From NCBI RefSeq assembly GCF_018918095.1, contig NZ_JAHLPV010000017.1, positions 1 through 49,121 of the forward strand: a stretch of 49,121 bases of DNA. The letters run 5' to 3'. The position numbers were made by a program, and so were the translations under genes. The notes beneath the pieces were generated by a model, which saw only the letters and a list, made by a program, of their open reading frames with translations, was not told the DNA's origin and searched no databases. Below, piece after piece: positions 1 through 49,121 of this stretch. The stretch's first letter is position 1. Each line of letters opens with the position of its first letter. This stretch comes from Acetivibrio sp. MSJd-27 (lineage in GTDB: Bacteria > Bacillota > Clostridia > UMGS1840 > HGM11507).

Positions 1-78
1 GCTGGCCATGTGGAAGTGGCGGGATGGGAACCATGGCACGCTGCATCGGATACTCATGTTTTTATTCCCAATAGACAC

Positions 79-118
79 AAAAACGCGTGGATTCGCTTGA
101 TGGAATCCATGCGTTTTT
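79..118. terminator. bidirectional hairpin terminator
   Basis: Arms at 79-94 and 103-118 pair over 16 positions with one mismatch around an 8-nt loop. The arms begin with A5 and end with T5, so the hairpin works as an intrinsic terminator on either strand. On the minus strand it would end the transcript of the membrane-protein gene whose stop is at 159. Confidence 0.75.
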
Positions 119-129
119 CGACAGGCTGT

Positions 130-168
130 AACTTAAAATTGTTCAAAACAATTTTAAGTTATTTTTTT
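130..168 (+). terminator. intrinsic terminator for an upstream plus-strand gene
   Basis: Perfect 12-bp arms (130-141 and 149-160) around a 7-nt loop are followed on the plus strand by a run of seven T. It overlaps the stop codon of the minus-strand gene ending at 159. It probably terminates a plus-strand gene lying left of the window. Confidence 0.7.
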
Positions 169-878
169 ATTTTTAACAGAAGTTTTTCTACCCAACCTTT
201 TTTGTATTTCAAAGAAATATAACCGATTGCCGACATGACAAACGCGCCAATCATATCCACAATCAAATCTTTCATCGTGTCGGACAATGCCTCTCTGCCG
301 ACCAGAGGCTGACCGCTCTCCAGAGCAAATTTCTGCATGTTCGTTGCAAGCAAGCTGTCGGCTGTAAACTCATAGATTTCCCAGACAACACCCAGCATAA
401 CGGCAAAACAAAAAGCAAATGCGGCAACAAAAAGAGGGCTTAGATTCAACGGCACACGCTCTGTTTTATTCAGAAATGTCACAAAGGAGAATCCAAGAGC
501 ACCCAGCATAGCCCCGCTGAAGGTATGCAGAATGGTATCCCAGTGGGGAACCTGATAATAAAAACTTTTTACTTCTCCAAGATAAATTGCGCAGTAAAGA
601 AAAATAGTGAAAAGAAGCATCATGTTGGAAGGGATCACTAAATTCATTCTTTTTTTCAATATACTAGGCAGCAGCATTGCGAAAATGCCAACAATACACT
701 GAAGAAGCATCAATACATAATCACTTCTGAGTCTGGTATGAGGCTGAGCTGGATCCGGCTCACTGGGAGCAAAACTCATAATGATCACAGTGGACACGGC
801 GGCGATAATCAGCGTGCACAGCACAAAAATGCTGATGCCTTTTTGCCAATTTATATTTCTTTTTTTCCTATTTTTCAT
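159..878 (-). CDS. integral membrane protein, YjdF/DUF2238-like
   Basis: A 239-residue protein with about six hydrophobic segments (near residues 13-35, 55-72, 82-100, 118-136, 146-164 and 203-222). Conserved-looking polar motifs sit at membrane edges: HWDTILH at 112-118, WEIYEF at 166-171 and a D-T-M-K-D-L-I-V-D stretch at 200-208. This pattern resembles the small YjdF/DUF2238-type membrane family, whose function is not established. The start ATG is preceded by GAGG and GGAG purine boxes. It stands alone, with terminators right behind it. Family assignment is from recollection of the motif layout and is moderately sure; no reaction can be assigned. Confidence 0.65.
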   Translation of the reverse strand: MKNRKKRNINWQKGISIFVLCTLIIAAVSTVIIMSFAPSEPDPAQPHTRLRSDYVLMLLQCIVGIFAMLLPSILKKRMNLVIPSNMMLLFTIFLYCAIYLGEVKSFYYQVPHWDTILHTFSGAMLGALGFSFVTFLNKTERVPLNLSPLFVAAFAFCFAVMLGVVWEIYEFTADSLLATNMQKFALESGQPLVGREALSDTMKDLIVDMIGAFVMSAIGYISLKYKKGWVEKLLLKIKK

Positions 879-1044
879 AATGCCTCAATCTCCTATTTAT
901 CAGTGGATTTGTTTCTATCATCATTGTACTATACTTCTGCCGGATTCGTCAAGTTTTTCACAAAGCGGATCATTCGGCTGAGTTTCTGAAAGCCGGCGTG
1001 TATGCGGCAGGAGCGTTTTTTTATGCAAACTCCAGGATTGCCTG

Positions 1045-1830
1045 TCAATTTGAACGCTCCCTATCTTCAACGCTTTCTTTGCATTCTTTTTGGAATGCTT
1101 GGGGCGACAGGCCGCTTGCCTTCTTGAAGGCTTTGGAAAAACAAAACATATCGCCGTAGCCTGTCAGCAGGGCTGTTTCCGTGACAGAATGCCTGTTTTT
1201 TAAGAAGCGCTCCGCCTCGCTGAGTCTTTTTTCTGTCAAAACCTGTTTTATGGTCTTTCCGGTTCTTTCACGGAAAATACGGGAGAGATAATGGCGCTCC
1301 AGATTCACCATTTTTGCAATCTCTTCGACTTTTACCGGATTCATATAATTGTAGTCAATATAATTCAGAATTTGTTCGACAAAGTCATTCTTTTTTCCGG
1401 TTTCAAACAAAAGACTGAAATAGCACCATAGCTTTCCGGCAAGATACTCTTCACGGGTATTGCTGAAGTGTTCTGCTTCCATCATTTCTTCAAACAATCT
1501 TGTTTTCTTCTTTAGAATGCGATTTTCAATCGCCGAAAGCCGGTTTGCTGCCTCCCCTGTGAAACCGATCCAGATGTAATGCCATGGTTCCTTTTTGTCC
1601 GCTTCATAGCGGGTGACTTCTCCAGGCTTGATCAGAAAAGCCTGGTGTTGAGAAACCGGAAAGGTTTTCCCTCCGGCCTGCAGCGTTCCCTTTCCGGAAA
1701 CAATATAATGGATTAGATAATATGTGCGGATATAGGGACCAAAAGCATGCCCCGGTTCACAGTGCTGATATCCAAAGGAAACCGGATTTAAATCTTTAAA
1801 ATTTTTGTTGTTCAATGGCAGTTCAACCAT
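1045..1830 (-). CDS. AraC family transcriptional regulator
   Basis: A 261-residue one-component regulator. The first roughly 140 residues form a cupin-type sugar-sensing domain (for example the LIKPGEVTRYEAD stretch and the following WHYIWIGF), and the last 100 or so residues form the double helix-turn-helix DNA-binding domain, with the typical second-helix signature GYGDMFCFSKAFKKASGLSP. The ATG has a clear AGGGGGAA ribosome binding site. The gene is transcribed away from the GH4 glycosidase starting at 2006, the usual arrangement for a regulator that activates a glycan-use gene. The effector is unknown; a galactoside is a guess from the neighbour. Confidence 0.9.
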   Translation of the reverse strand: MVELPLNNKNFKDLNPVSFGYQHCEPGHAFGPYIRTYYLIHYIVSGKGTLQAGGKTFPVSQHQAFLIKPGEVTRYEADKKEPWHYIWIGFTGEAANRLSAIENRILKKKTRLFEEMMEAEHFSNTREEYLAGKLWCYFSLLFETGKKNDFVEQILNYIDYNYMNPVKVEEIAKMVNLERHYLSRIFRERTGKTIKQVLTEKRLSEAERFLKNRHSVTETALLTGYGDMFCFSKAFKKASGLSPQAFQKECKESVEDRERSN

Positions 1831-1933
1831 CTGTATTCCCCCTGATCAAATCATGATAATATGGAATCCAATATCGGGTTATTTTTCAATGTTTAAGATA
1901 GTTACATTATGACATATTATTCTTCCATTTTGC

Positions 1934-1962
1934 AATAGCATAATTCAATATTTTATGCTATT
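1934..1962. promoter_or_regulatory. inverted repeat in the araC-melA divergent gap (operator candidate)
   Basis: Perfect 10-bp arms AATAGCATAA (1934-1943) and TTATGCTATT (1953-1962) are separated by 9 nt, 44 bases before the glycosidase ATG. The site lies between two divergent genes, one coding for an AraC regulator. An operator is the simplest reading; a leader hairpin is the alternative. No clear -35/-10 pair was found next to it. Confidence 0.45.
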
Positions 1963-2005
1963 TTTAAGGAGCGATGAATATTGTTTTCAGAAAGGAAGAG
2001 GTTTT

Positions 2006-3322
2006 ATGCCTAAAATTACTTTTATAGGCGCAGGGAGTACTGTTTTCGCTAAAAATGTTCTTGGAGACTGCATGATGACCGAAGTGCTTTCCCGCAGTGA
2101 GATTGCACTTTATGACATTGATCCGAAGCGGTTGGAGGAATCGAAACTGCTTGTGGAAGCGATGAATAAAAACTGCAATGAGAACAAAGCGGTTATCAAG
2201 GCATATTGCGGCGTGGAACAGCGGGAAGAGGCGCTTCGGGGCGCGAATTTTGTGGTCAACGCGATTCAAGTGGGTGGCTATGAACCCTGTACCGTTATTG
2301 ACTTTGAGATTCCGAAGAAATACGGTTTGCGGCAGACCATCGGAGATACGCTTGGCATTGGAGGAATTTTTCGGGGACTGCGCACCATTTACATACTCAA
2401 GGGAATTGCGGAGGATATCCAAGCGGTTTGTCCCAACGCATGGTTTCTGAACTATACGAATCCAATGGCCATTTTATCCGGTTTTATGCAGCGGTATACC
2501 GGTGTGAAAACCATTGGTCTTTGTCACAGTGTGCAGGTATGCACGCAGGATTTGCTGAAAAAATTGGAGATTGAAACGGCAGGACATTCGGAGCTGATTG
2601 CAGGAATAAACCATATGGCCTGGCTTTTAAAGATTAAGGATCAGGATGGAAAAGATCTGTACCCTTTGATCCGAGAGAAAGCATTGGCAAAAAATGCGGA
2701 AGGGAAGCACGATGATATGGTGCGTTTTGAATATATCCGCAGGCTGGGATACTACTGTACTGAGAGCAGCGAGCACAACGCGGAGTATAATCCTTTCTTT
2801 ATCAAGGCAAAAGCTCCTGAACTGATTGAAAAATTCAATATTCCTCTGGATGAATATCCGAGGCGCTGTATCCGCCAGATTGAGAACTGGGAAAAACAAC
2901 GCAATGAAATCTATCAGTCCGGAAAAATAGAACACACCAGGAGTAAGGAATATGCTTCACACATTATGGAAGCGATAGTGACTGACAAGCCGTATAAAAT
3001 AGGAGGAAATGTGTTAAACCGTGGTTTGATTACCAATCTTCCGAAAGAGGCCTGTGTGGAGGTCCCGTGCCTGGTGGACGCGTCTGGCATCAATCCGGTT
3101 GTGATTGGCGATTTACCGGTTCAGCTTGCGGCGATGAATCAGACGAACATAAATCCTCAGCTTCTCACTATTGAGGCGGCTGTAACAGGCAGAAAGGAGC
3201 ATGTCTATCAGGCGGCAATGCTGGAACCGCACACGGCGGCAGAACTTACTCTCGATGAAATCACCGCAATGTGCGACGAACTTCTGAAAGCGCATCAAGC
3301 AGCCGGACATCCGTGTTTGTAG
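2006..3322 (+). CDS. melA: alpha-galactosidase/glycosidase, GH4 family
   Basis: Cytoplasmic NAD+- and metal-dependent glycosidase of family GH4, which acts by an oxidation-elimination-addition-reduction route. From the chosen start the protein has 438 residues, normal for the family. The N-terminal Rossmann motif GAGSTVF is at residues 8-14, the substrate and metal region NYTNPM at 149-154, CHSVQ with the metal-binding Cys at 173-177, and INHMAW with a conserved His near 203. The ATG at 2006 is preferred over the upstream in-frame ATG at 1955 because AAAGGAAGAGG sits 4-5 bases before it and the Rossmann strand should start at residue 2-3. Alpha-galactosides are the likely substrate, but GH4 also includes glucuronidases and glucosidases, so the gene symbol is tentative. 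Confidence 0.85.
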   Translation: MPKITFIGAGSTVFAKNVLGDCMMTEVLSRSEIALYDIDPKRLEESKLLVEAMNKNCNENKAVIKAYCGVEQREEALRGANFVVNAIQVGGYEPCTVIDFEIPKKYGLRQTIGDTLGIGGIFRGLRTIYILKGIAEDIQAVCPNAWFLNYTNPMAILSGFMQRYTGVKTIGLCHSVQVCTQDLLKKLEIETAGHSELIAGINHMAWLLKIKDQDGKDLYPLIREKALAKNAEGKHDDMVRFEYIRRLGYYCTESSEHNAEYNPFFIKAKAPELIEKFNIPLDEYPRRCIRQIENWEKQRNEIYQSGKIEHTRSKEYASHIMEAIVTDKPYKIGGNVLNRGLITNLPKEACVEVPCLVDASGINPVVIGDLPVQLAAMNQTNINPQLLTIEAAVTGRKEHVYQAAMLEPHTAAELTLDEITAMCDELLKAHQAAGHPCL

Positions 3323-3357
3323 TTTTTGTCATTTGTTTGGCTTCCTTTGCGTTTGCC

Positions 3358-3385
3358 TTGACAATTTGTTGATTTGGCCTAAAAT
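3358..3385 (+). promoter_or_regulatory. sigma-A type promoter for the ThuA gene
   Basis: TTGACA at 3358-3363, a 16-bp spacer and TAAAAT at 3380-3385, about 36 bases before the ThuA start codon. It implies the ThuA gene can be transcribed separately from the GH4 gene. Confidence 0.65.
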
Positions 3386-3420
3386 AAAAGCAGATATGAA
3401 AAAAGGAAGGAGGCTGAACA

Positions 3421-4134
3421 ATGATACGGGTTACCGTATGGAATGAGTTTATACATGAAAGAGAAAAGGAAGCGGTGAGGAAGGTCTATCCGGATGGGAT
3501 TCATGCCTGCATAGCGTCCTTTTTGAATCAAGAGCAGGATATCAATGCGGCAACTGCTGTTTTGGAGCAGCCGGAGCATGGGCTCACAGAAGAGGTGCTT
3601 TCCAATACCGACGTGCTGATTTGGTGGGGACATTGCGCGCATGCTAAAGTCAGCGATGAGATTGTGAAAAGGGTACATGAGGCTGTTCTCAAGGGGATGG
3701 GATTGATTGTGCTTCACTCCGGTCATAAATCCAAGATCTTTCAGGCGGTTACCGGCACTTCTTGCTGTCTGAAATGGCGGGATGATGACTATGAAAGGGT
3801 TTGGACAGTAAATCCGTCCCATCCGATTGCGCAGGGAATTCCTGAAACGTTTGTGCTGGCTCAGGAGGAGATGTACGGGGAACCCTTTGATATCCCCACT
3901 CCGCAGGACGTTGTCTTTATGGGGTGGTTCAAAGGCGGAGAGGTATTCCGCAGCGGTGTAACCTATCAGAGAGGTTTGGGAAGAGTTTTCTATTTTCAGC
4001 CGGGACACGAGTCCTTTCCTACCTACCACAACGAAATCGTACAGACAATCATCATAAATGCCGTGCATTGGGCAAAACCGGCACAGAGAGCCAACGCTTT
4101 GAAATGCCCGAACGCAAAACCTTTGGAATCATAA
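3421..4134 (+). CDS. ThuA domain protein (trehalose-utilisation-like)
   Basis: A 237-residue protein of the ThuA family, a glutamine-amidotransferase-like fold found near sugar oxidation and glycoside genes. Visible landmarks are the N-terminal VWNEF, the VLIWWGHCAH strand, the GLIVLHSGH nucleophile-elbow-like region, and the C-terminal GRVFYFQPGHE and YHNEIVQTIIINAVHWA, which are hallmarks of the family. The start has a strong GGAAGGAGG site. It lies downstream of the GH4 enzyme and has its own promoter. Exact activity is not established for the family; a role in handling keto-sugars linked to Gfo/Idh-type dehydrogenases is inference. Confidence 0.85.
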   Translation: MIRVTVWNEFIHEREKEAVRKVYPDGIHACIASFLNQEQDINAATAVLEQPEHGLTEEVLSNTDVLIWWGHCAHAKVSDEIVKRVHEAVLKGMGLIVLHSGHKSKIFQAVTGTSCCLKWRDDDYERVWTVNPSHPIAQGIPETFVLAQEEMYGEPFDIPTPQDVVFMGWFKGGEVFRSGVTYQRGLGRVFYFQPGHESFPTYHNEIVQTIIINAVHWAKPAQRANALKCPNAKPLES

Positions 4135-4156
4135 GGCGGAAACCTTTTTTGAAAAG

Positions 4157-4204
4157 AATGGGACTGCATTGCAGCCGTAAGGCACGATGTGGTCCCATTT
4201 TTCA
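4157..4204 (+). terminator. intrinsic terminator after ThuA
   Basis: Arms AATGGGAC (4157-4164) and GTCCCATT (4192-4199) with a partly paired 27-nt loop, followed by T residues. It ends the ThuA transcript. Confidence 0.6.
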
Positions 4205-4262
4205 TATGGGAAACTGTGCGCAAGCTGCTTGTCTCAAAAAACACGAATCTGTTTTTCAATTG
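4200..4262. repeat. degenerate copy of the dispersed intergenic repeat
   Basis: The stretch with CATATGGGAAACTGTGCGC followed by a TCAAAAAACA box matches, in diverged form, the repeat module seen in reverse complement at 28081-28160 and near 47800-47860. The rest of the 458-base gap 4135-4592 holds only the terminator before it and the promoter at 4507-4535. Confidence 0.4.
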
Positions 4263-4506
4263 GAGCCCTTTTTTTATTCGTACTTTAGAGTGCTTTTTCG
4301 GTAAGATGAAAACGTTCTTGTACGGAATAAAGTTTGTCTTACTGTAATTATGGCGGTATCCATTTTTTCATTCAATAAAAGCAAAATGAAATGCGCGGAA
4401 GTGTGGAGATACAAATCGGAAAATGATCCGCTGCAAAGGCGATGAAACCATTGGGGCAAGCAAATATGAATAAATTCTTAATTCGTAAAAAAAAGTAACA
4501 TAATAG

Positions 4507-4535
4507 TTGAATTGAAGAGCGGATTATGGTATGAT
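4507..4535 (+). promoter_or_regulatory. sigma-A type promoter for the P-loop gene
   Basis: TTGAAT at 4507-4512, a 17-bp spacer and TATGAT at 4530-4535, 57 bases before the ATG at 4593. Confidence 0.6.
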
Positions 4536-4592
4536 TGAAATAAGCAAAAGACTTCTTAAAATAATAATTTAATATCAAGGAGGTCCATCGTT

Positions 4593-5003
4593 ATGATAAG
4601 GATTTTAATCGGCCCGAAAGGTACCGGCAAAACCAAAACTTTTATTAACATGGTCAATGAAGCGCTCTCTACGGAAAAAGGCAATGTGGTTTGTATAACA
4701 AAGGGCAGCAGACATACCTTCGATATATCCTCCGGCGTCAGGCTTGTGGATACCGACGAGTTTCATATAAAGAACATTGATGCGTTTTATGGTTTGATTA
4801 GCGGAATGATTTCTCAGGATTTTGACATCACTCATATTTTTATAGACAGTATTACAAAGCTTATCTCCTGTGACTTAAACGATATTAACAACATCATCAG
4901 CGATTTGGAAGTCTTGTCAGAAAAATTCAATGTGGACTTTACGCTTGCAATCAGTTCGGAAGCAACAGAGTTACCGACAAATATCAGCAAGTATAAATTT
5001 TAA
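4593..5003 (+). CDS. small P-loop NTP-binding protein of unknown role
   Basis: A 136-residue protein with a Walker A motif GPKGTGKT at residues 7-14 and a Walker B-like strand THIFIDS ending near residue 89. It has no membrane segment and no recognisable second domain, so it is a minimal ATPase fold of roughly the RecA/PilT kind. The ribosome binding site AAGGAGG is strong. It has its own promoter and its own terminator (5023-5067) and lies just before the ZapA-like gene, so a link with cell division is possible but rests only on position. I do not recognise a named family. Confidence 0.7.
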   Translation: MIRILIGPKGTGKTKTFINMVNEALSTEKGNVVCITKGSRHTFDISSGVRLVDTDEFHIKNIDAFYGLISGMISQDFDITHIFIDSITKLISCDLNDINNIISDLEVLSEKFNVDFTLAISSEATELPTNISKYKF

Positions 5004-5022
5004 TCCAAGATATGAATTGAAG

Positions 5023-5067
5023 AAAATGATTGGGCAGGCCGTAACTTTTATGGTCTGCTCATTTTCG
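5023..5067 (+). terminator. intrinsic terminator between the P-loop and ZapA-like genes
   Basis: A long imperfect hairpin: an arm starting AAAATGA at 5023-5040 pairs with an arm ending CATTTT at 5052-5065. It begins about 20 bases after the stop at 5003. Some readthrough into the next gene is possible since no separate promoter is obvious before 5088. Confidence 0.5.
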
Positions 5068-5087
5068 ATATAAGGGAGGTTTACAAT

Positions 5088-6128
5088 ATGGAAAACCGGA
5101 TGGTTATTGAGGTTGCCGGCAACGAGATAAATGTTGTCTCCGATCAGCCGCCGGAGGTGATATGCAAGACCGCAGACGCCGTTGCGGACAGGATGCTTCA
5201 AATGATGGGAGGTAACAAAATGACTTCCGTCGTTGCGGCCATTCTGACGGCGATGAATATGATGGAAGAACTGGAAAAGGAGGAAGCAGCATCCGATCAG
5301 CTGCGCCGGGAGCTTTCCTCCTATGCTCAGGAAAATGCAGAGTATAAAAAGAAGATGGAGAATCTGGAAGAAATCCAGAAACAGCTTAAAAAAGAACTTG
5401 AAAACCTGAAAGTTGACTATCAGATTCGGGAAACCGCTGTAAAAGCACTGGAAGAAAAGGATGAAGAATTATCTCGGACGTGCCGTGAACTGGAAAGCTT
5501 ACGGGAAGGCCATCAGCGTTTCCGGCAGGAGACTCAGGGAAAACAGGAAAGTTTGAAAAAGGAGCTGGAGAATCTGCGTCTCCTTCTCACCGCGAAAGAA
5601 CAGGAAAAACAGACTTTGATTCAGGAAAAAGAACAGCTGAAAAGCGATATTGCATTGAAACAGGCAGAAGCGGACGAAACGGCAGCTTTGAAAAGCCAGC
5701 TTCAGGAGTGGAAAAACAAATGGGAGTCAGCAGGCCGGGAACTGGCGGCATACCGTCAAAGGGAGGCAGCGGCCGGAGCGCTTGGAGAGGAGCTTAACGC
5801 GGTGCGGAAATCCTTTGAAGAGAACCGTTTAAAGTATGAGGAAACGGCCGCGGAATTGGAGTTGCTTCGCCAAAAAAATGAGGTGAGGGAAGAGGAATAT
5901 CAAAGAGAGCGGGATGAATTGCAAAGCGAGCTCTCTCAGTATAAAATGATGTATGAAGAGTTGGCGGAGGAAGCGGAAGAATTCTATGAGGACGGCGAAT
6001 CAAAAGCCGAACTGCTGGAGTACAAAGCGAAATATGAGGCTTTGACTGAAGAATTTGAGGCCTTTAAAATCAATTATGCGCTGAAATCGAATGAATTGGA
6101 ACGGCTGAAAAAACAGATGAGAAGATAG
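5088..6128 (+). CDS. zapA: ZapA-domain protein with a long C-terminal coiled coil
   Basis: The first about 85 residues match the ZapA cell-division family: a VIEVAGNEINVVSDQ beta strand region, then a helix with ADAVADRMLQM and an AAILTAMNMMEELEK helix. ZapA binds and bundles FtsZ filaments at the division site. Normal ZapA proteins have about 85-110 residues, whereas this one has 346: residues about 70-345 are an almost unbroken Glu/Lys/Gln/Leu-rich coiled coil with no other domain. The strong AAGGGAGG site supports the ATG at 5088. It precedes the U32 gene and the shape cluster. A longer FtsZ cross-linker or tether is a reasonable inference; the fusion-like length is the odd point. Confidence 0.8.
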   Translation: MENRMVIEVAGNEINVVSDQPPEVICKTADAVADRMLQMMGGNKMTSVVAAILTAMNMMEELEKEEAASDQLRRELSSYAQENAEYKKKMENLEEIQKQLKKELENLKVDYQIRETAVKALEEKDEELSRTCRELESLREGHQRFRQETQGKQESLKKELENLRLLLTAKEQEKQTLIQEKEQLKSDIALKQAEADETAALKSQLQEWKNKWESAGRELAAYRQREAAAGALGEELNAVRKSFEENRLKYEETAAELELLRQKNEVREEEYQRERDELQSELSQYKMMYEELAEEAEEFYEDGESKAELLEYKAKYEALTEEFEAFKINYALKSNELERLKKQMRR

Positions 6129-6179
6129 AGAACAGATGGCGGAAAAGCTGTATCAGAATTTTGGAAAAGGATGAACAAG

Positions 6180-8243
6180 ATGGAATTGCTGTCACCGGCA
6201 GGCTCTTTTGAAGCGCTGAAGGCCGCTGTAAAATGCGGGGCGGACGCGGTTTATATGGGACTAAAACAATTTAACGCCCGGGCTTCCGCTGTCAATTTTG
6301 ATGAAAATGAGGTTTTCAAGGGGGTTACATACTGTAAGGAGCGGGGGAGAAAATGTTATATCACCCTCAATACCATACTAAAAGAAAAGGAAATTTCTGA
6401 TTTGATTCTTGTTTTAAAGGAACTAAATGATTTGCAGGTGGACGGGGTCATTGTGCAGGATTTGGGAATTGTCCGCTTGCTTGGCAAGATGGCTCCCGAG
6501 CTTCGCGTCCATGGCTCTACCCAGATGAGTGTGCACAATTCAGCCGGTGTAAAGTTCCTTGAAAAAATGGGAATCCGGAGGGTGGTTCTTTCCAGAGAAT
6601 TGCCTCTTTCGGAAATAGAAACAATCAAGCGGAAAACGGACGCCGAGCTGGAAGTATTCGGTCATGGAGCGCTTTGCGTTTGCTATTCCGGGCAATGTTA
6701 TATGTCCAGTTTCATCGGGGAGAGGAGCGGTAATCGCGGAAGGTGCGCTCAACCCTGTCGTCTGAAATATCATTTTGACGGACAGAAAAAGGACAGACAC
6801 CTGATGAGTCTAAGGGATCTGTCTCTTATCGAGCAGGTTGATGAACTGAAGCGTATCGGGGTGGATTCTTTAAAGATTGAAGGCCGTTTAAAGGGAGAAT
6901 ACTATGTTGCGGCAGTGACGGATATCTATCGCCGTGCGATTGACGGTGTTCCGATAACCCAAAAGGATTTGGAACTTCTGCACGGTGTATTTGATCGGGG
7001 AGGGTATACCAAGGGATATCTGATGGATGGTAAAGGGGCGGAAATGTTCTGCCATGAAAAAAAAGAAAATCCCTATTTGAATTTGGAAGCAAAGGCAGTG
7101 GAAACGTATCAGCCTGTTCTCCGGGAAGAAGACAGAACCTTGCTGACAAAGAAGAAAGTAGCGGCAAAAGTAAGCTTAAAGCTTGGACAGCCGCTGGAAC
7201 TCACCTTTTTTCTGGGAGAACATACGATTTCCGTGAAAGGGGAAATGCCGGCTCAACAGGCGGGAAATGCTCCTCTGGACAAAGAAAAACTGAGAAACAG
7301 TATTGGAAAACTGGGGGATACGCCTTATGAACTCGACTCCTTTTCCGCGGATCTGGAAGAAAATCTTTTTCTTCCCGCAAAGGAGGTAAACCTTGTGCGG
7401 CGAAAGGCTGTGCTGGCATTAACAGAGCAGATAGCGCATAAGTATCAATGGAACCCTTATTTCCCACAACGCGGCGAGCGCCAAAAGGCAAACCCAGAAT
7501 GGATTATCCAGGTGAGAAATGAAGAGCAGTATGCCTGGGCTTTGCGGCAGCAGGCGGCATATGTAATCGCCCCCTATCCGATTGTGCTTTCCTCCCAAAA
7601 ACAGATTCCGGAACGTACTATCCTCTCGCTGCCGCGGATACTGTTTGACCGGGAAATGCCTGCTTTGAAGAAGGCGTTGCAAACGCTAAGGGAGAAGGGG
7701 TTCCGGAAAGCGATGGCTTCTAATCTTTCCCACATAGAACTGCTTCGGGAATTTCCTGAAATCTGCTGTGACATGTTTTTCAATTTGACAAACAGTGAAG
7801 CGGTGAAACAGCTGGAGTTCTATGCGGGAAATCTGCTGTTTGCGGGACTTTCCGCGGAACTGAATATCAGAGAACTCGCAGAGGTGGTTTCCACTGTGCC
7901 GGCGGCGGTTCCGGTTTATGGGTATCTGCCGGTCATGGTGACAGAAAACTGTCTGAAAAAAACAGCATTGGGACACTGTAAAAAGGTTCCTTTGCAGCTG
8001 ATTGACCGCAAAGGGGAAGGCTTCTATGTGGATTGTCTGCCCGGATGCCGCAACGAGATTTTCAATTCTCACCCGCTGTTCATGGCGGGGCGGTTGAGGG
8101 AGATAAAAGGAATTGAATATTTTATTCTTTCTTTTACCTTTGAAACGGTGGAGCAATGTGAGAATATTATTTCCATGTATCGGCTGAACAAAGGAAACAT
8201 GGAGACTTTTACAAGAGGGCATTTCTACAGAGGTGTATTATGA
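6180..8243 (+). CDS. U32 family peptidase-like protein (RlhA/YrrO type, with DUF3656 region)
   Basis: A 687-residue protein of the U32 family. It starts with the family signature ELLSPAGSFEALKAAVKCGA and carries the conserved cysteine block, Cys166, Cys168, Cys173, Cys189 and Cys193, in GHGALCVCYSGQC and RGRCAQPCR. Several U32 members are now known to be tRNA or rRNA hydroxylation enzymes rather than proteases, so RNA modification is at least as likely as proteolysis. The C-terminal about 270 residues correspond to the DUF3656/collagenase-associated region. I prefer the ATG at 6180 over the one at 6171 because AAAAGG lies nine bases before 6180 and directly abuts 6171. The stop overlaps the next ATG by four bases (ATGA), so translation is probably coupled. 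Confidence 0.85.
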   Translation: MELLSPAGSFEALKAAVKCGADAVYMGLKQFNARASAVNFDENEVFKGVTYCKERGRKCYITLNTILKEKEISDLILVLKELNDLQVDGVIVQDLGIVRLLGKMAPELRVHGSTQMSVHNSAGVKFLEKMGIRRVVLSRELPLSEIETIKRKTDAELEVFGHGALCVCYSGQCYMSSFIGERSGNRGRCAQPCRLKYHFDGQKKDRHLMSLRDLSLIEQVDELKRIGVDSLKIEGRLKGEYYVAAVTDIYRRAIDGVPITQKDLELLHGVFDRGGYTKGYLMDGKGAEMFCHEKKENPYLNLEAKAVETYQPVLREEDRTLLTKKKVAAKVSLKLGQPLELTFFLGEHTISVKGEMPAQQAGNAPLDKEKLRNSIGKLGDTPYELDSFSADLEENLFLPAKEVNLVRRKAVLALTEQIAHKYQWNPYFPQRGERQKANPEWIIQVRNEEQYAWALRQQAAYVIAPYPIVLSSQKQIPERTILSLPRILFDREMPALKKALQTLREKGFRKAMASNLSHIELLREFPEICCDMFFNLTNSEAVKQLEFYAGNLLFAGLSAELNIRELAEVVSTVPAAVPVYGYLPVMVTENCLKKTALGHCKKVPLQLIDRKGEGFYVDCLPGCRNEIFNSHPLFMAGRLREIKGIEYFILSFTFETVEQCENIISMYRLNKGNMETFTRGHFYRGVL

Positions 8244-8608
8244 AGAAGGGGGATTGGATGATAGCATCTTGCATCCTTACGGTGATGCTTCTGTCTTTTG
8301 CGGCCTTCTGGGTTCCCGAGCGGGACGCACAAGAGCGTCAGGTTGTAATCATTGTGGATGGTACCGAGTATGCCAGATATAAACTTTCACCAAATTTTTC
8401 AGAAATCATTGAAATCAACACGCAGTTCGGGTATAATAAATTGGAAATTGACTGTGGAAAAATACGGATGCTTGACGCAAGCTGTGAAGATAAAATCGAT
8501 GTGAAGATGGGCACTATCGAAAAGGTGAATGAAACCATCATCTGTCTGCCGAATCGGGTCCTGGTGACCATCAAAGGGCAGAGTGAAGTCGACATGGTAT
8601 CCTATTGA
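8240..8608 (+). CDS. NusG domain II-containing membrane-anchored protein
   Basis: A 122-residue protein with an N-terminal membrane anchor (residues about 7-24) and an extracytoplasmic beta-rich domain. The pattern (VVIIVDGTEYARYKL, then IDCGKIRMLDASCEDKI, then IICLPNRVLVTI) is that of the stand-alone NusG domain II proteins of Firmicutes. These usually sit next to a Gx/HepT-type membrane protein, as here, often near electron-transport or flavin-transfer genes. It overlaps the U32 stop by four bases and the next ORF begins around its own stop, so the three genes form one operon. Function is not established. Confidence 0.8.
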   Translation: MKKGDWMIASCILTVMLLSFAAFWVPERDAQERQVVIIVDGTEYARYKLSPNFSEIIEINTQFGYNKLEIDCGKIRMLDASCEDKIDVKMGTIEKVNETIICLPNRVLVTIKGQSEVDMVSY

Positions 8609-8628
8609 CAGAAAGCGGGGCGTTCCGA

Positions 8629-9120
8629 TTGACGAAAGCCAAACAATTGACCATTCTGGCACTTTTCGCTGTAACGGCTACTGCGGTAAGCGGCTTGGAG
8701 CTTCTTATACCGATGGACTTTGTGATCCCCGGGATCAAACTGGGACTCTCCAACATTGTGATTCTTCTGGTGATTTACCGCTTCGGTGCGAAATGCGGTG
8801 TTGCGGTCACCTGCTTTAAGGCAATGCTTTCCTCTTTGCTGTTTGGAGGATTTACAACCTTTTTATACAGTTTCAGCGGAGCGGTTTTATCCGGGATTGC
8901 AATGGGGCTTGTCTACCGAAAAGAATCTGTCACACCTGTCGGGGCGAGTCTGCTGGGGGCTGCCGTACATATCACGGCGCAGGTACTGTGCGCATTGCTT
9001 CTGTTAAAATCGGTCTATGTACTTTGCTATTATCCCTTTGTGCTTTTTTCAGGAACACTGTGCGGTGCATTGAATGGGATTATTGTAAAGTTTATTCGTG
9101 ATAAATATCGGCTAGGATAA
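8629..9120 (+). CDS. Gx transporter family protein (heptaprenyl diphosphate synthase component I-like)
   Basis: A polytopic membrane protein with five to six segments and the repeated Gx-rich loops of the family, such as FVIPGIKLGLSNI and FKAMLSSLLFGG. Members have been annotated as HepT/component I of heptaprenyl diphosphate synthase and as transporters of the ECF S-component type; the substrate is not known. I choose the TTG at 8629 (163 residues) because AAAGCGGGG lies about eight bases upstream. A TTG at 8605 (171 residues) overlapping the previous stop is the alternative. It pairs with the NusG-II gene just before it. Confidence 0.78.
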   Translation: MTKAKQLTILALFAVTATAVSGLELLIPMDFVIPGIKLGLSNIVILLVIYRFGAKCGVAVTCFKAMLSSLLFGGFTTFLYSFSGAVLSGIAMGLVYRKESVTPVGASLLGAAVHITAQVLCALLLLKSVYVLCYYPFVLFSGTLCGALNGIIVKFIRDKYRLG

Positions 9121-9136
9121 AGGGGAGAACATTATT

Positions 9137-9394
9137 TTGAAAACAATGTCGAAAAACGGATGGATTCTTGTTTTGTTTTTACTGGGAGGAATTGTAATCG
9201 GCGGTCTTTTGGGAAATCTGGCACAGAATGTCCCATATTTGGACTGGCTGTCCTTTGGTTACTCTTTTGGAATGGAACAGCCTTTTGTGCTGAATCTGCA
9301 AATTTTGAAGCTTCAGCTGGGTGTAAGTGTCCATATTAATGTGGCAAGTATTCTCGGCGTAATTATCGCTATGCTGATATACAGGAAGGTATAG
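9137..9394 (+). CDS. DUF4321 small membrane protein
   Basis: An 85-residue protein with two membrane segments (about 8-28 and 64-82) separated by a short loop containing a GMEQPFVLNLQILKLQLG stretch. This layout is the DUF4321 family, which in Clostridia regularly sits just before maf or radC and the mreBCD genes. It starts with TTG at 9137 after AAAGGGGAG. Its role is unknown, but the conserved linkage suggests cell-envelope growth. Confidence 0.8.
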   Translation: MKTMSKNGWILVLFLLGGIVIGGLLGNLAQNVPYLDWLSFGYSFGMEQPFVLNLQILKLQLGVSVHINVASILGVIIAMLIYRKV

Positions 9395-9398
9395 AGAA

Positions 9399-10001
9399 TT
9401 GACTACAACACAAAAAAAGATTATTCTGGCCTCTAACTCAGCCAGAAGAAAAGAAATATTAACCAATTTGGGTATAAGTTTCATGGTTATGACCAATGCT
9501 AACTGTGAGGAAAAAACAGTACAGACAGAGCCTTTTGCCATTGTGAAGGCATTGGCTCAACGCAAAGCGGAAAGTGTTTTTGAAATGTTGAATGCACAGG
9601 ACAAAGACAGTTTTATCATCAGTGCGGATACGTTGGTTTTCAAGGATGGAGCACCAATCGGGAAACCGCAGGACGAGGCGCATGCATTTGAAATTTTAAA
9701 AGCATTGTCCGGCACACATCATCACGTTTGTACCGGATACACGATTCTGGATGCCGCATCGGGAAAATTGGTGAATGGGTGTGAAGATACGTTGGTATAT
9801 TTCAGGCATCTGTCAGATGATTTTATCCGGGCTTATATCGATACAGGCGAACCGATGGACAAAGCGGGTGCTTATGGGATTCAGGACAAAGGAAGCATGA
9901 TGGTCAGCAGGATTGAAGGGGACTATTTCAATGTGGTGGGTCTTCCTGTCAGCCGGTTGTTATGGGATTTAAAAGAAAAATTTGGCTTTCATATATTTTA
10001 A
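9399..10001 (+). CDS. maf: Maf family nucleotide pyrophosphatase
   Basis: A 200-residue Maf/YhdE protein, a house-cleaning pyrophosphatase for modified or canonical nucleoside triphosphates whose overexpression blocks septation. Family landmarks are ILASNSARRKEIL at the N terminus, the SADTLVFKDGAPIGKP motif with the catalytic Asp, the SGTHHHVCTGY motif and DKAGAYGIQDKGS near the C terminus. Length is normal. It starts with TTG at 9399, only four bases after the DUF4321 stop, as part of the same operon. The downstream mreBCD order is typical for Firmicutes. Confidence 0.93.
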   Translation: MTTTQKKIILASNSARRKEILTNLGISFMVMTNANCEEKTVQTEPFAIVKALAQRKAESVFEMLNAQDKDSFIISADTLVFKDGAPIGKPQDEAHAFEILKALSGTHHHVCTGYTILDAASGKLVNGCEDTLVYFRHLSDDFIRAYIDTGEPMDKAGAYGIQDKGSMMVSRIEGDYFNVVGLPVSRLLWDLKEKFGFHIF

Positions 10002-10027
10002 GAAAAAGTGGAGAGGAGTTCCTATAA

Positions 10028-11062
10028 ATGGCTTTTTTAGGTAAAGATATCGGGATTGATTTGGGGACGGCAAACACGCTGGTTTATGTCAAAGGAAAGG
10101 GTATTGTTTTGCGGGAGCCTTCCGTGGTGGCTGTTACGAAATACAACAAAGAGGTTCATGCCGTTGGATTTGAGGCCAAGGAAATGGTGGGTAGAACACC
10201 AGATAATATTGTGGCGGTTCGTCCGCTGCATGACGGCGTCATTTCAGACTTTAAAATGACCTATGAAATGATAAGAAGATTTTTGCAAAAGGTGATGAAA
10301 AGCAGTGCCTTTTCCAAGCCGCGGGTGGTTGCCTGTGTTCCTGCTGGTGTTACAGATGTGGAGAGACGCGCGGTAGAGGAAGCTGTTATTCAGTCAGGAG
10401 CAAAAGAAGTTTACATTGTGGAAGAATCCATGGCTGCTGCTGTGGGGGCGGGAATGGCGATTGCCGAGCCCATGGGAAATATGGTTTTGGATATCGGCGG
10501 AGGCACAAGCGAATGTGCAGTGATCTCCCTGGGAGCTATTGTTACAGCAAAAACCGTTCGTGTTGCGGGGAATGCCTTTGACGACGCCATTATCAATTTT
10601 ATCAAAAAGCAGCATAACCTTTTGATTGGAGAACGTACCGCGGAGGAAGTAAAGATTGCGATAGGCTCCGCTTGTAAATTTGCAGATATGGAACCCACGA
10701 TGGAAGTGAGGGGGAGAGATCTGCTCACAGGGCTTCCAAGAAATCTGGAAGTTTCTGCAGAGGAAATCAGAGAAGCGTTGACTGAACCGGTGCGTACGAT
10801 TGTCGACGCAGTGAAAACAACTCTTGAGACAACTCCCCCGGAATTATCCGCGGACATTGTTGATAGAGGCATTACGCTGACCGGCGGCGGTGCGTTTTTG
10901 AAAGGGTTAAACACACTGTTAAGCAAGGAGACCTTGCTGCCGGTATATATTGCGGAGGATCCGCTGGACTGTGTTGCAAAAGGCGCAGGTATGCTTCTGG
11001 AAGAAATTGATACGTTAAAAGCTACCCAATCGGATAAGCGCGGCCGTTCTTCCAGGTGGTAA
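10028..11062 (+). CDS. mreB: rod shape-determining protein MreB
   Basis: A 344-residue bacterial actin. The phosphate-1 loop GIDLGTANTLVYVKGKG is at residues 8-24, followed by VLREPSVVAV, the phosphate-2 segment LDIGGGTSECAVISLG, and the adenosine motif GITLTGGGAFLKGL. MreB forms membrane-associated filaments that steer the elongation complex made of MreC, MreD, PBP2 and RodA. The start has GGAGAGGAG upstream. Length is normal and nothing is missing. Confidence 0.97.
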   Translation: MAFLGKDIGIDLGTANTLVYVKGKGIVLREPSVVAVTKYNKEVHAVGFEAKEMVGRTPDNIVAVRPLHDGVISDFKMTYEMIRRFLQKVMKSSAFSKPRVVACVPAGVTDVERRAVEEAVIQSGAKEVYIVEESMAAAVGAGMAIAEPMGNMVLDIGGGTSECAVISLGAIVTAKTVRVAGNAFDDAIINFIKKQHNLLIGERTAEEVKIAIGSACKFADMEPTMEVRGRDLLTGLPRNLEVSAEEIREALTEPVRTIVDAVKTTLETTPPELSADIVDRGITLTGGGAFLKGLNTLLSKETLLPVYIAEDPLDCVAKGAGMLLEEIDTLKATQSDKRGRSSRW

Positions 11063-11099
11063 ACCTTCTGCCTTTATCATTGAACGGGCGGAATAGAGA

Positions 11100-11939
11100 G
11101 TGGGTGAAGCTTTGTTTCGAAGAAATAAAAAATATATTATTGTCGTGCTGATTGTTCTCGTATTGCTTGTGGCGATTTATTTCAGTGCGGTAAACCGTGA
11201 AAACACTTTGTTTTACGATAATGCAGTCTCTTTTGTCTCCAGGCCGGTCAGCCAGTTTATGACCTTCGTGGGAAATAAATTCGGCGATTTCTTTGATTAT
11301 TTTAAAGATAAGAAAAGACTGGTGGAGGAAAATGTGGCATTGACCGATCAGGTAACCGAGCTGGAACACAAAAATGCACAGTTGTCCTCCTATGAAGCGG
11401 AGAATGAAAGGCTGCGCAATATGCTGGATTTAAAAGGAAAAAATCCCCAATTTGATTTGATCGCGTCCTCTGTCATTTCAAAGGACAACAGCAATTATTA
11501 CGGAACATTCCTGATCGATAAAGGCGCCAATCATGGAATTGCAACCAATATGGCGGTTATGGGTACAAAAGGATTGATTGGCTATGTCATTGAAACGGGA
11601 ACAAACTGGGCAAAAATTCAGACAATTATCGATGGAGGCAGTTCCGCGGGCTGTATGGTAACAAGAACAAAAAGCGTGGCTGTCACAAATGGAACAACAG
11701 CGCTGCTGAATGAAGGCCTTCTCTCCATGCTTTACATCTCTAAGGATATGAGTATTGTAGAGGGAGATATCATTGAAACCTCCGGCTTGGGGCAGATTTA
11801 TCCCTCCGGAATCATGATAGGCAGGGTGAAAGAGCTTCGGAAGGATGACAGTACGCAATCCCAGTATGCAATTATTCAGCCGGTTGAAGATTTTGAAAAC
11901 ATCAAAGAAGTGTTTGTTATCGCAAAAACATTGGAATAG
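11100..11939 (+). CDS. mreC: rod shape-determining protein MreC
   Basis: A 279-residue MreC: N-terminal cytoplasmic tail, one membrane segment (about 12-29), a coiled coil (about 70-105) and the C-terminal beta domain with NYYGTFLIDKGANHGI and GLIGYVIETG typical of the family. MreC bridges MreB and PBP2 outside the membrane. The GTG at 11100 gives the full tail. A TTG at 11112 preceded by GGTGA is an alternative that removes four residues. It lies between mreB and mreD. Confidence 0.95.
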   Translation: MGEALFRRNKKYIIVVLIVLVLLVAIYFSAVNRENTLFYDNAVSFVSRPVSQFMTFVGNKFGDFFDYFKDKKRLVEENVALTDQVTELEHKNAQLSSYEAENERLRNMLDLKGKNPQFDLIASSVISKDNSNYYGTFLIDKGANHGIATNMAVMGTKGLIGYVIETGTNWAKIQTIIDGGSSAGCMVTRTKSVAVTNGTTALLNEGLLSMLYISKDMSIVEGDIIETSGLGQIYPSGIMIGRVKELRKDDSTQSQYAIIQPVEDFENIKEVFVIAKTLE

Positions 11940-11954
11940 AGCAGGTGAACGGAG

Positions 11955-12473
11955 ATGAACAGTAATGTGCGGTACAATATCATAAAAAGTATTTCCTTCT
12001 TTTTGTTGTTTTTGCTTTCTCAGGCTATGGGACCGCATATAAAAATATTGGGTGTTACTCCAAATTTTATTTTTCTTCTTGTTTTGATTGCATCCTTAGT
12101 TGAGAACACTACATATGCCAACTTATTTTATGCTTTGGTGTTCGGCTCTTTTTTTGATGTGTATAACGGGAAAATTTTTGGGATCTACACCGTCCTTTTT
12201 GTAGTGATTTCTTTTCTTGCAAGTGAGATTTACCACAAATATTTTGAGGATATGACGGCTGTACAGGTTTTGTTTATCGTGCTGGCAACCTTCCTTTACA
12301 GTTTTGTTATCTGTATTTTCTTTGCATTTCGTGACAACAGCTTTATTCAGTTGTTTACGCAGATATCATTGCCAGAGTTTGTGTATAATGCACTGCTGGG
12401 AATCGTCCTCTTTTTCATTTATAAAACGGTTGTGAAAAGGCTTATGAGTCCAAGGCGTTCCCGATATTTTTAA
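11955..12473 (+). CDS. mreD: rod shape-determining protein MreD
   Basis: A 172-residue integral membrane protein with about five segments; its position between mreC and the PBP2 gene and its hydrophobic profile identify MreD, which completes the MreBCD shape complex. The characteristic polar patch GSFFDVYNGKIFGIYT lies in the middle. Sequence conservation in MreD is low, so the call leans on context as well as length. Confidence 0.9.
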   Translation: MNSNVRYNIIKSISFFLLFLLSQAMGPHIKILGVTPNFIFLLVLIASLVENTTYANLFYALVFGSFFDVYNGKIFGIYTVLFVVISFLASEIYHKYFEDMTAVQVLFIVLATFLYSFVICIFFAFRDNSFIQLFTQISLPEFVYNALLGIVLFFIYKTVVKRLMSPRRSRYF

Positions 12474-12507
12474 ATTTTAAAGCAAATTCGCAAATGAGGT
12501 CGGACAA

Positions 12508-14574
12508 ATGGCTAATCCAAATCCATATTTCAAACGATTTATCGTTTTATATACCCTGTTAGGCGTGCTGAGTTTTTTTCTCATCGGACGTCTTTTTGTC
12601 ATACAGGTGATTGACGGTGCAGAATACAGCGAAATTACAATGAAACGGCTCAGTAAAAGTATGCCGCAGAGAGCGCCGCGGGGGGAGATTCTGGATCGCT
12701 ACGGCAGACCAATTGTTTCAAACCGGACAGGATATTCTATTCAGCTGACAAAGATGGCGGAATCCGATGAGGAACTGAATCAAACCGTTTTTTCTTTGAT
12801 ACAGATCTGCGAGGCGAATCAAACGGAATATTACGACTCTATGCCTATTACAAAGACGGCACCCTACACCTTTACGTATCAGGAAGATACGGAAGAAGAA
12901 GTACAGGCTAAAATTCAAAAATATAATAAATCGTTAAAGTTGGATGAAGGGCTGACTGCACCTGAGGTTCTTACCAAATTGAAGGAGAGGTATAAGATTT
13001 CTCCGGAGACAGATGAGGCGGCAGCTCGAAAAATTATTGGTGTTCGCGCGGAGATGGAGTTACGGCTGTTTTCCAAACAGACTGCATATACTTTTGCAAA
13101 TGATGTGGATATGAACGTGGTGACTAGTGTAAAAGAGACCACCGAAAAGCTGACCGGAGTCAATATTGTAGTAGACTATATTCGGGAATACAACGAACCG
13201 GGCATTGCTTCCCATATTTTAGGGCGAATTGGGCCGATTTATAAAGAAGAGTATGATGTTTTGAAAGAAAAGGGATATGGAATCAATGATGTAGTTGGAA
13301 AAGATGGTATCGAAAAGGTCTGTGAAGATGTTTTGCGCGGTAAGGACGGCGTCAATAATATTGAGCAGGATGCGAACGGAAAAATTATTTCAACGGTATC
13401 CAGCTCCCCCGCGGTGCCGGGAAACGATGTGATTCTGACCATTGACTTGGAGCTTCAAAAAGTTGCGGAGCAATCTCTGGCAGAGGTAATCAAAACGATC
13501 AGCAGCGGCCGTGGAAAGGGATATGACGCAGACAGCGGAGCTGTTGTGGTGGAGGATATCCATACCGGGGAAATACTGGCGATGGCTTCTTATCCGACTT
13601 TTGATCTCTCCAAATTTAACGAAACCTATGAAGAAAATTATAAAAACAAGGCAAAACCTATGTGGAACCGGGCGATACAGGGAACGTATGAACCTGGCTC
13701 TACCTTTAAGATGATTACAGCGATCGCCGCCTTGGAGGAGGGCGTTGTCACACCCCAAACCAGATTTGACTGTAAAGGTGTGTATCGATACTATGCATCC
13801 AGCGGCTATACGCCGGCATGCTGGATTTATACGGATACCGGACATTCTCATACTGATCCGATGACGGTGTCCAACGCGATTAAAAACTCCTGTAACTATT
13901 ATTTTTATGAAGCGGGGAGATTGCTGACCATTGAAAAATTGAATGAATATACCAAAAAGTTTGGGTTGGGAGAACTGACCGGGATTGAATTGCCCGGAGA
14001 AGCAAAGGGAATTATTGCGGGGCCGGAATACAGCAAGAAGATGAACACTACCTGGTGGCCTGGGAACACCCTTCAGGCGGCCATCGGTCAGTCGGACAAC
14101 CTGTTTACACCTCTCCAGCTCGCCAATTATATCAGCACCTTGGCAAACGGTGGTACAAGATATCAGCCTCATCTGGTCAAAAAAGTCAAGGAATACGACT
14201 CGTCCCGGATCATCAGTGAGAGTATGCCTAAGGTGATCGAATCGATTCAGATGAAACCGCAGAATTATAAGGCAGTTATGGAAGGAATGCGGTCGGTTAC
14301 CGAGGATGGGACAGCAAGCAATGTGTTCCGGAATTTTGAAATTCAAGTGGGAGGGAAAACAGGAAGCGCTGAGGTGCCGAAGGGCTCAGCAAACGGAATT
14401 TTTACTTGCTTTGCCCCTTATGAAAACCCGCAGATCGCAATCTCTGTTATCGTAGAGCACGGTGCCCACGGGAACAGTATTGCGCCGGTTGCGAGAGATA
14501 TCATTGAAAAGAATTTCACCGGCGATATGCTGGAGTATATTGAAAAGAACGATCCCCTGACTTTGTTAAATTAA
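12508..14574 (+). CDS. mrdA: penicillin-binding protein 2 (class B transpeptidase)
   Basis: A 688-residue class B PBP that cross-links peptidoglycan in the elongation machine. It has one N-terminal membrane segment (about 12-32), the dimerisation motif RAPRGEILDRYGRPI near residue 55, and a C-terminal transpeptidase with all three active-site motifs: Ser398 in STFK, SCN at 461-463 and KTG at 617-619. Length is normal. It follows mreD and precedes minD. The last codons are followed by a gap with a separate promoter (14609-14637). Its likely glycosyltransferase partner RodA is at 40190-41305. FtsI-like septal function is less likely given the neighbours. Confidence 0.93.
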   Translation: MANPNPYFKRFIVLYTLLGVLSFFLIGRLFVIQVIDGAEYSEITMKRLSKSMPQRAPRGEILDRYGRPIVSNRTGYSIQLTKMAESDEELNQTVFSLIQICEANQTEYYDSMPITKTAPYTFTYQEDTEEEVQAKIQKYNKSLKLDEGLTAPEVLTKLKERYKISPETDEAAARKIIGVRAEMELRLFSKQTAYTFANDVDMNVVTSVKETTEKLTGVNIVVDYIREYNEPGIASHILGRIGPIYKEEYDVLKEKGYGINDVVGKDGIEKVCEDVLRGKDGVNNIEQDANGKIISTVSSSPAVPGNDVILTIDLELQKVAEQSLAEVIKTISSGRGKGYDADSGAVVVEDIHTGEILAMASYPTFDLSKFNETYEENYKNKAKPMWNRAIQGTYEPGSTFKMITAIAALEEGVVTPQTRFDCKGVYRYYASSGYTPACWIYTDTGHSHTDPMTVSNAIKNSCNYYFYEAGRLLTIEKLNEYTKKFGLGELTGIELPGEAKGIIAGPEYSKKMNTTWWPGNTLQAAIGQSDNLFTPLQLANYISTLANGGTRYQPHLVKKVKEYDSSRIISESMPKVIESIQMKPQNYKAVMEGMRSVTEDGTASNVFRNFEIQVGGKTGSAEVPKGSANGIFTCFAPYENPQIAISVIVEHGAHGNSIAPVARDIIEKNFTGDMLEYIEKNDPLTLLN

Positions 14575-14608
14575 AACGTTTCTTGGCATTCGCGCATTGA
14601 AAAAAAGA

Positions 14609-14637
14609 TAGACTTTACAGGTTACCTGTGCTATAAT
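14609..14637 (+). promoter_or_regulatory. minD promoter with a palindrome in the spacer
   Basis: TAGACT at 14609-14614, a 17-bp spacer and TATAAT at 14632-14637, 30 bases before the minD ATG. The spacer contains the perfect 13-bp palindrome ACAGGTTACCTGT at 14617-14629, placed where a repressor would block polymerase. Confidence 0.6.
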
Positions 14638-14666
14638 AATTCCAATAGAGATAAAGGAGTATCTAT

Positions 14667-15449
14667 ATGGGCAAGATAATTGTTGTTTCTTCCGGCAAGG
14701 GAGGAGTTGGTAAGACAGTTGCCGTTTCTAACATTGCGGTTGCCCTTGCAAAAATGGAAAAACGTGTTCTGATGGCAGATTTGGATATCGGACTTCGGAA
14801 TCTGGACTTGGCTGTTGGGATCAATGACGTTATTGTCTATGATATCATGGATGTATTGGACGAAAAGTGCTCTGTAGAAAAAGCGGTTTTTACCTTAAAA
14901 GGCTATGGTGGAGTCGATATTCTGCCAGCTGCCCAGACGATAGGGAAAGATTCTTTGGAGCCGCAGAAGTTTAAAAAAATGTTTCGCCGTCTCAGAGATC
15001 GATATGATTATATTATTATTGACAGCCCTGCTGGTATGGAAAAGGGTTTTCAAAGTGCTATTGCATCAGCGGATTGCGCTTTTGTGGTGGTCAATCCTGA
15101 GATGACTTCTGTGCGCGACAGTGATAGGATCATCAGCCTTTTGGAGGCAGCTGAGATGCGGGAGATCCGATTGATTATCAACCGTGTCAGGCCGCAGATG
15201 ATGCGCCGCGGCGATACACTCAATGTTGATGAGATATTAAATCTTCTTCAGATTCCTCTGATTGGTATTGTGGAGGAAGATGAGGTTGTGTTAAAAAGCT
15301 TAAAGCGTAATATTCTTCCGGTTAACGAATCCTCCTCCAAAGCAGGAAAAGAATTCTATAACATTGCAAAGAGAATTCTTGGAGAAAATGTTCCGATTAC
15401 TAAATTAAGCGGTTCTTCCCGCTTCTTCTTTCGTAAACGATCCCGATAA
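14667..15449 (+). CDS. minD: septum site-determining ATPase MinD
   Basis: A 260-residue ParA/MinD-type ATPase. The deviant Walker A motif KGGVGKT is at residues 11-17 with signature Lys11, and Walker A' ADLDIGLRNLDL follows at 37-48, the classical MinD sequence. The C terminus has SRFFFRKRSR, a short aromatic and basic segment that could serve as the membrane-targeting helix. MinD recruits MinC to inhibit FtsZ and in many bacteria is driven by MinE, but neither minC nor minE is present: the gaps on both sides are only 92 and 23 bases. It is followed directly by mgsA. Confidence 0.92.
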   Translation: MGKIIVVSSGKGGVGKTVAVSNIAVALAKMEKRVLMADLDIGLRNLDLAVGINDVIVYDIMDVLDEKCSVEKAVFTLKGYGGVDILPAAQTIGKDSLEPQKFKKMFRRLRDRYDYIIIDSPAGMEKGFQSAIASADCAFVVVNPEMTSVRDSDRIISLLEAAEMREIRLIINRVRPQMMRRGDTLNVDEILNLLQIPLIGIVEEDEVVLKSLKRNILPVNESSSKAGKEFYNIAKRILGENVPITKLSGSSRFFFRKRSR

Positions 15450-15472
15450 ATAATAAATGAGGTGAAGTACAT

Positions 15473-15883
15473 ATGAATATCGCATTGATTGCGCATGATA
15501 TGAAAAAAGAGTTAATGGTTCAGTTTTGCATTGCATATAAACCGATTTTAAAGAATCACACGCTTTATGCAACTGGCACTACCGGAGGACTTGTAGCGGA
15601 AGCTACCGGACTTCCCGTTCATCGGTTTTTATCCGGTCCGCAGGGGGGCGACCAGCAAATAGGAGCCAGAATTGCTTACAATGAGATTGACTTGGTTCTG
15701 TTTTTCCGGGATCCTCTGACTGCTCAGCCACACGAACCGGATGTAAATGCGTTGTTCCGTTTGTGCGATGTGCATAATATCCCCTTGGCAACCAATGTTG
15801 CCTCTGCTGAGGTTTTGATTAAGGGCTTGGAGCGCGGGGATTTGGATTGGAGAAATATCGTCAATCCAAAAGAAAACGAATAG
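15473..15883 (+). CDS. mgsA: methylglyoxal synthase
   Basis: A 136-residue methylglyoxal synthase, converting dihydroxyacetone phosphate to methylglyoxal and phosphate in the cytoplasm. Residues matching the known catalytic set with a constant offset of 11 from the E. coli enzyme are His8, Asp60, Asp80, His87 and Asp90. The phosphate-binding TGTTGGLV is at 34-41. The start has GAGGTG upstream. It is probably cotranscribed with minD, an arrangement seen in Clostridia, and ends at a clear terminator. Confidence 0.95.
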
Positions 15884-15890
15884 GAAATTT

Positions 15891-15925
15891 GGCTGTTTGA
15901 TGCATTTGCATGGAACAGCTTTTTT
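15891..15925 (+). terminator. intrinsic terminator after mgsA
   Basis: GCTGTT (15892-15897) pairs with AACAGC (15914-15919), the loop contains an inner ATGCAT/CAT pairing, and six T follow. Confidence 0.6.
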
Positions 15926-15962
15926 GTGTCAGTAAAAAAGATTTAGGTAAAGTAGGATAGTT

Positions 15963-17252
15963 ATGAATTACACAGAAACATTAAATTATATATGGAGTAT
16001 AAAAAAATTTACGGATAAAACTGATTTGAAAACAATGAAAGTGATGATGCAGGAGTTGGGGAATCCCCAGCAGACTTTGAAGGTTATTCATGTGGCGGGC
16101 ACGAATGGAAAGGGTTCCGTCTGCAATTATATTGCGTCATCACTTGTTGCTGCCGGCTACCGAACCGGTTTATATCTTTCTCCCTTTTTGGAAATCTTCA
16201 ACGAGAGGATGCGTGTAAACGGAAACTTGATTTCAGATGACGACATTGTCCGTCTTTCTGCCAAAGTGAAGCCGGCGGCGGAAAGAGCGGAAAGGGAATG
16301 CGGAAGGTTTCCGAAACAATTTGAGTTTGTAACAGCCATTGCATTTTTATATTTTGCCGAACAAAACTGTGATTATGTGGTGTTGGAAACCGGAATGGGC
16401 GGTCTTCTGGACGCCACAAATATCATTGAAAAACCAGTAATGTCCATCATTACTTCCGTCGGTTTGGACCACACGCATATTCTTGGAAATACATTGGAAG
16501 AGATTGCGGAAAAGAAAAGCGGTATCATCAAACCAGGCTGTCCGGTACTTTGTGATCCATTCATGGATGAAAGAGCACTTCAAGTGATAAAGGAACAGGC
16601 AAAACAAAAAGGTGCGCCGTTTCAGCCCATTGATCCGAAAGAGCTTCGTATCTGTTCAGCGGATTTAGAGGGAATATCTTTTACATTTTTACATGAGAAG
16701 TACCGCATTCATATGTTAGGGGAACATCAGATACGTAACTGTGGCTTGGCAATTGCAAGTCTTTTGCTGCTTGGAATACCTCTAAAAGCAAGGCAGGAGG
16801 GCGTTTCAACTGTTTGTTTTCCGGGTAGAATGGAAAAAATATTACCGAATGTTTTAGTCGACGGAGCGCATAATGAAATGGGGATAAGAGCTTTAATGTC
16901 TGCTCTTGCCTTCCACAATATACAAAAGCCGGTTTTTATGATTTCCATCGGAAAAGAAAAAAAATATGAACAGATGCTCTCTGTTCTTTTTGATAAAGCA
17001 GGAAAAAATGCGGAATTTTATTTTACTGCATACGATAAAATGGCAGCAGTTGATCCAGAAGAACTTTGCCGTTTTGCGGCGAATCAAGGAATGAAATCGG
17101 GGATAATCCCCACGGTTCGACAGGCTGCAGAGACTCTGATGAAGCCGGAAAACGCCGGTACGTTTTACGTGCTGTGCGGTTCTCTCTATTTTGTGGGCAA
17201 TGTGAAAAATGAGATAAAAGCACGACAACTTCATAAAAAAACGGAAAACTAG
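15963..17252 (+). CDS. folC: bifunctional folylpolyglutamate/dihydrofolate synthase
   Basis: A 429-residue Mur-ligase-type enzyme that adds glutamate to folates, and in many bacteria makes dihydrofolate from dihydropteroate. The ATP loop GTNGKGS is at residues 46-52, followed by YLSPFLEIFNERM, the LETGMGGLLDATNI box, SVGLDHTHILG and, near residue 300, VDGAHNEMG. Length is normal. It begins after the mgsA terminator and is followed by a structured terminator region before the sporulation operon. Confidence 0.94.
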   Translation: MNYTETLNYIWSIKKFTDKTDLKTMKVMMQELGNPQQTLKVIHVAGTNGKGSVCNYIASSLVAAGYRTGLYLSPFLEIFNERMRVNGNLISDDDIVRLSAKVKPAAERAERECGRFPKQFEFVTAIAFLYFAEQNCDYVVLETGMGGLLDATNIIEKPVMSIITSVGLDHTHILGNTLEEIAEKKSGIIKPGCPVLCDPFMDERALQVIKEQAKQKGAPFQPIDPKELRICSADLEGISFTFLHEKYRIHMLGEHQIRNCGLAIASLLLLGIPLKARQEGVSTVCFPGRMEKILPNVLVDGAHNEMGIRALMSALAFHNIQKPVFMISIGKEKKYEQMLSVLFDKAGKNAEFYFTAYDKMAAVDPEELCRFAANQGMKSGIIPTVRQAAETLMKPENAGTFYVLCGSLYFVGNVKNEIKARQLHKKTEN

Positions 17253-17293
17253 AGCCTTTTCAACAAAGGGTTTTTCAAAGTTTTGACGAAATT

Positions 17294-17373
17294 ATTCTCT
17301 TTGGGAATAAAGTGTTATAGAGTTAAGACCTCTTGGTCTTAATCAGGAAGACTTCACCAAAGAGAATTTTTTT
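17294..17373 (+). terminator. two-level hairpin terminator between folC and spoIIAA
   Basis: Outer arms ATTCTCTTTGG (17294-17304) and CCAAAGAGAAT (17357-17367) enclose a perfect inner hairpin TTAAGACC/GGTCTTAA (17323-17342). A run of seven T follows. It separates the folC transcript from the sigma-F operon. An attenuating leader for spoIIAA is possible if the promoter lies upstream of it. Confidence 0.6.
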
Positions 17374-17411
17374 GTCCTTTTTAAAAGGAAATGATAAGGA
17401 GGTAAGCTTTT

Positions 17412-17750
17412 ATGCAAATCGTATTTGAAACAAATGGTACAACCCTCGTTGCAAAGCTATACGGAGAGTTGGATCATCATTCCGCATCGGGAATCCGGGA
17501 GAAGGTAGATCTGAAACTGACAAGCGGTATTTACCACTGTTTGATTTTTGATTTTGAAAATCTGACCTTTATGGACAGTTCCGGGATCGGTGTTATCATG
17601 GGAAGAGTAAAAAATATGGCAGTGGTAGGCGGAAAGGTATCCGTAGCCAATCCGAATCCTAATGTAGAAAAAATGCTTCATATGGGCGGACTTGACAAGT
17701 ATATTTCAATATTGAAGAAAGAGGACAGCTTCAAAGGAGGTATGAGATAA
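17412..17750 (+). CDS. spoIIAA: anti-sigma F factor antagonist SpoIIAA
   Basis: A 112-residue STAS-domain protein. The phosphorylation site is in FMDSSGIGVIMGR, with Ser57 matching the serine that SpoIIAB phosphorylates; dephosphorylated SpoIIAA releases sigma-F from SpoIIAB in the forespore. A strong AAGGAGG site lies before the ATG. First gene of the three-gene operon spoIIAA-spoIIAB-sigF, with one base between it and the next gene. Confidence 0.96.
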   Translation: MQIVFETNGTTLVAKLYGELDHHSASGIREKVDLKLTSGIYHCLIFDFENLTFMDSSGIGVIMGRVKNMAVVGGKVSVANPNPNVEKMLHMGGLDKYISILKKEDSFKGGMR

Positions 17751-17751
17751 G

Positions 17752-18186
17752 ATGAATATTTTAAACGAAATGAAAGTTGAATTTTTGAGCAAATCCAGTA
17801 ACGAATCCTTTGCGCGGATTACTGCGTCCGCATTTATCGCACAGCTGGATCCCAATATCGAAGAGATGAGCGATGTCAAGACCGCGGTATCTGAGGCAGT
17901 GACCAATGCAATCATTCATGGATACAAAAATGCGGTTGGCGTGGTTACAATGATGATAAGGATATTTGAAGACCGCTGCGTTGAAATTACGATTTTAGAT
18001 AAAGGTGCAGGTATTGCAGATGTAGATGAAGCCAGAACGCCGCTTTTTACCACCTGTGACGGCGAGGAGCGTTCAGGGATGGGATTTACCGTAATGGAAA
18101 CCTTTATGGATCAAGTGGAGGTTTTTTCTGCATTATCCGAAGGGACAAAGGTTGTCATGAGAAAAACATTTGCAAAGGGCAATTGA
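17752..18186 (+). CDS. spoIIAB: anti-sigma F factor / serine kinase SpoIIAB
   Basis: A 144-residue GHKL-fold kinase that holds sigma-F inactive and phosphorylates SpoIIAA. The N box SEAVTNAIIHGY is at residues 47-58, the G1 box DKGAGI at 83-88 and the G2-type SGMGF at 108-112. It starts one base after spoIIAA and its end lies just before the sigF ATG. Length is normal. Confidence 0.96.
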   Translation: MNILNEMKVEFLSKSSNESFARITASAFIAQLDPNIEEMSDVKTAVSEAVTNAIIHGYKNAVGVVTMMIRIFEDRCVEITILDKGAGIADVDEARTPLFTTCDGEERSGMGFTVMETFMDQVEVFSALSEGTKVVMRKTFAKGN

Positions 18187-18187
18187 T

Positions 18188-18934
18188 ATGGTACATACAA
18201 TAGAATGTGGCAGCCCGGACATGACAGAGCTTTTAAGAAAAGCAAAAGATGGGAACGAGGCGGCGTTAGAATGTTTTTTAGACTGCAACACTGGTTTGGT
18301 GTGCAGTATCGCCAAAAAATTTTATAACCGCGGTGTTGATGCGGAGGATATCCATCAATTAGGCATGATGGGACTTTTAAAGGCGGTTCGGAAATTTGAT
18401 TTCAGTTATGAGGTGAAATTTTCCACCTATGCAGTTCCTATGATTATGGGAGAAATTAAGCGCTTTCTGCGCGATGACGGGACGATCAAAGTTTCAAGAA
18501 GTTTAAAAGAACTGGCAGTCAGGGCGAAGTACGCCATTGAAAAAATGGAAAAAGAGACAGGAAGGCATCCTACTGTCTATCAGCTTGCAGAGGAAATGGG
18601 AGTAGATGCGGAAGAACTTATCTGTGCACTGAATGCGGTGGAAAAGCCGGATTCCATAGACGCTTCTGTGGGAGACGATGAAAGCCTGCGTTTGATTGAT
18701 AAAATTGAGGATAAAAGCCTTGGAACAGAGGAAGAATTAATCGATAAAATCACATTGAAAGAGATGATAAGAGAACTGGAAAAAAGGGAACGTCAGATTA
18801 TTATACTTCGCTACTTTCAAGGAAAAACGCAGCAGGTTATTGCTTCTATGCTGGGGATATCACAGGTTCAGGTTTCACGAATAGAGAAAAAGGTACTGTT
18901 GAAAATGCGCGAAAAATTGAATGGAGGCCGTTGA
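18188..18934 (+). CDS. sigF: RNA polymerase sigma-F factor
   Basis: A 248-residue sporulation sigma factor for early forespore genes. Region 2 is visible in GLVCSIAKKFYNRGVDAEDIHQLGMMGLLKAVRKFD and region 4 in LEKRERQIIILRYF with the helix-turn-helix KTQQVIASMLGISQVQVSRIEKK. I choose the ATG at 18188, one base after the spoIIAB stop, with AAAGGG eight bases upstream, rather than an in-frame TTG at 18170. Sigma-G shares much of this pattern, but the operon position settles sigma-F. Confidence 0.95.
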   Translation: MVHTIECGSPDMTELLRKAKDGNEAALECFLDCNTGLVCSIAKKFYNRGVDAEDIHQLGMMGLLKAVRKFDFSYEVKFSTYAVPMIMGEIKRFLRDDGTIKVSRSLKELAVRAKYAIEKMEKETGRHPTVYQLAEEMGVDAEELICALNAVEKPDSIDASVGDDESLRLIDKIEDKSLGTEEELIDKITLKEMIRELEKRERQIIILRYFQGKTQQVIASMLGISQVQVSRIEKKVLLKMREKLNGGR

Positions 18935-18944
18935 AAAGAAAGAT

Positions 18945-18978
18945 TGGTTTCACATTCGGTTCGACTCTCCAATGCTTA
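18945..18978. repeat. relic end of the MITE-like element
   Basis: The sequence GTTCGACTCTCCAATGCT at 18959-18976, followed by TA, matches the terminal inverted repeat of the element at 33565-33842 with two differences, and the preceding GGTTTCACATTCG resembles its interior. Only one end is visible, just behind sigF. Confidence 0.55.
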
Positions 18979-19054
18979 AGACGAGTTTCTTTCACTTTCT
19001 TTTTTTGTTGACATATGATGTTATTGAGAAATTAGCTTTATTTGCAGTTAGAAG

Positions 19055-19150
19055 ATTATAATGAAAGCTGTCCGCCGTCTCTCCAGGCGGCTAATAAGCA
19101 CTTTCTTTTTTAGCGGGAGATTACACTCCCGCTGAATCGTTGGATAACGG
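19055..19150. repeat. dispersed hairpin-rich intergenic repeat, copy 1
   Basis: Two hairpins in series: CCGCC/GGCGG (19072-19090) and AGCGGGAG/CTCCCGCT (19112-19119 with 19126-19133), followed by GAATCGTTGGATAACGG. The same order, hairpin, hairpin, then a GTTGAATGACGG-like tail, recurs at about 30455 and 37842. Confidence 0.7.
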
Positions 19151-19230
19151 AGAAAGTTTTTACTGAATAATCAATATTTTCTGAAACAGAAAAGAGAATT
19201 TCTCCAACAATCATAACTGAGGTGTGAAAT

Positions 19231-20010
19231 GTGAAAAATTTTTTCGACTATAATTCGAATAGAGTAGGCGGGGATGATAACTGGTGGGATGCCTATTTTG
19301 CCCAGGAATCATTTGAAGAGCAAGATTGTTCCTGGTCGGATCATAGATGCCGTCCTTGTCCATCACCATGTCCGTCACATTGCAATGATGGATGTTGCTG
19401 TAGAGGTTGGCGGGGTGCAACCGGTCCGACTGGTCCTACTGGCGCAACGGGAGCAACAGGATCTACCGGTCCTACTGGGGCAACAGGAGCAACAGGCGCT
19501 ACTGGAGCAACAGGCGCAACTGGAACTTGCACTTGTCCTTGTGACAATGGAGAACGTATTACAAATGGTGGTATGGAAGCAGTCAGTAATAATCGTCCAA
19601 GCGGCTGGCAATTTGTCAACCAAAACGGTATTTCTTCCGAATCTGCTCAAGGACGTGTCCATTCTGGAAATTATTCGGTTAACATGAAAGATAATACAGA
19701 GTTATCACAGAGAATAGAAGGGGTTCCTGGCGGCTGTTTCTATCAGCTTTCTTTCTTTGCCAGAGGGGAAGGCGCACAGGTTGGCTTAACTGCGCGGGTT
19801 ACTTTTGTGACCCCAACCCAGCAGATTACAGGCGGTACTTTGACAATCCGTCAACAAGATATGCCTAACAGCAATCGTGATTTCGGTTTTTATAAGATCA
19901 ACACTTCTGCTGCCCCTGCAAATACAACCGCTGTTATTATAACTTTTGTTGTAGATGCCAGTGGTCAGCAATCTATGGATTTGGATGATGTATCTTTCAC
20001 AAATCTATAG
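19231..20010 (+). CDS. collagen-like repeat protein, probable spore-surface (BclA-type) protein
   Basis: A 259-residue protein beginning with GTG at 19231 after GAGGTGTG. Residues 1-60 are acidic, then very Cys-rich (eight Cys between 33 and 57). Residues 62-97 are twelve Gly-X-Thr triplets (mostly GAT and GPT), the threonine-rich collagen form used in exosporium filaments. A second Cys cluster follows at 100-104, then a 150-residue beta-sandwich resembling the NTTRR-F1/carbohydrate-binding-like fold ([22 protein letters not shown]). There is no signal peptide, as expected for a protein placed on the spore from the mother cell. It follows sigF but is separated by about 300 bases of repeats, so it is probably transcribed on its own. 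Confidence 0.8.
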
Positions 20011-20084
20011 TGAAAGATATATTTATTGCCTGGTTAATCTATCCCATGCATCTATTGTGTGATTAGGCGCCTAATTTTAGTATG

Positions 20085-20160
20085 CCCACACTGGGAGATT
20101 GGACCGCTTGAAGATTAGCTTTTGAAATGCAAAAGTGTTTTCATCTTATGATAATAATAG
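20085..20160. repeat. dispersed intergenic repeat, copy 2 (tail module)
   Basis: The core CTTTTGAAATGCAAAAG followed by a TTTTCATCTTATGATAATAATAG tail (positions 20117-20160) matches the tail at 37970-38010 and, less closely, those at 26338-26424 and 27980-28066. Slightly upstream, ATTAGGCGCCTAAT (20062-20075) is a perfect 14-bp palindrome of unknown meaning. Confidence 0.5.
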
Positions 20161-20161
20161 A

Positions 20162-20195
20162 AATGACACAGCCTTTGCGCTGTGTCATTGTTTTT
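20162..20195 (+). terminator. intrinsic terminator after the collagen-like gene
   Basis: Perfect arms AATGACACAGC (20162-20172) and GCTGTGTCATT (20179-20189) with a 6-nt loop, then G and five T. Confidence 0.8.
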
Positions 20196-20278
20196 CCATA
20201 GAAAATCGCGGTGTTAAATACTGAGTTTTCAGAATTTCAGCGCAATTTTTCAACATAGAATGGGAGGAAGAGGGAGCA

Positions 20279-20350
20279 ATGAAAGGAAAATTTTGTTTTA
20301 TAACCTTGCTCATATGTTCTCCTGCTTCTGTAAAAGCAAGCGGACTATGA
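20279..20350 (+). CDS. possible 23-residue peptide gene
   Basis: An ATG preceded by GGGAGGAAGAGGG opens a 24-codon frame with a basic start and hydrophobic middle (MKGKFCFITLLICSP), like a truncated signal sequence. The purine-rich ribosome binding site is the only support. It may be a real small peptide, the broken start of a lost secreted gene, or chance. Apart from this, the repeat and terminator to its left and the tRNA promoter to its right, the gap 20011-20439 shows nothing else. Confidence 0.25.
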   Translation: MKGKFCFITLLICSPASVKASGL

Positions 20351-20391
20351 TTCAGGACAAGAAAAAAATTTCAATATTTTTCTGAATTATA

Positions 20392-20420
20392 TTGCATTCA
20401 TTTAAAATATGTGTTAAAAT
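20392..20420 (+). promoter_or_regulatory. promoter of the tRNA pair
   Basis: TTGCAT at 20392-20397, a 17-bp spacer and TAAAAT at 20415-20420, 20 bases before the tRNA-Glu gene. Confidence 0.6.
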
Positions 20421-20439
20421 AATATCCGTAATGAAGCAT

Positions 20440-20514
20440 GGCCCATTGGTCAAGTGGTTAAGACGTCACCCTCTCACGGTGAAATCAGGGGTTCGACTCC
20501 CCTATGGGTCACCA
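20440..20514 (+). tRNA. tRNA-Glu (CTC)
   Basis: A complete cloverleaf of 75 bases with encoded CCA: acceptor GGCCCAT pairs with ATGGGTC, the anticodon stem TCACC/GGTGA holds the loop with CTC, and the T loop is GTTCGACTC. Encoded 3' CCA is at 20512-20514. A hairpin with a T run (20522-20551) follows, partly separating it from the next tRNA. Confidence 0.95.
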
Positions 20515-20521
20515 TCTTTTC

Positions 20522-20551
20522 ATAAGAGCTGGAATACCCGCTCTTATTTTT
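20522..20551 (+). terminator. terminator-like hairpin between the two tRNAs
   Basis: ATAAGAGC (20522-20529) pairs with GCTCTTAT (20540-20547) and is followed by T residues. The tRNA-Arg begins three bases later, so this could be a partial terminator or a processing signal. Confidence 0.6.
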
Positions 20552-20553
20552 AT

Positions 20554-20630
20554 GTGCCCGTAGCCCAGCTGGATAGAGCGCAAGACTCCGACTCTTGAGG
20601 CCGCAGGTTCGAATCCTGTCGGGCACGCCA
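20554..20630 (+). tRNA. tRNA-Arg (CCG)
   Basis: A 77-base cloverleaf with encoded CCA: acceptor GTGCCCG pairs with CGGGCAC, anticodon stem CAAGA/TCTTG with CCG in the loop, T arm CGCAGGTTCGAATCCTGT. It probably shares the promoter of the upstream tRNA-Glu. Confidence 0.95.
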
Positions 20631-20632
20631 TC

Positions 20633-20660
20633 AAAAAGCACTTCTTTGGAAGTGCTTTTT
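20633..20660 (+). terminator. intrinsic terminator after tRNA-Arg
   Basis: Perfect arms AAAAAGCACTTC and GAAGTGCTTTTT around a 4-nt loop, starting two bases after the tRNA 3' end. Confidence 0.85.
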
Positions 20661-20890
20661 TCAATGAAATTCGCCTGTGGAGAGGGAAATGTGTTTTCGC
20701 CATATGAATAATAGCTAAGAAATGAAATATTTGCTGAACATCTTCATCTCCCATTGACTGATATGATATATATGACAAATTCCCTGTCGGTCATTATAAA
20801 ATTTTTTGCTGTTACACAAAGTAAAATAAAATTCACCTTTTTATATTTGTTTCATAAAAAGGCTCGTATCTATATTGTTTTCTCCTTTAT

Positions 20891-21094
20891 TTAACGTTTT
20901 TTTAACTCTTCATCATTGATCAAAAAATCAATAGACACATTAAAATATTTAGAAAGCTTATTTAACATGTCAAGACTCGGTTCACGTCTGCCATTTTCAT
21001 AATATGATAGGGCCTCTCTTGATATATTTAAGTCCAATGCTACTTTTAATTGTTTCAAATTTTTTTCTTTTCGTATTATTTTTAAACCTTTCAT
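20891..21094 (-). CDS. XRE family helix-turn-helix regulator
   Basis: A 67-residue Cro/CI-type DNA-binding protein: a helix-turn-helix in LKQLKVALDLNISREALSYYENGRREPS followed by LDMLNKLSKYFNVSIDFLI, the standard layout of small XRE repressors. I set the ATG at 21094 because AAGAGGTG lies just upstream; the frame is open six codons further. It is divergent from the zinc-ribbon membrane gene starting near 21164 and may regulate it. Short XRE proteins of this kind also act in toxin-antitoxin or mobile regions, but no toxin is visible here. Confidence 0.85.
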   Translation of the reverse strand: MKGLKIIRKEKNLKQLKVALDLNISREALSYYENGRREPSLDMLNKLSKYFNVSIDFLINDEELKKR

Positions 21095-21163
21095 AAAAAC
21101 ACCTCTTGACACAATTGTAACAATATGTTACTAAATATATTTTGTGAGTAGATAAGGGGGGGG

Positions 21164-21502
21164 ATTGTAAAATTTTGCCAACAATGCGGAGCAGAAATTC
21201 ATGATCAGGCAATTCTATGTACGAAATGTGGATGTGCTGTTTCGCCAGAGAAAGTAGGCAAAGAAAACGGTGGAAAAGATGGACTTGCAGTAGCAAGTAA
21301 GATTTTTTTAATCTTAGGTTGTATATTACAGGGGTGGCTACTTATCCCTCTTGCTTGGTGCCTGCCAATCACAATTTCAATTTGTGGAAAAATGAAGAGA
21401 GATGAGCCAACTGGATCAGGCTTAAAAGTGTGTGCCTTATTATTTGTTAATCTTATCGGTGGAATCTTACTGCTTTGCCGTTCAGACAATTGTAAAGGGT
21501 AA
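21164..21502 (+). CDS. zinc-ribbon membrane protein with no standard start codon
   Basis: An open frame of 112 codons. It opens with a treble-clef zinc ribbon (KFCQQCGAEI, then LCTKCG; Cys5, Cys8, Cys19, Cys22) and continues with two hydrophobic segments (about 46-78 and 90-108), the common zinc-ribbon-plus-membrane architecture of Firmicutes. Such proteins normally begin M-K-F-C, but here the codons are ATT GTA AAA TTT TGC and no ATG, GTG or TTG occurs between the upstream stop TAG and the ribbon. ATT directly follows a run of eight G that could serve as ribosome binding site. Options are a rare ATT start (known for infC), a sequencing error in the G run, or a gene that has lost its start. 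Divergent from the XRE gene. Confidence 0.6.
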   Translation: MVKFCQQCGAEIHDQAILCTKCGCAVSPEKVGKENGGKDGLAVASKIFLILGCILQGWLLIPLAWCLPITISICGKMKRDEPTGSGLKVCALLFVNLIGGILLLCRSDNCKG

Positions 21503-21711
21503 AACTCAATTATGGGTCGACAAGACTTGTTTTATTATGACAAAAGTAGAGTTTTTACACCTTTGACATTATATGTAATTATATGTATAATAATTATACA
21601 ACCATATACAACAAAATATCTTATGGGAGGTAAGCAGACGAAAAAATGTGGTAAGTTTTTCTTGGAAGAGCTAATATGTTTTGCACATTACAAAGAGTTC
21701 ATACGAATTTT

Positions 21712-21745
21712 AAAAAGACGCTGTTTTAAGGCAGCGTCTTTTTTT
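21712..21745 (+). terminator. intrinsic terminator downstream of the zinc-ribbon gene
   Basis: Perfect 12-bp arms AAAAAGACGCTG (21712-21723) and CAGCGTCTTTTT (21732-21743) around an 8-nt loop. I see no convincing gene between 21503 and this hairpin. Confidence 0.8.
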
Positions 21746-21838
21746 ATAACATGGGAAGCGGCATGGAATCATACGCAGTTTCGTGTTTCAAGAACAGAGT
21801 GCCAAGTACGTCTGCGTTTTTCGAAAAGAAAGATTTTT
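21745..21838. repeat. dispersed intergenic repeat, inverted copy
   Basis: On the minus strand this reads CGAAAAACGCAGACG, a CACTCTGTTCTTGAAACACG block and a GATTCCATGCCGCTTCCCATGTTAT block, the same order as the plus-strand copy at 28082-28160 with scattered differences. It lies between a plus-strand terminator and the end of the minus-strand amidase gene. Confidence 0.6.
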
Positions 21839-21861
21839 TTATCGTCTGGAATTCTAAGAAA

Positions 21862-22593
21862 CTAATTTTCATCTGTCAGAATCACTTTATTTTCATTGCC
21901 GATCCATTCAACATTTTTATCAAGCAAAGCTGCAATTTGTCGTACCTTTACATAGGTGGTATCATTATAAAGATAACCGGTTATTTGCTTTCCTTGATAT
22001 TCTACTGTGACGACTTCATTGTCTACGGTATCCTGCTTTTGAATACCTAAATAGCCTAATATTCCATCAGCAATTGCATTGGCGAATTCCTGCTGCTGGT
22101 TCATCAATTTCCATTCATCTGTTTCATTTGTGATAAATCCCATTTCGACAAGAACAGCAGGCATGTTGGTATTGCGCAATACATATAGGTTTTGTTCCTT
22201 CACTCCTCTGTCATACATTCCAAGCTGTTCAACAATATTGCGGTTGATGGAATAGGCTAATTGTTCCGCTTTGCCGCCTTTTGAGATGATGAGAGTTTCG
22301 GTTCCCTTAGCAGCCTCAGTTGTGTAACTGTTACAGTGCAGGGAAACAAAGTAATCTGCACCCCACTGGTTGGCGGAATCGACTCTGGCTTTTAAGCTGG
22401 AATTAACACTGCTTCCAAGATTATCTTCCAAATTGTTACGAGACATTTTTACCTCAATATAATTGGTTCTTAGAATATCACGAAGGCGGTATGCTACTTG
22501 AAAGGTGATGTCCTGTTCACGCGCATTTTTTCCATTTGCCCCTGTATCCCAACCGGAATAGTTGTGTCCCGGGTCAATAAAAATTTTGATCAT
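21862..22593 (-). CDS. N-acetylmuramoyl-L-alanine amidase (Amidase_3) with C-terminal stalk-type domain
   Basis: A 243-residue zinc amidase that cuts the bond between N-acetylmuramic acid and the stem peptide. Zinc and catalytic residues are visible as His10 in DPGHN, Glu26, His86 in SLHCNS and Glu150 in VEMGFITN. Residues about 190-243 resemble one copper amine oxidase N-terminal-like (stalk) repeat: TTYVKVRQIAALLDKNVEW. I set the start at 22593 because AAGGAGA lies upstream and the enzyme fold begins at residue 2. No signal peptide precedes it, which fits mother-cell lytic amidases released at sporulation (CwlC-like) or phage-type lysins more than an exported enzyme. Confidence 0.9.
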   Translation of the reverse strand: MIKIFIDPGHNYSGWDTGANGKNAREQDITFQVAYRLRDILRTNYIEVKMSRNNLEDNLGSSVNSSLKARVDSANQWGADYFVSLHCNSYTTEAAKGTETLIISKGGKAEQLAYSINRNIVEQLGMYDRGVKEQNLYVLRNTNMPAVLVEMGFITNETDEWKLMNQQQEFANAIADGILGYLGIQKQDTVDNEVVTVEYQGKQITGYLYNDTTYVKVRQIAALLDKNVEWIGNENKVILTDEN

Positions 22594-22733
22594 GTTTTTT
22601 AATCTCCTTTTTTGACTGCATGTCCCTCTTAAGATGCTGTTCTCTGTTCTTATTCTATGCAGTGAATGGAAAATGTTGAACAAAGTGTATGAAAAAAATG
22701 TTTTTGCAGAAACTAGCTGCGAGGTGATATAAG

Positions 22734-22925
22734 ATGTTTGAAAAATCAAATTCATTTGCGCGGGAAGGACTCCATGCTTTGCTTTCCCAAAACAGCGAAG
22801 CACAGAAATATTTTAATTCCTTGCCTGATTATATCAGAGATATGATTGGAGAGAGGGCGGATAGTGTACAGTCGTTGGATGAATTGCATCGTTATGCAGA
22901 AAATCTTCTCGCAGGGGATAAATAG
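22734..22925 (+). CDS. small conserved-looking protein of unknown function
   Basis: A 63-residue acidic, helical protein with no membrane segment or cysteine (it contains LPDYIRDMIGERADS and LDELHRYAENLL). The GAGGTGATATAAG ribosome binding site and the strong terminator right after the stop support it as a real gene. It is divergent from the amidase gene with 140 bases between them. I do not recognise a named family. Confidence 0.7.
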   Translation: MFEKSNSFAREGLHALLSQNSEAQKYFNSLPDYIRDMIGERADSVQSLDELHRYAENLLAGDK

Positions 22926-22936
22926 CACCAAAAGAT

Positions 22937-22972
22937 AAAAAGTCTGCTATCCATATGGATGGCAGACTTTTT
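22937..22972 (+). terminator. intrinsic terminator after the 63-residue gene
   Basis: Arms of 16 positions with one mismatch (22937-22952 and 22957-22972) around ATAT, beginning with A5 and ending with T5, so it can act on both strands, also for the nitroreductase gene pointing toward it. Confidence 0.8.
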
Positions 22973-23072
22973 GATTATTATCATTTGCTATGGATTTGGT
23001 TTCTGTCTATAATTTGAATGCTATTCAATCGTGTAAAAATAAGGCTGTTGCCCAGAAGTGAAACGACAGCAA

Positions 23073-23603
23073 TCAAAATGTATTATACATAACGAGCTCT
23101 TCCAGCGGTCTGAACTCCGAATGTCCAGCGAATGGCTTTGCATCGGAGGCAGGATATCCCATCACAAGCAGGGCGACGGGTTCTATTTTATCCGGAATAT
23201 GAAACTCCGTTTTTATAGCTGCAGGATCAAAATGCATTACCCAAGTTGTACCCACACCAAGTGCTGTGGCTTCTAGCATCATATGTGTGGTGACGATACT
23301 TGCGTCAATTTCACCGCAGGTTTTGCCATCATATTTCCTCACCCAGCATTCCGCTTTATTATAACATATGAGTATTGCAGTGGGAGCGTTAAAATGGCAC
23401 TTCGTACATTTGCGCAGTTTTGCAACCGCTTCCTCATTATTAATGACAAGAAGCCGCTGGGGCTGAAGATTACAGCCTGTAGGAGCCAAATGCCCTGCCT
23501 TTAAAATGAGATCAATGGTTTCCTGTGCCAGGGGCTGTGTGGTAAAACTGCGCACGGAGTACCGCTCCGCTGCCAACTTTAAAAAGTCAATGTTCATATT
23601 CAT
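23073..23603 (-). CDS. nitroreductase family protein
   Basis: A 176-residue FMN-dependent oxidoreductase of the nitroreductase fold. Landmarks are RYSVRSFTTQPL with the FMN-phosphate arginines at 14 and 18, AGHLAPTGCNLQPQRLLV with the flavin-binding stretch, and GVGTTWVMHFDP in the C-terminal half. Length is short but normal for the family. The start ATG has GAGGG upstream. Several cysteines (CTKCH) in the middle are uncommon; no iron-sulfur function is implied. Substrate unknown. It converges on the small gene at 22734. Confidence 0.9.
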   Translation of the reverse strand: MNMNIDFLKLAAERYSVRSFTTQPLAQETIDLILKAGHLAPTGCNLQPQRLLVINNEEAVAKLRKCTKCHFNAPTAILICYNKAECWVRKYDGKTCGEIDASIVTTHMMLEATALGVGTTWVMHFDPAAIKTEFHIPDKIEPVALLVMGYPASDAKPFAGHSEFRPLEELVMYNTF

Positions 23604-23877
23604 GTGATAACCCTCAATTCCATATTATTTTTATAACTCTGCTGAACATGTCCCTCACTTGTATAAATGTTTTATGATAACATTTGCCCCGCAAAAGTTT
23701 ATAATTTAAGTACTAGCTACAGAAAAGAACACAATACAACGGTAATTATTTAGATTCTCTTCAGAGATGTTTTGCTGTTTAAACGACTTTAAATGATATC
23801 ATATTTTCCGCTAATTATGACAGAAAGTTAAAAGCCTATCTATTTTTAGTATATTTCATTTTTTCTTCCAATTCAAG

Positions 23878-23906
23878 TTGTCTTTTTTGAAAATTTATAT
23901 TATAAT
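23878..23906 (+). promoter_or_regulatory. promoter of the 70-residue membrane gene
   Basis: TTGTCT at 23878-23883, a 17-bp spacer and TATAAT at 23901-23906, 42 bases before the ATG. The rest of the 345-base gap 23604-23948 is AT-rich and I see no other feature in it. Confidence 0.6.
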
Positions 23907-23948
23907 TTAAAATATAATAAAAATTATTAGATAAAAGGGGAGAACAAG

Positions 23949-24161
23949 ATGGAGAAAAATGTGGAACTATTTAAGAAGGAAGAAATGGCGGAGAACAGTA
24001 TAAGCCATTGTGAGAGCGAGCTGAGAAGGATCCTCTTAAAGCAGGCAAAAGATATTCAATCAATCAAGTGGTATCTCCGTTTTTTTGTTATATTGACAAT
24101 TCTCGCTTTGACTGGTGTGTTGACCGTCGCTTTAGCTGTTACCTATAAGTTTATGCAATGA
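23949..24161 (+). CDS. small single-pass membrane protein
   Basis: A 70-residue protein with an amphipathic charged N-terminal half (residues 1-42) and one C-terminal membrane helix (about 45-67, FFVILTILALTGVLTVALAV). The frame has its own promoter, an AAAAGGGGAG ribosome binding site and a terminator, so it is a complete monocistronic gene. No family is recognised. Confidence 0.7.
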   Translation: MEKNVELFKKEEMAENSISHCESELRRILLKQAKDIQSIKWYLRFFVILTILALTGVLTVALAVTYKFMQ

Positions 24162-24163
24162 TA

Positions 24164-24194
24164 ATAAAGCTGCCATGAGGGTGGCTTTATTTTT
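24164..24194 (+). terminator. intrinsic terminator after the 70-residue gene
   Basis: ATAAAGC (24164-24170) pairs with GCTTTAT (24184-24190), followed by TTTTTA. Confidence 0.6.
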
Positions 24195-24350
24195 ATAAAA
24201 TAGGAAATTGTGCGTAATTGCATTTTTCAGAATTGAAAACTTTTTTCAATAAGGGGCAAAGCACCGGAATGCAACGTTTCTATGGTAGATAGAAAAATGA
24301 AGTGGAACCCGCCGCCTAAGAGGTAGAAGACATTATATTATTTAAAATTA
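24193..24350. repeat. dispersed intergenic repeat, copy 3
   Basis: Contains ATAGGAAATTGTGCG, then AATAAGGGGCAAAGCACCGG, then an AGAAAAATGAAGTGGAACCC block leading to a CCGCC box. The second and third blocks recur in the same order at about 47862-47945, while the first is in opposite orientation there, so modules have been shuffled. Confidence 0.6.
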
Positions 24351-24446
24351 TTTTATCCCAGATTCGTTTGTATTTTTGCAAGCAGAGGACATACTATTCG
24401 CTGCAAGAAGGCATAGAAAAAGCACCATGCATTAACATGATGCTTT

Positions 24447-24531
24447 TGGTGCGAGGAATGGGACTTGAACCCACATGGTGTTAACCACACGCCCCTCAAA
24501 CGTGCGCGTCTGCCTATTCCGCCACCCTCGC
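24447..24531 (-). tRNA. tRNA-Leu (GAG)
   Basis: An 85-base class II tRNA on the minus strand with a long variable arm and encoded CCA. The acceptor GCGAGGG pairs with the TCCTCGC region, the anticodon stem CACGT/GCGTG encloses a loop with GAG, and the T loop contains GTTCAAGTC. Confidence 0.94.
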
Positions 24532-24714
24532 GTAACAAATATATTATACAGATAAAACATGAAAATGTCAATAATTATTTCACAAAAAGCGAAGAAATTT
24601 TTAACCTTAGAATATGGAGAGTGCGTTTTGCAGAGAAATAAAAGCAATGTTTGGAAAGAAGAGAAAAGATAATTCTAAAAATAAAAATAAAATTGTCGTA
24701 TTTTGCTAATTTGC

Positions 24715-24743
24715 TTTACAATTTTAATGAAAAGTTGTATAAT
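24715..24743 (+). promoter_or_regulatory. promoter of the APH-fold gene
   Basis: TTTACA at 24715-24720, a 17-bp spacer and TATAAT at 24738-24743, 61 bases before the ATG at 24805. Confidence 0.7.
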
Positions 24744-24804
24744 ATCTATAAAGAAATAAGTTGTTTCTTCTGACTGATACAAATTACTGCTAGGAGGTAT
24801 TCAT

Positions 24805-25548
24805 ATGAAAAAATTAATTTCTTCAAGCGCAACGGTCGATGTCTATTTGGAAGATGGAATGGTATCCAAGGTATTTCATGAGGATTCACCAAAAACAATG
24901 GCTTTGTTTGAAGCACTGACACATGCTAGAATTGAGGAGACAGGTCTTCCTGTGCCCAAAATATATGAAGTAGGTATTTTTGATGGAAAATGGACCATCA
25001 AAATGGAATATGTTGAGGGAAGGACACTTGCACAGCTGATGCAGGAAAATCCGGATAAAATTGACGAATACATCGAAAAGATGCTGGATTTGCAATTGGA
25101 AGTGCATACGAAGAGATCTCCTTTGCTTAATAAACTAAAGGATCAGCTACATACCAAAATTCAGAATTTGGATGAAATTGATGATGTCAAGAAATATGAT
25201 TTGCTGACGCGTTTAGACAGTATAAAAAAACACAACAAAGTGTGCCACGGAAATTTCAGTCCGGAAAATATATTGATTACAAATGACGGAAAAACTTATA
25301 TTGTGGACTGGGTTGCTGCGACACAAGGAAATGCTAGTGCGGATGTTGGAAAAACGTATCTGCTTTTGGCATTGGATTATCCTCAGAGTGCAGAGAAATA
25401 TCTCAATCTTTTCTGTCAAAAAACAAATACTTCTAAGAAATATGTACAGGAATGGCTTCCGATTGTGGCTGCTGCACAGCTTGCAGAGAAAAAAGCGGAA
25501 GAAAAGGACCTCTGTATGAGATGGCTTGATGTTGTAGATTATGAATAA
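24805..25548 (+). CDS. aminoglycoside phosphotransferase (APH)/choline-kinase-fold protein
   Basis: A 247-residue protein of the APH small-molecule kinase fold. The nucleotide lobe (residues 1-70) includes IKMEYVEGRTL as hinge, and the catalytic loop is at HGNFSPEN (148-155), followed by the metal-binding aspartate in IVDW (166-169). The family consensus is HGD..xxN; here the catalytic Asp is Asn150, so activity may be changed or lost. The gene has its own promoter, an AGGAGG site and a strong terminator. Aminoglycoside resistance is not implied, since many members act on sugars, thiamine or choline. Confidence 0.82.
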   Translation: MKKLISSSATVDVYLEDGMVSKVFHEDSPKTMALFEALTHARIEETGLPVPKIYEVGIFDGKWTIKMEYVEGRTLAQLMQENPDKIDEYIEKMLDLQLEVHTKRSPLLNKLKDQLHTKIQNLDEIDDVKKYDLLTRLDSIKKHNKVCHGNFSPENILITNDGKTYIVDWVAATQGNASADVGKTYLLLALDYPQSAEKYLNLFCQKTNTSKKYVQEWLPIVAAAQLAEKKAEEKDLCMRWLDVVDYE

Positions 25549-25553
25549 GGTTT

Positions 25554-25586
25554 GCACCGCTGTGATATTCACAGTGGTGCTTTTTT
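25554..25586 (+). terminator. intrinsic terminator after the APH-fold gene
   Basis: Arms at 25554-25564 and 25570-25580 (GCACC...GGTGC) with one mismatch and a 5-nt loop, followed by six T. Confidence 0.8.
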
Positions 25587-25660
25587 ATGATATAGGAAAT
25601 GGGGCGGGAGTATACGAAATTTCATGCTTCAAAAATAGTATGTAAAGTTTTGTTGAATCT
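25586..25660. repeat. dispersed intergenic repeat, diverged inverted copy
   Basis: ATAGGAAATGGGGCGGGAG, a TTTCATGCTTCAAAAATAG block and a GTAAAGTTTTG block follow the minus-strand order of the copy at 28082-28160, with many substitutions. Confidence 0.45.
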
Positions 25661-25747
25661 TTATAACAGGGGAGCCTTATTTAAAATTGAAAGAAAGGCT
25701 TAACAATGCGTTAAAAATGCTTAAGTATATACTTTATATCCAAGAAG

Positions 25748-25765
25748 TGTCCGTTTTATAGGACA
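25748..25765. promoter_or_regulatory. short inverted repeat upstream of the 38-residue gene
   Basis: TGTCC (25748-25752) and GGACA (25761-25765) flank 8 bases, just upstream of a TATAAT at 25776-25781. An operator near the promoter of the small gene is possible; the arms are short. Confidence 0.3.
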
Positions 25766-25815
25766 GTATAGATGTTATAATAAAGAAAAAAGAAGCAAAG
25801 AAAGGACGTTTGAAC

Positions 25816-25932
25816 ATGGATGTAATGATAAAGTATGTAAACGGGCATGTTGAAGTCTATGATCGTCTGGGAAATTTTTTGTTTTCCGCGGATACCACAG
25901 ATGAGGCTTATGAAGAGTTGAATGCTGCTTGA
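25816..25932 (+). CDS. 38-residue small protein
   Basis: A complete small frame with AAAGAAAGGACG upstream of the ATG. The product (MDVMIKYVNGHVEVYDRLGNF, continuing LFSADTTDEAYEELNAA) has no signal or membrane segment and reads like a beta hairpin followed by a short acidic helix. I believe similar very small proteins with a 'Y.NGH.EVYD..G.FLFSAD' pattern occur in other Clostridia, but this is from memory and has no assigned function. It lies directly before the tandem array beginning at 25950, and the -35 box of the array's first promoter overlaps its stop codon. Confidence 0.65.
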   Translation: MDVMIKYVNGHVEVYDRLGNFLFSADTTDEAYEELNAA

Positions 25933-25960
25933 TGACAGGCGCTGACTTTTGTGGTATAAT
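25932..25960 (+). promoter_or_regulatory. promoter leading into the tandem hairpin array
   Basis: ATGACA at 25932-25937, a 17-bp spacer and TATAAT at 25955-25960 with an extended -10 (TGGTATAAT). No protein-coding frame follows; the first transcribed bases would be the hairpin array. Confidence 0.6.
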
Positions 25961-26280
25961 AACCTCACAAACCTCTAGAACATTGAAAATGTTAAGAGGC
26001 TTGGAGAACGATTGAATCACAATACTGCGGCGACATTCCGCCGCCTTCGTTGTTGTGGTATAATAACCTCACGAAACAAAACGAAATCGGAGATTTCTGT
26101 GTCTCGGAGAACATTGAAATGCAATATTCCCGATGACATTCTGCCATCTTCATTGTTGCATGATAGATAATCTCACGAACCTCTAAGACATTGAAAATGC
26201 CAAGAGTTTCTTAAGAACGATTGAATTACGATACTGCGGCGATATTCCACCACCTTCGTTATTGTGATATAACCTTGTTG
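25950..26280 (+). repeat. tandem array of three and a part units of about 104 bp
   Basis: Units start with a TGTGGTATAATAACCTCAC-like box at 25951, 26055, about 26161 (as TGATAGATAATCTCAC) and, truncated, about 26265; the -10-like hexamers are at 25955, 26059, 26166 and 26268, spaced 104, 107 and 102. Unit 1 has a first hairpin CCTCT-AACATT/AATGTT-AGAGG (25972-25999), a conserved box GAGAACGATTGAAT and a second hairpin GCGGCG/CGCCGC (26027-26044). Unit 2 keeps the boxes but has diverged hairpins; unit 3 keeps the CCTCT...AAGAG arms and the GCGGCGA box. It could encode a structured noncoding RNA, serve as a protein-binding array or be a decaying tandem repeat. No open frame of note runs through it. 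Confidence 0.7.
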
Positions 26281-26285
26281 AGTTG

Positions 26286-26424
26286 TCCCTCGCCTCTTTT
26301 AGGTGGAGGGTACTGCATTATCGAATCAAGCGGCGGACATATATCCTCCGTTTCGCGAGGTTGAAACGCCTGCAAGGTATCTTTTGCAACATTTTGTTGC
26401 AAAAGTGATTCCATCTTGTTATAA
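26286..26424. repeat. dispersed intergenic repeat, copy 4
   Basis: Ends with an 87-base block (26338-26424) that matches 27980-28066 with four mismatches. It carries CCTCCG/CGAGG and TTTTGCAAC/GTTGCAAAA hairpins and finishes with CATCTTGTTATAA. Its left part (CGCCTCTTTTAGGTGGAGGG) is a diverged version of the CCGCC hairpin found in other copies. Confidence 0.8.
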
Positions 26425-26507
26425 TCAAATTCGATTTGAAAGATGATTCAAAATTTCTATGTTATGCGAAGAACAAATTATTTATTTTGAAATGGGGAGA
26501 AGGGCTT

Positions 26508-27191
26508 TTGGATAAAATAAAAGAACAACTGCTGCAAATGTCGGAAGAAGAGTATCGCAAGTTCTCTTCCGCACTGATACCGAATGGGGAAAAAATGATT
26601 GGTGTGCGGCTTCCCAACCTTCGTAAGCTAGCTAAGTCCATTGCAAAGGCTGACTGGCGAAGTTATTTGATGTCTGCCGAAGATACTTATTTTGAAGAGA
26701 TTATGCTTCAAGGCATGGTGATTGGATATGTAGAGACAAATATTGAAGAACGTTTTCAGCTCATTGAAAATTTTATTCCCAAAATCCATAATTGGTCTAT
26801 TTGTGACAGTTTTTGTATAGGCTTAAAATGTGCAAAACAATATCCAAAAGAGGTATGGGACTTTATTCATCCATATTTTTCCTCTCAAAAAGAATTTGAG
26901 ATTCGCTTTGCCATTGTAATGGCGTTGGATTTCTTTGTGGATGAACAGCATATTGATGAGATATTTTTCTTGCTTTCCAAGGTAAAACTGGAGAAATATT
27001 ATGCGCAGATGGCAGCGGCATGGGCGCTTTCTGTATGTTTTGTTCGATTTCCTGACGAAACAATGTTTTTTTTGAGAAAGGGCATTTTGGATGAATTTAC
27101 TTATCAAAAAGCATTGTCTAAAATCATAGAATCCCGGCAGGTAACCCCTGCAATCAGGCAACTGGTAAGACAGATGCGAAGGAAGGAATAA
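26508..27191 (+). CDS. DNA alkylation repair protein, AlkD-like
   Basis: A 227-residue all-helical HEAT-repeat protein of the AlkC/AlkD family, DNA glycosylases that remove alkylated bases such as 3- and 7-alkyl purines. The family features RLPNLRKLAKSIAK, FEEIMLQGMVIGY, NWSICDSFC and FEIRFAIVMALDFFV are all present. I choose TTG at 26508 since GGGGAGAAGGG lies just upstream and the homologous region starts there. The in-frame ATG at 26436 would place 24 extra residues immediately after the repeat. It is followed four bases later by thpR. Confidence 0.85.
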   Translation: MDKIKEQLLQMSEEEYRKFSSALIPNGEKMIGVRLPNLRKLAKSIAKADWRSYLMSAEDTYFEEIMLQGMVIGYVETNIEERFQLIENFIPKIHNWSICDSFCIGLKCAKQYPKEVWDFIHPYFSSQKEFEIRFAIVMALDFFVDEQHIDEIFFLLSKVKLEKYYAQMAAAWALSVCFVRFPDETMFFLRKGILDEFTYQKALSKIIESRQVTPAIRQLVRQMRRKE

Positions 27192-27195
27192 AAGA

Positions 27196-27732
27196 ATGAG
27201 ATTATTTTTTGCTATCTTGCCGGATGAGTCTGCAAGACAAGCATTCGTACGAACAATAGAGAGAATGAAACAGTGTTCGAAATACGGCAACTTTACAAAG
27301 ATGGAGAATTTGCATTTGACATTGCTGTTTTTGGGGCAAGTATCCGATCCAAAGACAGCCATACAAGCGATGAAGCAGATAAAAAATCCGGCTTTTTCTC
27401 TCGAATTCAATAGACTTGGAAAATTTAAAAGGGACAAGGGAGATATCTGGTGGGCGGGAGTGAGAGAGAATCCGACGCTTCATGCACTTCATCAAAACCT
27501 TGATAGGTCATTGCGGGAAAAAGGATTTTTATTGGAAAAGCGTCCCTACAAACCGCATTTGACGCTAGGGCGTGAGGTTCTTTTTGGGATGGATGAATGG
27601 CGGTTTCCGGCATTTCCAGCGGTTTGCATGAGAGTTCCCGAAATACATTTGATGAAATCAGAGCGGATAGCAGGAAATTTAGTGTATACCAGTATAGCAG
27701 TTCAAAAACTTGAGCAATCGGAAGCCTACTGA
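27196..27732 (+). CDS. thpR: RNA 2',3'-cyclic phosphodiesterase (2H family)
   Basis: A 178-residue 2H phosphoesterase (ThpR, formerly LigT). The two catalytic HxTx motifs are HLTL at residues 40-43 and HLTL at 121-124, with the typical start MRLFFAILPDE. It opens 2',3'-cyclic phosphates on RNA ends in vitro. It starts four bases after the AlkD-like stop and is probably cotranscribed with it. Confidence 0.92.
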   Translation: MRLFFAILPDESARQAFVRTIERMKQCSKYGNFTKMENLHLTLLFLGQVSDPKTAIQAMKQIKNPAFSLEFNRLGKFKRDKGDIWWAGVRENPTLHALHQNLDRSLREKGFLLEKRPYKPHLTLGREVLFGMDEWRFPAFPAVCMRVPEIHLMKSERIAGNLVYTSIAVQKLEQSEAY

Positions 27733-27855
27733 CAACTGGCGCAGCGTCTTGAAAGGATTTTGTGGAAAGATTTCTGATTGCTCCTGCCACAGATCTCTTT
27801 TCCCAAAAAAGTCCTAGAGCGTCATTCATCTTTATGAAATTGTTAGAAAATAAGT

Positions 27856-27885
27856 AACGGCAATGGAGAGAAATCCATTGCCGTT
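27856..27885. terminator. hairpin after thpR, possible terminator
   Basis: Perfect 12-bp arms AACGGCAATGGA (27856-27867) and TCCATTGCCGTT (27874-27885) around a 6-nt loop. It lacks a proper T run on the plus strand, so termination would be weak or factor-assisted. Confidence 0.45.
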
Positions 27886-27965
27886 CAGACTGTCAAAAAA
27901 CTCGGTCTACCGCAAGGAATAACTGAGAAAAGATAGAAATAAAAGAAATGTATGGAATGAATTCC

Positions 27966-28160
27966 ATTATAACTGCAGGCATATATCCTCCGCTTCGCGA
28001 GGTTGAAACGCCTGCAAGCCAGCTTTTGCAACATTTTGTTGCAAAAGTGATTCCATCTTGTTATAAAAAAGTTTTTCCTTCCGAAAAACGCAGCCGCGCT
28101 TTGCACGCTGTTTTTTGAAACATGCAATTGCGCACGATTCCGCGCAATTTCCTATGTTAT
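27966..28160. repeat. dispersed intergenic repeat, copy 5 (two modules)
   Basis: The first module 27980-28066 is nearly identical to 26338-26424. The second, about 28082-28160 (CGAAAAACGCAGCCGCGC, GCACGCTGTTTTTTGAAAC, ATGCAATTGCGCACGATTCC), recurs at 47797-47858 and inverted at 21745-21838. A third hairpin pairing AATGCC with GGCATT follows at 28164-28199. Together with the hairpin at 27856 and the inverted repeat at 28207 it fills most of the 584-base gap 27733-28316. Confidence 0.8.
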
Positions 28161-28206
28161 GAAAAATGCCGATGGCTCCATCGAGGAACCATTGGCATTA
28201 CTTGCT

Positions 28207-28264
28207 TTTCGTCGAAATCAATCCTACCGTACCCTCGTATGCCTACGGATTGATTCTGACGAAA
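28207..28264. repeat. long inverted repeat downstream of the Gfo/Idh pair
   Basis: Arms TTTCGTC..AATCAATCC (28207-28224) and GGATTGATT..GACGAAA (28247-28264) pair over 16 of 18 positions around a 22-nt loop. It lies 53 bases after the stop of the minus-strand dehydrogenase operon. No T run follows the hairpin on either strand. It could stabilise the 3' end of that mRNA. Confidence 0.5.
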
Positions 28265-28316
28265 TATCCCTTCATTTTTTGCAGCCTGAGATATTTTAAG
28301 AAAAATATTTTTTTGT

Positions 28317-29324
28317 TTATTCTATATTCATATTTCGCCGAATGCTTTCATCTGCTTTACAGACGGTTTCAAAGCTCTTATAAACTTCTTCAATGCTGGG
28401 ATTGGCGGGAAGATTCTCTTCAATCATGCGGATCAGATAATCCAGCTGAGCTCCGGTAGGCTTTAGATGATAGGGTACATTGATAAATTCCGTTCTATTT
28501 TCGGGATAGCGGAAAATCTCAATCAAGTTTCCATTTTCCTTGTGAGTGGTACGATCTTTTTGATATGTAATTTTTATTCTTCCTTTCGGACCGATAAATT
28601 CTTTGGTATTATCCGTAGCGATTGTATGGCTCCATCCAGCCTCATAAAAACCGGTGGAACCGTCCGACAGTGTAACCGTCATCAGCCCATAGTTATATTT
28701 ATCATCCGGTACACTTTCTTCCGTCCGTGCGCCGACTCCGGAAACATTTATAACCTCCGCTCCTGTGAACCAACGCATCACATCGACATAATGGACACCG
28801 CAGTCTATGATGGGAGAGGTTTCCCGTATGAGGGACAGATATTTATCAAATTGCGGTGTGTTATGATTTTGAACCATGCGCATAATGATTGGTTTTCCAA
28901 TTTCTCCGTCCCGGATCAGCTTTGCAACCTTCTCGTAAGTATCGTTATGCCGCAGAATATGGCCGACAAGAATTTTTAAATGAGGATTTGCCTGAACCAG
29001 CCTCAGAAATTCTTTTCCTTCTTCCAGCGTGTTAGTGATTGGTTTTTCACAAATGACATGTTTCCTGTACCTGATACACGTCTTTAAAAGAGACATATGG
29101 GAAGAGGGATAGGTAGCGATGATAACAATGTCCACCTCGTCCTTACGGATAAGTTCCTCCGCATTGGTATAAATATGCTTTGCCTGATAGCGTTTTCCAA
29201 CAAGACCAGCACGCTCTTCGTTTAAATCACAGACACCATAGATACAGATATTATCCCTTAAATAAATATCTTCCAAATGTGTCTGCCCCATATAGCCGCA
29301 CCCTATAACGGCAATATTATACAT
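28317..29324 (-). CDS. Gfo/Idh/MocA family oxidoreductase
   Basis: A 335-residue NAD(P)-dependent sugar or cyclitol dehydrogenase. The Rossmann motif AVIGCGYMGQTH is at residues 5-16, the catalytic EKP motif in CEKPI near residue 95, and the C-terminal domain has the DCGVHYVDVMRWF helix with its conserved His. The start overlaps the previous gene's stop by one base (TAATG), so both dehydrogenases are cotranslated from one operon. Substrate unknown; the neighbouring secreted carbohydrate-active genes suggest a modified hexose. Confidence 0.92.
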   Translation of the reverse strand: MYNIAVIGCGYMGQTHLEDIYLRDNICIYGVCDLNEERAGLVGKRYQAKHIYTNAEELIRKDEVDIVIIATYPSSHMSLLKTCIRYRKHVICEKPITNTLEEGKEFLRLVQANPHLKILVGHILRHNDTYEKVAKLIRDGEIGKPIIMRMVQNHNTPQFDKYLSLIRETSPIIDCGVHYVDVMRWFTGAEVINVSGVGARTEESVPDDKYNYGLMTVTLSDGSTGFYEAGWSHTIATDNTKEFIGPKGRIKITYQKDRTTHKENGNLIEIFRYPENRTEFINVPYHLKPTGAQLDYLIRMIEENLPANPSIEEVYKSFETVCKADESIRRNMNIE

Positions 29325-30307
29325 TAAAATCCACCCTTTGCAATTTCTTTATAAGCTAATTGAATTGATTTTACCCCTTCTTCCAACGAGGCAATTACGA
29401 TTTCGTTTCCGTTTAACAGACATTCATAGAAATATTTTAACTCTTTGTAATATCCAGCAAGGTCGGCAACTTCTGTGCCAAAGCAGTTGCCGCAGTCAAT
29501 GCCGGAATCGATATTCGCGCTGAATTGCCGGCCATCCTTTTCATAGACAAAAACAGTGCCTCCTTGAAAATCAATGGCAGCTTGTGTAAAGTTAGCGCGG
29601 TATTCCATCGAAACCGGGAAGGAAGGCGGAAAATCCCATCCGCCTTCTATCTGTACGGTCAAACCGTCCGGATAGAGAAAAAGGCCAAATGCGTGGTCTA
29701 TGGTTCCCGCCGCATAAAAGTTTTCCGGCTCACCAAAGAGGTAGCGCATAAAATCCAGATCATGAATTTGCAGATCCAATACGGAACCGCCGGATTTATT
29801 TCTGTCTTGATACCAATTTTCAAATCCCCACGAGGGACGCGGAGAAACCCGTTTTAAAACCAAGCTTTTCAGGGGACCGTATTTTCCACTGTCTATTGTT
29901 TCTTTTAGATATACATAGGAAGGCCACAGCCGGATGCATTGGCCAACCATAACACGGCATCCATTTTTTTTCTGCAATGCCAGCAGTTTGATTCCCTCTT
30001 CCGCTGAGAGGACAACCGGTTTTTCAATGAAAACGTCTTTTCCGGCTTCCATTGCCAGCTTCGCATAAGAAAAATGGAGGTAAGTAGGCAAGCATATATC
30101 GATGACATCAATTTCCGGATCTTCAATCATTTCTTCTGCTGTTCTATAAAGTTTTGCACCATGAACACGGGAAGCATGCAAGGCATTCTCCTGTTTCTGA
30201 TCACAGACGCCAAAAACACAAATATCCATTTGAGCACAGAGAATTTTGTAAACCTCACTGTGTGTAGAACCCATAAAACCAAGACCGAGCAATCCGATTT
30301 TTTTCAA
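29324..30307 (-). CDS. Gfo/Idh/MocA family oxidoreductase
   Basis: A 327-residue paralogue of the downstream gene: KIGLLGLGFMGSTH Rossmann motif at the N terminus, IEKPV catalytic motif near residue 95, and SGGSVLDLQIHDLDFMRYLFG in the substrate domain. I choose TTG at 30307 because GGAGG lies nine bases upstream and the first strand begins directly after it. An upstream ATG would add nine residues. First gene of a two-gene operon. Confidence 0.9.
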   Translation of the reverse strand: MKKIGLLGLGFMGSTHSEVYKILCAQMDICVFGVCDQKQENALHASRVHGAKLYRTAEEMIEDPEIDVIDICLPTYLHFSYAKLAMEAGKDVFIEKPVVLSAEEGIKLLALQKKNGCRVMVGQCIRLWPSYVYLKETIDSGKYGPLKSLVLKRVSPRPSWGFENWYQDRNKSGGSVLDLQIHDLDFMRYLFGEPENFYAAGTIDHAFGLFLYPDGLTVQIEGGWDFPPSFPVSMEYRANFTQAAIDFQGGTVFVYEKDGRQFSANIDSGIDCGNCFGTEVADLAGYYKELKYFYECLLNGNEIVIASLEEGVKSIQLAYKEIAKGGF

Positions 30308-30329
30308 TTCAGAAAACCTCCAGTTCTTA

Positions 30330-30371
30330 TTCATTTTGTTTCAGTTTACAACAAAATGAAGGGATGTTCAA
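30330..30371 (-). promoter_or_regulatory. promoter and overlapping palindrome of the dehydrogenase operon
   Basis: On the minus strand TTGAAC (30366-30371), a 17-bp spacer and TAAACT (30343-30348). A perfect 11-bp inverted repeat TTCATTTTGTT/AACAAAATGAA (30330-30340 and 30350-30360) straddles the -10 box, the usual place for a repressor operator. Confidence 0.55.
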
Positions 30372-30449
30372 CCCTTCCGCAGAAAATGACAAAAAGAAAG
30401 ATAAAATAGATAAATAAGTATGCTGGAATCGTTCAATCGTTTGAGAACC

Positions 30450-30600
30450 GAAATTATAACTATGGGCATGATGTCCCCCCGCCTCTTAAGGCGGCGGGTT
30501 CCATATCCGCGATCAGCGGGAGTGCAATATCCCGCTGATCGCGGCACTGCTAAGCAGTGTCCTTGTTCTCGTTGAATGACGGGGCAAGCCCTTATTGAAT
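30450..30600. repeat. dispersed intergenic repeat, copy 6
   Basis: Contains CCGCCT/AGGCGG, then a 15-bp perfect hairpin CCGCGATCAGCGGGA (30507-30521) with TCCCGCTGATCGCGG (30530-30544), then CACTGCTAAGCAGTG and a GTTGAATGACGGGGCAAGCCC tail ending CTTATTGAA. It has the same order of parts as the copies at 19055 and 37842. Confidence 0.8.
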
Positions 30601-30669
30601 TTGGATTTTTTATTCGAATTTGTACAAAAAAATATTTTTGGACTATTCCATAAATATTCATTGATTTTG

Positions 30670-30698
30670 TTGCATTTTAACAATTTATCATTTAAAAT
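30670..30698 (+). promoter_or_regulatory. promoter of the discoidin-esterase gene
   Basis: TTGCAT at 30670-30675, a 17-bp spacer and TAAAAT at 30693-30698, about 80 bases before the chosen ATG. Confidence 0.55.
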
Positions 30699-30779
30699 AC
30701 TTATAAAATCATTAAATTTCACAAAAAGGAAAAAGAATCAAAATGATGAAACGGATAAAAAGAAAGGATGGAAAACAAA

Positions 30780-33488
30780 ATGTACAAAAAACATAGCAAA
30801 CGGCTGATTTCCTGCACATTGGCGCTGACGCTGATGCTCAGTTGCTTTGTATTTTCTCTGCCGATTCAGGCGGAGGAGCTGACGAATTTGGCGCTGAATA
30901 AGACAGTGACGGCGGGTCAGGAGGCAGTCGCTAGCAGCAAAACCATGAGTAAGGAAAAGGCGGTGGATGGAACATGGAAAGTCACCAGTTATGCAGAAAC
31001 CTGGGGGGTTGCAGATACAACCGACGCCTGGATTCAGATTGATCTCGGAGAAACAGCCGATTTTACGCAGATGGTTGTTTATGAATTTAAAAATCAAAAC
31101 TTGGGCGGATACACCCTGGAGGTTTCCCAGGATGCGTTGGAATGGACTCAGGTGAGTGCGGGGACAGGAAAGCTGGCAGCCGAAACACTAGCAGCGAGCA
31201 GTACTATTAAAATTTATAAAGGCACTATCAGTCTTGAGAAGGCAGTCTCCGCAAGATATGTAAAATTAACCGCAACGAGTGTTACAAAATGGGTTCAAAT
31301 CAGCGAGATCGAGATATATAATGCACCGATTTCCGATTCCGATATTCAGCCGGAAGGGAATCTTGCAGCAGGGAAAACCGCAACGGCAAATCAGTCCTAC
31401 AGTTCAGGAACTAAAAGCACGGATCCGGCAAAGGCAACGGATGGTACAATAAAAGTCACTACATGGGCGGATACCTGGGGAGCTGTTGCGGCCGGCGATT
31501 ATATCACGATCGATTTGGGGGCGTCCTACACCTTCCGACAGATGGTTGTTTATGAGTATTCGGCACAGAGGGCACAAGGGTATACTCTGCAAATTTCCGA
31601 TGACAATGCGCAGTGGGAAACGGTCAGTGATTCAAACGAGTTGCTGTCACCGATAGAGACAGCAATTTCTACGAACGCACCTTTTTATGCCGGCGACATT
31701 CGGCTTTCTGAGGCGAAGAAAGCGCGCTATCTAAAACTGACCATTAAAAACAAAACAACGACCGGCGCATCTTACATCAGTGAAATTCAGGTGTATAATG
31801 ATCCGATTACGATTGAGGAGGCAACGCCGACCGGGAATCTTGCCGCCGGCAAATCGGTGACAGCGAGTGCAACCTATACCAGTGGAACGAATACGGCAAA
31901 TCCACAATATGTGACAGATGGAAATAAGACGCCTACTACTTGGAGACAGTGCTGGGTGGCATTTGATAACGGGCATTATATTACCATTGATTTGGAAAAA
32001 TCTCTTGCTTTTAATCAGATGGTTGTTTACGGATACAACGATCAAAACGCAGCAGGATATCGGGTGGAGGTCTCTGACGATAATGCAGCATGGAAAACGG
32101 TCAGTGAATCGGCGGTTGGTCTGCTGACGCCGAAAAAGGAAACGACGCTTGACAACGATCCGCATTTCTATTATTCCGGCATGATTGACTTTGACGAGCA
32201 GACAGCACGATATGTGCGGCTGACCGTTATCAATAAGCTTAGTACTGGAGTTGCCAGAATCAGTGAAATTGAGATATGCAATTCAGACGGAACCTATATT
32301 CCTGCGCTTTCAGAACCACAGACGATAGAGCCGCTGAAATCCGGTTTTACGAGCTTGGATATTTACCTCTGCCTGGGACAATCCAATATGGGAGGAAGAG
32401 ACGAAATACCTGCAGCTGATTTAGTTGTTCAGGAGGATGCGTTTCTTTTGAACCGTTCGGGAGAATGGGAGAAAGCGCAGGCATATTACGGTACCGATGG
32501 GAAAACAATAACAGGATATAACCGGTATACCACCACGCGGTCGACGAACACCTCCGAGAAGATGAATCCGGCGCTTTCCTTCTCCAGAGCAGTTGCCAAA
32601 TATGCGCCGGAAGATACTGCCGTTGGCATCATTTGTAATGCACATGGCGGGACAACGATTGAGCAGTGGTCAAAAGGTTACGTGGCCACCGAGACACGGC
32701 CGGATTATGGACTGTACGCAAAGGCAGTGGAACGCACACAGGCGGCGATTGCTGCGGGCGGAACCCTGAAAGGAATTTTATGGCTGCAGGGTGAATCCTG
32801 TGCAGCAAAAGAGGGCTATCTGACGAAGTTAAAAGCTGTAGCGGATAACCTTCGGACAGATTTAGGAGTCACTGCCGACCAAGTTCCCTTCATCGTCAGT
32901 CAGGTAATACCGGGCAGAGATGTGCAGAATGCGGTTTTTGCTTCGGTTGCCGGCACAATCGACAATTCGGATTATATCAGCAGTGAAGGCACCACCTCTA
33001 TTGGGGATAATCTTCATTTTGACGCGCAATCGGCAAGACTTCTTGGTCTTCGTTATGCCGAAAAGATTTTGGCCAAGAATTATAGTGTGACGAAGACGGA
33101 AGGGGAACTGATGGAGGCAATATACACGGGTACACAGGTAAACGGAACGCCTCCGAGCCTTTCGGTTGTCGAGAACCCCTTCGGGTCGGTCGCTTTGGGA
33201 AGCTGCGTCACCTTTGGCGCGGTGCAGGACGTCGATCTGACGGATGATGTTGTCATTGTGGGCTACGGTATCATCTATCACGAGGATCTCGCATTTTTGA
33301 CCGATACACCCGGCGAGTGCCCCAAGCTGGCCGCGAAAAAACCGGCAAACGGGAAAGGGCAATTCGGGATTGAGCTGACAGGAAGTCTCCCGCAGGGCAA
33401 GTTCTACACAAAGACTTATGTGGAATACAAAACCGTGGACGGAGTAATATATACCAGCTACAGTGTAGATACCGTAGCACACGAATAA
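30780..33488 (+). CDS. secreted esterase: three discoidin (F5/8C) domains plus SASA-type acetylesterase
   Basis: A 902-residue exported protein. Signal peptide at residues 1-28 (KRLISCTLALTLMLSCFVFS, cleavage near IQAEE). Three F5/8 type C carbohydrate-binding domains follow at about 32-185, 190-345 and 350-500; each has an NLA.(N/G)K start and a QMVVY strand. A sialate O-acetylesterase-type (SASA/CE6) SGNH-like domain spans about 520-765, with GQSNMGG (nucleophile Ser535), WLQGES from 668 and His746 in NLHFD. The last 130 residues are an unassigned beta-rich domain. No cell-wall anchor is seen. I use the ATG at 30780 since AAAGGA precedes it at a usable distance; 30768 is the alternative. 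Removing acetyl groups from glycans outside the cell is the likely role; sialic acid as substrate is not proven by the domain name. Confidence 0.88.
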   Translation: MYKKHSKRLISCTLALTLMLSCFVFSLPIQAEELTNLALNKTVTAGQEAVASSKTMSKEKAVDGTWKVTSYAETWGVADTTDAWIQIDLGETADFTQMVVYEFKNQNLGGYTLEVSQDALEWTQVSAGTGKLAAETLAASSTIKIYKGTISLEKAVSARYVKLTATSVTKWVQISEIEIYNAPISDSDIQPEGNLAAGKTATANQSYSSGTKSTDPAKATDGTIKVTTWADTWGAVAAGDYITIDLGASYTFRQMVVYEYSAQRAQGYTLQISDDNAQWETVSDSNELLSPIETAISTNAPFYAGDIRLSEAKKARYLKLTIKNKTTTGASYISEIQVYNDPITIEEATPTGNLAAGKSVTASATYTSGTNTANPQYVTDGNKTPTTWRQCWVAFDNGHYITIDLEKSLAFNQMVVYGYNDQNAAGYRVEVSDDNAAWKTVSESAVGLLTPKKETTLDNDPHFYYSGMIDFDEQTARYVRLTVINKLSTGVARISEIEICNSDGTYIPALSEPQTIEPLKSGFTSLDIYLCLGQSNMGGRDEIPAADLVVQEDAFLLNRSGEWEKAQAYYGTDGKTITGYNRYTTTRSTNTSEKMNPALSFSRAVAKYAPEDTAVGIICNAHGGTTIEQWSKGYVATETRPDYGLYAKAVERTQAAIAAGGTLKGILWLQGESCAAKEGYLTKLKAVADNLRTDLGVTADQVPFIVSQVIPGRDVQNAVFASVAGTIDNSDYISSEGTTSIGDNLHFDAQSARLLGLRYAEKILAKNYSVTKTEGELMEAIYTGTQVNGTPPSLSVVENPFGSVALGSCVTFGAVQDVDLTDDVVIVGYGIIYHEDLAFLTDTPGECPKLAAKKPANGKGQFGIELTGSLPQGKFYTKTYVEYKTVDGVIYTSYSVDTVAHE

Positions 33489-33528
33489 AAATATGTTTTT
33501 TGTTTTTCAATGAATGAAAGGCATCGGA

Positions 33529-33563
33529 AACAGCGGCGGTTTTTTGAACCGCCGCTGTTTTCC
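33529..33563 (+). terminator. intrinsic terminator after the esterase gene
   Basis: Perfect 13-bp GC-rich arms AACAGCGGCGGTT (33529-33541) and AACCGCCGCTGTT (33547-33559) followed by TTCC. The MITE-like element begins right after it. Confidence 0.8.
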
Positions 33564-33564
33564 T

Positions 33565-33842
33565 TAAGCATTAGAGAGTCGAACACAATATGGTTTACAC
33601 AGGCAAATTTTCCGCAATCCTGCGTCAAAATGCTCGTCAATCCGTCAGGATTATCTGCGCTTTTTCCTTGTCTTACGAAAAAATTTGCTCTGTGGAAACT
33701 CCGCGACCCTGCACATAGGAAAATTTTCGTTTTTTTGGTGCGTAAGGGTGCAGCAAGGCTGACGCCTTGCAAGACCGACAATCCGAAAAGGCGGAAATTT
33801 AACATATGCAGGGCATATGGGGTTCGACTTTCTAATGCTTAT
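33565..33842. mobile_element. MITE-like element with terminal inverted repeats and TA flanks
   Basis: Ends are AGCATTAGAGAGTCGAAC (33567-33584) and GTTCGACTTTCTAATGCT (33822-33839), inverted copies with one mismatch. The dinucleotide TA is present directly outside both ends, as for target duplications of IS630/Tc1-mariner-type elements. The interior (about 240 bp) contains a hairpin near GCAAGGC/GCCTTGC and no credible gene. Partial copies at 18945-18978 and 37720-37770 show that it is a repeat family. Beyond it, 33843-33949 shows an inverted repeat around ATCATGGAATC/GATTCCATGAC-like words but nothing else. Confidence 0.7.
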
Positions 33843-33949
33843 ACAAAAAATCATCATGGAATCATTAAAAATTCCATGACGATTTTGTTTTGCGGAGAAT
33901 TGTATTTTTGATAACAGAGATATATAGAAACCCTGCTATCATTCGTTCC

Positions 33950-36511
33950 TTAAAGCAGTTTTCCGATTTCGGTCAGAATAGACGCATCCTTTTCGCCGTC
34001 AATTAGAGTATCATTGGAAATGACAATCAACTGGTTAGAATCATCAAAATAGACGGTTCTTCCCATAACGTTTTCCACGAATGCCCGCAGCGGCAGCATG
34101 GTTCTGTCCTGAATGGTCTGCGCCGGGACATCAATGGCGATTTCTTCGTCCATCACTTTGATTTTTTGTTCGCCTAACGTGATAGAGACAATTTTTTCTC
34201 CGATTGTCAAAGTGACGGTCTGCGTTTCCTCATTCCAATCTACCAGAGCTCCGTAATTCTCTGCCAGGAACCGGACGGGAACCAGAGTTCTTCCGTCAAT
34301 TTCCAGTGCTTTGACCTCTTCGTTGGCAGGATCGATTTGTTTTTCCACACCAAAATACAGAGCCTTGGAACTTCCTAATTTCAGCATCAATGCGTTATTG
34401 CGTATGACGTCTATCCGATCCGGAGACAAACCCCCTAGTGTGATGCGGCTGACGGAAGCTGTGCCATTGGAGAGGATATAAAGATTGTTGTCCATCCCCA
34501 GAGAGATGGCATTGGAACGGTTGCCGTCCAGCACTTTAAAATCCATAGTATCAATGTCCACTGCAGACACTTTTCCGCCGATATTGGTGAACAGTAATCC
34601 GTTGGGCGCCCATTCAAAGAAGAATCCCTGCCATCTGGTATCTGCGACGGTCATATCCGGCTGGGAACCGATAACCACTTCATTTTTCACGCTTAAATCG
34701 ACAGGATCCAGCTCAACTAGCACGTTGTTTGTACCGACAAACAGTCTGCCGTCGGGGGAGAAGGATATGTTACCCGCAAACAGCTGATTGGAGAGATCTT
34801 TTTTGAGTTTTAAGGTTTTTTCAACTTCCACCTTTCCTGTTTGCGGATCAAAAATAAACACTCTGGCGGTACCCTCCTGAGGAGTAATTCCCAAGCCGCC
34901 GAAAATAGTGGTAGAACCATAAAGTTTACCATCTTTGTAGGTAAGACCGACAATCGAGTGATCTTTCACGATATTCTCAAAGATTTTCGTTTCTTTTGTT
35001 GCCTTGTCATAAGCAGCGATGCATCCGCCGAAATAGCCGTAATAGGGAACCGAGCCGTAATAGATTTTATCTCCGCCGTCAACACTGGCAAAGATTCTGT
35101 CCTGTTTTACCTTTGCCGCTTTCAGGGTGGAAACCAAGGCAGGATTTACACCTTTTTCAGCCGGTTTGGCTGGATCAAATTCATAGATTCCGCCGCCGGA
35201 ACCATAGGAACCAAGATAGTATTTGCCGTCTGTCCGCAAAATGCTTTCCATCTGAGCGGCAGGCGCTTTTCTTGTGGTATTGTCAAACATATTGTAGACA
35301 TAAATTGCGGATCCCTGCATAGCAGAACAGACGATGTCGCCGTTATAGCCTGCCTGAATCGTTCTCATTCCGGCTGCCTGTACAGGAAAACCGTCGGAAA
35401 AATATTCGCAGCTTCCTTTTTCAAAATTGACCACTACAACACCTTCCGACTGGGAGTTGGCGATCAGAGATTTGCCGGGATATTTTTCCTGATCCTTCAG
35501 CGTAACGATTTTGGGGGTGAGCATGGTGGTGCTTCCGCTCAGCTCAATGTTATCATAGGTTTTTGTTTCTTTTGTCAGAATATTTCTGGAACAGATATTT
35601 TTCTGAGACGCATAGTAGAAAACATCGCCGTCCAACTCCGAAAGATGGGTGTGATTTGCCCCGGTGAAGGAGTCGATCCAGGTTTCGGTTTCCATGTCCA
35701 TCACACACTGAACATAGGTTCCGGCACTTGGATACATCAGTTTGGCAGCCATGTATTTCCCGCCCAGATGCGAGATGGTATAGACGGTTGTGCACTCTGT
35801 CCCGGGATATCCATTGTATTCAGGAAGAGGGATGTCCTTGGTTTCCTTGGTGTTCACATCATAGCGGACAATCTGCGCCTGATCCGGTGTTCCCATAGAA
35901 CCCATAAAAATTTTATCTCCGTAAGACGCAACGGCGCGGACATACTGCCCTCTAACCATATTGTCACCCAGGTTCACCAGCGCGTTTTTTTCTAAGTTAA
36001 ACTGAACCAGCGAGGCCTTGGGATAGGTGCCGAAATAGTAATTTCCTTCCTGGTCAAACGTACCGCGGTTCATTACGGAACCCTCACTAAATGGTGAGGG
36101 ATAAGAAGTAACTTTTTTTGTTGCAGGATCATAAATGAAGAAAAATTGATGCGCAGCAATGTACACTCTGCCGTCAGGTCCAACATCTGCCGCATAGGCT
36201 GCTTTTCCAACCGTATCTGGCCCCTGAAGCGGTTTGATATCTTCTACTGTAGCCGTATCTACATTGTAGGCAATCACCTGTGCCGGATTTCCTTGGCAGA
36301 CACCGTAAAAAATTTGTTCTCCCTTTTCATTGACTCCAAAGCTGCCTCCCAGTGTTTGGGTATAGCCGCAGGGCGATGCCAGCTGCTCCGGTGAGCTGAA
36401 GGTTAAGTCTTTTAGTTTCTGTGAACCTGCCGCGTGGCCTGTCGTGAGAGTACCCAACAGCAAGCCGGCTGACAAAAGGCAGGAGAGCCATTTGTGTTTT
36501 CTTCCCATCAT
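33950..36511 (-). CDS. secreted beta-propeller-like protein with C-terminal stalk (copper amine oxidase N-like) domains
   Basis: An 853-residue exported protein. Signal peptide at about 1-28 (CLLSAGLLLGTLTTGHAAG). Residues about 35-690 are a chain of beta-propeller-type blades (repeated patterns such as PDGRVYIAAHQFFFIYDPATKK and KDGKLYGS); the count suggests one large or two propellers of the SMP-30/WD40-like kind. Residues about 725-835 hold two tandem copper amine oxidase N-terminal-like repeats, GRTLVPVRFLAENYGALVDW and DRTMLPLRAFVENVMGRTV, which are thought to bind cell-surface or wall material in Clostridia. ATG at 36511 or 36508, after AAGGAGG. It converges on the esterase gene. Enzymatic or binding role unknown. 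Confidence 0.82.
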   Translation of the reverse strand: MMGRKHKWLSCLLSAGLLLGTLTTGHAAGSQKLKDLTFSSPEQLASPCGYTQTLGGSFGVNEKGEQIFYGVCQGNPAQVIAYNVDTATVEDIKPLQGPDTVGKAAYAADVGPDGRVYIAAHQFFFIYDPATKKVTSYPSPFSEGSVMNRGTFDQEGNYYFGTYPKASLVQFNLEKNALVNLGDNMVRGQYVRAVASYGDKIFMGSMGTPDQAQIVRYDVNTKETKDIPLPEYNGYPGTECTTVYTISHLGGKYMAAKLMYPSAGTYVQCVMDMETETWIDSFTGANHTHLSELDGDVFYYASQKNICSRNILTKETKTYDNIELSGSTTMLTPKIVTLKDQEKYPGKSLIANSQSEGVVVVNFEKGSCEYFSDGFPVQAAGMRTIQAGYNGDIVCSAMQGSAIYVYNMFDNTTRKAPAAQMESILRTDGKYYLGSYGSGGGIYEFDPAKPAEKGVNPALVSTLKAAKVKQDRIFASVDGGDKIYYGSVPYYGYFGGCIAAYDKATKETKIFENIVKDHSIVGLTYKDGKLYGSTTIFGGLGITPQEGTARVFIFDPQTGKVEVEKTLKLKKDLSNQLFAGNISFSPDGRLFVGTNNVLVELDPVDLSVKNEVVIGSQPDMTVADTRWQGFFFEWAPNGLLFTNIGGKVSAVDIDTMDFKVLDGNRSNAISLGMDNNLYILSNGTASVSRITLGGLSPDRIDVIRNNALMLKLGSSKALYFGVEKQIDPANEEVKALEIDGRTLVPVRFLAENYGALVDWNEETQTVTLTIGEKIVSITLGEQKIKVMDEEIAIDVPAQTIQDRTMLPLRAFVENVMGRTVYFDDSNQLIVISNDTLIDGEKDASILTEIGKLL

Positions 36512-36681
36512 AATTCCTCCTTATTCTTAGTATGCCGTCCGTAGGAATAAAGCATATTGTTTTACTGGGCGGCAGTCCTATACCTGTTTTACAGCTTAAG
36601 TATATTGAATTTCAGAAAAAAAGTACATGACCTATCTTGCTATTTTTTTAACATATATTGCTTAGTTATATTCTTCATATA

Positions 36682-36710
36682 TTGACAATATGAAATGTTT
36701 ATTATAGTAT
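36682..36710 (+). promoter_or_regulatory. promoter of the second AraC gene
   Basis: TTGACA at 36682-36687, a 17-bp spacer and TAGTAT at 36705-36710 (with an overlapping TATAAT three bases further), about 95 bases before the ATG. Confidence 0.6.
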
Positions 36711-36804
36711 AATAAGTGATCAATAAAGAAATAATAAGGATTTTATTGCTTGCAAGAATGGTTGGATTATAATAGCAACAATTGTTAGAAAAAGGAGGGG
36801 GGAA

Positions 36805-37674
36805 ATGGACATTAATCAGATATCGCCCTATGTACGTATTGCTCTTAGCTGTCTAAAAACAGAACCCTGGAAAGTGGAAGAGAGGGTTATTTTTGACTAT
36901 GAACTTTTGTATGTTCGTTCCGGTATCGTAAAAGTCACGATAGAAGGGAAAGAATACAGGGGAGAAAAGGGAGACATTTTTCTTTTCAAGCCAAAGCAGA
37001 GACATTCGATTGAGATGATACCCGGACATTATTTTGAACAAGCGCATATTCATTTTGATCTGCGCTATGATGACAACAGCAGAAATATTCCGCTCTCCTT
37101 TGAAACGCTTGATTCAATCCCGCAGGAGAAAAGAAAATTGTTCCGTGAAGATTTGACTACAGCGGAAAATCTCAATATTCCAAGCTATTTTCGAATCAAT
37201 AACTACAAATATTTTGAAGACTTGGTATTTTCCATTATCAAGGAACAAAAGGAAAGAATGCCTTATTTTGAACTGACTGTGAAAGGCCAGTTTACGAGAC
37301 TGCTTGCTTTTCTAATGAAGGAAATTTATTACAGCAACCAGGCCATCTTTCAGGAAAAAGATAGGGAAGTGCGGCGTATTCAGGAATATATTATGCGCAA
37401 TGTCAACAAGGAAATCACTTTGGACGAGCTTTCCGAGTATTTCAATATCAGCAAATATTATATGGTACGTCTTTTTAAACAATATATTGGTATGACGCCT
37501 ATCCGGTATCATCAATCCCTGCGGCTGGAGATGGTCAAGGACAGAATTATGGAGACCAGTCAAAGTCTGACTTCTATTGCGGAAGAATTTGGATTTTCCA
37601 GCATTAATTCCATGAGCCGTGCCTTTAAAAAGATAGAAAAGGTTGCTCCGTCTCATTACCGCTATACAAAATAA
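36805..37674 (+). CDS. AraC family transcriptional regulator
   Basis: A 289-residue regulator with an N-terminal cupin sensor (about 10-110, with GEKGDIFLFKPKQRHSIEMIPG) and a C-terminal AraC double helix-turn-helix (about 190-288: KEITLDELSEYFNISKYYMVRLFKQYIGMTP and FSSINSMSRAFKKI). The ATG has AAAGGAGGGG upstream. It is divergent from the propeller gene and close to the esterase and dehydrogenase genes, so it probably controls this glycan locus. The effector is unknown. Confidence 0.92.
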   Translation: MDINQISPYVRIALSCLKTEPWKVEERVIFDYELLYVRSGIVKVTIEGKEYRGEKGDIFLFKPKQRHSIEMIPGHYFEQAHIHFDLRYDDNSRNIPLSFETLDSIPQEKRKLFREDLTTAENLNIPSYFRINNYKYFEDLVFSIIKEQKERMPYFELTVKGQFTRLLAFLMKEIYYSNQAIFQEKDREVRRIQEYIMRNVNKEITLDELSEYFNISKYYMVRLFKQYIGMTPIRYHQSLRLEMVKDRIMETSQSLTSIAEEFGFSSINSMSRAFKKIEKVAPSHYRYTK

Positions 37675-37719
37675 AAACATTTTAGCAATCCCGGCGAATG
37701 AAATGATTTCGGATTGTCA

Positions 37720-37770
37720 CACAATGCGGGATTGCGGAAAATTAACTTGTGTAAATCAAATTGGGTTCAT
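37720..37770. repeat. relic of the MITE-like element
   Basis: GCGGGATTGCGGAAAATTAA followed by TTGTGTAAATC and TTGGGTTC matches the reverse complement of about 33580-33626 with scattered changes. The terminal inverted repeat itself is degraded here. Confidence 0.5.
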
Positions 37771-37841
37771 GAAATATTTATTTGCTACTTATAATCTCGT
37801 GGATATGTCCGGGTGAAAGGTTGGATACATGTCTGCGGGAT

Positions 37842-38015
37842 TATAACTAAAAGCAAGATGTCACCCGCCTCGTGAGAAGGCGGGCTCCACTTACTTTTTT
37901 CAGCGGGAGATTCAATCTCCTGCTGAAACGTTGAATGACGGGCTTTCAGCCCTTATTGAACGCTTTTATGGTGACTTTTGTAATGCAAAAGCATTCGTCT
38001 GGTTATAGTAATAGA
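37842..38015. repeat. dispersed intergenic repeat, copy 7
   Basis: TTATAACTAAAAGCAAGATG leads into CCCGCCT/AAGGCGGG, then TCAGCGGGAGA/TCTCCTGCTGA, a GTTGAATGACGGGCTTTCAGC tail ending CTTATTGAA, and the CTTTTGTAATGCAAAAG tail module. It is the most complete copy of this arrangement in the window. Together with the relic before it and the rnc promoter after it, it accounts for the 493-base gap 37675-38167. Confidence 0.8.
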
Positions 38016-38045
38016 ATGAAATGCAGGAAAAAAGAAAATTTTTTC

Positions 38046-38074
38046 TTGAAAAAGATAGGAAATTCTTGTATGAT
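38046..38074 (+). promoter_or_regulatory. promoter of rnc
   Basis: TTGAAA at 38046-38051, a 17-bp spacer and TATGAT at 38069-38074, 93 bases before the rnc ATG. Confidence 0.6.
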
Positions 38075-38167
38075 AAAGAAAGGGCAAGAAGATTATCCAA
38101 ACCTCTCTTAAAAAGTTATGTTCGGATAATGTTTTTGAGCAAATAAACAGATAAAGGACTTGAAGCA

Positions 38168-38845
38168 ATGCTTGAAAAACTGGAGAGTCATTTAGGTTAT
38201 GTGTTTCACGACAAAAAATTATTAAAAAATGCATTGACACACCGCTCTTTGAGTAATATTTCCAAAGGAATTTATTCCAATGAAAGGCTGGAATTTTTGG
38301 GAGATGCAGTTCTGGGGCTTTCGGTTGCATCTTATCTATATGCAAATTGTCCTCATTTGCCAGAGGGAGAGCTTACCAAAATACGGGCTTTGGTCGTGTG
38401 CGAAGACACTTTGTTTTTGTGCGCAAAGGATATCGGGCTGGGCTCGTTTCTCCTGCTGGGAAAGGGGGAGGAGATGACGCATGGAAGACAGCGGCCTTCG
38501 ATTCTTTCAGACGCTCTGGAGGCGGTTTTTGCTGCGGTTTACTTGGATGGCGGCTTAGAAAATGCGCAGAAAATCATTTTGAAAATGTTGGTTCCTCATA
38601 TTAAAAAAGCGATCAAGGAGCGGGATAAAAAAGATCATAAAACCGTATTGCAGGAAATGATTCAGAGCAAATTTGACAGACCGCCAATCTATGTTCTGGT
38701 GAATGAAAAGGGGCCGGATCATGAAAAGGTGTTTACAGTGGAAGTCTGCAATCATGATAAAGTATTGGGCATTGGAGAAGGAAAAAGCAAAAAGGAAGCG
38801 GAAAAGAAAGCTGCCCAAAAAGCGATTGAACTTCTTCAGAAATAG
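38168..38845 (+). CDS. rnc: ribonuclease III
   Basis: A 225-residue double-strand-specific endoribonuclease for rRNA and mRNA processing. The catalytic signature ERLEFLGDAVLGL is at residues 39-51, the second acidic cluster is in SDALEAVFAAVYLDGG near 115-130, and a double-stranded RNA-binding domain fills about 155-223 (ending GKSKKEAEKKAAQKAIELL). The ATG has AAAGGA upstream. Length is normal. It is normally next to acpP or smc; neither is here, and it stands alone. Confidence 0.96.
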   Translation: MLEKLESHLGYVFHDKKLLKNALTHRSLSNISKGIYSNERLEFLGDAVLGLSVASYLYANCPHLPEGELTKIRALVVCEDTLFLCAKDIGLGSFLLLGKGEEMTHGRQRPSILSDALEAVFAAVYLDGGLENAQKIILKMLVPHIKKAIKERDKKDHKTVLQEMIQSKFDRPPIYVLVNEKGPDHEKVFTVEVCNHDKVLGIGEGKSKKEAEKKAAQKAIELLQK

Positions 38846-38889
38846 GAATAATCTAGGCGGATTGATGAAAAATGGAATAAAAATCGTAG

Positions 38890-38936
38890 GATTGCCATAT
38901 AATGATAAAGTATACTGATCGTTATATGGCATTTTT
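38890..38936 (+). terminator. intrinsic terminator after rnc
   Basis: TTGCCATATAATGA (38892-38905) pairs with TCGTTATATGGCA (about 38919-38931) with one bulge, followed by TTTTTG. A 17-codon frame (38865-38918) runs into it but is not supported as a gene. Confidence 0.6.
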
Positions 38937-38957
38937 GTACAAAAAAATCCGGGAAAT

Positions 38958-38986
38958 TTGACAAAACGGAAGAAATAGTATATAAT
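38958..38986 (+). promoter_or_regulatory. consensus sigma-A promoter of the 3D-domain gene
   Basis: TTGACA at 38958-38963, a 17-bp spacer and TATAAT at 38981-38986: a perfect match to the vegetative consensus, 46 bases before the ATG at 39032. Strong constitutive expression is expected. Confidence 0.85.
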
Positions 38987-39031
38987 GCACAGCGACAGTA
39001 AAACCAGAGATTGCGAATAAGGAGGTTTTGG

Positions 39032-40078
39032 ATGAATAATTTTAAGAATTATTTAAAATCCTGTTTTACTGTAAAATCCGCATTGATTTGTACTTCATGC
39101 CTTGTGGCTGCCATTTTGACTATGAGTTTGGTGCTTACGGCAATCGCAAAAGACGTGCAAATAAATGACGACGGTGCGGTTTTAAATACTAAGATTTATT
39201 CAAGAACAGTCCAGGGAGCATTGAAAGAAGCAGGGATAGCCTTGAGGACGGGGGATGAGATGTCCTGTAGTCCCGAGGACTTGGTAAAAGAAAATCCTGT
39301 TATTTCAATCCAGCGTGCAGCGGCGGTGAACCTTTCCTATCACGGGAAGGAAGAGGTTGTCTATACGACAAAGGACACTGTGAAAGAATTCATTGAAGAA
39401 AAGCAAATCCCGATTGGGGATGAAAACCTTCTGATTGGATCCTTGGAAGAGCCGATTACGGAGAATATGACCGTGACCGTGATTCCAAAGATATACAAGG
39501 AGGTTGTCGAGACAGAAGACATCGAGTTTGGTATCATAAAAAAAGCCAGTTATAATTTAGAACAAGGTGCTACCAGAGTGGTATCGGAAGGCGAAACTGG
39601 CGTCAAGGAAAATGTATACAAAGTATTGGAACATGACGGACAGATACTGGAAAAAGTAAAAGTCGCTGAAAATGTAGTAAAAGAACCGGTCAGCAAAATT
39701 GTAGAATATGGAACAATAGCAGTCATGAAAACATCAAGGGGTGACACTTTCCGTTATAAGAAAGTCATCGATGTGAGGGCAACCGCATACGATAACAGCT
39801 TTGCAAGTAACGGCAAGAATCCTGGAGACCCCTATTACGGAATCACTGCTTCAGGCATGAAGGCCCGCAGGGGCGTCATAGCAGTCGATCCTAGAGTCAT
39901 ACCTTTGGGCACAAGATTATATGTTGCGGCAGCCGACGGCTCCTGGACATATGGTTACTGTATTGCCGGCGATACCGGCGGTGCTATCAAAGGAAACAAA
40001 ATCGACTTATTTTTTGACACAGCAGCAGAAGTAAGAAAATTTGGTGTAAGGAACGCTAGAGTTTATATTCTTGAATAA
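39032..40078 (+). CDS. G5/DUF348 and 3D domain cell-wall protein (YabE/RpfB-like)
   Basis: A 348-residue exported protein. One N-terminal membrane segment or signal (about 12-36), a ubiquitin-like DUF348 region (VQINDDGAVLNTKIYSRTVQ), a G5 domain (about 145-220, EVVETEDIEFGIIKK), and a C-terminal 3D domain (about 250-345) with RATAYDNSFAS, GITASGMKARRGVIAVDP and the conserved Asp cluster in GDTGGAIKGNKIDLFF. This architecture marks lytic transglycosylase-like, resuscitation-promoting-factor-related wall enzymes (Bacillus YabE/YuiC). The ATG at 39032 follows AAGGAGG; an in-frame ATG at 39011 would precede that site. A perfect terminator follows. Confidence 0.88.
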   Translation: MNNFKNYLKSCFTVKSALICTSCLVAAILTMSLVLTAIAKDVQINDDGAVLNTKIYSRTVQGALKEAGIALRTGDEMSCSPEDLVKENPVISIQRAAAVNLSYHGKEEVVYTTKDTVKEFIEEKQIPIGDENLLIGSLEEPITENMTVTVIPKIYKEVVETEDIEFGIIKKASYNLEQGATRVVSEGETGVKENVYKVLEHDGQILEKVKVAENVVKEPVSKIVEYGTIAVMKTSRGDTFRYKKVIDVRATAYDNSFASNGKNPGDPYYGITASGMKARRGVIAVDPRVIPLGTRLYVAAADGSWTYGYCIAGDTGGAIKGNKIDLFFDTAAEVRKFGVRNARVYILE

Positions 40079-40090
40079 ATTAGTAAACAG

Positions 40091-40127
40091 GTACGCCCTC
40101 CATTTATGATAAATGGAGGGCGTTTTT
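40091..40127 (+). terminator. intrinsic terminator after the 3D-domain gene
   Basis: Perfect 14-bp arms ACGCCCTCCATTTAT/ATAAATGGAGGGCGT-type (about 40091-40123) with a short loop, followed by five T. Confidence 0.85.
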
Positions 40128-40129
40128 CT

Positions 40130-40165
40130 GCAAAAGACAGCGTGCGAAGCGCGATTACCTTTTCA
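40130..40165. repeat. short fragment of the dispersed intergenic repeat
   Basis: CAAAAGACAGCGTGCGAAGC matches the minus-strand reading of the module at 28082-28110 (GCTTTGCACGCTG). Only this fragment is present, between the terminator and the rodA stop. Confidence 0.4.
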
Positions 40166-40189
40166 GTTTAACGGTATTTTTCAGAGAGG

Positions 40190-41305
40190 TTATCCGAAGT
40201 TAATTACCTTCCGCTTCCGGCATACATTTAAAACAAGACCGATTGCAATGAAATTGGTGACAATAGAAGAACCTCCATAGCTCAGAAACGGGAGGGTGAT
40301 ACCTGTCACCGGAGTCAGTCCGATCGTCATACCAATATTTTCGAAGGACTGGGCCAGCAACATTACGCCGACGCCGACAGCCATAAAGCCCCCCAATGAA
40401 TTTTTCGCATTCTGTCCGATATAAAAGCACCGCGCTATGATAAAAATAATAAGCCCGATGATCACGAGACAGCCGATAAAGCCTAACTCCTCACCGGCAA
40501 CGGCAAAAATAAAGTCGGTGTGCCTTGCGGGAAGAAAACCCAATTGGGTTTGAATTCCCGAATACAAGCCCTCGCCGGTAATTTGACCGGAACCGATTGC
40601 GATTTTGGATTGAATGACCTGATAGCCGGCTTTTTGCGGATCCAACTCCGGATTTAAGAACACAAGGATACGGTTTTTTTGGTAATCCTCTAAAATAAAC
40701 ATCCAGATAAGGGGAGCACTGGCGATAAAAGCCGCGATTGCAGTGATAATATATTTATAACTTAATTTTGCCACAAAAAGCATTCCCGCATAAATGACCG
40801 CAAAAACCATAGCGGTTCCCATGTCCGGCTGCAGAAGGATAAGTCCCAAAAGGGTTCCTGCATGCAACAGTGTCCAAAGAAGTTTCTGCGGATGGTTTAA
40901 TTCCTCTTTGAAATGTGCAAGCTGTGAGGCAAGACATATAATGAATCCAATCTTTACCAGCTCAGAAGGCTGAATGCCGATGGGACCAAATCGAATCCAG
41001 CTTTTTCCGCCCCATTCCTCTGCGCCGGTTCCCAGAATCAGCACGGTTACCAATAGAAGAATATTGATTCCGAATATATAGTAAGATTTCGTTGCAAGGT
41101 ACTCATAATCCCAAAATGCAACCACAAGGCAAGCAGCAATACCCAAAATCAATGCAGCGATCTGAATGATTACATTTCTGGAACCTCCGGACATGGATTT
41201 GGTAGCGCTGGAGATTAAAATAATTCCAATAATTGTTAAAACTACTGTTGCAATAAAAAGGGGAAAATCAAAATTTTTAAACTGTTCTTTTATTTTATCA
41301 ATCAT
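40190..41305 (-). CDS. rodA: peptidoglycan glycosyltransferase RodA
   Basis: A 371-residue SEDS-family membrane enzyme with about ten segments that polymerises lipid II during elongation with PBP2. Signature stretches are the PSELVKIGFI loop, LLLQPDMGTAMVF, the conserved catalytic-region acidic loop with AVAGEELGFIGC, and the C-terminal SFENIGMTIGLTPVTGITLPFLSYGGSS. I take the ATG at 41305 because GGATGGAG is just upstream; 41320 adds five residues. It lies away from the mreBCD-mrdA cluster and could instead be an FtsW or SpoVE paralogue, but the MTIGLTPVTGITLPFLSYGG version favours RodA. Confidence 0.9.
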   Translation of the reverse strand: MIDKIKEQFKNFDFPLFIATVVLTIIGIILISSATKSMSGGSRNVIIQIAALILGIAACLVVAFWDYEYLATKSYYIFGINILLLVTVLILGTGAEEWGGKSWIRFGPIGIQPSELVKIGFIICLASQLAHFKEELNHPQKLLWTLLHAGTLLGLILLQPDMGTAMVFAVIYAGMLFVAKLSYKYIITAIAAFIASAPLIWMFILEDYQKNRILVFLNPELDPQKAGYQVIQSKIAIGSGQITGEGLYSGIQTQLGFLPARHTDFIFAVAGEELGFIGCLVIIGLIIFIIARCFYIGQNAKNSLGGFMAVGVGVMLLAQSFENIGMTIGLTPVTGITLPFLSYGGSSIVTNFIAIGLVLNVCRKRKVINFG

Positions 41306-41356
41306 AGTACTCCATCCCAAATTTATGAAAACGTTTTATTGATTTATTCGTTTTCT

Positions 41357-41384
41357 ATTATAACATTATTTACACCTTTGGCAA
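41357..41384 (-). promoter_or_regulatory. promoter of rodA
   Basis: On the minus strand TTGCCA (41379-41384), a 16-bp spacer and TATAAT (41357-41362), about 50 bases before the rodA ATG. Confidence 0.6.
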
Positions 41385-41558
41385 TATCTATTTGGAAAAG
41401 TTTTTGTTTTTTTGAATCATAGGAAAGACTTTCCACAATAAATATAAACGATTTGTTAAAAGTCAAGAAAAAAGGTTTTTTCTGAAAACAAAATGTGGTA
41501 TGCTTAATAAATGTGCAAAAGGGAGATTGGAGTGCTATACAAGGAAGGAGCTTGACTT

Positions 41559-42698
41559 ATGAAAAAAGCATTTTTGCCGGTTTTGATTTCTGTGATGATG
41601 TTTTTCGGCAATATGGTTTCGGCTTTCGCCTCAGAAGGGGAAACTACCAGAGTTTCACTGGATGAAGCGATAACCCACGCTCTTGCAAACAGTCCATCCG
41701 TTTCGATAGCGGAGAGAAAAATAGAGCGGGATGAGGTGGCGTTGGAGGAAGCGGAATATAATATGCGTCAGGAAATCAAAAATCAAAAGAAACCCTATTA
41801 TTACAGTACAATACAGAACGTGCCGATAAGAAAGGGGTATTACACGGAGACTGCGAAAAGAAATCTGGAGATGTCCAAAATCAATCTGGAACAGACCAGA
41901 AAAAAGATAGAGTATGACGTTACCAGCGCTTACTATACTTTGAAAAATGCGCAGCAGTCTCATCAAATTGCCAAAGATGCTTATCAGCTTGCATCTGAAA
42001 ATTACAGGAAGGCACAAGTGCGGCTGGAAGTAGGCATGGCGACGCAGACAGATGTGCTGACCGCAAAAAATTATATGGACAGTTCCCAATACAGCGTGGA
42101 CAAGGCGGAACGTGCCGCTAATCTTGCTTTTTTACAGTTCTGCAATGCAACTTATTATGATGCGGAGGGTTCCTATCAGCTGACGGATAAACTGGATGAG
42201 TCCGGGTTCACGACACCGGATTTGGAGGAGGGAATCAAGGCAGGTCTGGAAAACAGAACAGAGATCACAACGGTCAAAAATAAAAGGGATTTGGATGCGC
42301 TTTACTTGGAATGTGTAAGCGCCCTGTATCTACCCAATACGTTTATGTATCGGAAAGCGGATTTGCAGGCGAAAGAGAGCGCCCTTTCCGTCACAGATAC
42401 AGAGAACAGTATCCGGCTGGGAATTACAAAGGATTACTATGACTTGCTGTCATCCTATGATAATATTGCAGTTCAGAAAGGACAGCAGGAGCTGACAGAA
42501 AAACAATACAGTGATATTTTGGCAAAGGAAGAAGTCGGAATGGCCACTTCCGCTGAAGTGACTGACAGTCTGAACAAGAGCGCACAGGCGGAGCTGAGTT
42601 ATACCCAGGCAATTCTCACGTTCCGTATGGCGGAATTAAAGTATAACAGTGATATAGGCTATGGATTAAATAGTGCTAGTCTGATGGGAGTTTATTGA
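41559..42698 (+). CDS. TolC-family protein, apparently without beta-barrel segments
   Basis: A 379-residue exported protein with signal peptide (about 1-25, ending AFAS). It has the two-fold TolC/OEP layout: repeat 1 at about 32-205 and repeat 2 at about 220-370, each with paired long helices and the loop motif 'EVGMATQTDVLTAK' (157-170) or 'EVGMATSAEVTDSL' (325-338). In outer-membrane TolC the two helices of each repeat are interrupted by two transmembrane beta strands; here the linkers are only about 20 residues (77-97 and 250-270) and do not look like barrel strands. The periplasmic tunnel-like helices seem kept while the outer-membrane anchor is lost. First gene of the efflux operon, one base before the adaptor gene. 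GGAAGGAG site. Confidence 0.8.
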   Translation: MKKAFLPVLISVMMFFGNMVSAFASEGETTRVSLDEAITHALANSPSVSIAERKIERDEVALEEAEYNMRQEIKNQKKPYYYSTIQNVPIRKGYYTETAKRNLEMSKINLEQTRKKIEYDVTSAYYTLKNAQQSHQIAKDAYQLASENYRKAQVRLEVGMATQTDVLTAKNYMDSSQYSVDKAERAANLAFLQFCNATYYDAEGSYQLTDKLDESGFTTPDLEEGIKAGLENRTEITTVKNKRDLDALYLECVSALYLPNTFMYRKADLQAKESALSVTDTENSIRLGITKDYYDLLSSYDNIAVQKGQQELTEKQYSDILAKEEVGMATSAEVTDSLNKSAQAELSYTQAILTFRMAELKYNSDIGYGLNSASLMGVY

Positions 42699-42699
42699 G

Positions 42700-44214
42700 A
42701 TGAAGAGTAAGAAAACAGTGAGTATATGCCTTGCGCTGATAGTTTGTGCTGGAATCGCGGGATGCGGAGCAAAGGAAACAGCCACTCAGCCGGATAACCG
42801 TACACCGGTGGAAGTGACTTCAATGACCAAACAGAACATGGTGGAATATTATACAGCAAGCGGTGTTGCGGCGCCCATTCAGGAGATTGATATTCTGCCT
42901 AAAACGCCTTCCAAGATATTGAATACATATGCGGAAGTAGGAGATACCGTGAACGCGGGAGCTGTTTTGTGTGCATTGGATGCGTCGGATATTTCCAGCC
43001 AGCTGAATCAGGTGGATGCGCAAATTAACCAATCCAGAGCCGGAGTTACCGTTTCCCAAGTGAATAAGGAGAAAGCCGGCGCGACGGGAAAAGAACAGGC
43101 GTTAAGCCAGGCACAGTCTGCTGTAGACCAGGCACAGAACGGTGTAGACCAGGCGCAGACCGCTTTGAAGAATGCGGGAACATCCGTGGCGCAGGCGCAG
43201 GCGGCAGTGGATAATGCCAGACAGACAATGGAAAGTGCGCAAAAGGATTATGAAAATAATAAGACTTTGTTGGAGTCCGGTGTGATTTCCCAAAGTGTAC
43301 TGGACGGTGTCAAATCAAAATATGACAGCGCTGTTTTTGCCTATGACAATGCGGTAAGAAGTCTGGGAAATGCGCAAACAGCTCTTGAAGCGGCACGGAA
43401 GACAGAATCCAACGCAAAAAAATCCTATGATACAGCAGTGAATAATTACCATTTGACAGAGAAAGCGCAGCAGGATAATATCGCTGCCGCCAATGCGCAG
43501 TATGATCAGGCTGTTGCAGGAGTCGGGGCTTTGCAGGCCCAGAGGGACAATCTTCAGACAAAACTGGGAGAAATGCAGATTACCTCTCCGATCCAGGGAA
43601 TTGTTGTGACAAGAAATGCCAAGACAGGAGAGTTTGCATCTCAGCAAGCGCCTCTGTATACCGTCGTGGATTTGTCAAAGGTTTTGATCAACGTGACCGT
43701 TGGGGAGCAGATGATCAACAAATTGGCTCCGGGACAAAACATAAAGGTTCAATTTCGCTCATTGGAAGACCGTCTGTTTGAGGGAACGGTTGACACCATT
43801 TCCTATCAGATTGATTTCAAAAAGGCAGGCTACTGCGTCAATGTATTGGTGGATAACCCTGAAAATCTGATCAAATCTGGAATGTTTGCAGAAGTAAAAA
43901 TAGCGGTTAGCGAAAAGCCCGATGTGTTTGCTATAGACAGTAAATTGTTGTTTAATGACAACGAAAAGTATTATGTCTATACGGTTGACACAGAAAATAA
44001 AGCAGTGAAAAAAGAAGTTCAAATTGGTATCAAAAATGATGAATTTGCCGAAGTGATCGGCGGCTTAGAAACATCCGACCGCATTGTTTCGAAAGGACAG
44101 GCAAATTTGATCCCCGGCATGGAAGTGAAAATTGTAGGCGGTGAAACGCCGGCGCCGGATAGTATGCCGGTCAATGGGGATGGAACATCAGAAAGCGAAG
44201 GGGTATCACTATGA
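42700..44214 (+). CDS. RND efflux membrane-fusion (adaptor) lipoprotein with long coiled coil
   Basis: A 504-residue HlyD/AcrA-type adaptor. The signal ends in a lipobox (GIAGC, Cys near 23), so it is a lipoprotein. Order of parts: lipoyl half (about 55-95, ILPKTPSKILNTYAEVGDTV), a very long alpha hairpin (about 100-290) rich in Ala, Gln and Asp with repeated DQAQ/AQ steps, second lipoyl half (MQITSPIQGIVVTRNAKTGEF), beta barrel (about 325-400) and membrane-proximal domain. Usual adaptors have 370-400 residues and a shorter hairpin. Starts one base after the TolC-like stop and overlaps the permease start by four bases. Confidence 0.9.
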   Translation: MKSKKTVSICLALIVCAGIAGCGAKETATQPDNRTPVEVTSMTKQNMVEYYTASGVAAPIQEIDILPKTPSKILNTYAEVGDTVNAGAVLCALDASDISSQLNQVDAQINQSRAGVTVSQVNKEKAGATGKEQALSQAQSAVDQAQNGVDQAQTALKNAGTSVAQAQAAVDNARQTMESAQKDYENNKTLLESGVISQSVLDGVKSKYDSAVFAYDNAVRSLGNAQTALEAARKTESNAKKSYDTAVNNYHLTEKAQQDNIAAANAQYDQAVAGVGALQAQRDNLQTKLGEMQITSPIQGIVVTRNAKTGEFASQQAPLYTVVDLSKVLINVTVGEQMINKLAPGQNIKVQFRSLEDRLFEGTVDTISYQIDFKKAGYCVNVLVDNPENLIKSGMFAEVKIAVSEKPDVFAIDSKLLFNDNEKYYVYTVDTENKAVKKEVQIGIKNDEFAEVIGGLETSDRIVSKGQANLIPGMEVKIVGGETPAPDSMPVNGDGTSESEGVSL

Positions 44215-47200
44215 ATTTCTTTCGCGTTCTGGTCAGAAAACCGGTTACGGTTTTAATGATAATTATTATTGTACTGCTGTTCGGTACGGTCTCCATCCTT
44301 AATATTAATCAGGAATTTCTTCCGGATATCTCAATGCCGTATTTGATGATCTCCACATCCTATCCGGGCGCGAGCCCGGAGCAGGTGGAAAGTATTGTTA
44401 CCAAGCCTCTGGAAGATATGGTCAGTACGGTTCCCAACTTCAAGAAGGTCACCTCCACCTCATCGAATGGAATTTCAATGATTCAAGTGGAATTTGCGGG
44501 GGGAACCAACATGGATTCCACCATCCTAAAGGCGAGGGAAAAGATAGATATGGTGACAAAAACCTTTCCCGACGCGGTGCAGGATCCTTCCATGATAGAA
44601 ATGTCTGTGGACGCCATTCCCGTTATGCAGCTGGTTCTTTCCGGCGGGCAGAATGAGGAGGAACTGGGGCGTATTGCGGAGAATGTCTATCAGAAGCAGC
44701 TGGAACGGATTGGCGGGGTTGCCCGGCTTGATATGATGGGAAATGAGAAATACGAGATCAGTGTTGAACTGATCAAGGAGCGGACAGAGGGATTAGGAAT
44801 TTCCGTTTCACAGATCGCCTCCGTTTTGCGCACGGAGGATGTTTCACAGCCTGCGGGGGATGTGCTGGAAGGGATGAATGAGCTTTCGGTCACAACAACC
44901 TCTGAGCTTGGTAGTATTGAGGATATCAAAAATACAGTCATACAGACGGCAAATGGTCCGGTCAAGCTGTCGGATATCGCGGTGGTTTCCAATAAGCCGA
45001 AGGCAAGTGATTTCCGTGTGACAATCGGGGATACCAATGCGGTTTACATTAATCTGTATAAACAGCCGGATTCCAGTATTACAGATCTTTCGGCAGAAGT
45101 GCGCGGGAAACTGGCGGAGATCAAATCACAATATGCCGGGGTGGACTATGTTGTTGTATTTGATCAGGCGGAATATATCCAGCAGTCGCTGGATTCCATT
45201 TTGGAAAGCGGCATTCTGGGCTTAGTACTCGCTTTGATTATTCTTTTCCTATTTCTGCGCAATGTGAGACTGACTATGATTATCGGGGTGGCAATGCCAA
45301 TTTCTATTATTGCCTCCTTCATTATGATGTACTTTTCTGATATTTCCATCAACACGATGTCCCTGTTTGGTTTGGTACTGGGGATTGGAATGCTGGTGGA
45401 TAATTCGGTCGTTGTGCTGGAAAATATACAGCGTTATCTGGAAATGGGCTGCGATTCCAGAGAGGCTGCAATAAAAGGTGTAAGCGAGGTGGCGATGGCG
45501 ATCACGGCTTCCACCCTCACAACGATTGCTGTTTTCTCACCGCTTTTATTCCTAAAGGATAATATTTATATCTCGATGTTTAAAGAGGTTGGCTTGACCA
45601 TTACTTATTCCTTGCTGGCTTCGCTGGTGGTTGCGCTGACATTGGTTCCGGTAGCGGCAGCCAGCTGGCTGAAGGTGGATACCATTGTCCGGAAGCAAAC
45701 AACGACAAAAGAAAGTTTCCTTGCAAAATTTTATGCCGGTGCACTCTCAAAATGTCTGGGACACAAGAAATTGGTGATATTTGGTTCCTTGGCGGCGTTT
45801 CTTCTGAGTTTGGGTTCCTTTGCAGTTGTCGGCTCAGAATTGTTTCCTGCAATGGACAGCGCTACTTTTAATGTGACCTATACCATGCCGGATGGAACCA
45901 GTGTAGACGAGACGAAACGGGAAGGCGAAAGGATTGCCGCTATAGCGGGGCAGGCGCTTTCCGGAATGATGGAGCCGGATCATGTTGTCAATCTTGTGGG
46001 AAACGGTGGAGATAACATCGGTCAGTTAACCTATCTGTTCCCTCCTCGGGATCAGCGAGACTATACAATAGACGAATTGTCGGCTGCAGTGAAGAAAAGC
46101 TTTGCGGACTATGCCGGTCCGAAAATCGAGGTTTCAGCTGCGGACGTGGGCAGTATGATGTATGGAGGGGGCAGCGCTCAAATTACCATTAAGCTGTATG
46201 GGGATGAGCAGAATGTGCTGACCGATCTGTCGGATACAGTAGAGGCAAAGCTCCAGCAGGTTGAAGGAATCACCTCCACCGCCTCCAGTCTGGATAAAAA
46301 GACGCCGGAGGTCAAGATTATGATTGACCGTCAGAGAGCGGCCAACTATGGATTATCCCCCCACACCATTGCGGATACCTTAAAGACCATGCTTCAGGGA
46401 AGCACGGCGGCCTCTATCACGGTGGACAACAAGGACACTGATTTAACGGTACGGCTGTCTGAGGCTTACACGAAGCAGATGAATGACATCAAGTTTTTAA
46501 GCATTACCAATTCCCAAGGACTTACCATTCCTTTGAGTGAACTGGCGGATATTAAAGTGGTAAATTCTCCGGTTTCGATTGCCAGAGAAGACTCCATGCG
46601 TCAGATCACGGTGACAGGTACGGTAGAAGGGAAAACCATTGGCCAGGTGACGGAAGACGTAAAGTTGATGATGAAAGATATTCCGGTGGAAGCTGGATAC
46701 AAAATGGAATTGGCAGGAACTTCAAAGGATATGGAGGATTCCATGAACGATCTGCTGCTCATGGTGGTAGTGGCTATTTTGCTGGTTTATATGATTATCG
46801 CATGCCAATTCGAGTCGCTGCTTCATCCCTTTATCATTATTTTCAGCATCCCCCTTTCTATTATTGGGGTTGCGCTTTCCTTGCTGCTGACAGGAACACC
46901 TATATCACTTCCGGGAATGGTGGGAATTGTCACGTTAGTGGGTGTTGTTGTAAATAATGCAATCGTGTTGATTGATTTTGTAAACCGTCAGCGTGCAGAT
47001 GGGATGGAGCTCAATGAAGCGGTAGTAAGCGCGGCAAGAATCCGTACACGGCCTATCTTCATCACGACTCTTACCACAGTACTCGGATTGCTTCCCATTG
47101 CGCTTTCTCAGGGAGTCGGTGCGGAGAGAATGCAGCCTTATGCCATTGTGGTAATCGGCGGACTTCTTTTCTCAACATTGCTGACTCTGATTGTGATTCC

Positions 47201-47294
47201 AATTCTGTATGTTGTTCTGGAGGACAGGAAAGCAAAACGGAAAAGAAAAAAACAGCTTAAAATAGAGAAAAAACTTCAAAAAAATCATGAGTAA
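44211..47294 (+). CDS. RND-superfamily efflux permease (AcrB/HAE-like)
   Basis: A 1027-residue proton-driven exporter of the RND superfamily: twelve membrane segments and two large external loops, in two similar halves. Recognisable stretches are the N-terminal FFRVLVRKPVTVLMIII, PGASPEQVESIVTKPLE, the fourth-segment GLVLGIGMLVDNSVVVLENI (first Asp of the proton relay kept, second position Asn as in many HAE relatives) and the C-terminal GVVVNNAIVLIDFVN. The ATG overlaps the adaptor stop (ATGA). Substrates unknown; drugs, lipids or peptides are all possible. Third gene of the TolC-like/adaptor/permease operon. Confidence 0.94.
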   Translation: MNFFRVLVRKPVTVLMIIIIVLLFGTVSILNINQEFLPDISMPYLMISTSYPGASPEQVESIVTKPLEDMVSTVPNFKKVTSTSSNGISMIQVEFAGGTNMDSTILKAREKIDMVTKTFPDAVQDPSMIEMSVDAIPVMQLVLSGGQNEEELGRIAENVYQKQLERIGGVARLDMMGNEKYEISVELIKERTEGLGISVSQIASVLRTEDVSQPAGDVLEGMNELSVTTTSELGSIEDIKNTVIQTANGPVKLSDIAVVSNKPKASDFRVTIGDTNAVYINLYKQPDSSITDLSAEVRGKLAEIKSQYAGVDYVVVFDQAEYIQQSLDSILESGILGLVLALIILFLFLRNVRLTMIIGVAMPISIIASFIMMYFSDISINTMSLFGLVLGIGMLVDNSVVVLENIQRYLEMGCDSREAAIKGVSEVAMAITASTLTTIAVFSPLLFLKDNIYISMFKEVGLTITYSLLASLVVALTLVPVAAASWLKVDTIVRKQTTTKESFLAKFYAGALSKCLGHKKLVIFGSLAAFLLSLGSFAVVGSELFPAMDSATFNVTYTMPDGTSVDETKREGERIAAIAGQALSGMMEPDHVVNLVGNGGDNIGQLTYLFPPRDQRDYTIDELSAAVKKSFADYAGPKIEVSAADVGSMMYGGGSAQITIKLYGDEQNVLTDLSDTVEAKLQQVEGITSTASSLDKKTPEVKIMIDRQRAANYGLSPHTIADTLKTMLQGSTAASITVDNKDTDLTVRLSEAYTKQMNDIKFLSITNSQGLTIPLSELADIKVVNSPVSIAREDSMRQITVTGTVEGKTIGQVTEDVKLMMKDIPVEAGYKMELAGTSKDMEDSMNDLLLMVVVAILLVYMIIACQFESLLHPFIIIFSIPLSIIGVALSLLLTGTPISLPGMVGIVTLVGVVVNNAIVLIDFVNRQRADGMELNEAVVSAARIRTRPIFITTLTTVLGLLPIALSQGVGAERMQPYAIVVIGGLLFSTLLTLIVIPILYVVLEDRKAKRKRKKQLKIEKKLQKNHE

Positions 47295-47367
47295 AAATAT
47301 ATTTATGAACAAATACTGTTCTTATCGGGAAAAATATATTATAATAGATTATTGAGGTGAAAAAGGT

Positions 47368-47781
47368 ATGAAATCAAAACTGAAGAAGGGGATCCTTTTT
47401 TTGATGACAGCTTCTGTTTTACTGACTTTCTGTTCCTGTTCCAGGAAGGACGGGGAGGGTGTTTCAGAAGAGGGGACAAAACAGCCGGACGCCACAGCGC
47501 AGGCAACCGAAGCTCCTACAGCGGAGCCGACGGAAAAACCGGAGGATTTTTCTCTGACAACCACCCTGCCGGATGGCAGAAACCGGATTGAAGCGAGAGT
47601 CCTGAGCGTTATTAACGATAAAACGTATAAGGTGAAAACGCAAAACGGAGAAGAGGAGATCAAGCTTTCCGACAAGGTGAGCAGCAATGCAAAAATTCTG
47701 GGCGTAAAGGAGCAGTCTAAAATCATTGTCACCATCAAAGACGGTGTGGCGGACAGCATTGAACTGGTAACGAGCGAGTAA
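47368..47781 (+). CDS. small lipoprotein of unknown function
   Basis: A 137-residue exported protein: signal with lipobox-like FCSC (Cys22 or Cys24), then a low-complexity linker rich in Ala, Thr, Pro and Glu (about 30-62), then a small beta domain (about 65-135) with RIEARVLSVINDKTYKVKTQ, resembling an OB-like barrel. GAGGTG before the ATG. It lies 74 bases after the permease gene and may be its last operon member or separate; a TATAAT near 47338 suggests possible own transcription. Confidence 0.7.
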   Translation: MKSKLKKGILFLMTASVLLTFCSCSRKDGEGVSEEGTKQPDATAQATEAPTAEPTEKPEDFSLTTTLPDGRNRIEARVLSVINDKTYKVKTQNGEEEIKLSDKVSSNAKILGVKEQSKIIVTIKDGVADSIELVTSE

Positions 47782-47789
47782 AAGTAACG

Positions 47790-48122
47790 CAATCACGCTC
47801 CGCACGCTGTTTTTTGAAACATGCAATTGTACACGATTCTGCGCAATTTTCTATGTTTCATAAGGGGCACAGCCCCGTAGTGCAACATTTCTGTATTTCT
47901 GTGGAGGATTGTACCACCCAGAAAAATGAAGTGGAACTCGCCGCTTATGAAGCGGGGTCATCTTCATTTCGTTATAACCTCGCTGTATGTCTCCCGTTTC
48001 TAAAGCGGCGGGCTCCTTATTGAAAGAGCAAGCGACGGACATCATCTTGCGCTTCGCTCGGTTGAAACGCCATTAAGGTAACTTTTGCTGCGCAAACGTT
48101 TTCAATGAAATCTTGTTATAAA
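47790..48122. repeat. dispersed intergenic repeat, copy 8 (largest composite)
   Basis: About 330 bases made of several modules seen elsewhere: GCACGCTGTTTTTTGAAAC with ATGCAATTGTACACGATTC (as at 28103-28140), GGGGCACAGCCCC and AGAAAAATGAAGTGGAACTC (as at 24240-24320), CCGCTT/AAGCGG-type hairpins, then GGTTGAAACGCCATTAAGG and a CATTTTGTTATAA-like tail (as at 26354-26424). It fills the gap between the lipoprotein and channel genes. Confidence 0.8.
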
Positions 48123-48145
48123 AAACAACCAAGAGAAGGCAAGGA

Positions 48146-48907
48146 TCATGGCTCCTTGCCTTTTTGCTTGTTCTCCGACAGAGAGGAAGAGCCGCTGTGC
48201 GAACCCATATATTTTTCAGTCAGATCCCGGTCAATCCGGCAGATCTGCTCAGTGGATAAATCCTCCAGAATAGAATGGATGCTCTTTAAGGCCAGCTTTC
48301 TTCTGGAAAAACGTTCACCTCGGCTCAGATAAGCGGTCATGGTGGTTGTAACCACACCAATGAACAGTACGCCGAAAAACATTAGAACCATCAATATAAT
48401 TTTCCCCATTGCTGTCTGCGGAGAAATATCTCCATATCCCACGGTAGTTACCGTCACGACACATAACCAGAATGCATCGAAGAAATGATTGACGGATTTG
48501 CCGTATTCCACACGGTATAGGCAAAGGGAACTCAGCATAATAATGAATCCCAAAAGCAGAAAAAAGGAGAGCAGTTTCTGGGATTTAAAATAGTTTTTCA
48601 GTTTCCGGTACACCATTATGGAAGCTCCGGCAATACTCAGGGGCAGAAAGAGCAGGCAGAACGGATATACGGCTGTCAGTTCCACGATGTGTTTTTTTAG
48701 ATATCCCTTCCTGTCCGGCGCGTGCAGAAGCTCTATCCAATAATCAATTGTAAAGAGAAGCAAGAAAAAGTGCTGGACTGGGAAAAAATAGGATTCGATA
48801 CCGTAATGCATCAGCTGGGAGAGAGAAATTAAAACAGAACAGGCTGCGCAGAGTGTAAAGAGGAGCAGATAGATTCCTTTCCTGTTTCTCTTTTTTGCTT
48901 TTCTCAT
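48146..48907 (-). CDS. potassium channel-like protein (two-pore-helix type, ion_trans_2)
   Basis: A 253-residue membrane protein. Four or five segments (about 12-32, 44-62, 76-98, 112-132 and 165-190) surround a pore loop with the potassium selectivity filter TTVGYGD (154-160) and the following GVVTTTMTAYLSR inner helix. The C-terminal about 50 residues are charged and cytoplasmic, without an RCK domain. It resembles the voltage-sensor-less Ion_trans_2 channels of bacteria. Gating is unknown. A 214-base AT-rich stretch after its start (48908-49121) shows no further gene. Confidence 0.88.
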   Translation of the reverse strand: MRKAKKRNRKGIYLLLFTLCAACSVLISLSQLMHYGIESYFFPVQHFFLLLFTIDYWIELLHAPDRKGYLKKHIVELTAVYPFCLLFLPLSIAGASIMVYRKLKNYFKSQKLLSFFLLLGFIIMLSSLCLYRVEYGKSVNHFFDAFWLCVVTVTTVGYGDISPQTAMGKIILMVLMFFGVLFIGVVTTTMTAYLSRGERFSRRKLALKSIHSILEDLSTEQICRIDRDLTEKYMGSHSGSSSLSENKQKGKEP

Positions 48908-49121
48908 AAAATATCACCGCTTCCTTTTTTCTGTTAGTTTTTCCAAAACATCGCAAATATACAATCATAACAGCTCTGCCTGTGACATAAACTAGGATGA
49001 GGTGACTAACTATTAAAAGTCAAGACATTTTTAAAAAAATTAAGTAATTGAAAAATAGGCGCACTTAAACAAGCCCTATGTTTCAAGGACTAAAAAAATA
49101 TTAGATAAAGATTATCTCAAA

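Follow-up and report, generated by a model that had tools for sequence, protein, structure and literature searches.

Within the 49,121-nucleotide stretch of Acetivibrio DNA analysed here (hereafter the window), an array of three tandem repeat units is located on the plus strand between a 38-codon open reading frame (ORF; 25816..25932), which has no Pfam match, and a gene of the DNA alkylation repair enzyme family (26508..27191; PF08713, E 1e-14), both of these plus-strand genes being outside the element. The TGA stop codon of the small ORF overlaps a -35 hexamer, ATGACA (25932-25937), that resides in unique flanking sequence, matches TTGACA at five of six positions and is followed, after a 17-bp spacer, by the extended -10 box TGG-TATAAT (25952..25960, with TATAAT at 25955-25960). 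These features agree with a first-pass annotation, which had noted tandem units at 25932-26280, the first of them with a -35 (ATGACA, 17-bp spacer) overlapping the stop codon of the 38-codon gene; the units are present and the promoter at the head of the array is supported. The extended -10 box of this host promoter is the left X of the array and its presumed target site, and sequence of the same kind is also retained at empty sites in another genus. A separate promoter-like site (TTGCAA-17-TATAAT with a preceding TGT; 26397..26425, plus strand) belongs to the downstream gene and is likewise outside the element.

Unit 1 (25961..26064, 104 bp) is intact. Its left hairpin (CTC.A.CAAACCTCT..AGAGGCTTG.GAG; 25964..26006) is seen in RNA and DNA folds as well as in covariation and is followed by X', ATTGAATCA (26011..26019), which, apart from one mismatch and two G.U pairs, is complementary to both the left and the right X. 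X' also closes the right hairpin (26011..26064) together with the right X (26056-26064), the new TGG-TATAAT with which the unit ends. Unit 2 (26065..26168, 104 bp) bears another left module, AACAAAACGAAATC..GATTTC, and a right module that is also of another kind, GCAATATTCC.., and has ATAGAT at its end, while unit 3 (26169..26273, 105 bp) is the most diverged and finishes in TGA-TATAAC; all of these features are read on the plus strand. The partial fourth unit proposed earlier is just the closing TGTGATATAAC of unit 3, and the proposed spacing of 104, 107 and 102 bp gives way to unit lengths of 104, 104 and 105 bp. Of the two hairpins said to be common to the units, CCTCT/AGAGG is found in units 1 and 3 (with the second arm altered in unit 3) but not in unit 2, which has a different left hairpin, whereas GCGGCG/CGCCGC is intact in unit 1 only, unit 2 having another right hairpin and unit 3 a mutated arm. 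Similarly, a -10 box for each unit holds for units 1 and 2, both preceded by TATAAT, but not for unit 3, which is preceded by ATAGAT. That no frame runs through the array is correct for the plus strand, where none of 80 amino acids or more was found, but a minus-strand frame of 81 amino acids (25775-26020) overlaps unit 1.

Compared with dinucleotide shuffles, the folding z-scores (RNA and DNA, respectively) are -4.2 and -3.7 for unit 1, -1.2 and -1.6 for unit 2, and -0.6 and -0.35 for unit 3. By these scores, units 2 and 3 look partly decayed. At its default score, Tandem Repeats Finder left the window array unreported. Tandem repeats of 9, 18, 27 and 36 bp are present elsewhere in the window (19231-20010), within a gene for a collagen-like repeat protein.

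The units are dispersed throughout the source genome (G000), where the 359-base stretch gave at least 47 matches at E <=1 (40 of 59 candidates scored) and a covariance model of the left half found at least 49 places at E <= 0.01 (150 of 1424 candidates scored). Near-identical units sit in unrelated flanks, and near-identical copies of the subfamily of unit 1 occur elsewhere; indeed, unit 1 and its neighbourhood match other sites of the genome at 94-98% over ~114-179 bp, which bears out the recent duplication suggested in the first-pass annotation. This distribution does not support an RNA array or binding region that is dedicated to this locus and linked to the 38-codon gene, as units precede ~40 unrelated genes of the source genome, other copies come after other genes, and in another genus one and the same promoter has an array in some genomes and none in others. 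Beyond the source genome, covariance searching of related genomes yielded matches in 43 of 391 sampled genomes of the class and in 32 of 222 genera (E <= 0.001; source genome included), with at most 13 candidates scored per genome, such that the per-genome counts are lower bounds. An exact-pattern scan added four other species represented by metagenome-assembled genomes (Bacillota S31_Bin1, Ruminococcaceae UBA1691, a Eubacteriales bin and a Clostridia bin). Phage and plasmid records contained no family match and the number of viral contigs was zero, ruling out phage or plasmid cargo. A known Rfam family was also ruled out, with no covariance-model match at the gathering score and only tRNA and chance hits when E was relaxed to 1.

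Across species, the unit follows a common grammar, X - AAC - CTC - A - [variable stem] - GAG - AAC - X' - [second variable stem] - X, in which X' is complementary to both the left and the right X in most units; five loci (L142, L143, L152, L157 and L164) did not display their match in the fixed-length stretch of sequence that was read. In the type found here, X is TGnTATAAT and X' is ATTGWATCA. At one locus (L104) X and X' are altered jointly, with TATAAC accompanied by GTTGTA, and a further type, Q, has ATAAG as X and CTTGT as X'; type Q relatives are not located at -10 boxes. Some units of the source genome finish in TAGAT-type sequence that pairs poorly with X'. The two halves of the unit are shuffled as modules: in the source genome, left type 1 is combined with right types 1, 2 and 3 in 21, 4 and 2 units, and left type 2 with the same right types in 2, 2 and 1 units, although 14 of the 46 matches tabulated fall outside these left and right classes and some are false.

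Further hairpin modules, which start with AAAGACACGCCG, AAAATCAAATTGAAAAG or ATGCACAGGGCATATTATAC (four, three and two loci, respectively), are flanked in the source genome by the same TATAATA borders and form chains with the family, and these chained modules constitute a wider set of promoter-bounded modules. A longer composite repeat that contains a type Q hairpin and whose sequence (GTCAAGTCAGGAGAACAGTG ... GGACCTACTATTTTT) varies slightly was seen beside unrelated genes at eight loci in eight genomes, and inspection by eye of the ORFs at 10 type Q loci revealed no recognisable transposase beside these copies.

Covariation was assessed on a set of 83 matches, from which nine non-units were dropped and identical sequences merged to leave 65 distinct units, 36 of them taken for variety. 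The closing helix was excluded from the counted structure because many rows of the alignment are shifted by one base at that end. In these 36 left units, the 18 counted pairs are 92.1% paired, compared with 76.8% in shuffles, two-sided changes are seen in 14 pairs and amount to 103 cells, as against a mean of 33 in shuffles and 9-20 in slid structures, and the covariation is 0.426 versus 0.170 in shuffles. Further pair types show no excess over shuffles (22 versus 22.1), and one-sided changes, for example from G-C to G-U, are found in only six cells. The hairpins are under selection and are kept across species by compensatory change, the lack of which had been named in the first-pass annotation as grounds for refuting its reading. 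The scarcity of G.U pairs would be as compatible with selection acting on folded DNA as with selection acting on RNA, if not more so. Taken together, the promoter at its head, the compensatory change in its hairpins and its recent duplication suggest that the window array is probably a transcribed repeat.

The first unit of an array tends to lie at a promoter. Among 31 first units of the source genome, a set that includes one plus-strand locus that is not a true unit (L011) and to which 11 of 40 sources contribute no first unit under the filter, 20 have a -35-like hexamer (at least four of six matches to TTGACA) at a spacer of 16-18, compared with a mean of 4.5 (sd 2.0, maximum 11) in 2000 shuffles. 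Other spacings give 2-7 such hexamers, the mean match peaks at exactly 17, and TG is present one base ahead of TATAAT in 24 of the 31, the mean flank identity of these first units being 0.30 with one related pair. In other genomes the hexamer is found in 17 of 48 first units (shuffles 6.5, sd 2.4, maximum 18), the spacer again peaks at 17 bp and TG is present in 33, with the reservation that the 48 include some orthologous pairs and one type Q unit (L213) and are not all independent. In G171 and G285, TATAAT is missing from many array ends. The nearest long ORF downstream is on the same strand as the array in 36 of 41 cases in the source genome (binomial p 8e-7), and the next ORF is on the same strand in 30 of 46 arrays of other genomes, on the opposite strand in 11 and missing in five, these latter ORFs being mechanical and unannotated. 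Ten of 20 picked downstream ORFs were scanned and belong to ten different families, recA-, kdpD-, gidA- and parA-like proteins, glycerate kinase and PPIase among them; a regulon was ruled out on the grounds that the downstream genes are unrelated. The evidence for insertion at -10 boxes is good.

The location of the units between promoter and gene, with a hairpin close to where the transcript is expected to begin, together with the strong compensatory change, would also be expected of a cis-regulatory 5'-leader RNA, akin to a riboswitch or a stabiliser and selected for control of the host gene. The unrelated downstream genes (among the ten of 20 scanned), the presence and absence of an array at one promoter within a genus, the negative Rfam searches, the paucity of G.U pairs (six one-sided versus 103 two-sided cells) and the decayed units within the window argue against such a role, which we regard as improbable.

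Empty sites were found within one genus (G171, G285, G395 and G396), distinct from the species of the window, and all comparisons of this kind come from there. In G285, 904 bp comprising seven units separate the promoter TATAAT from the desulfoferrodoxin gene, whereas the corresponding promoter in G171, with flanks 92-94% identical, is free of insert and reads GGGTATAATAAAATAAC; G396 (CATAGGGTATAATAAATG) and G395 (CATAGGTATAATAAATG) also have a single TATAATA and no insert. The filled site reads GGGTATAATAACCTCAC ... GATATAATAAAAAAGC, such that TATAATAA occurs twice when the site is filled and once when it is empty. With three species empty here, the closest among them, a gain accounts for the pattern more simply than repeated losses do. 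A second promoter, of a glycosyltransferase gene, has one 90-bp unit in G171 and two units in G285, while G395 and G396 are unit-free and retain TATGCTATAAT / TATGCTATAATG. A Glycos_transf_4 gene, read by eye as mraY, has units at its promoter in G285 and G171, and in G395 and G396 that promoter retains TGGTATAAT without CCTCAC units but with a different hairpin between two TATAATs; the site in these relatives is therefore not simply empty and gives only partial support. A fourth query has units in both G285 and G171 that differ in number and sequence, and four further shared promoters differ in unit number or stem sequence between these two genomes. The turnover at shared promoters amounts to five versus two, three to four versus one, and two versus one units.

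The presence of TATAATAA at both ends of the insert could be taken as the 7-8 bp target duplication of a conventional MITE mobilised by a DDE transposase. No terminal inverted repeat exists between AACCTCAC and the right end, however, the bases flanking the two copies of TATAATAA differ (GGG versus TGA) and X' of the unit pairs with the right copy; a DDE-type MITE was rejected for want of terminal inverted repeats, and we consider it very improbable. Alternatively, the units could have spread with no dedicated enzyme, through host recombination, or switching between templates, wherever TATAAT offers a short homology. Such a spread would account for insert ends that have only TATAATAA in common, for changes in unit number that look like slippage and for no common enzyme being seen in the carriers searched, but would leave unexplained the strict left end, the conserved AAC.CTC.A/GAG.AAC core, the co-variation of X and X', and the placement of first units at promoters rather than at any TATAAT. 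On balance, such an enzyme-free origin also appears improbable.

The arrays tend to have a polarity. When whole units are compared, the first unit resembles other copies more closely than the last unit does in each of the 10 multi-unit arrays of the source genome, and the closeness of window units 1, 2 and 3 to other copies is 0.99, 0.93 and 0.88; truncated last units depress their own score in this comparison, which a comparison of left hairpins alone avoids. The latter gave a weaker signal, with the first unit closer in 19 arrays, the last closer in five and 10 ties among 34 arrays of six genomes, and polarity in none of five arrays of G060. This polarity suggests that new units probably enter next to the promoter, the alternative being that distal units decay faster.

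We class the family among short, non-autonomous mobile repeats, with unusual targeting; dispersal, hairpin covariation, precise placement 3' of the -10 box with the -35 in unrelated flanks, a doubled box, empty sites and turnover in unit number are all observed. With a probability of about two in three, we interpret its members as non-coding, non-autonomous repeats of a single-strand type that insert 3' of promoter -10 boxes. A unit would insert directly 3' of TGnTATAAT in a working promoter, in sense orientation, and bring its own TGnTATAAT at its 3' end, thereby doubling the -10 box. The inserted unit would become the 5' leader of the predicted downstream transcript, and as every unit supplies a new target at its end, units could stack in tandem with the older ones tending to lie further from the promoter. 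We infer that X' (ATTGWATCA) acts as a DNA guide, as in IS200/IS605 elements, and pairs with X in single-stranded DNA, the probable target being the melted -10 region of an open promoter, and that the insertion is carried out by an enzyme that acts in trans or has since been lost. Single-stranded DNA is exposed at the -10 box of open promoters, and this exposure would account for true promoters being preferred to other TATAAT sequences.

A bolder version, that the repeats represent a new class of DNA-guided mobile element, with a 9-nt guide, the melted -10 strand as a transcription-marked target, promoter-side entry and a non-Y1 enzyme, is put forward only tentatively, as we consider it less than an even bet by some distance. 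Fresh units arriving next to the promoter would then push older ones downstream to give a layered, promoter-led array, and a change of guide, as between the TATAAT and ATAAG types, would change the target.

Correia elements and other MITEs are short mobile repeats with terminal inverted repeats that affect the transcription of their neighbours; no such inverted repeats are seen in the family. Both are named in PMC3049150, in an account of the BOX repeats of Streptococcus pneumoniae and S. suis, which are described there as modular, folded and non-coding, located near genes and able to alter expression. BOX elements resemble the family in being dispersed, modular and folded, and in the varying number of inner modules that they hold in tandem (PMC3049150). 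They are defined by the boxA-(boxB)n-boxC modules of streptococci, the carriers here being Clostridia-like genomes. Relative to the features outlined in PMC3049150, the family differs in units that lie behind -10 boxes, finish in a new -10 box and contain an X' complementary to X.

In REP sequences, as outlined in PMC8266576, the stem is preceded on its 5' side by a tetranucleotide (GTAG in most cases), and cleavage takes place at CT or CA. REPs and their BIME groupings share with the family high-copy imperfect palindromes, an important bulge, a short guide-like motif and tandem grouping (PMC8266576). The units examined have no GTAG directly 5' of the palindrome, their conserved core being AACCTCAC...GGAGAAC, and TnpA-REP (Y1_Tnp, PF01797) is missing from seven of 12 carriers searched, the source genome possessing contig-end pieces; membership of REP/BIME fails on these two points. 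According to the portion of PMC5934647 that deals with targeting, IS608 picks its target by DNA pairing, and eight nucleotides of added complementarity 3' of the left hairpin sharpened its aim. Insertion directly 3' of a fixed short target, chosen in IS200/IS605 elements by DNA-DNA pairing (PMC5934647), is found in the family, and the engineered IS608 resembles its X'-X geometry (PMC5934647). In contrast to IS200/IS605 elements as described there, the family unit has no transposase gene, a 9-nt X' rather than a 4-nt guide, and a right end that is itself the target. The IS608 guide is 5' of its hairpin, whereas the family X' is 3' of the left hairpin; at the right end X' is 5' of the hairpin with X behind it, which fits the IS200/IS605 arrangement of a guide 5' of each end hairpin that pairs with the cleavage site, and at the left end X' lies on the 3' side.

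An alternative is that the units are REP/IS200-type repeats which a Y1 (HUH) transposase resident in the genome mobilises in trans. The imperfect hairpins and their conserved bulge, the guide-like complementarity and the dispersal are in keeping with such a scenario, as are Y1_Tnp matches in G000, G003, G017, G060, G220 and G307, but PF01797 was not found in seven of the 12 carriers searched (G171, G285, G061, G062, G063, G002 and G379, of which G171 and G285 are 99% complete) and the geometry of the guide differs. We judge mobilisation by Y1 unlikely, though slightly less so than a leader RNA or an enzyme-free origin.

A literature search, with most subscription journals outside its scope, found no description of the family, which is apparently undescribed before. 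Should targeting of the -10 box by single-stranded mobile repeats be correct, the family would amount to parasitic DNA that seeks out promoters and ends up as the beginning of host messenger RNAs, and a widespread bacterial repeat would be targeting the most basic promoter signal and surviving through restoring it. The 5' leaders of housekeeping genes would have been rewritten in many Clostridia, and the family would represent a natural counterpart of the laboratory-extended targeting of IS608. Two questions become testable, namely whether mobile DNA can land in the open promoter bubble and by which enzyme the repeat is moved, and for annotators the family would explain many hairpins ahead of genes that could otherwise be mistaken for riboswitches.

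Arrays often lie at the contig ends of draft genomes, including at least four loci, so they probably break assemblies and are under-counted. Pieces of an IS200-like Y1 transposase also lie at five contig ends of the source genome, and the four left ends that were read begin with TTGTATCACGAAAACCACC and are preceded by terminator-like or T-rich sequence.

Follow-up and report, generated by a model that had tools for sequence, protein, structure and literature searches.

TolC-like proteins of monoderm Firmicutes were described by Stubenrauch et al. (2022), many of them encoded in operons with an adaptor and a transporter, and in the absence of BamA (PMC8809574). The TolC-like protein of C. difficile shows an omission in its barrel domain and a hydrophilic surface; it was proposed to sit in the S-layer, and two studies cited in the same paper detected it in secretomes together with the S-layer protein (PMC8809574). 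Barrel-less TolC-like proteins in monoderms are thus already published and are not new here, and the suggestion of a different pump design, made from a sequence-only reading of the locus described below, had been anticipated by that report. The case bears on whether, and in what manner, RND pumps can operate in cells that lack an outer membrane, and on the transition from diderm to monoderm in Bacillota, a standing question (PMC5007114).

The window, i.e. the whole stretch of 49,121 nucleotides that was analysed, carries on its forward strand an operon in which a gene of the TolC/OEP family is followed by an adaptor gene and a gene for an RND transporter. The first gene (41559..42698), preceded by a purine-rich ribosome-binding site, AAGGAAGGAGC (41541..41551), encodes a barrel-less protein of 379 residues. 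Residues 1-25 (41559..41633) read as a Sec-type signal peptide with a putative cleavage site between VSAFA and S and with no lipobox cysteine. Pfam OEP (PF02321) matches the protein in two repeats (E 6.7e-28, 98.2 bits, cut-off 22), and the TolC subfamily is its best fit among the NCBI families, at a score under that subfamily's cut-off. One base later begins the adaptor gene (42700..44214), whose product is a lipoprotein of the membrane-fusion type (MFP; 504 residues, lipobox IAGC) matching HlyD_D23 and RND_mfp TIGR01730 (5e-62, 209.7 bits, cut-off 94.9). The third gene (44211..47294), with a start that overlaps the adaptor stop by 4 bases, encodes a full-length AcrB-like, HAE-1-type inner-membrane transporter of 1027 residues (ACR_tran, 773.5 bits, 3.8e-232, profile 2-1020 of 1021). 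A lipoprotein-like ORF of 137 residues without a Pfam match lies after it (47368-47781). Elsewhere in the genome no OEP match was found, except a weak one by the operon's own adaptor.

In an alignment with 124 other OEPs we counted the residues between fixed anchors flanking the two hairpin sites of TolC. The linkers measured in this way are 22 and 1 residues long in the window protein, those of E. coli TolC being of 41 and 51; they are 33 and 41 in CusC and 31-34 and 41-44 in six Bacteroidota TolCs. As the second linker is of 6 residues or fewer in 48 of 51 homologues from the window's class, its shortness is not due to chance. The structure was predicted by AlphaFold2 from a 30-row alignment of the window protein and its relatives, barrel-less and barrel-bearing mixed, giving pLDDT 88.6 and pTM 0.81 (46.7 for pLDDT from the single sequence, without alignment). 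The model consists of helices at residues 46-75, 94-157, 163-198, 234-256, 262-325 and 331-366, and its only strands are two of 3 residues each (E30-32 and E206-208), so that no beta-strand is predicted at the TolC hairpin sites and the monomer shows no barrel of four strands per protomer. At the site of the first hairpin the model has an 18-residue loop with a short helix (linker 1, residues 76-93, 41784..41837), the charged and aromatic QKKPYYYSTIQNVPIRKG, and at the second, where the hairpin is wholly missing, a 5-residue loop, YLPNT (linker 2, residues 257-261, 42327..42341). The sequence-only reading, which had inferred the loss of the barrel, had put both linkers at about 20 charged or aromatic residues; this stands for linker 1 but not for linker 2. 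Foldseek returned 44 matches with E up to 0.001, every one a TolC-family chain, and VIA-align superposed the model on TolC (1EK9) with Z 26.8 over 329 residues. Alignment and predicted fold together confirm the window protein as a TolC homologue without an outer-membrane barrel.

Four other monoderm OEPs (L050:6535-8040, L066:6899-8398, L065:4470-6047 and L067:6262-7686) carry 67-129 residues at the first-hairpin site, and these inserts are mostly charged and coiled-coil-like, as if a helical extension had replaced the barrel.

The lower end of the protein is kept. Both repeats carry an adaptor-contact tip, EVGMAT, at residues 157-162 (42027..42044) and 325-330 (42531..42548), as had been noted before; in E. 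coli TolC the two tips align with RFNVGLVAITD and GYSVGTRTIVD. In the adaptor, the hairpin is of great length: measured from alignment anchors it spans residues 95-295 (42982..43584), 201 proline-free residues, compared to 81 in AcrA, 95 in MacA, 127 in EmrA and 67 in Bacteroidota, the median of monoderm adaptors being 133. At 1.5 A per residue this corresponds to about 150 A versus about 60 A. Its tip, NNKTLLESGVISQSVLDGVK (43255..43314), contains an L-x6-S-x3-L[DE] motif, and the tip stretch LLESGVISQSVLD fits the motif of AcrA, MacA and many monoderm adaptors. As the lower tips of the OEP are like those of TolC and the adaptor has kept its tip motif, docking of the adaptor on the OEP tip to tip would be the natural reading. 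It could be argued that the window protein has ceased to form a tunnel and has no other role than that of a spacer or of a coiled coil that stabilises the adaptor, considering that adaptors score weakly as OEPs and that coiled coils resemble one another. We find this very improbable, since the protein retains both of its repeats and both tips, along with the monomer fold of TolC over the 329 superposed residues, and since many monoderm adaptors conserve the tip motif.

Across the loci that we compared, adaptor hairpin lengths are stepped (48, 67-68, 79-81, 93-95, 131-133, 145-147, 184-205 and 239 residues; L045-L084, L132-L171), a pattern that the addition of whole heptads to both helices would produce.

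The genome of the host is 98.8% complete and, at that completeness, neither Omp85 nor LpxC was found in it, whereas Spo0A is present. The host therefore looks like a single-membrane Bacillota, probably spore-forming, in line with the earlier view of the genome; the searches advised for BamA and LPS genes, made here for Omp85 and LpxC, turned up neither. None of the 391 genomes of the window's class reached the Omp85 cut-off; as 75 of 299 genomes of the phylum did reach it, the test is able to detect diderms. OEP matches occur in 122 of the 391 genomes of the class and two or more in 106, tallies in which some matches are to adaptors alone (the adaptor of the window itself scores 26.7 bits), and operons of the order MFP-RND-OEP or OEP-MFP-RND recur across the class.

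The genome, of 3 Mb, also has at least 150 matches to SLH domains, and related genomes of the same order are SLH-rich as well. Such abundance would suit the proposal of Stubenrauch et al. that the upper end of the TolC-like protein is docked in the S-layer protein lattice, the S-layer replacing the outer membrane, as would the secretome findings in C. difficile. Within the class, SLH domains were found in 97 of the 106 genomes that have at least two OEP matches versus 149 of the 285 others (odds ratio 9.8, kinship ignored), an association that may come from shared ancestry. The other nine of the 106 lack SLH domains, though other S-layer anchors are possible. As to the window OEP itself, no cell-wall or S-layer binding domain was found in it; with both hairpins gone and only 18 residues in linker 1, it offers no obvious docking domain. 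We therefore regard docking in the S-layer as possible but doubtful.

Barrel-less OEPs are also found in diderm Bacillota, beside full TolC. All 34 Omp85-positive genomes of the phylum that were searched have OEPs, and in 32 of 40 loci, from at least 22 of these genomes, a short OEP whose linkers measure 3-5 and 0-1 residues, and which is hence more fully barrel-less than the window protein, occurs together with a full-barrel OEP. Every diderm short OEP that we found shares its locus with a full-barrel one. The loci were picked partly for showing two OEP matches, so the share of paired loci is not to be read as a frequency. The tight order is not a product of this choice: in 25 of the 32 loci the short gene lies directly 5' of the long one, overlapping it or at most 30 bases away (L139, for example, has the short gene at 5719-6777 and the long gene at 6774-8384). 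RND examples (L137, L139, L142 and L153) have the order MFP-RND-short-long, and monoderm operons often have MFP-RND-OEP. Paired genes (L132-L165) occur in RND pumps and in others that resemble MacB-type ABC systems. Among monoderms, L060, L063, L070 and L076 have two adjacent barrel-less OEP genes (about 365 and 384-416 residues) with an adaptor and ORFs sized like an ABC ATPase and an FtsX-like permease.

The beta region of the paired long OEPs is larger than that of unpaired ones, with a median of 114 versus 84 residues (p 0.0009; L132-L166), and the roughly 30 extra residues may amount to one more hairpin. If so, two long protomers and one short would, speculatively, add up to the 12 strands and 12 helices of a TolC trimer. 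We also considered whether full TolC could stack on the diderm short OEPs by way of upper loops that imitate the tips of adaptors. The idea found no support: of the 32 short OEPs, only 3 were matched in their upper loops by an adaptor-tip profile, the matches otherwise falling at the lower tips or in other places. Our tentative proposal, which we hold at a little below even odds, is that the diderm short OEP is a distinct fourth pump component that acts jointly with a TolC bearing a barrel, whether it adds a further segment to the tunnel or co-assembles with that TolC, and that monoderms inherited the pump with the short OEP while the barrel-bearing one was lost with the outer membrane. A search of the literature, thin on subscription journals, found no publication on diderm Firmicutes in which a short and a long TolC gene are paired, and barrel-less OEPs beside full TolC in diderm Bacillota are new as far as that literature goes.

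That the barrel was lost for want of an outer membrane, as the sequence-only reading had implied, fits poorly with these pairs in diderm genomes. Because diderm Bacillota hold barrel-less OEPs next to full TolC, barrel loss is probably not simply a result of losing the outer membrane. The grouping of the proteins tends the same way, the AU test not being decisive. The linkers were left out of the trees. A larger quick tree joined the window protein and almost every monoderm OEP to 19 of 32 diderm short OEPs (SH-aLRT 84). In the other tree, a careful one of 63 rows, 13 monoderm OEPs form a clade with the window protein (100/99), the nearest outgroup of which is made up of diderm short OEPs (95/85); all short OEPs lie on the monoderm side (95/77), along with five paired long ones, and beyond it come the OEPs of E. 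coli and Bacteroidota and the unpaired long ones. Support is moderate, and it places the window protein nearer to diderm short OEPs than to canonical TolC, though not decisively.

The alternative is that the window OEP derives from a canonical, barrel-bearing TolC, monoderm Clostridia having shed the barrel independently once the outer membrane was gone and the diderm short OEPs representing a separate loss. Uniting monoderm with full-barrel long OEPs costs 18.3 log units, at a p of 0.13 by which such a tree is not rejected, as compared to 2.5 log units (p 0.43) for monoderm and diderm short OEPs as one clade; a clade of short OEPs alone costs 11.8 (p 0.24). Linker 1 speaks for separate losses, being mostly of 11-36 residues in monoderms versus 3-5 in diderm short OEPs, whereas a second linker of one residue is common to most proteins of both groups and the best tree has diderm short OEPs as the nearest outside group. 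Taken together, independent loss appears unlikely to us. As the AU tests reject none of the three groupings, we consider a shared barrel-less ancestry of monoderm and diderm short OEPs likely and do not claim a single origin.

Based on these data we propose, with a probability of roughly two in three, that the operon codes for an RND pump like AcrAB-TolC in a single-membrane Bacillota, with a long adaptor and a barrel-less tunnel making up a conduit across the wall. The proton-driven RND transporter would hand its substrate to the lipid-anchored adaptor with its very long coiled-coil hairpin, the L-x6-S tips of which would dock on the lower VGMAT tips of a trimer of TolC fold, in which the helical tunnel is retained and the membrane barrel is missing. 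The conduit would end in, or at the outer face of, the peptidoglycan or S-layer rather than in an outer membrane. We infer the trimer, the docking, the crossing of the wall, the substrate and the direction of evolution from the locus and its relatives; passage through a thick wall is made more plausible by the length of the adaptor hairpin, whereas the lack of a cell-wall or S-layer binding domain in the OEP counts against the proposal. With the size of AcrAB-TolC as the yardstick, we estimate for the conduit a possible reach of roughly 30 nm from the membrane, which would suffice to span much of a Gram-positive wall. The tunnel would be part of the wider barrel-less OEP group found in diderm Bacillota beside full TolC, and monoderms probably kept the barrel-less component without its barrel-bearing partner. 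A barrel-less OEP paired with a real TolC in diderms would then be a possible intermediate, in which one part of the pump was lost rather than the pump redesigned. It predicts four-component pumps in diderm Bacillota, and we consider the barrel-less TolC partner of the diderm relatives a more interesting lead than the monoderm case.

Compared with known systems, the window case fits the pumps of Stubenrauch et al. (PMC8809574) in having a TolC-like gene with a barrel-domain omission in a tripartite pump operon, a monoderm host without BamA and genes for putative S-layer proteins, the last seen here as genes only, through the SLH matches. It differs in that both hairpins are absent here by alignment and AlphaFold2, whereas that study used Phyre2 homology modelling and modelled a hydrophilic barrel domain. 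With E. coli TolC (1EK9), OprM and CusC the window protein shares the two OEP repeats, the long-helix monomer fold, the lower tip motifs and the adaptor and RND partners; it differs from them in lacking the beta-hairpins and hence the barrel, and its host in lacking Omp85 and LpxC. Of the features of an HAE-1 tripartite pump, the full-length RND transporter and the adaptor with its tip motif are present and the barrel-bearing outer membrane channel is absent. The diderm short OEPs differ in their shorter linker 1, in the full-barrel OEP gene of the same locus and in a host with Omp85, and they resemble the window protein in having OEP repeats without hairpins, lower tips that are kept and a place beside adaptor and RND or ABC genes.
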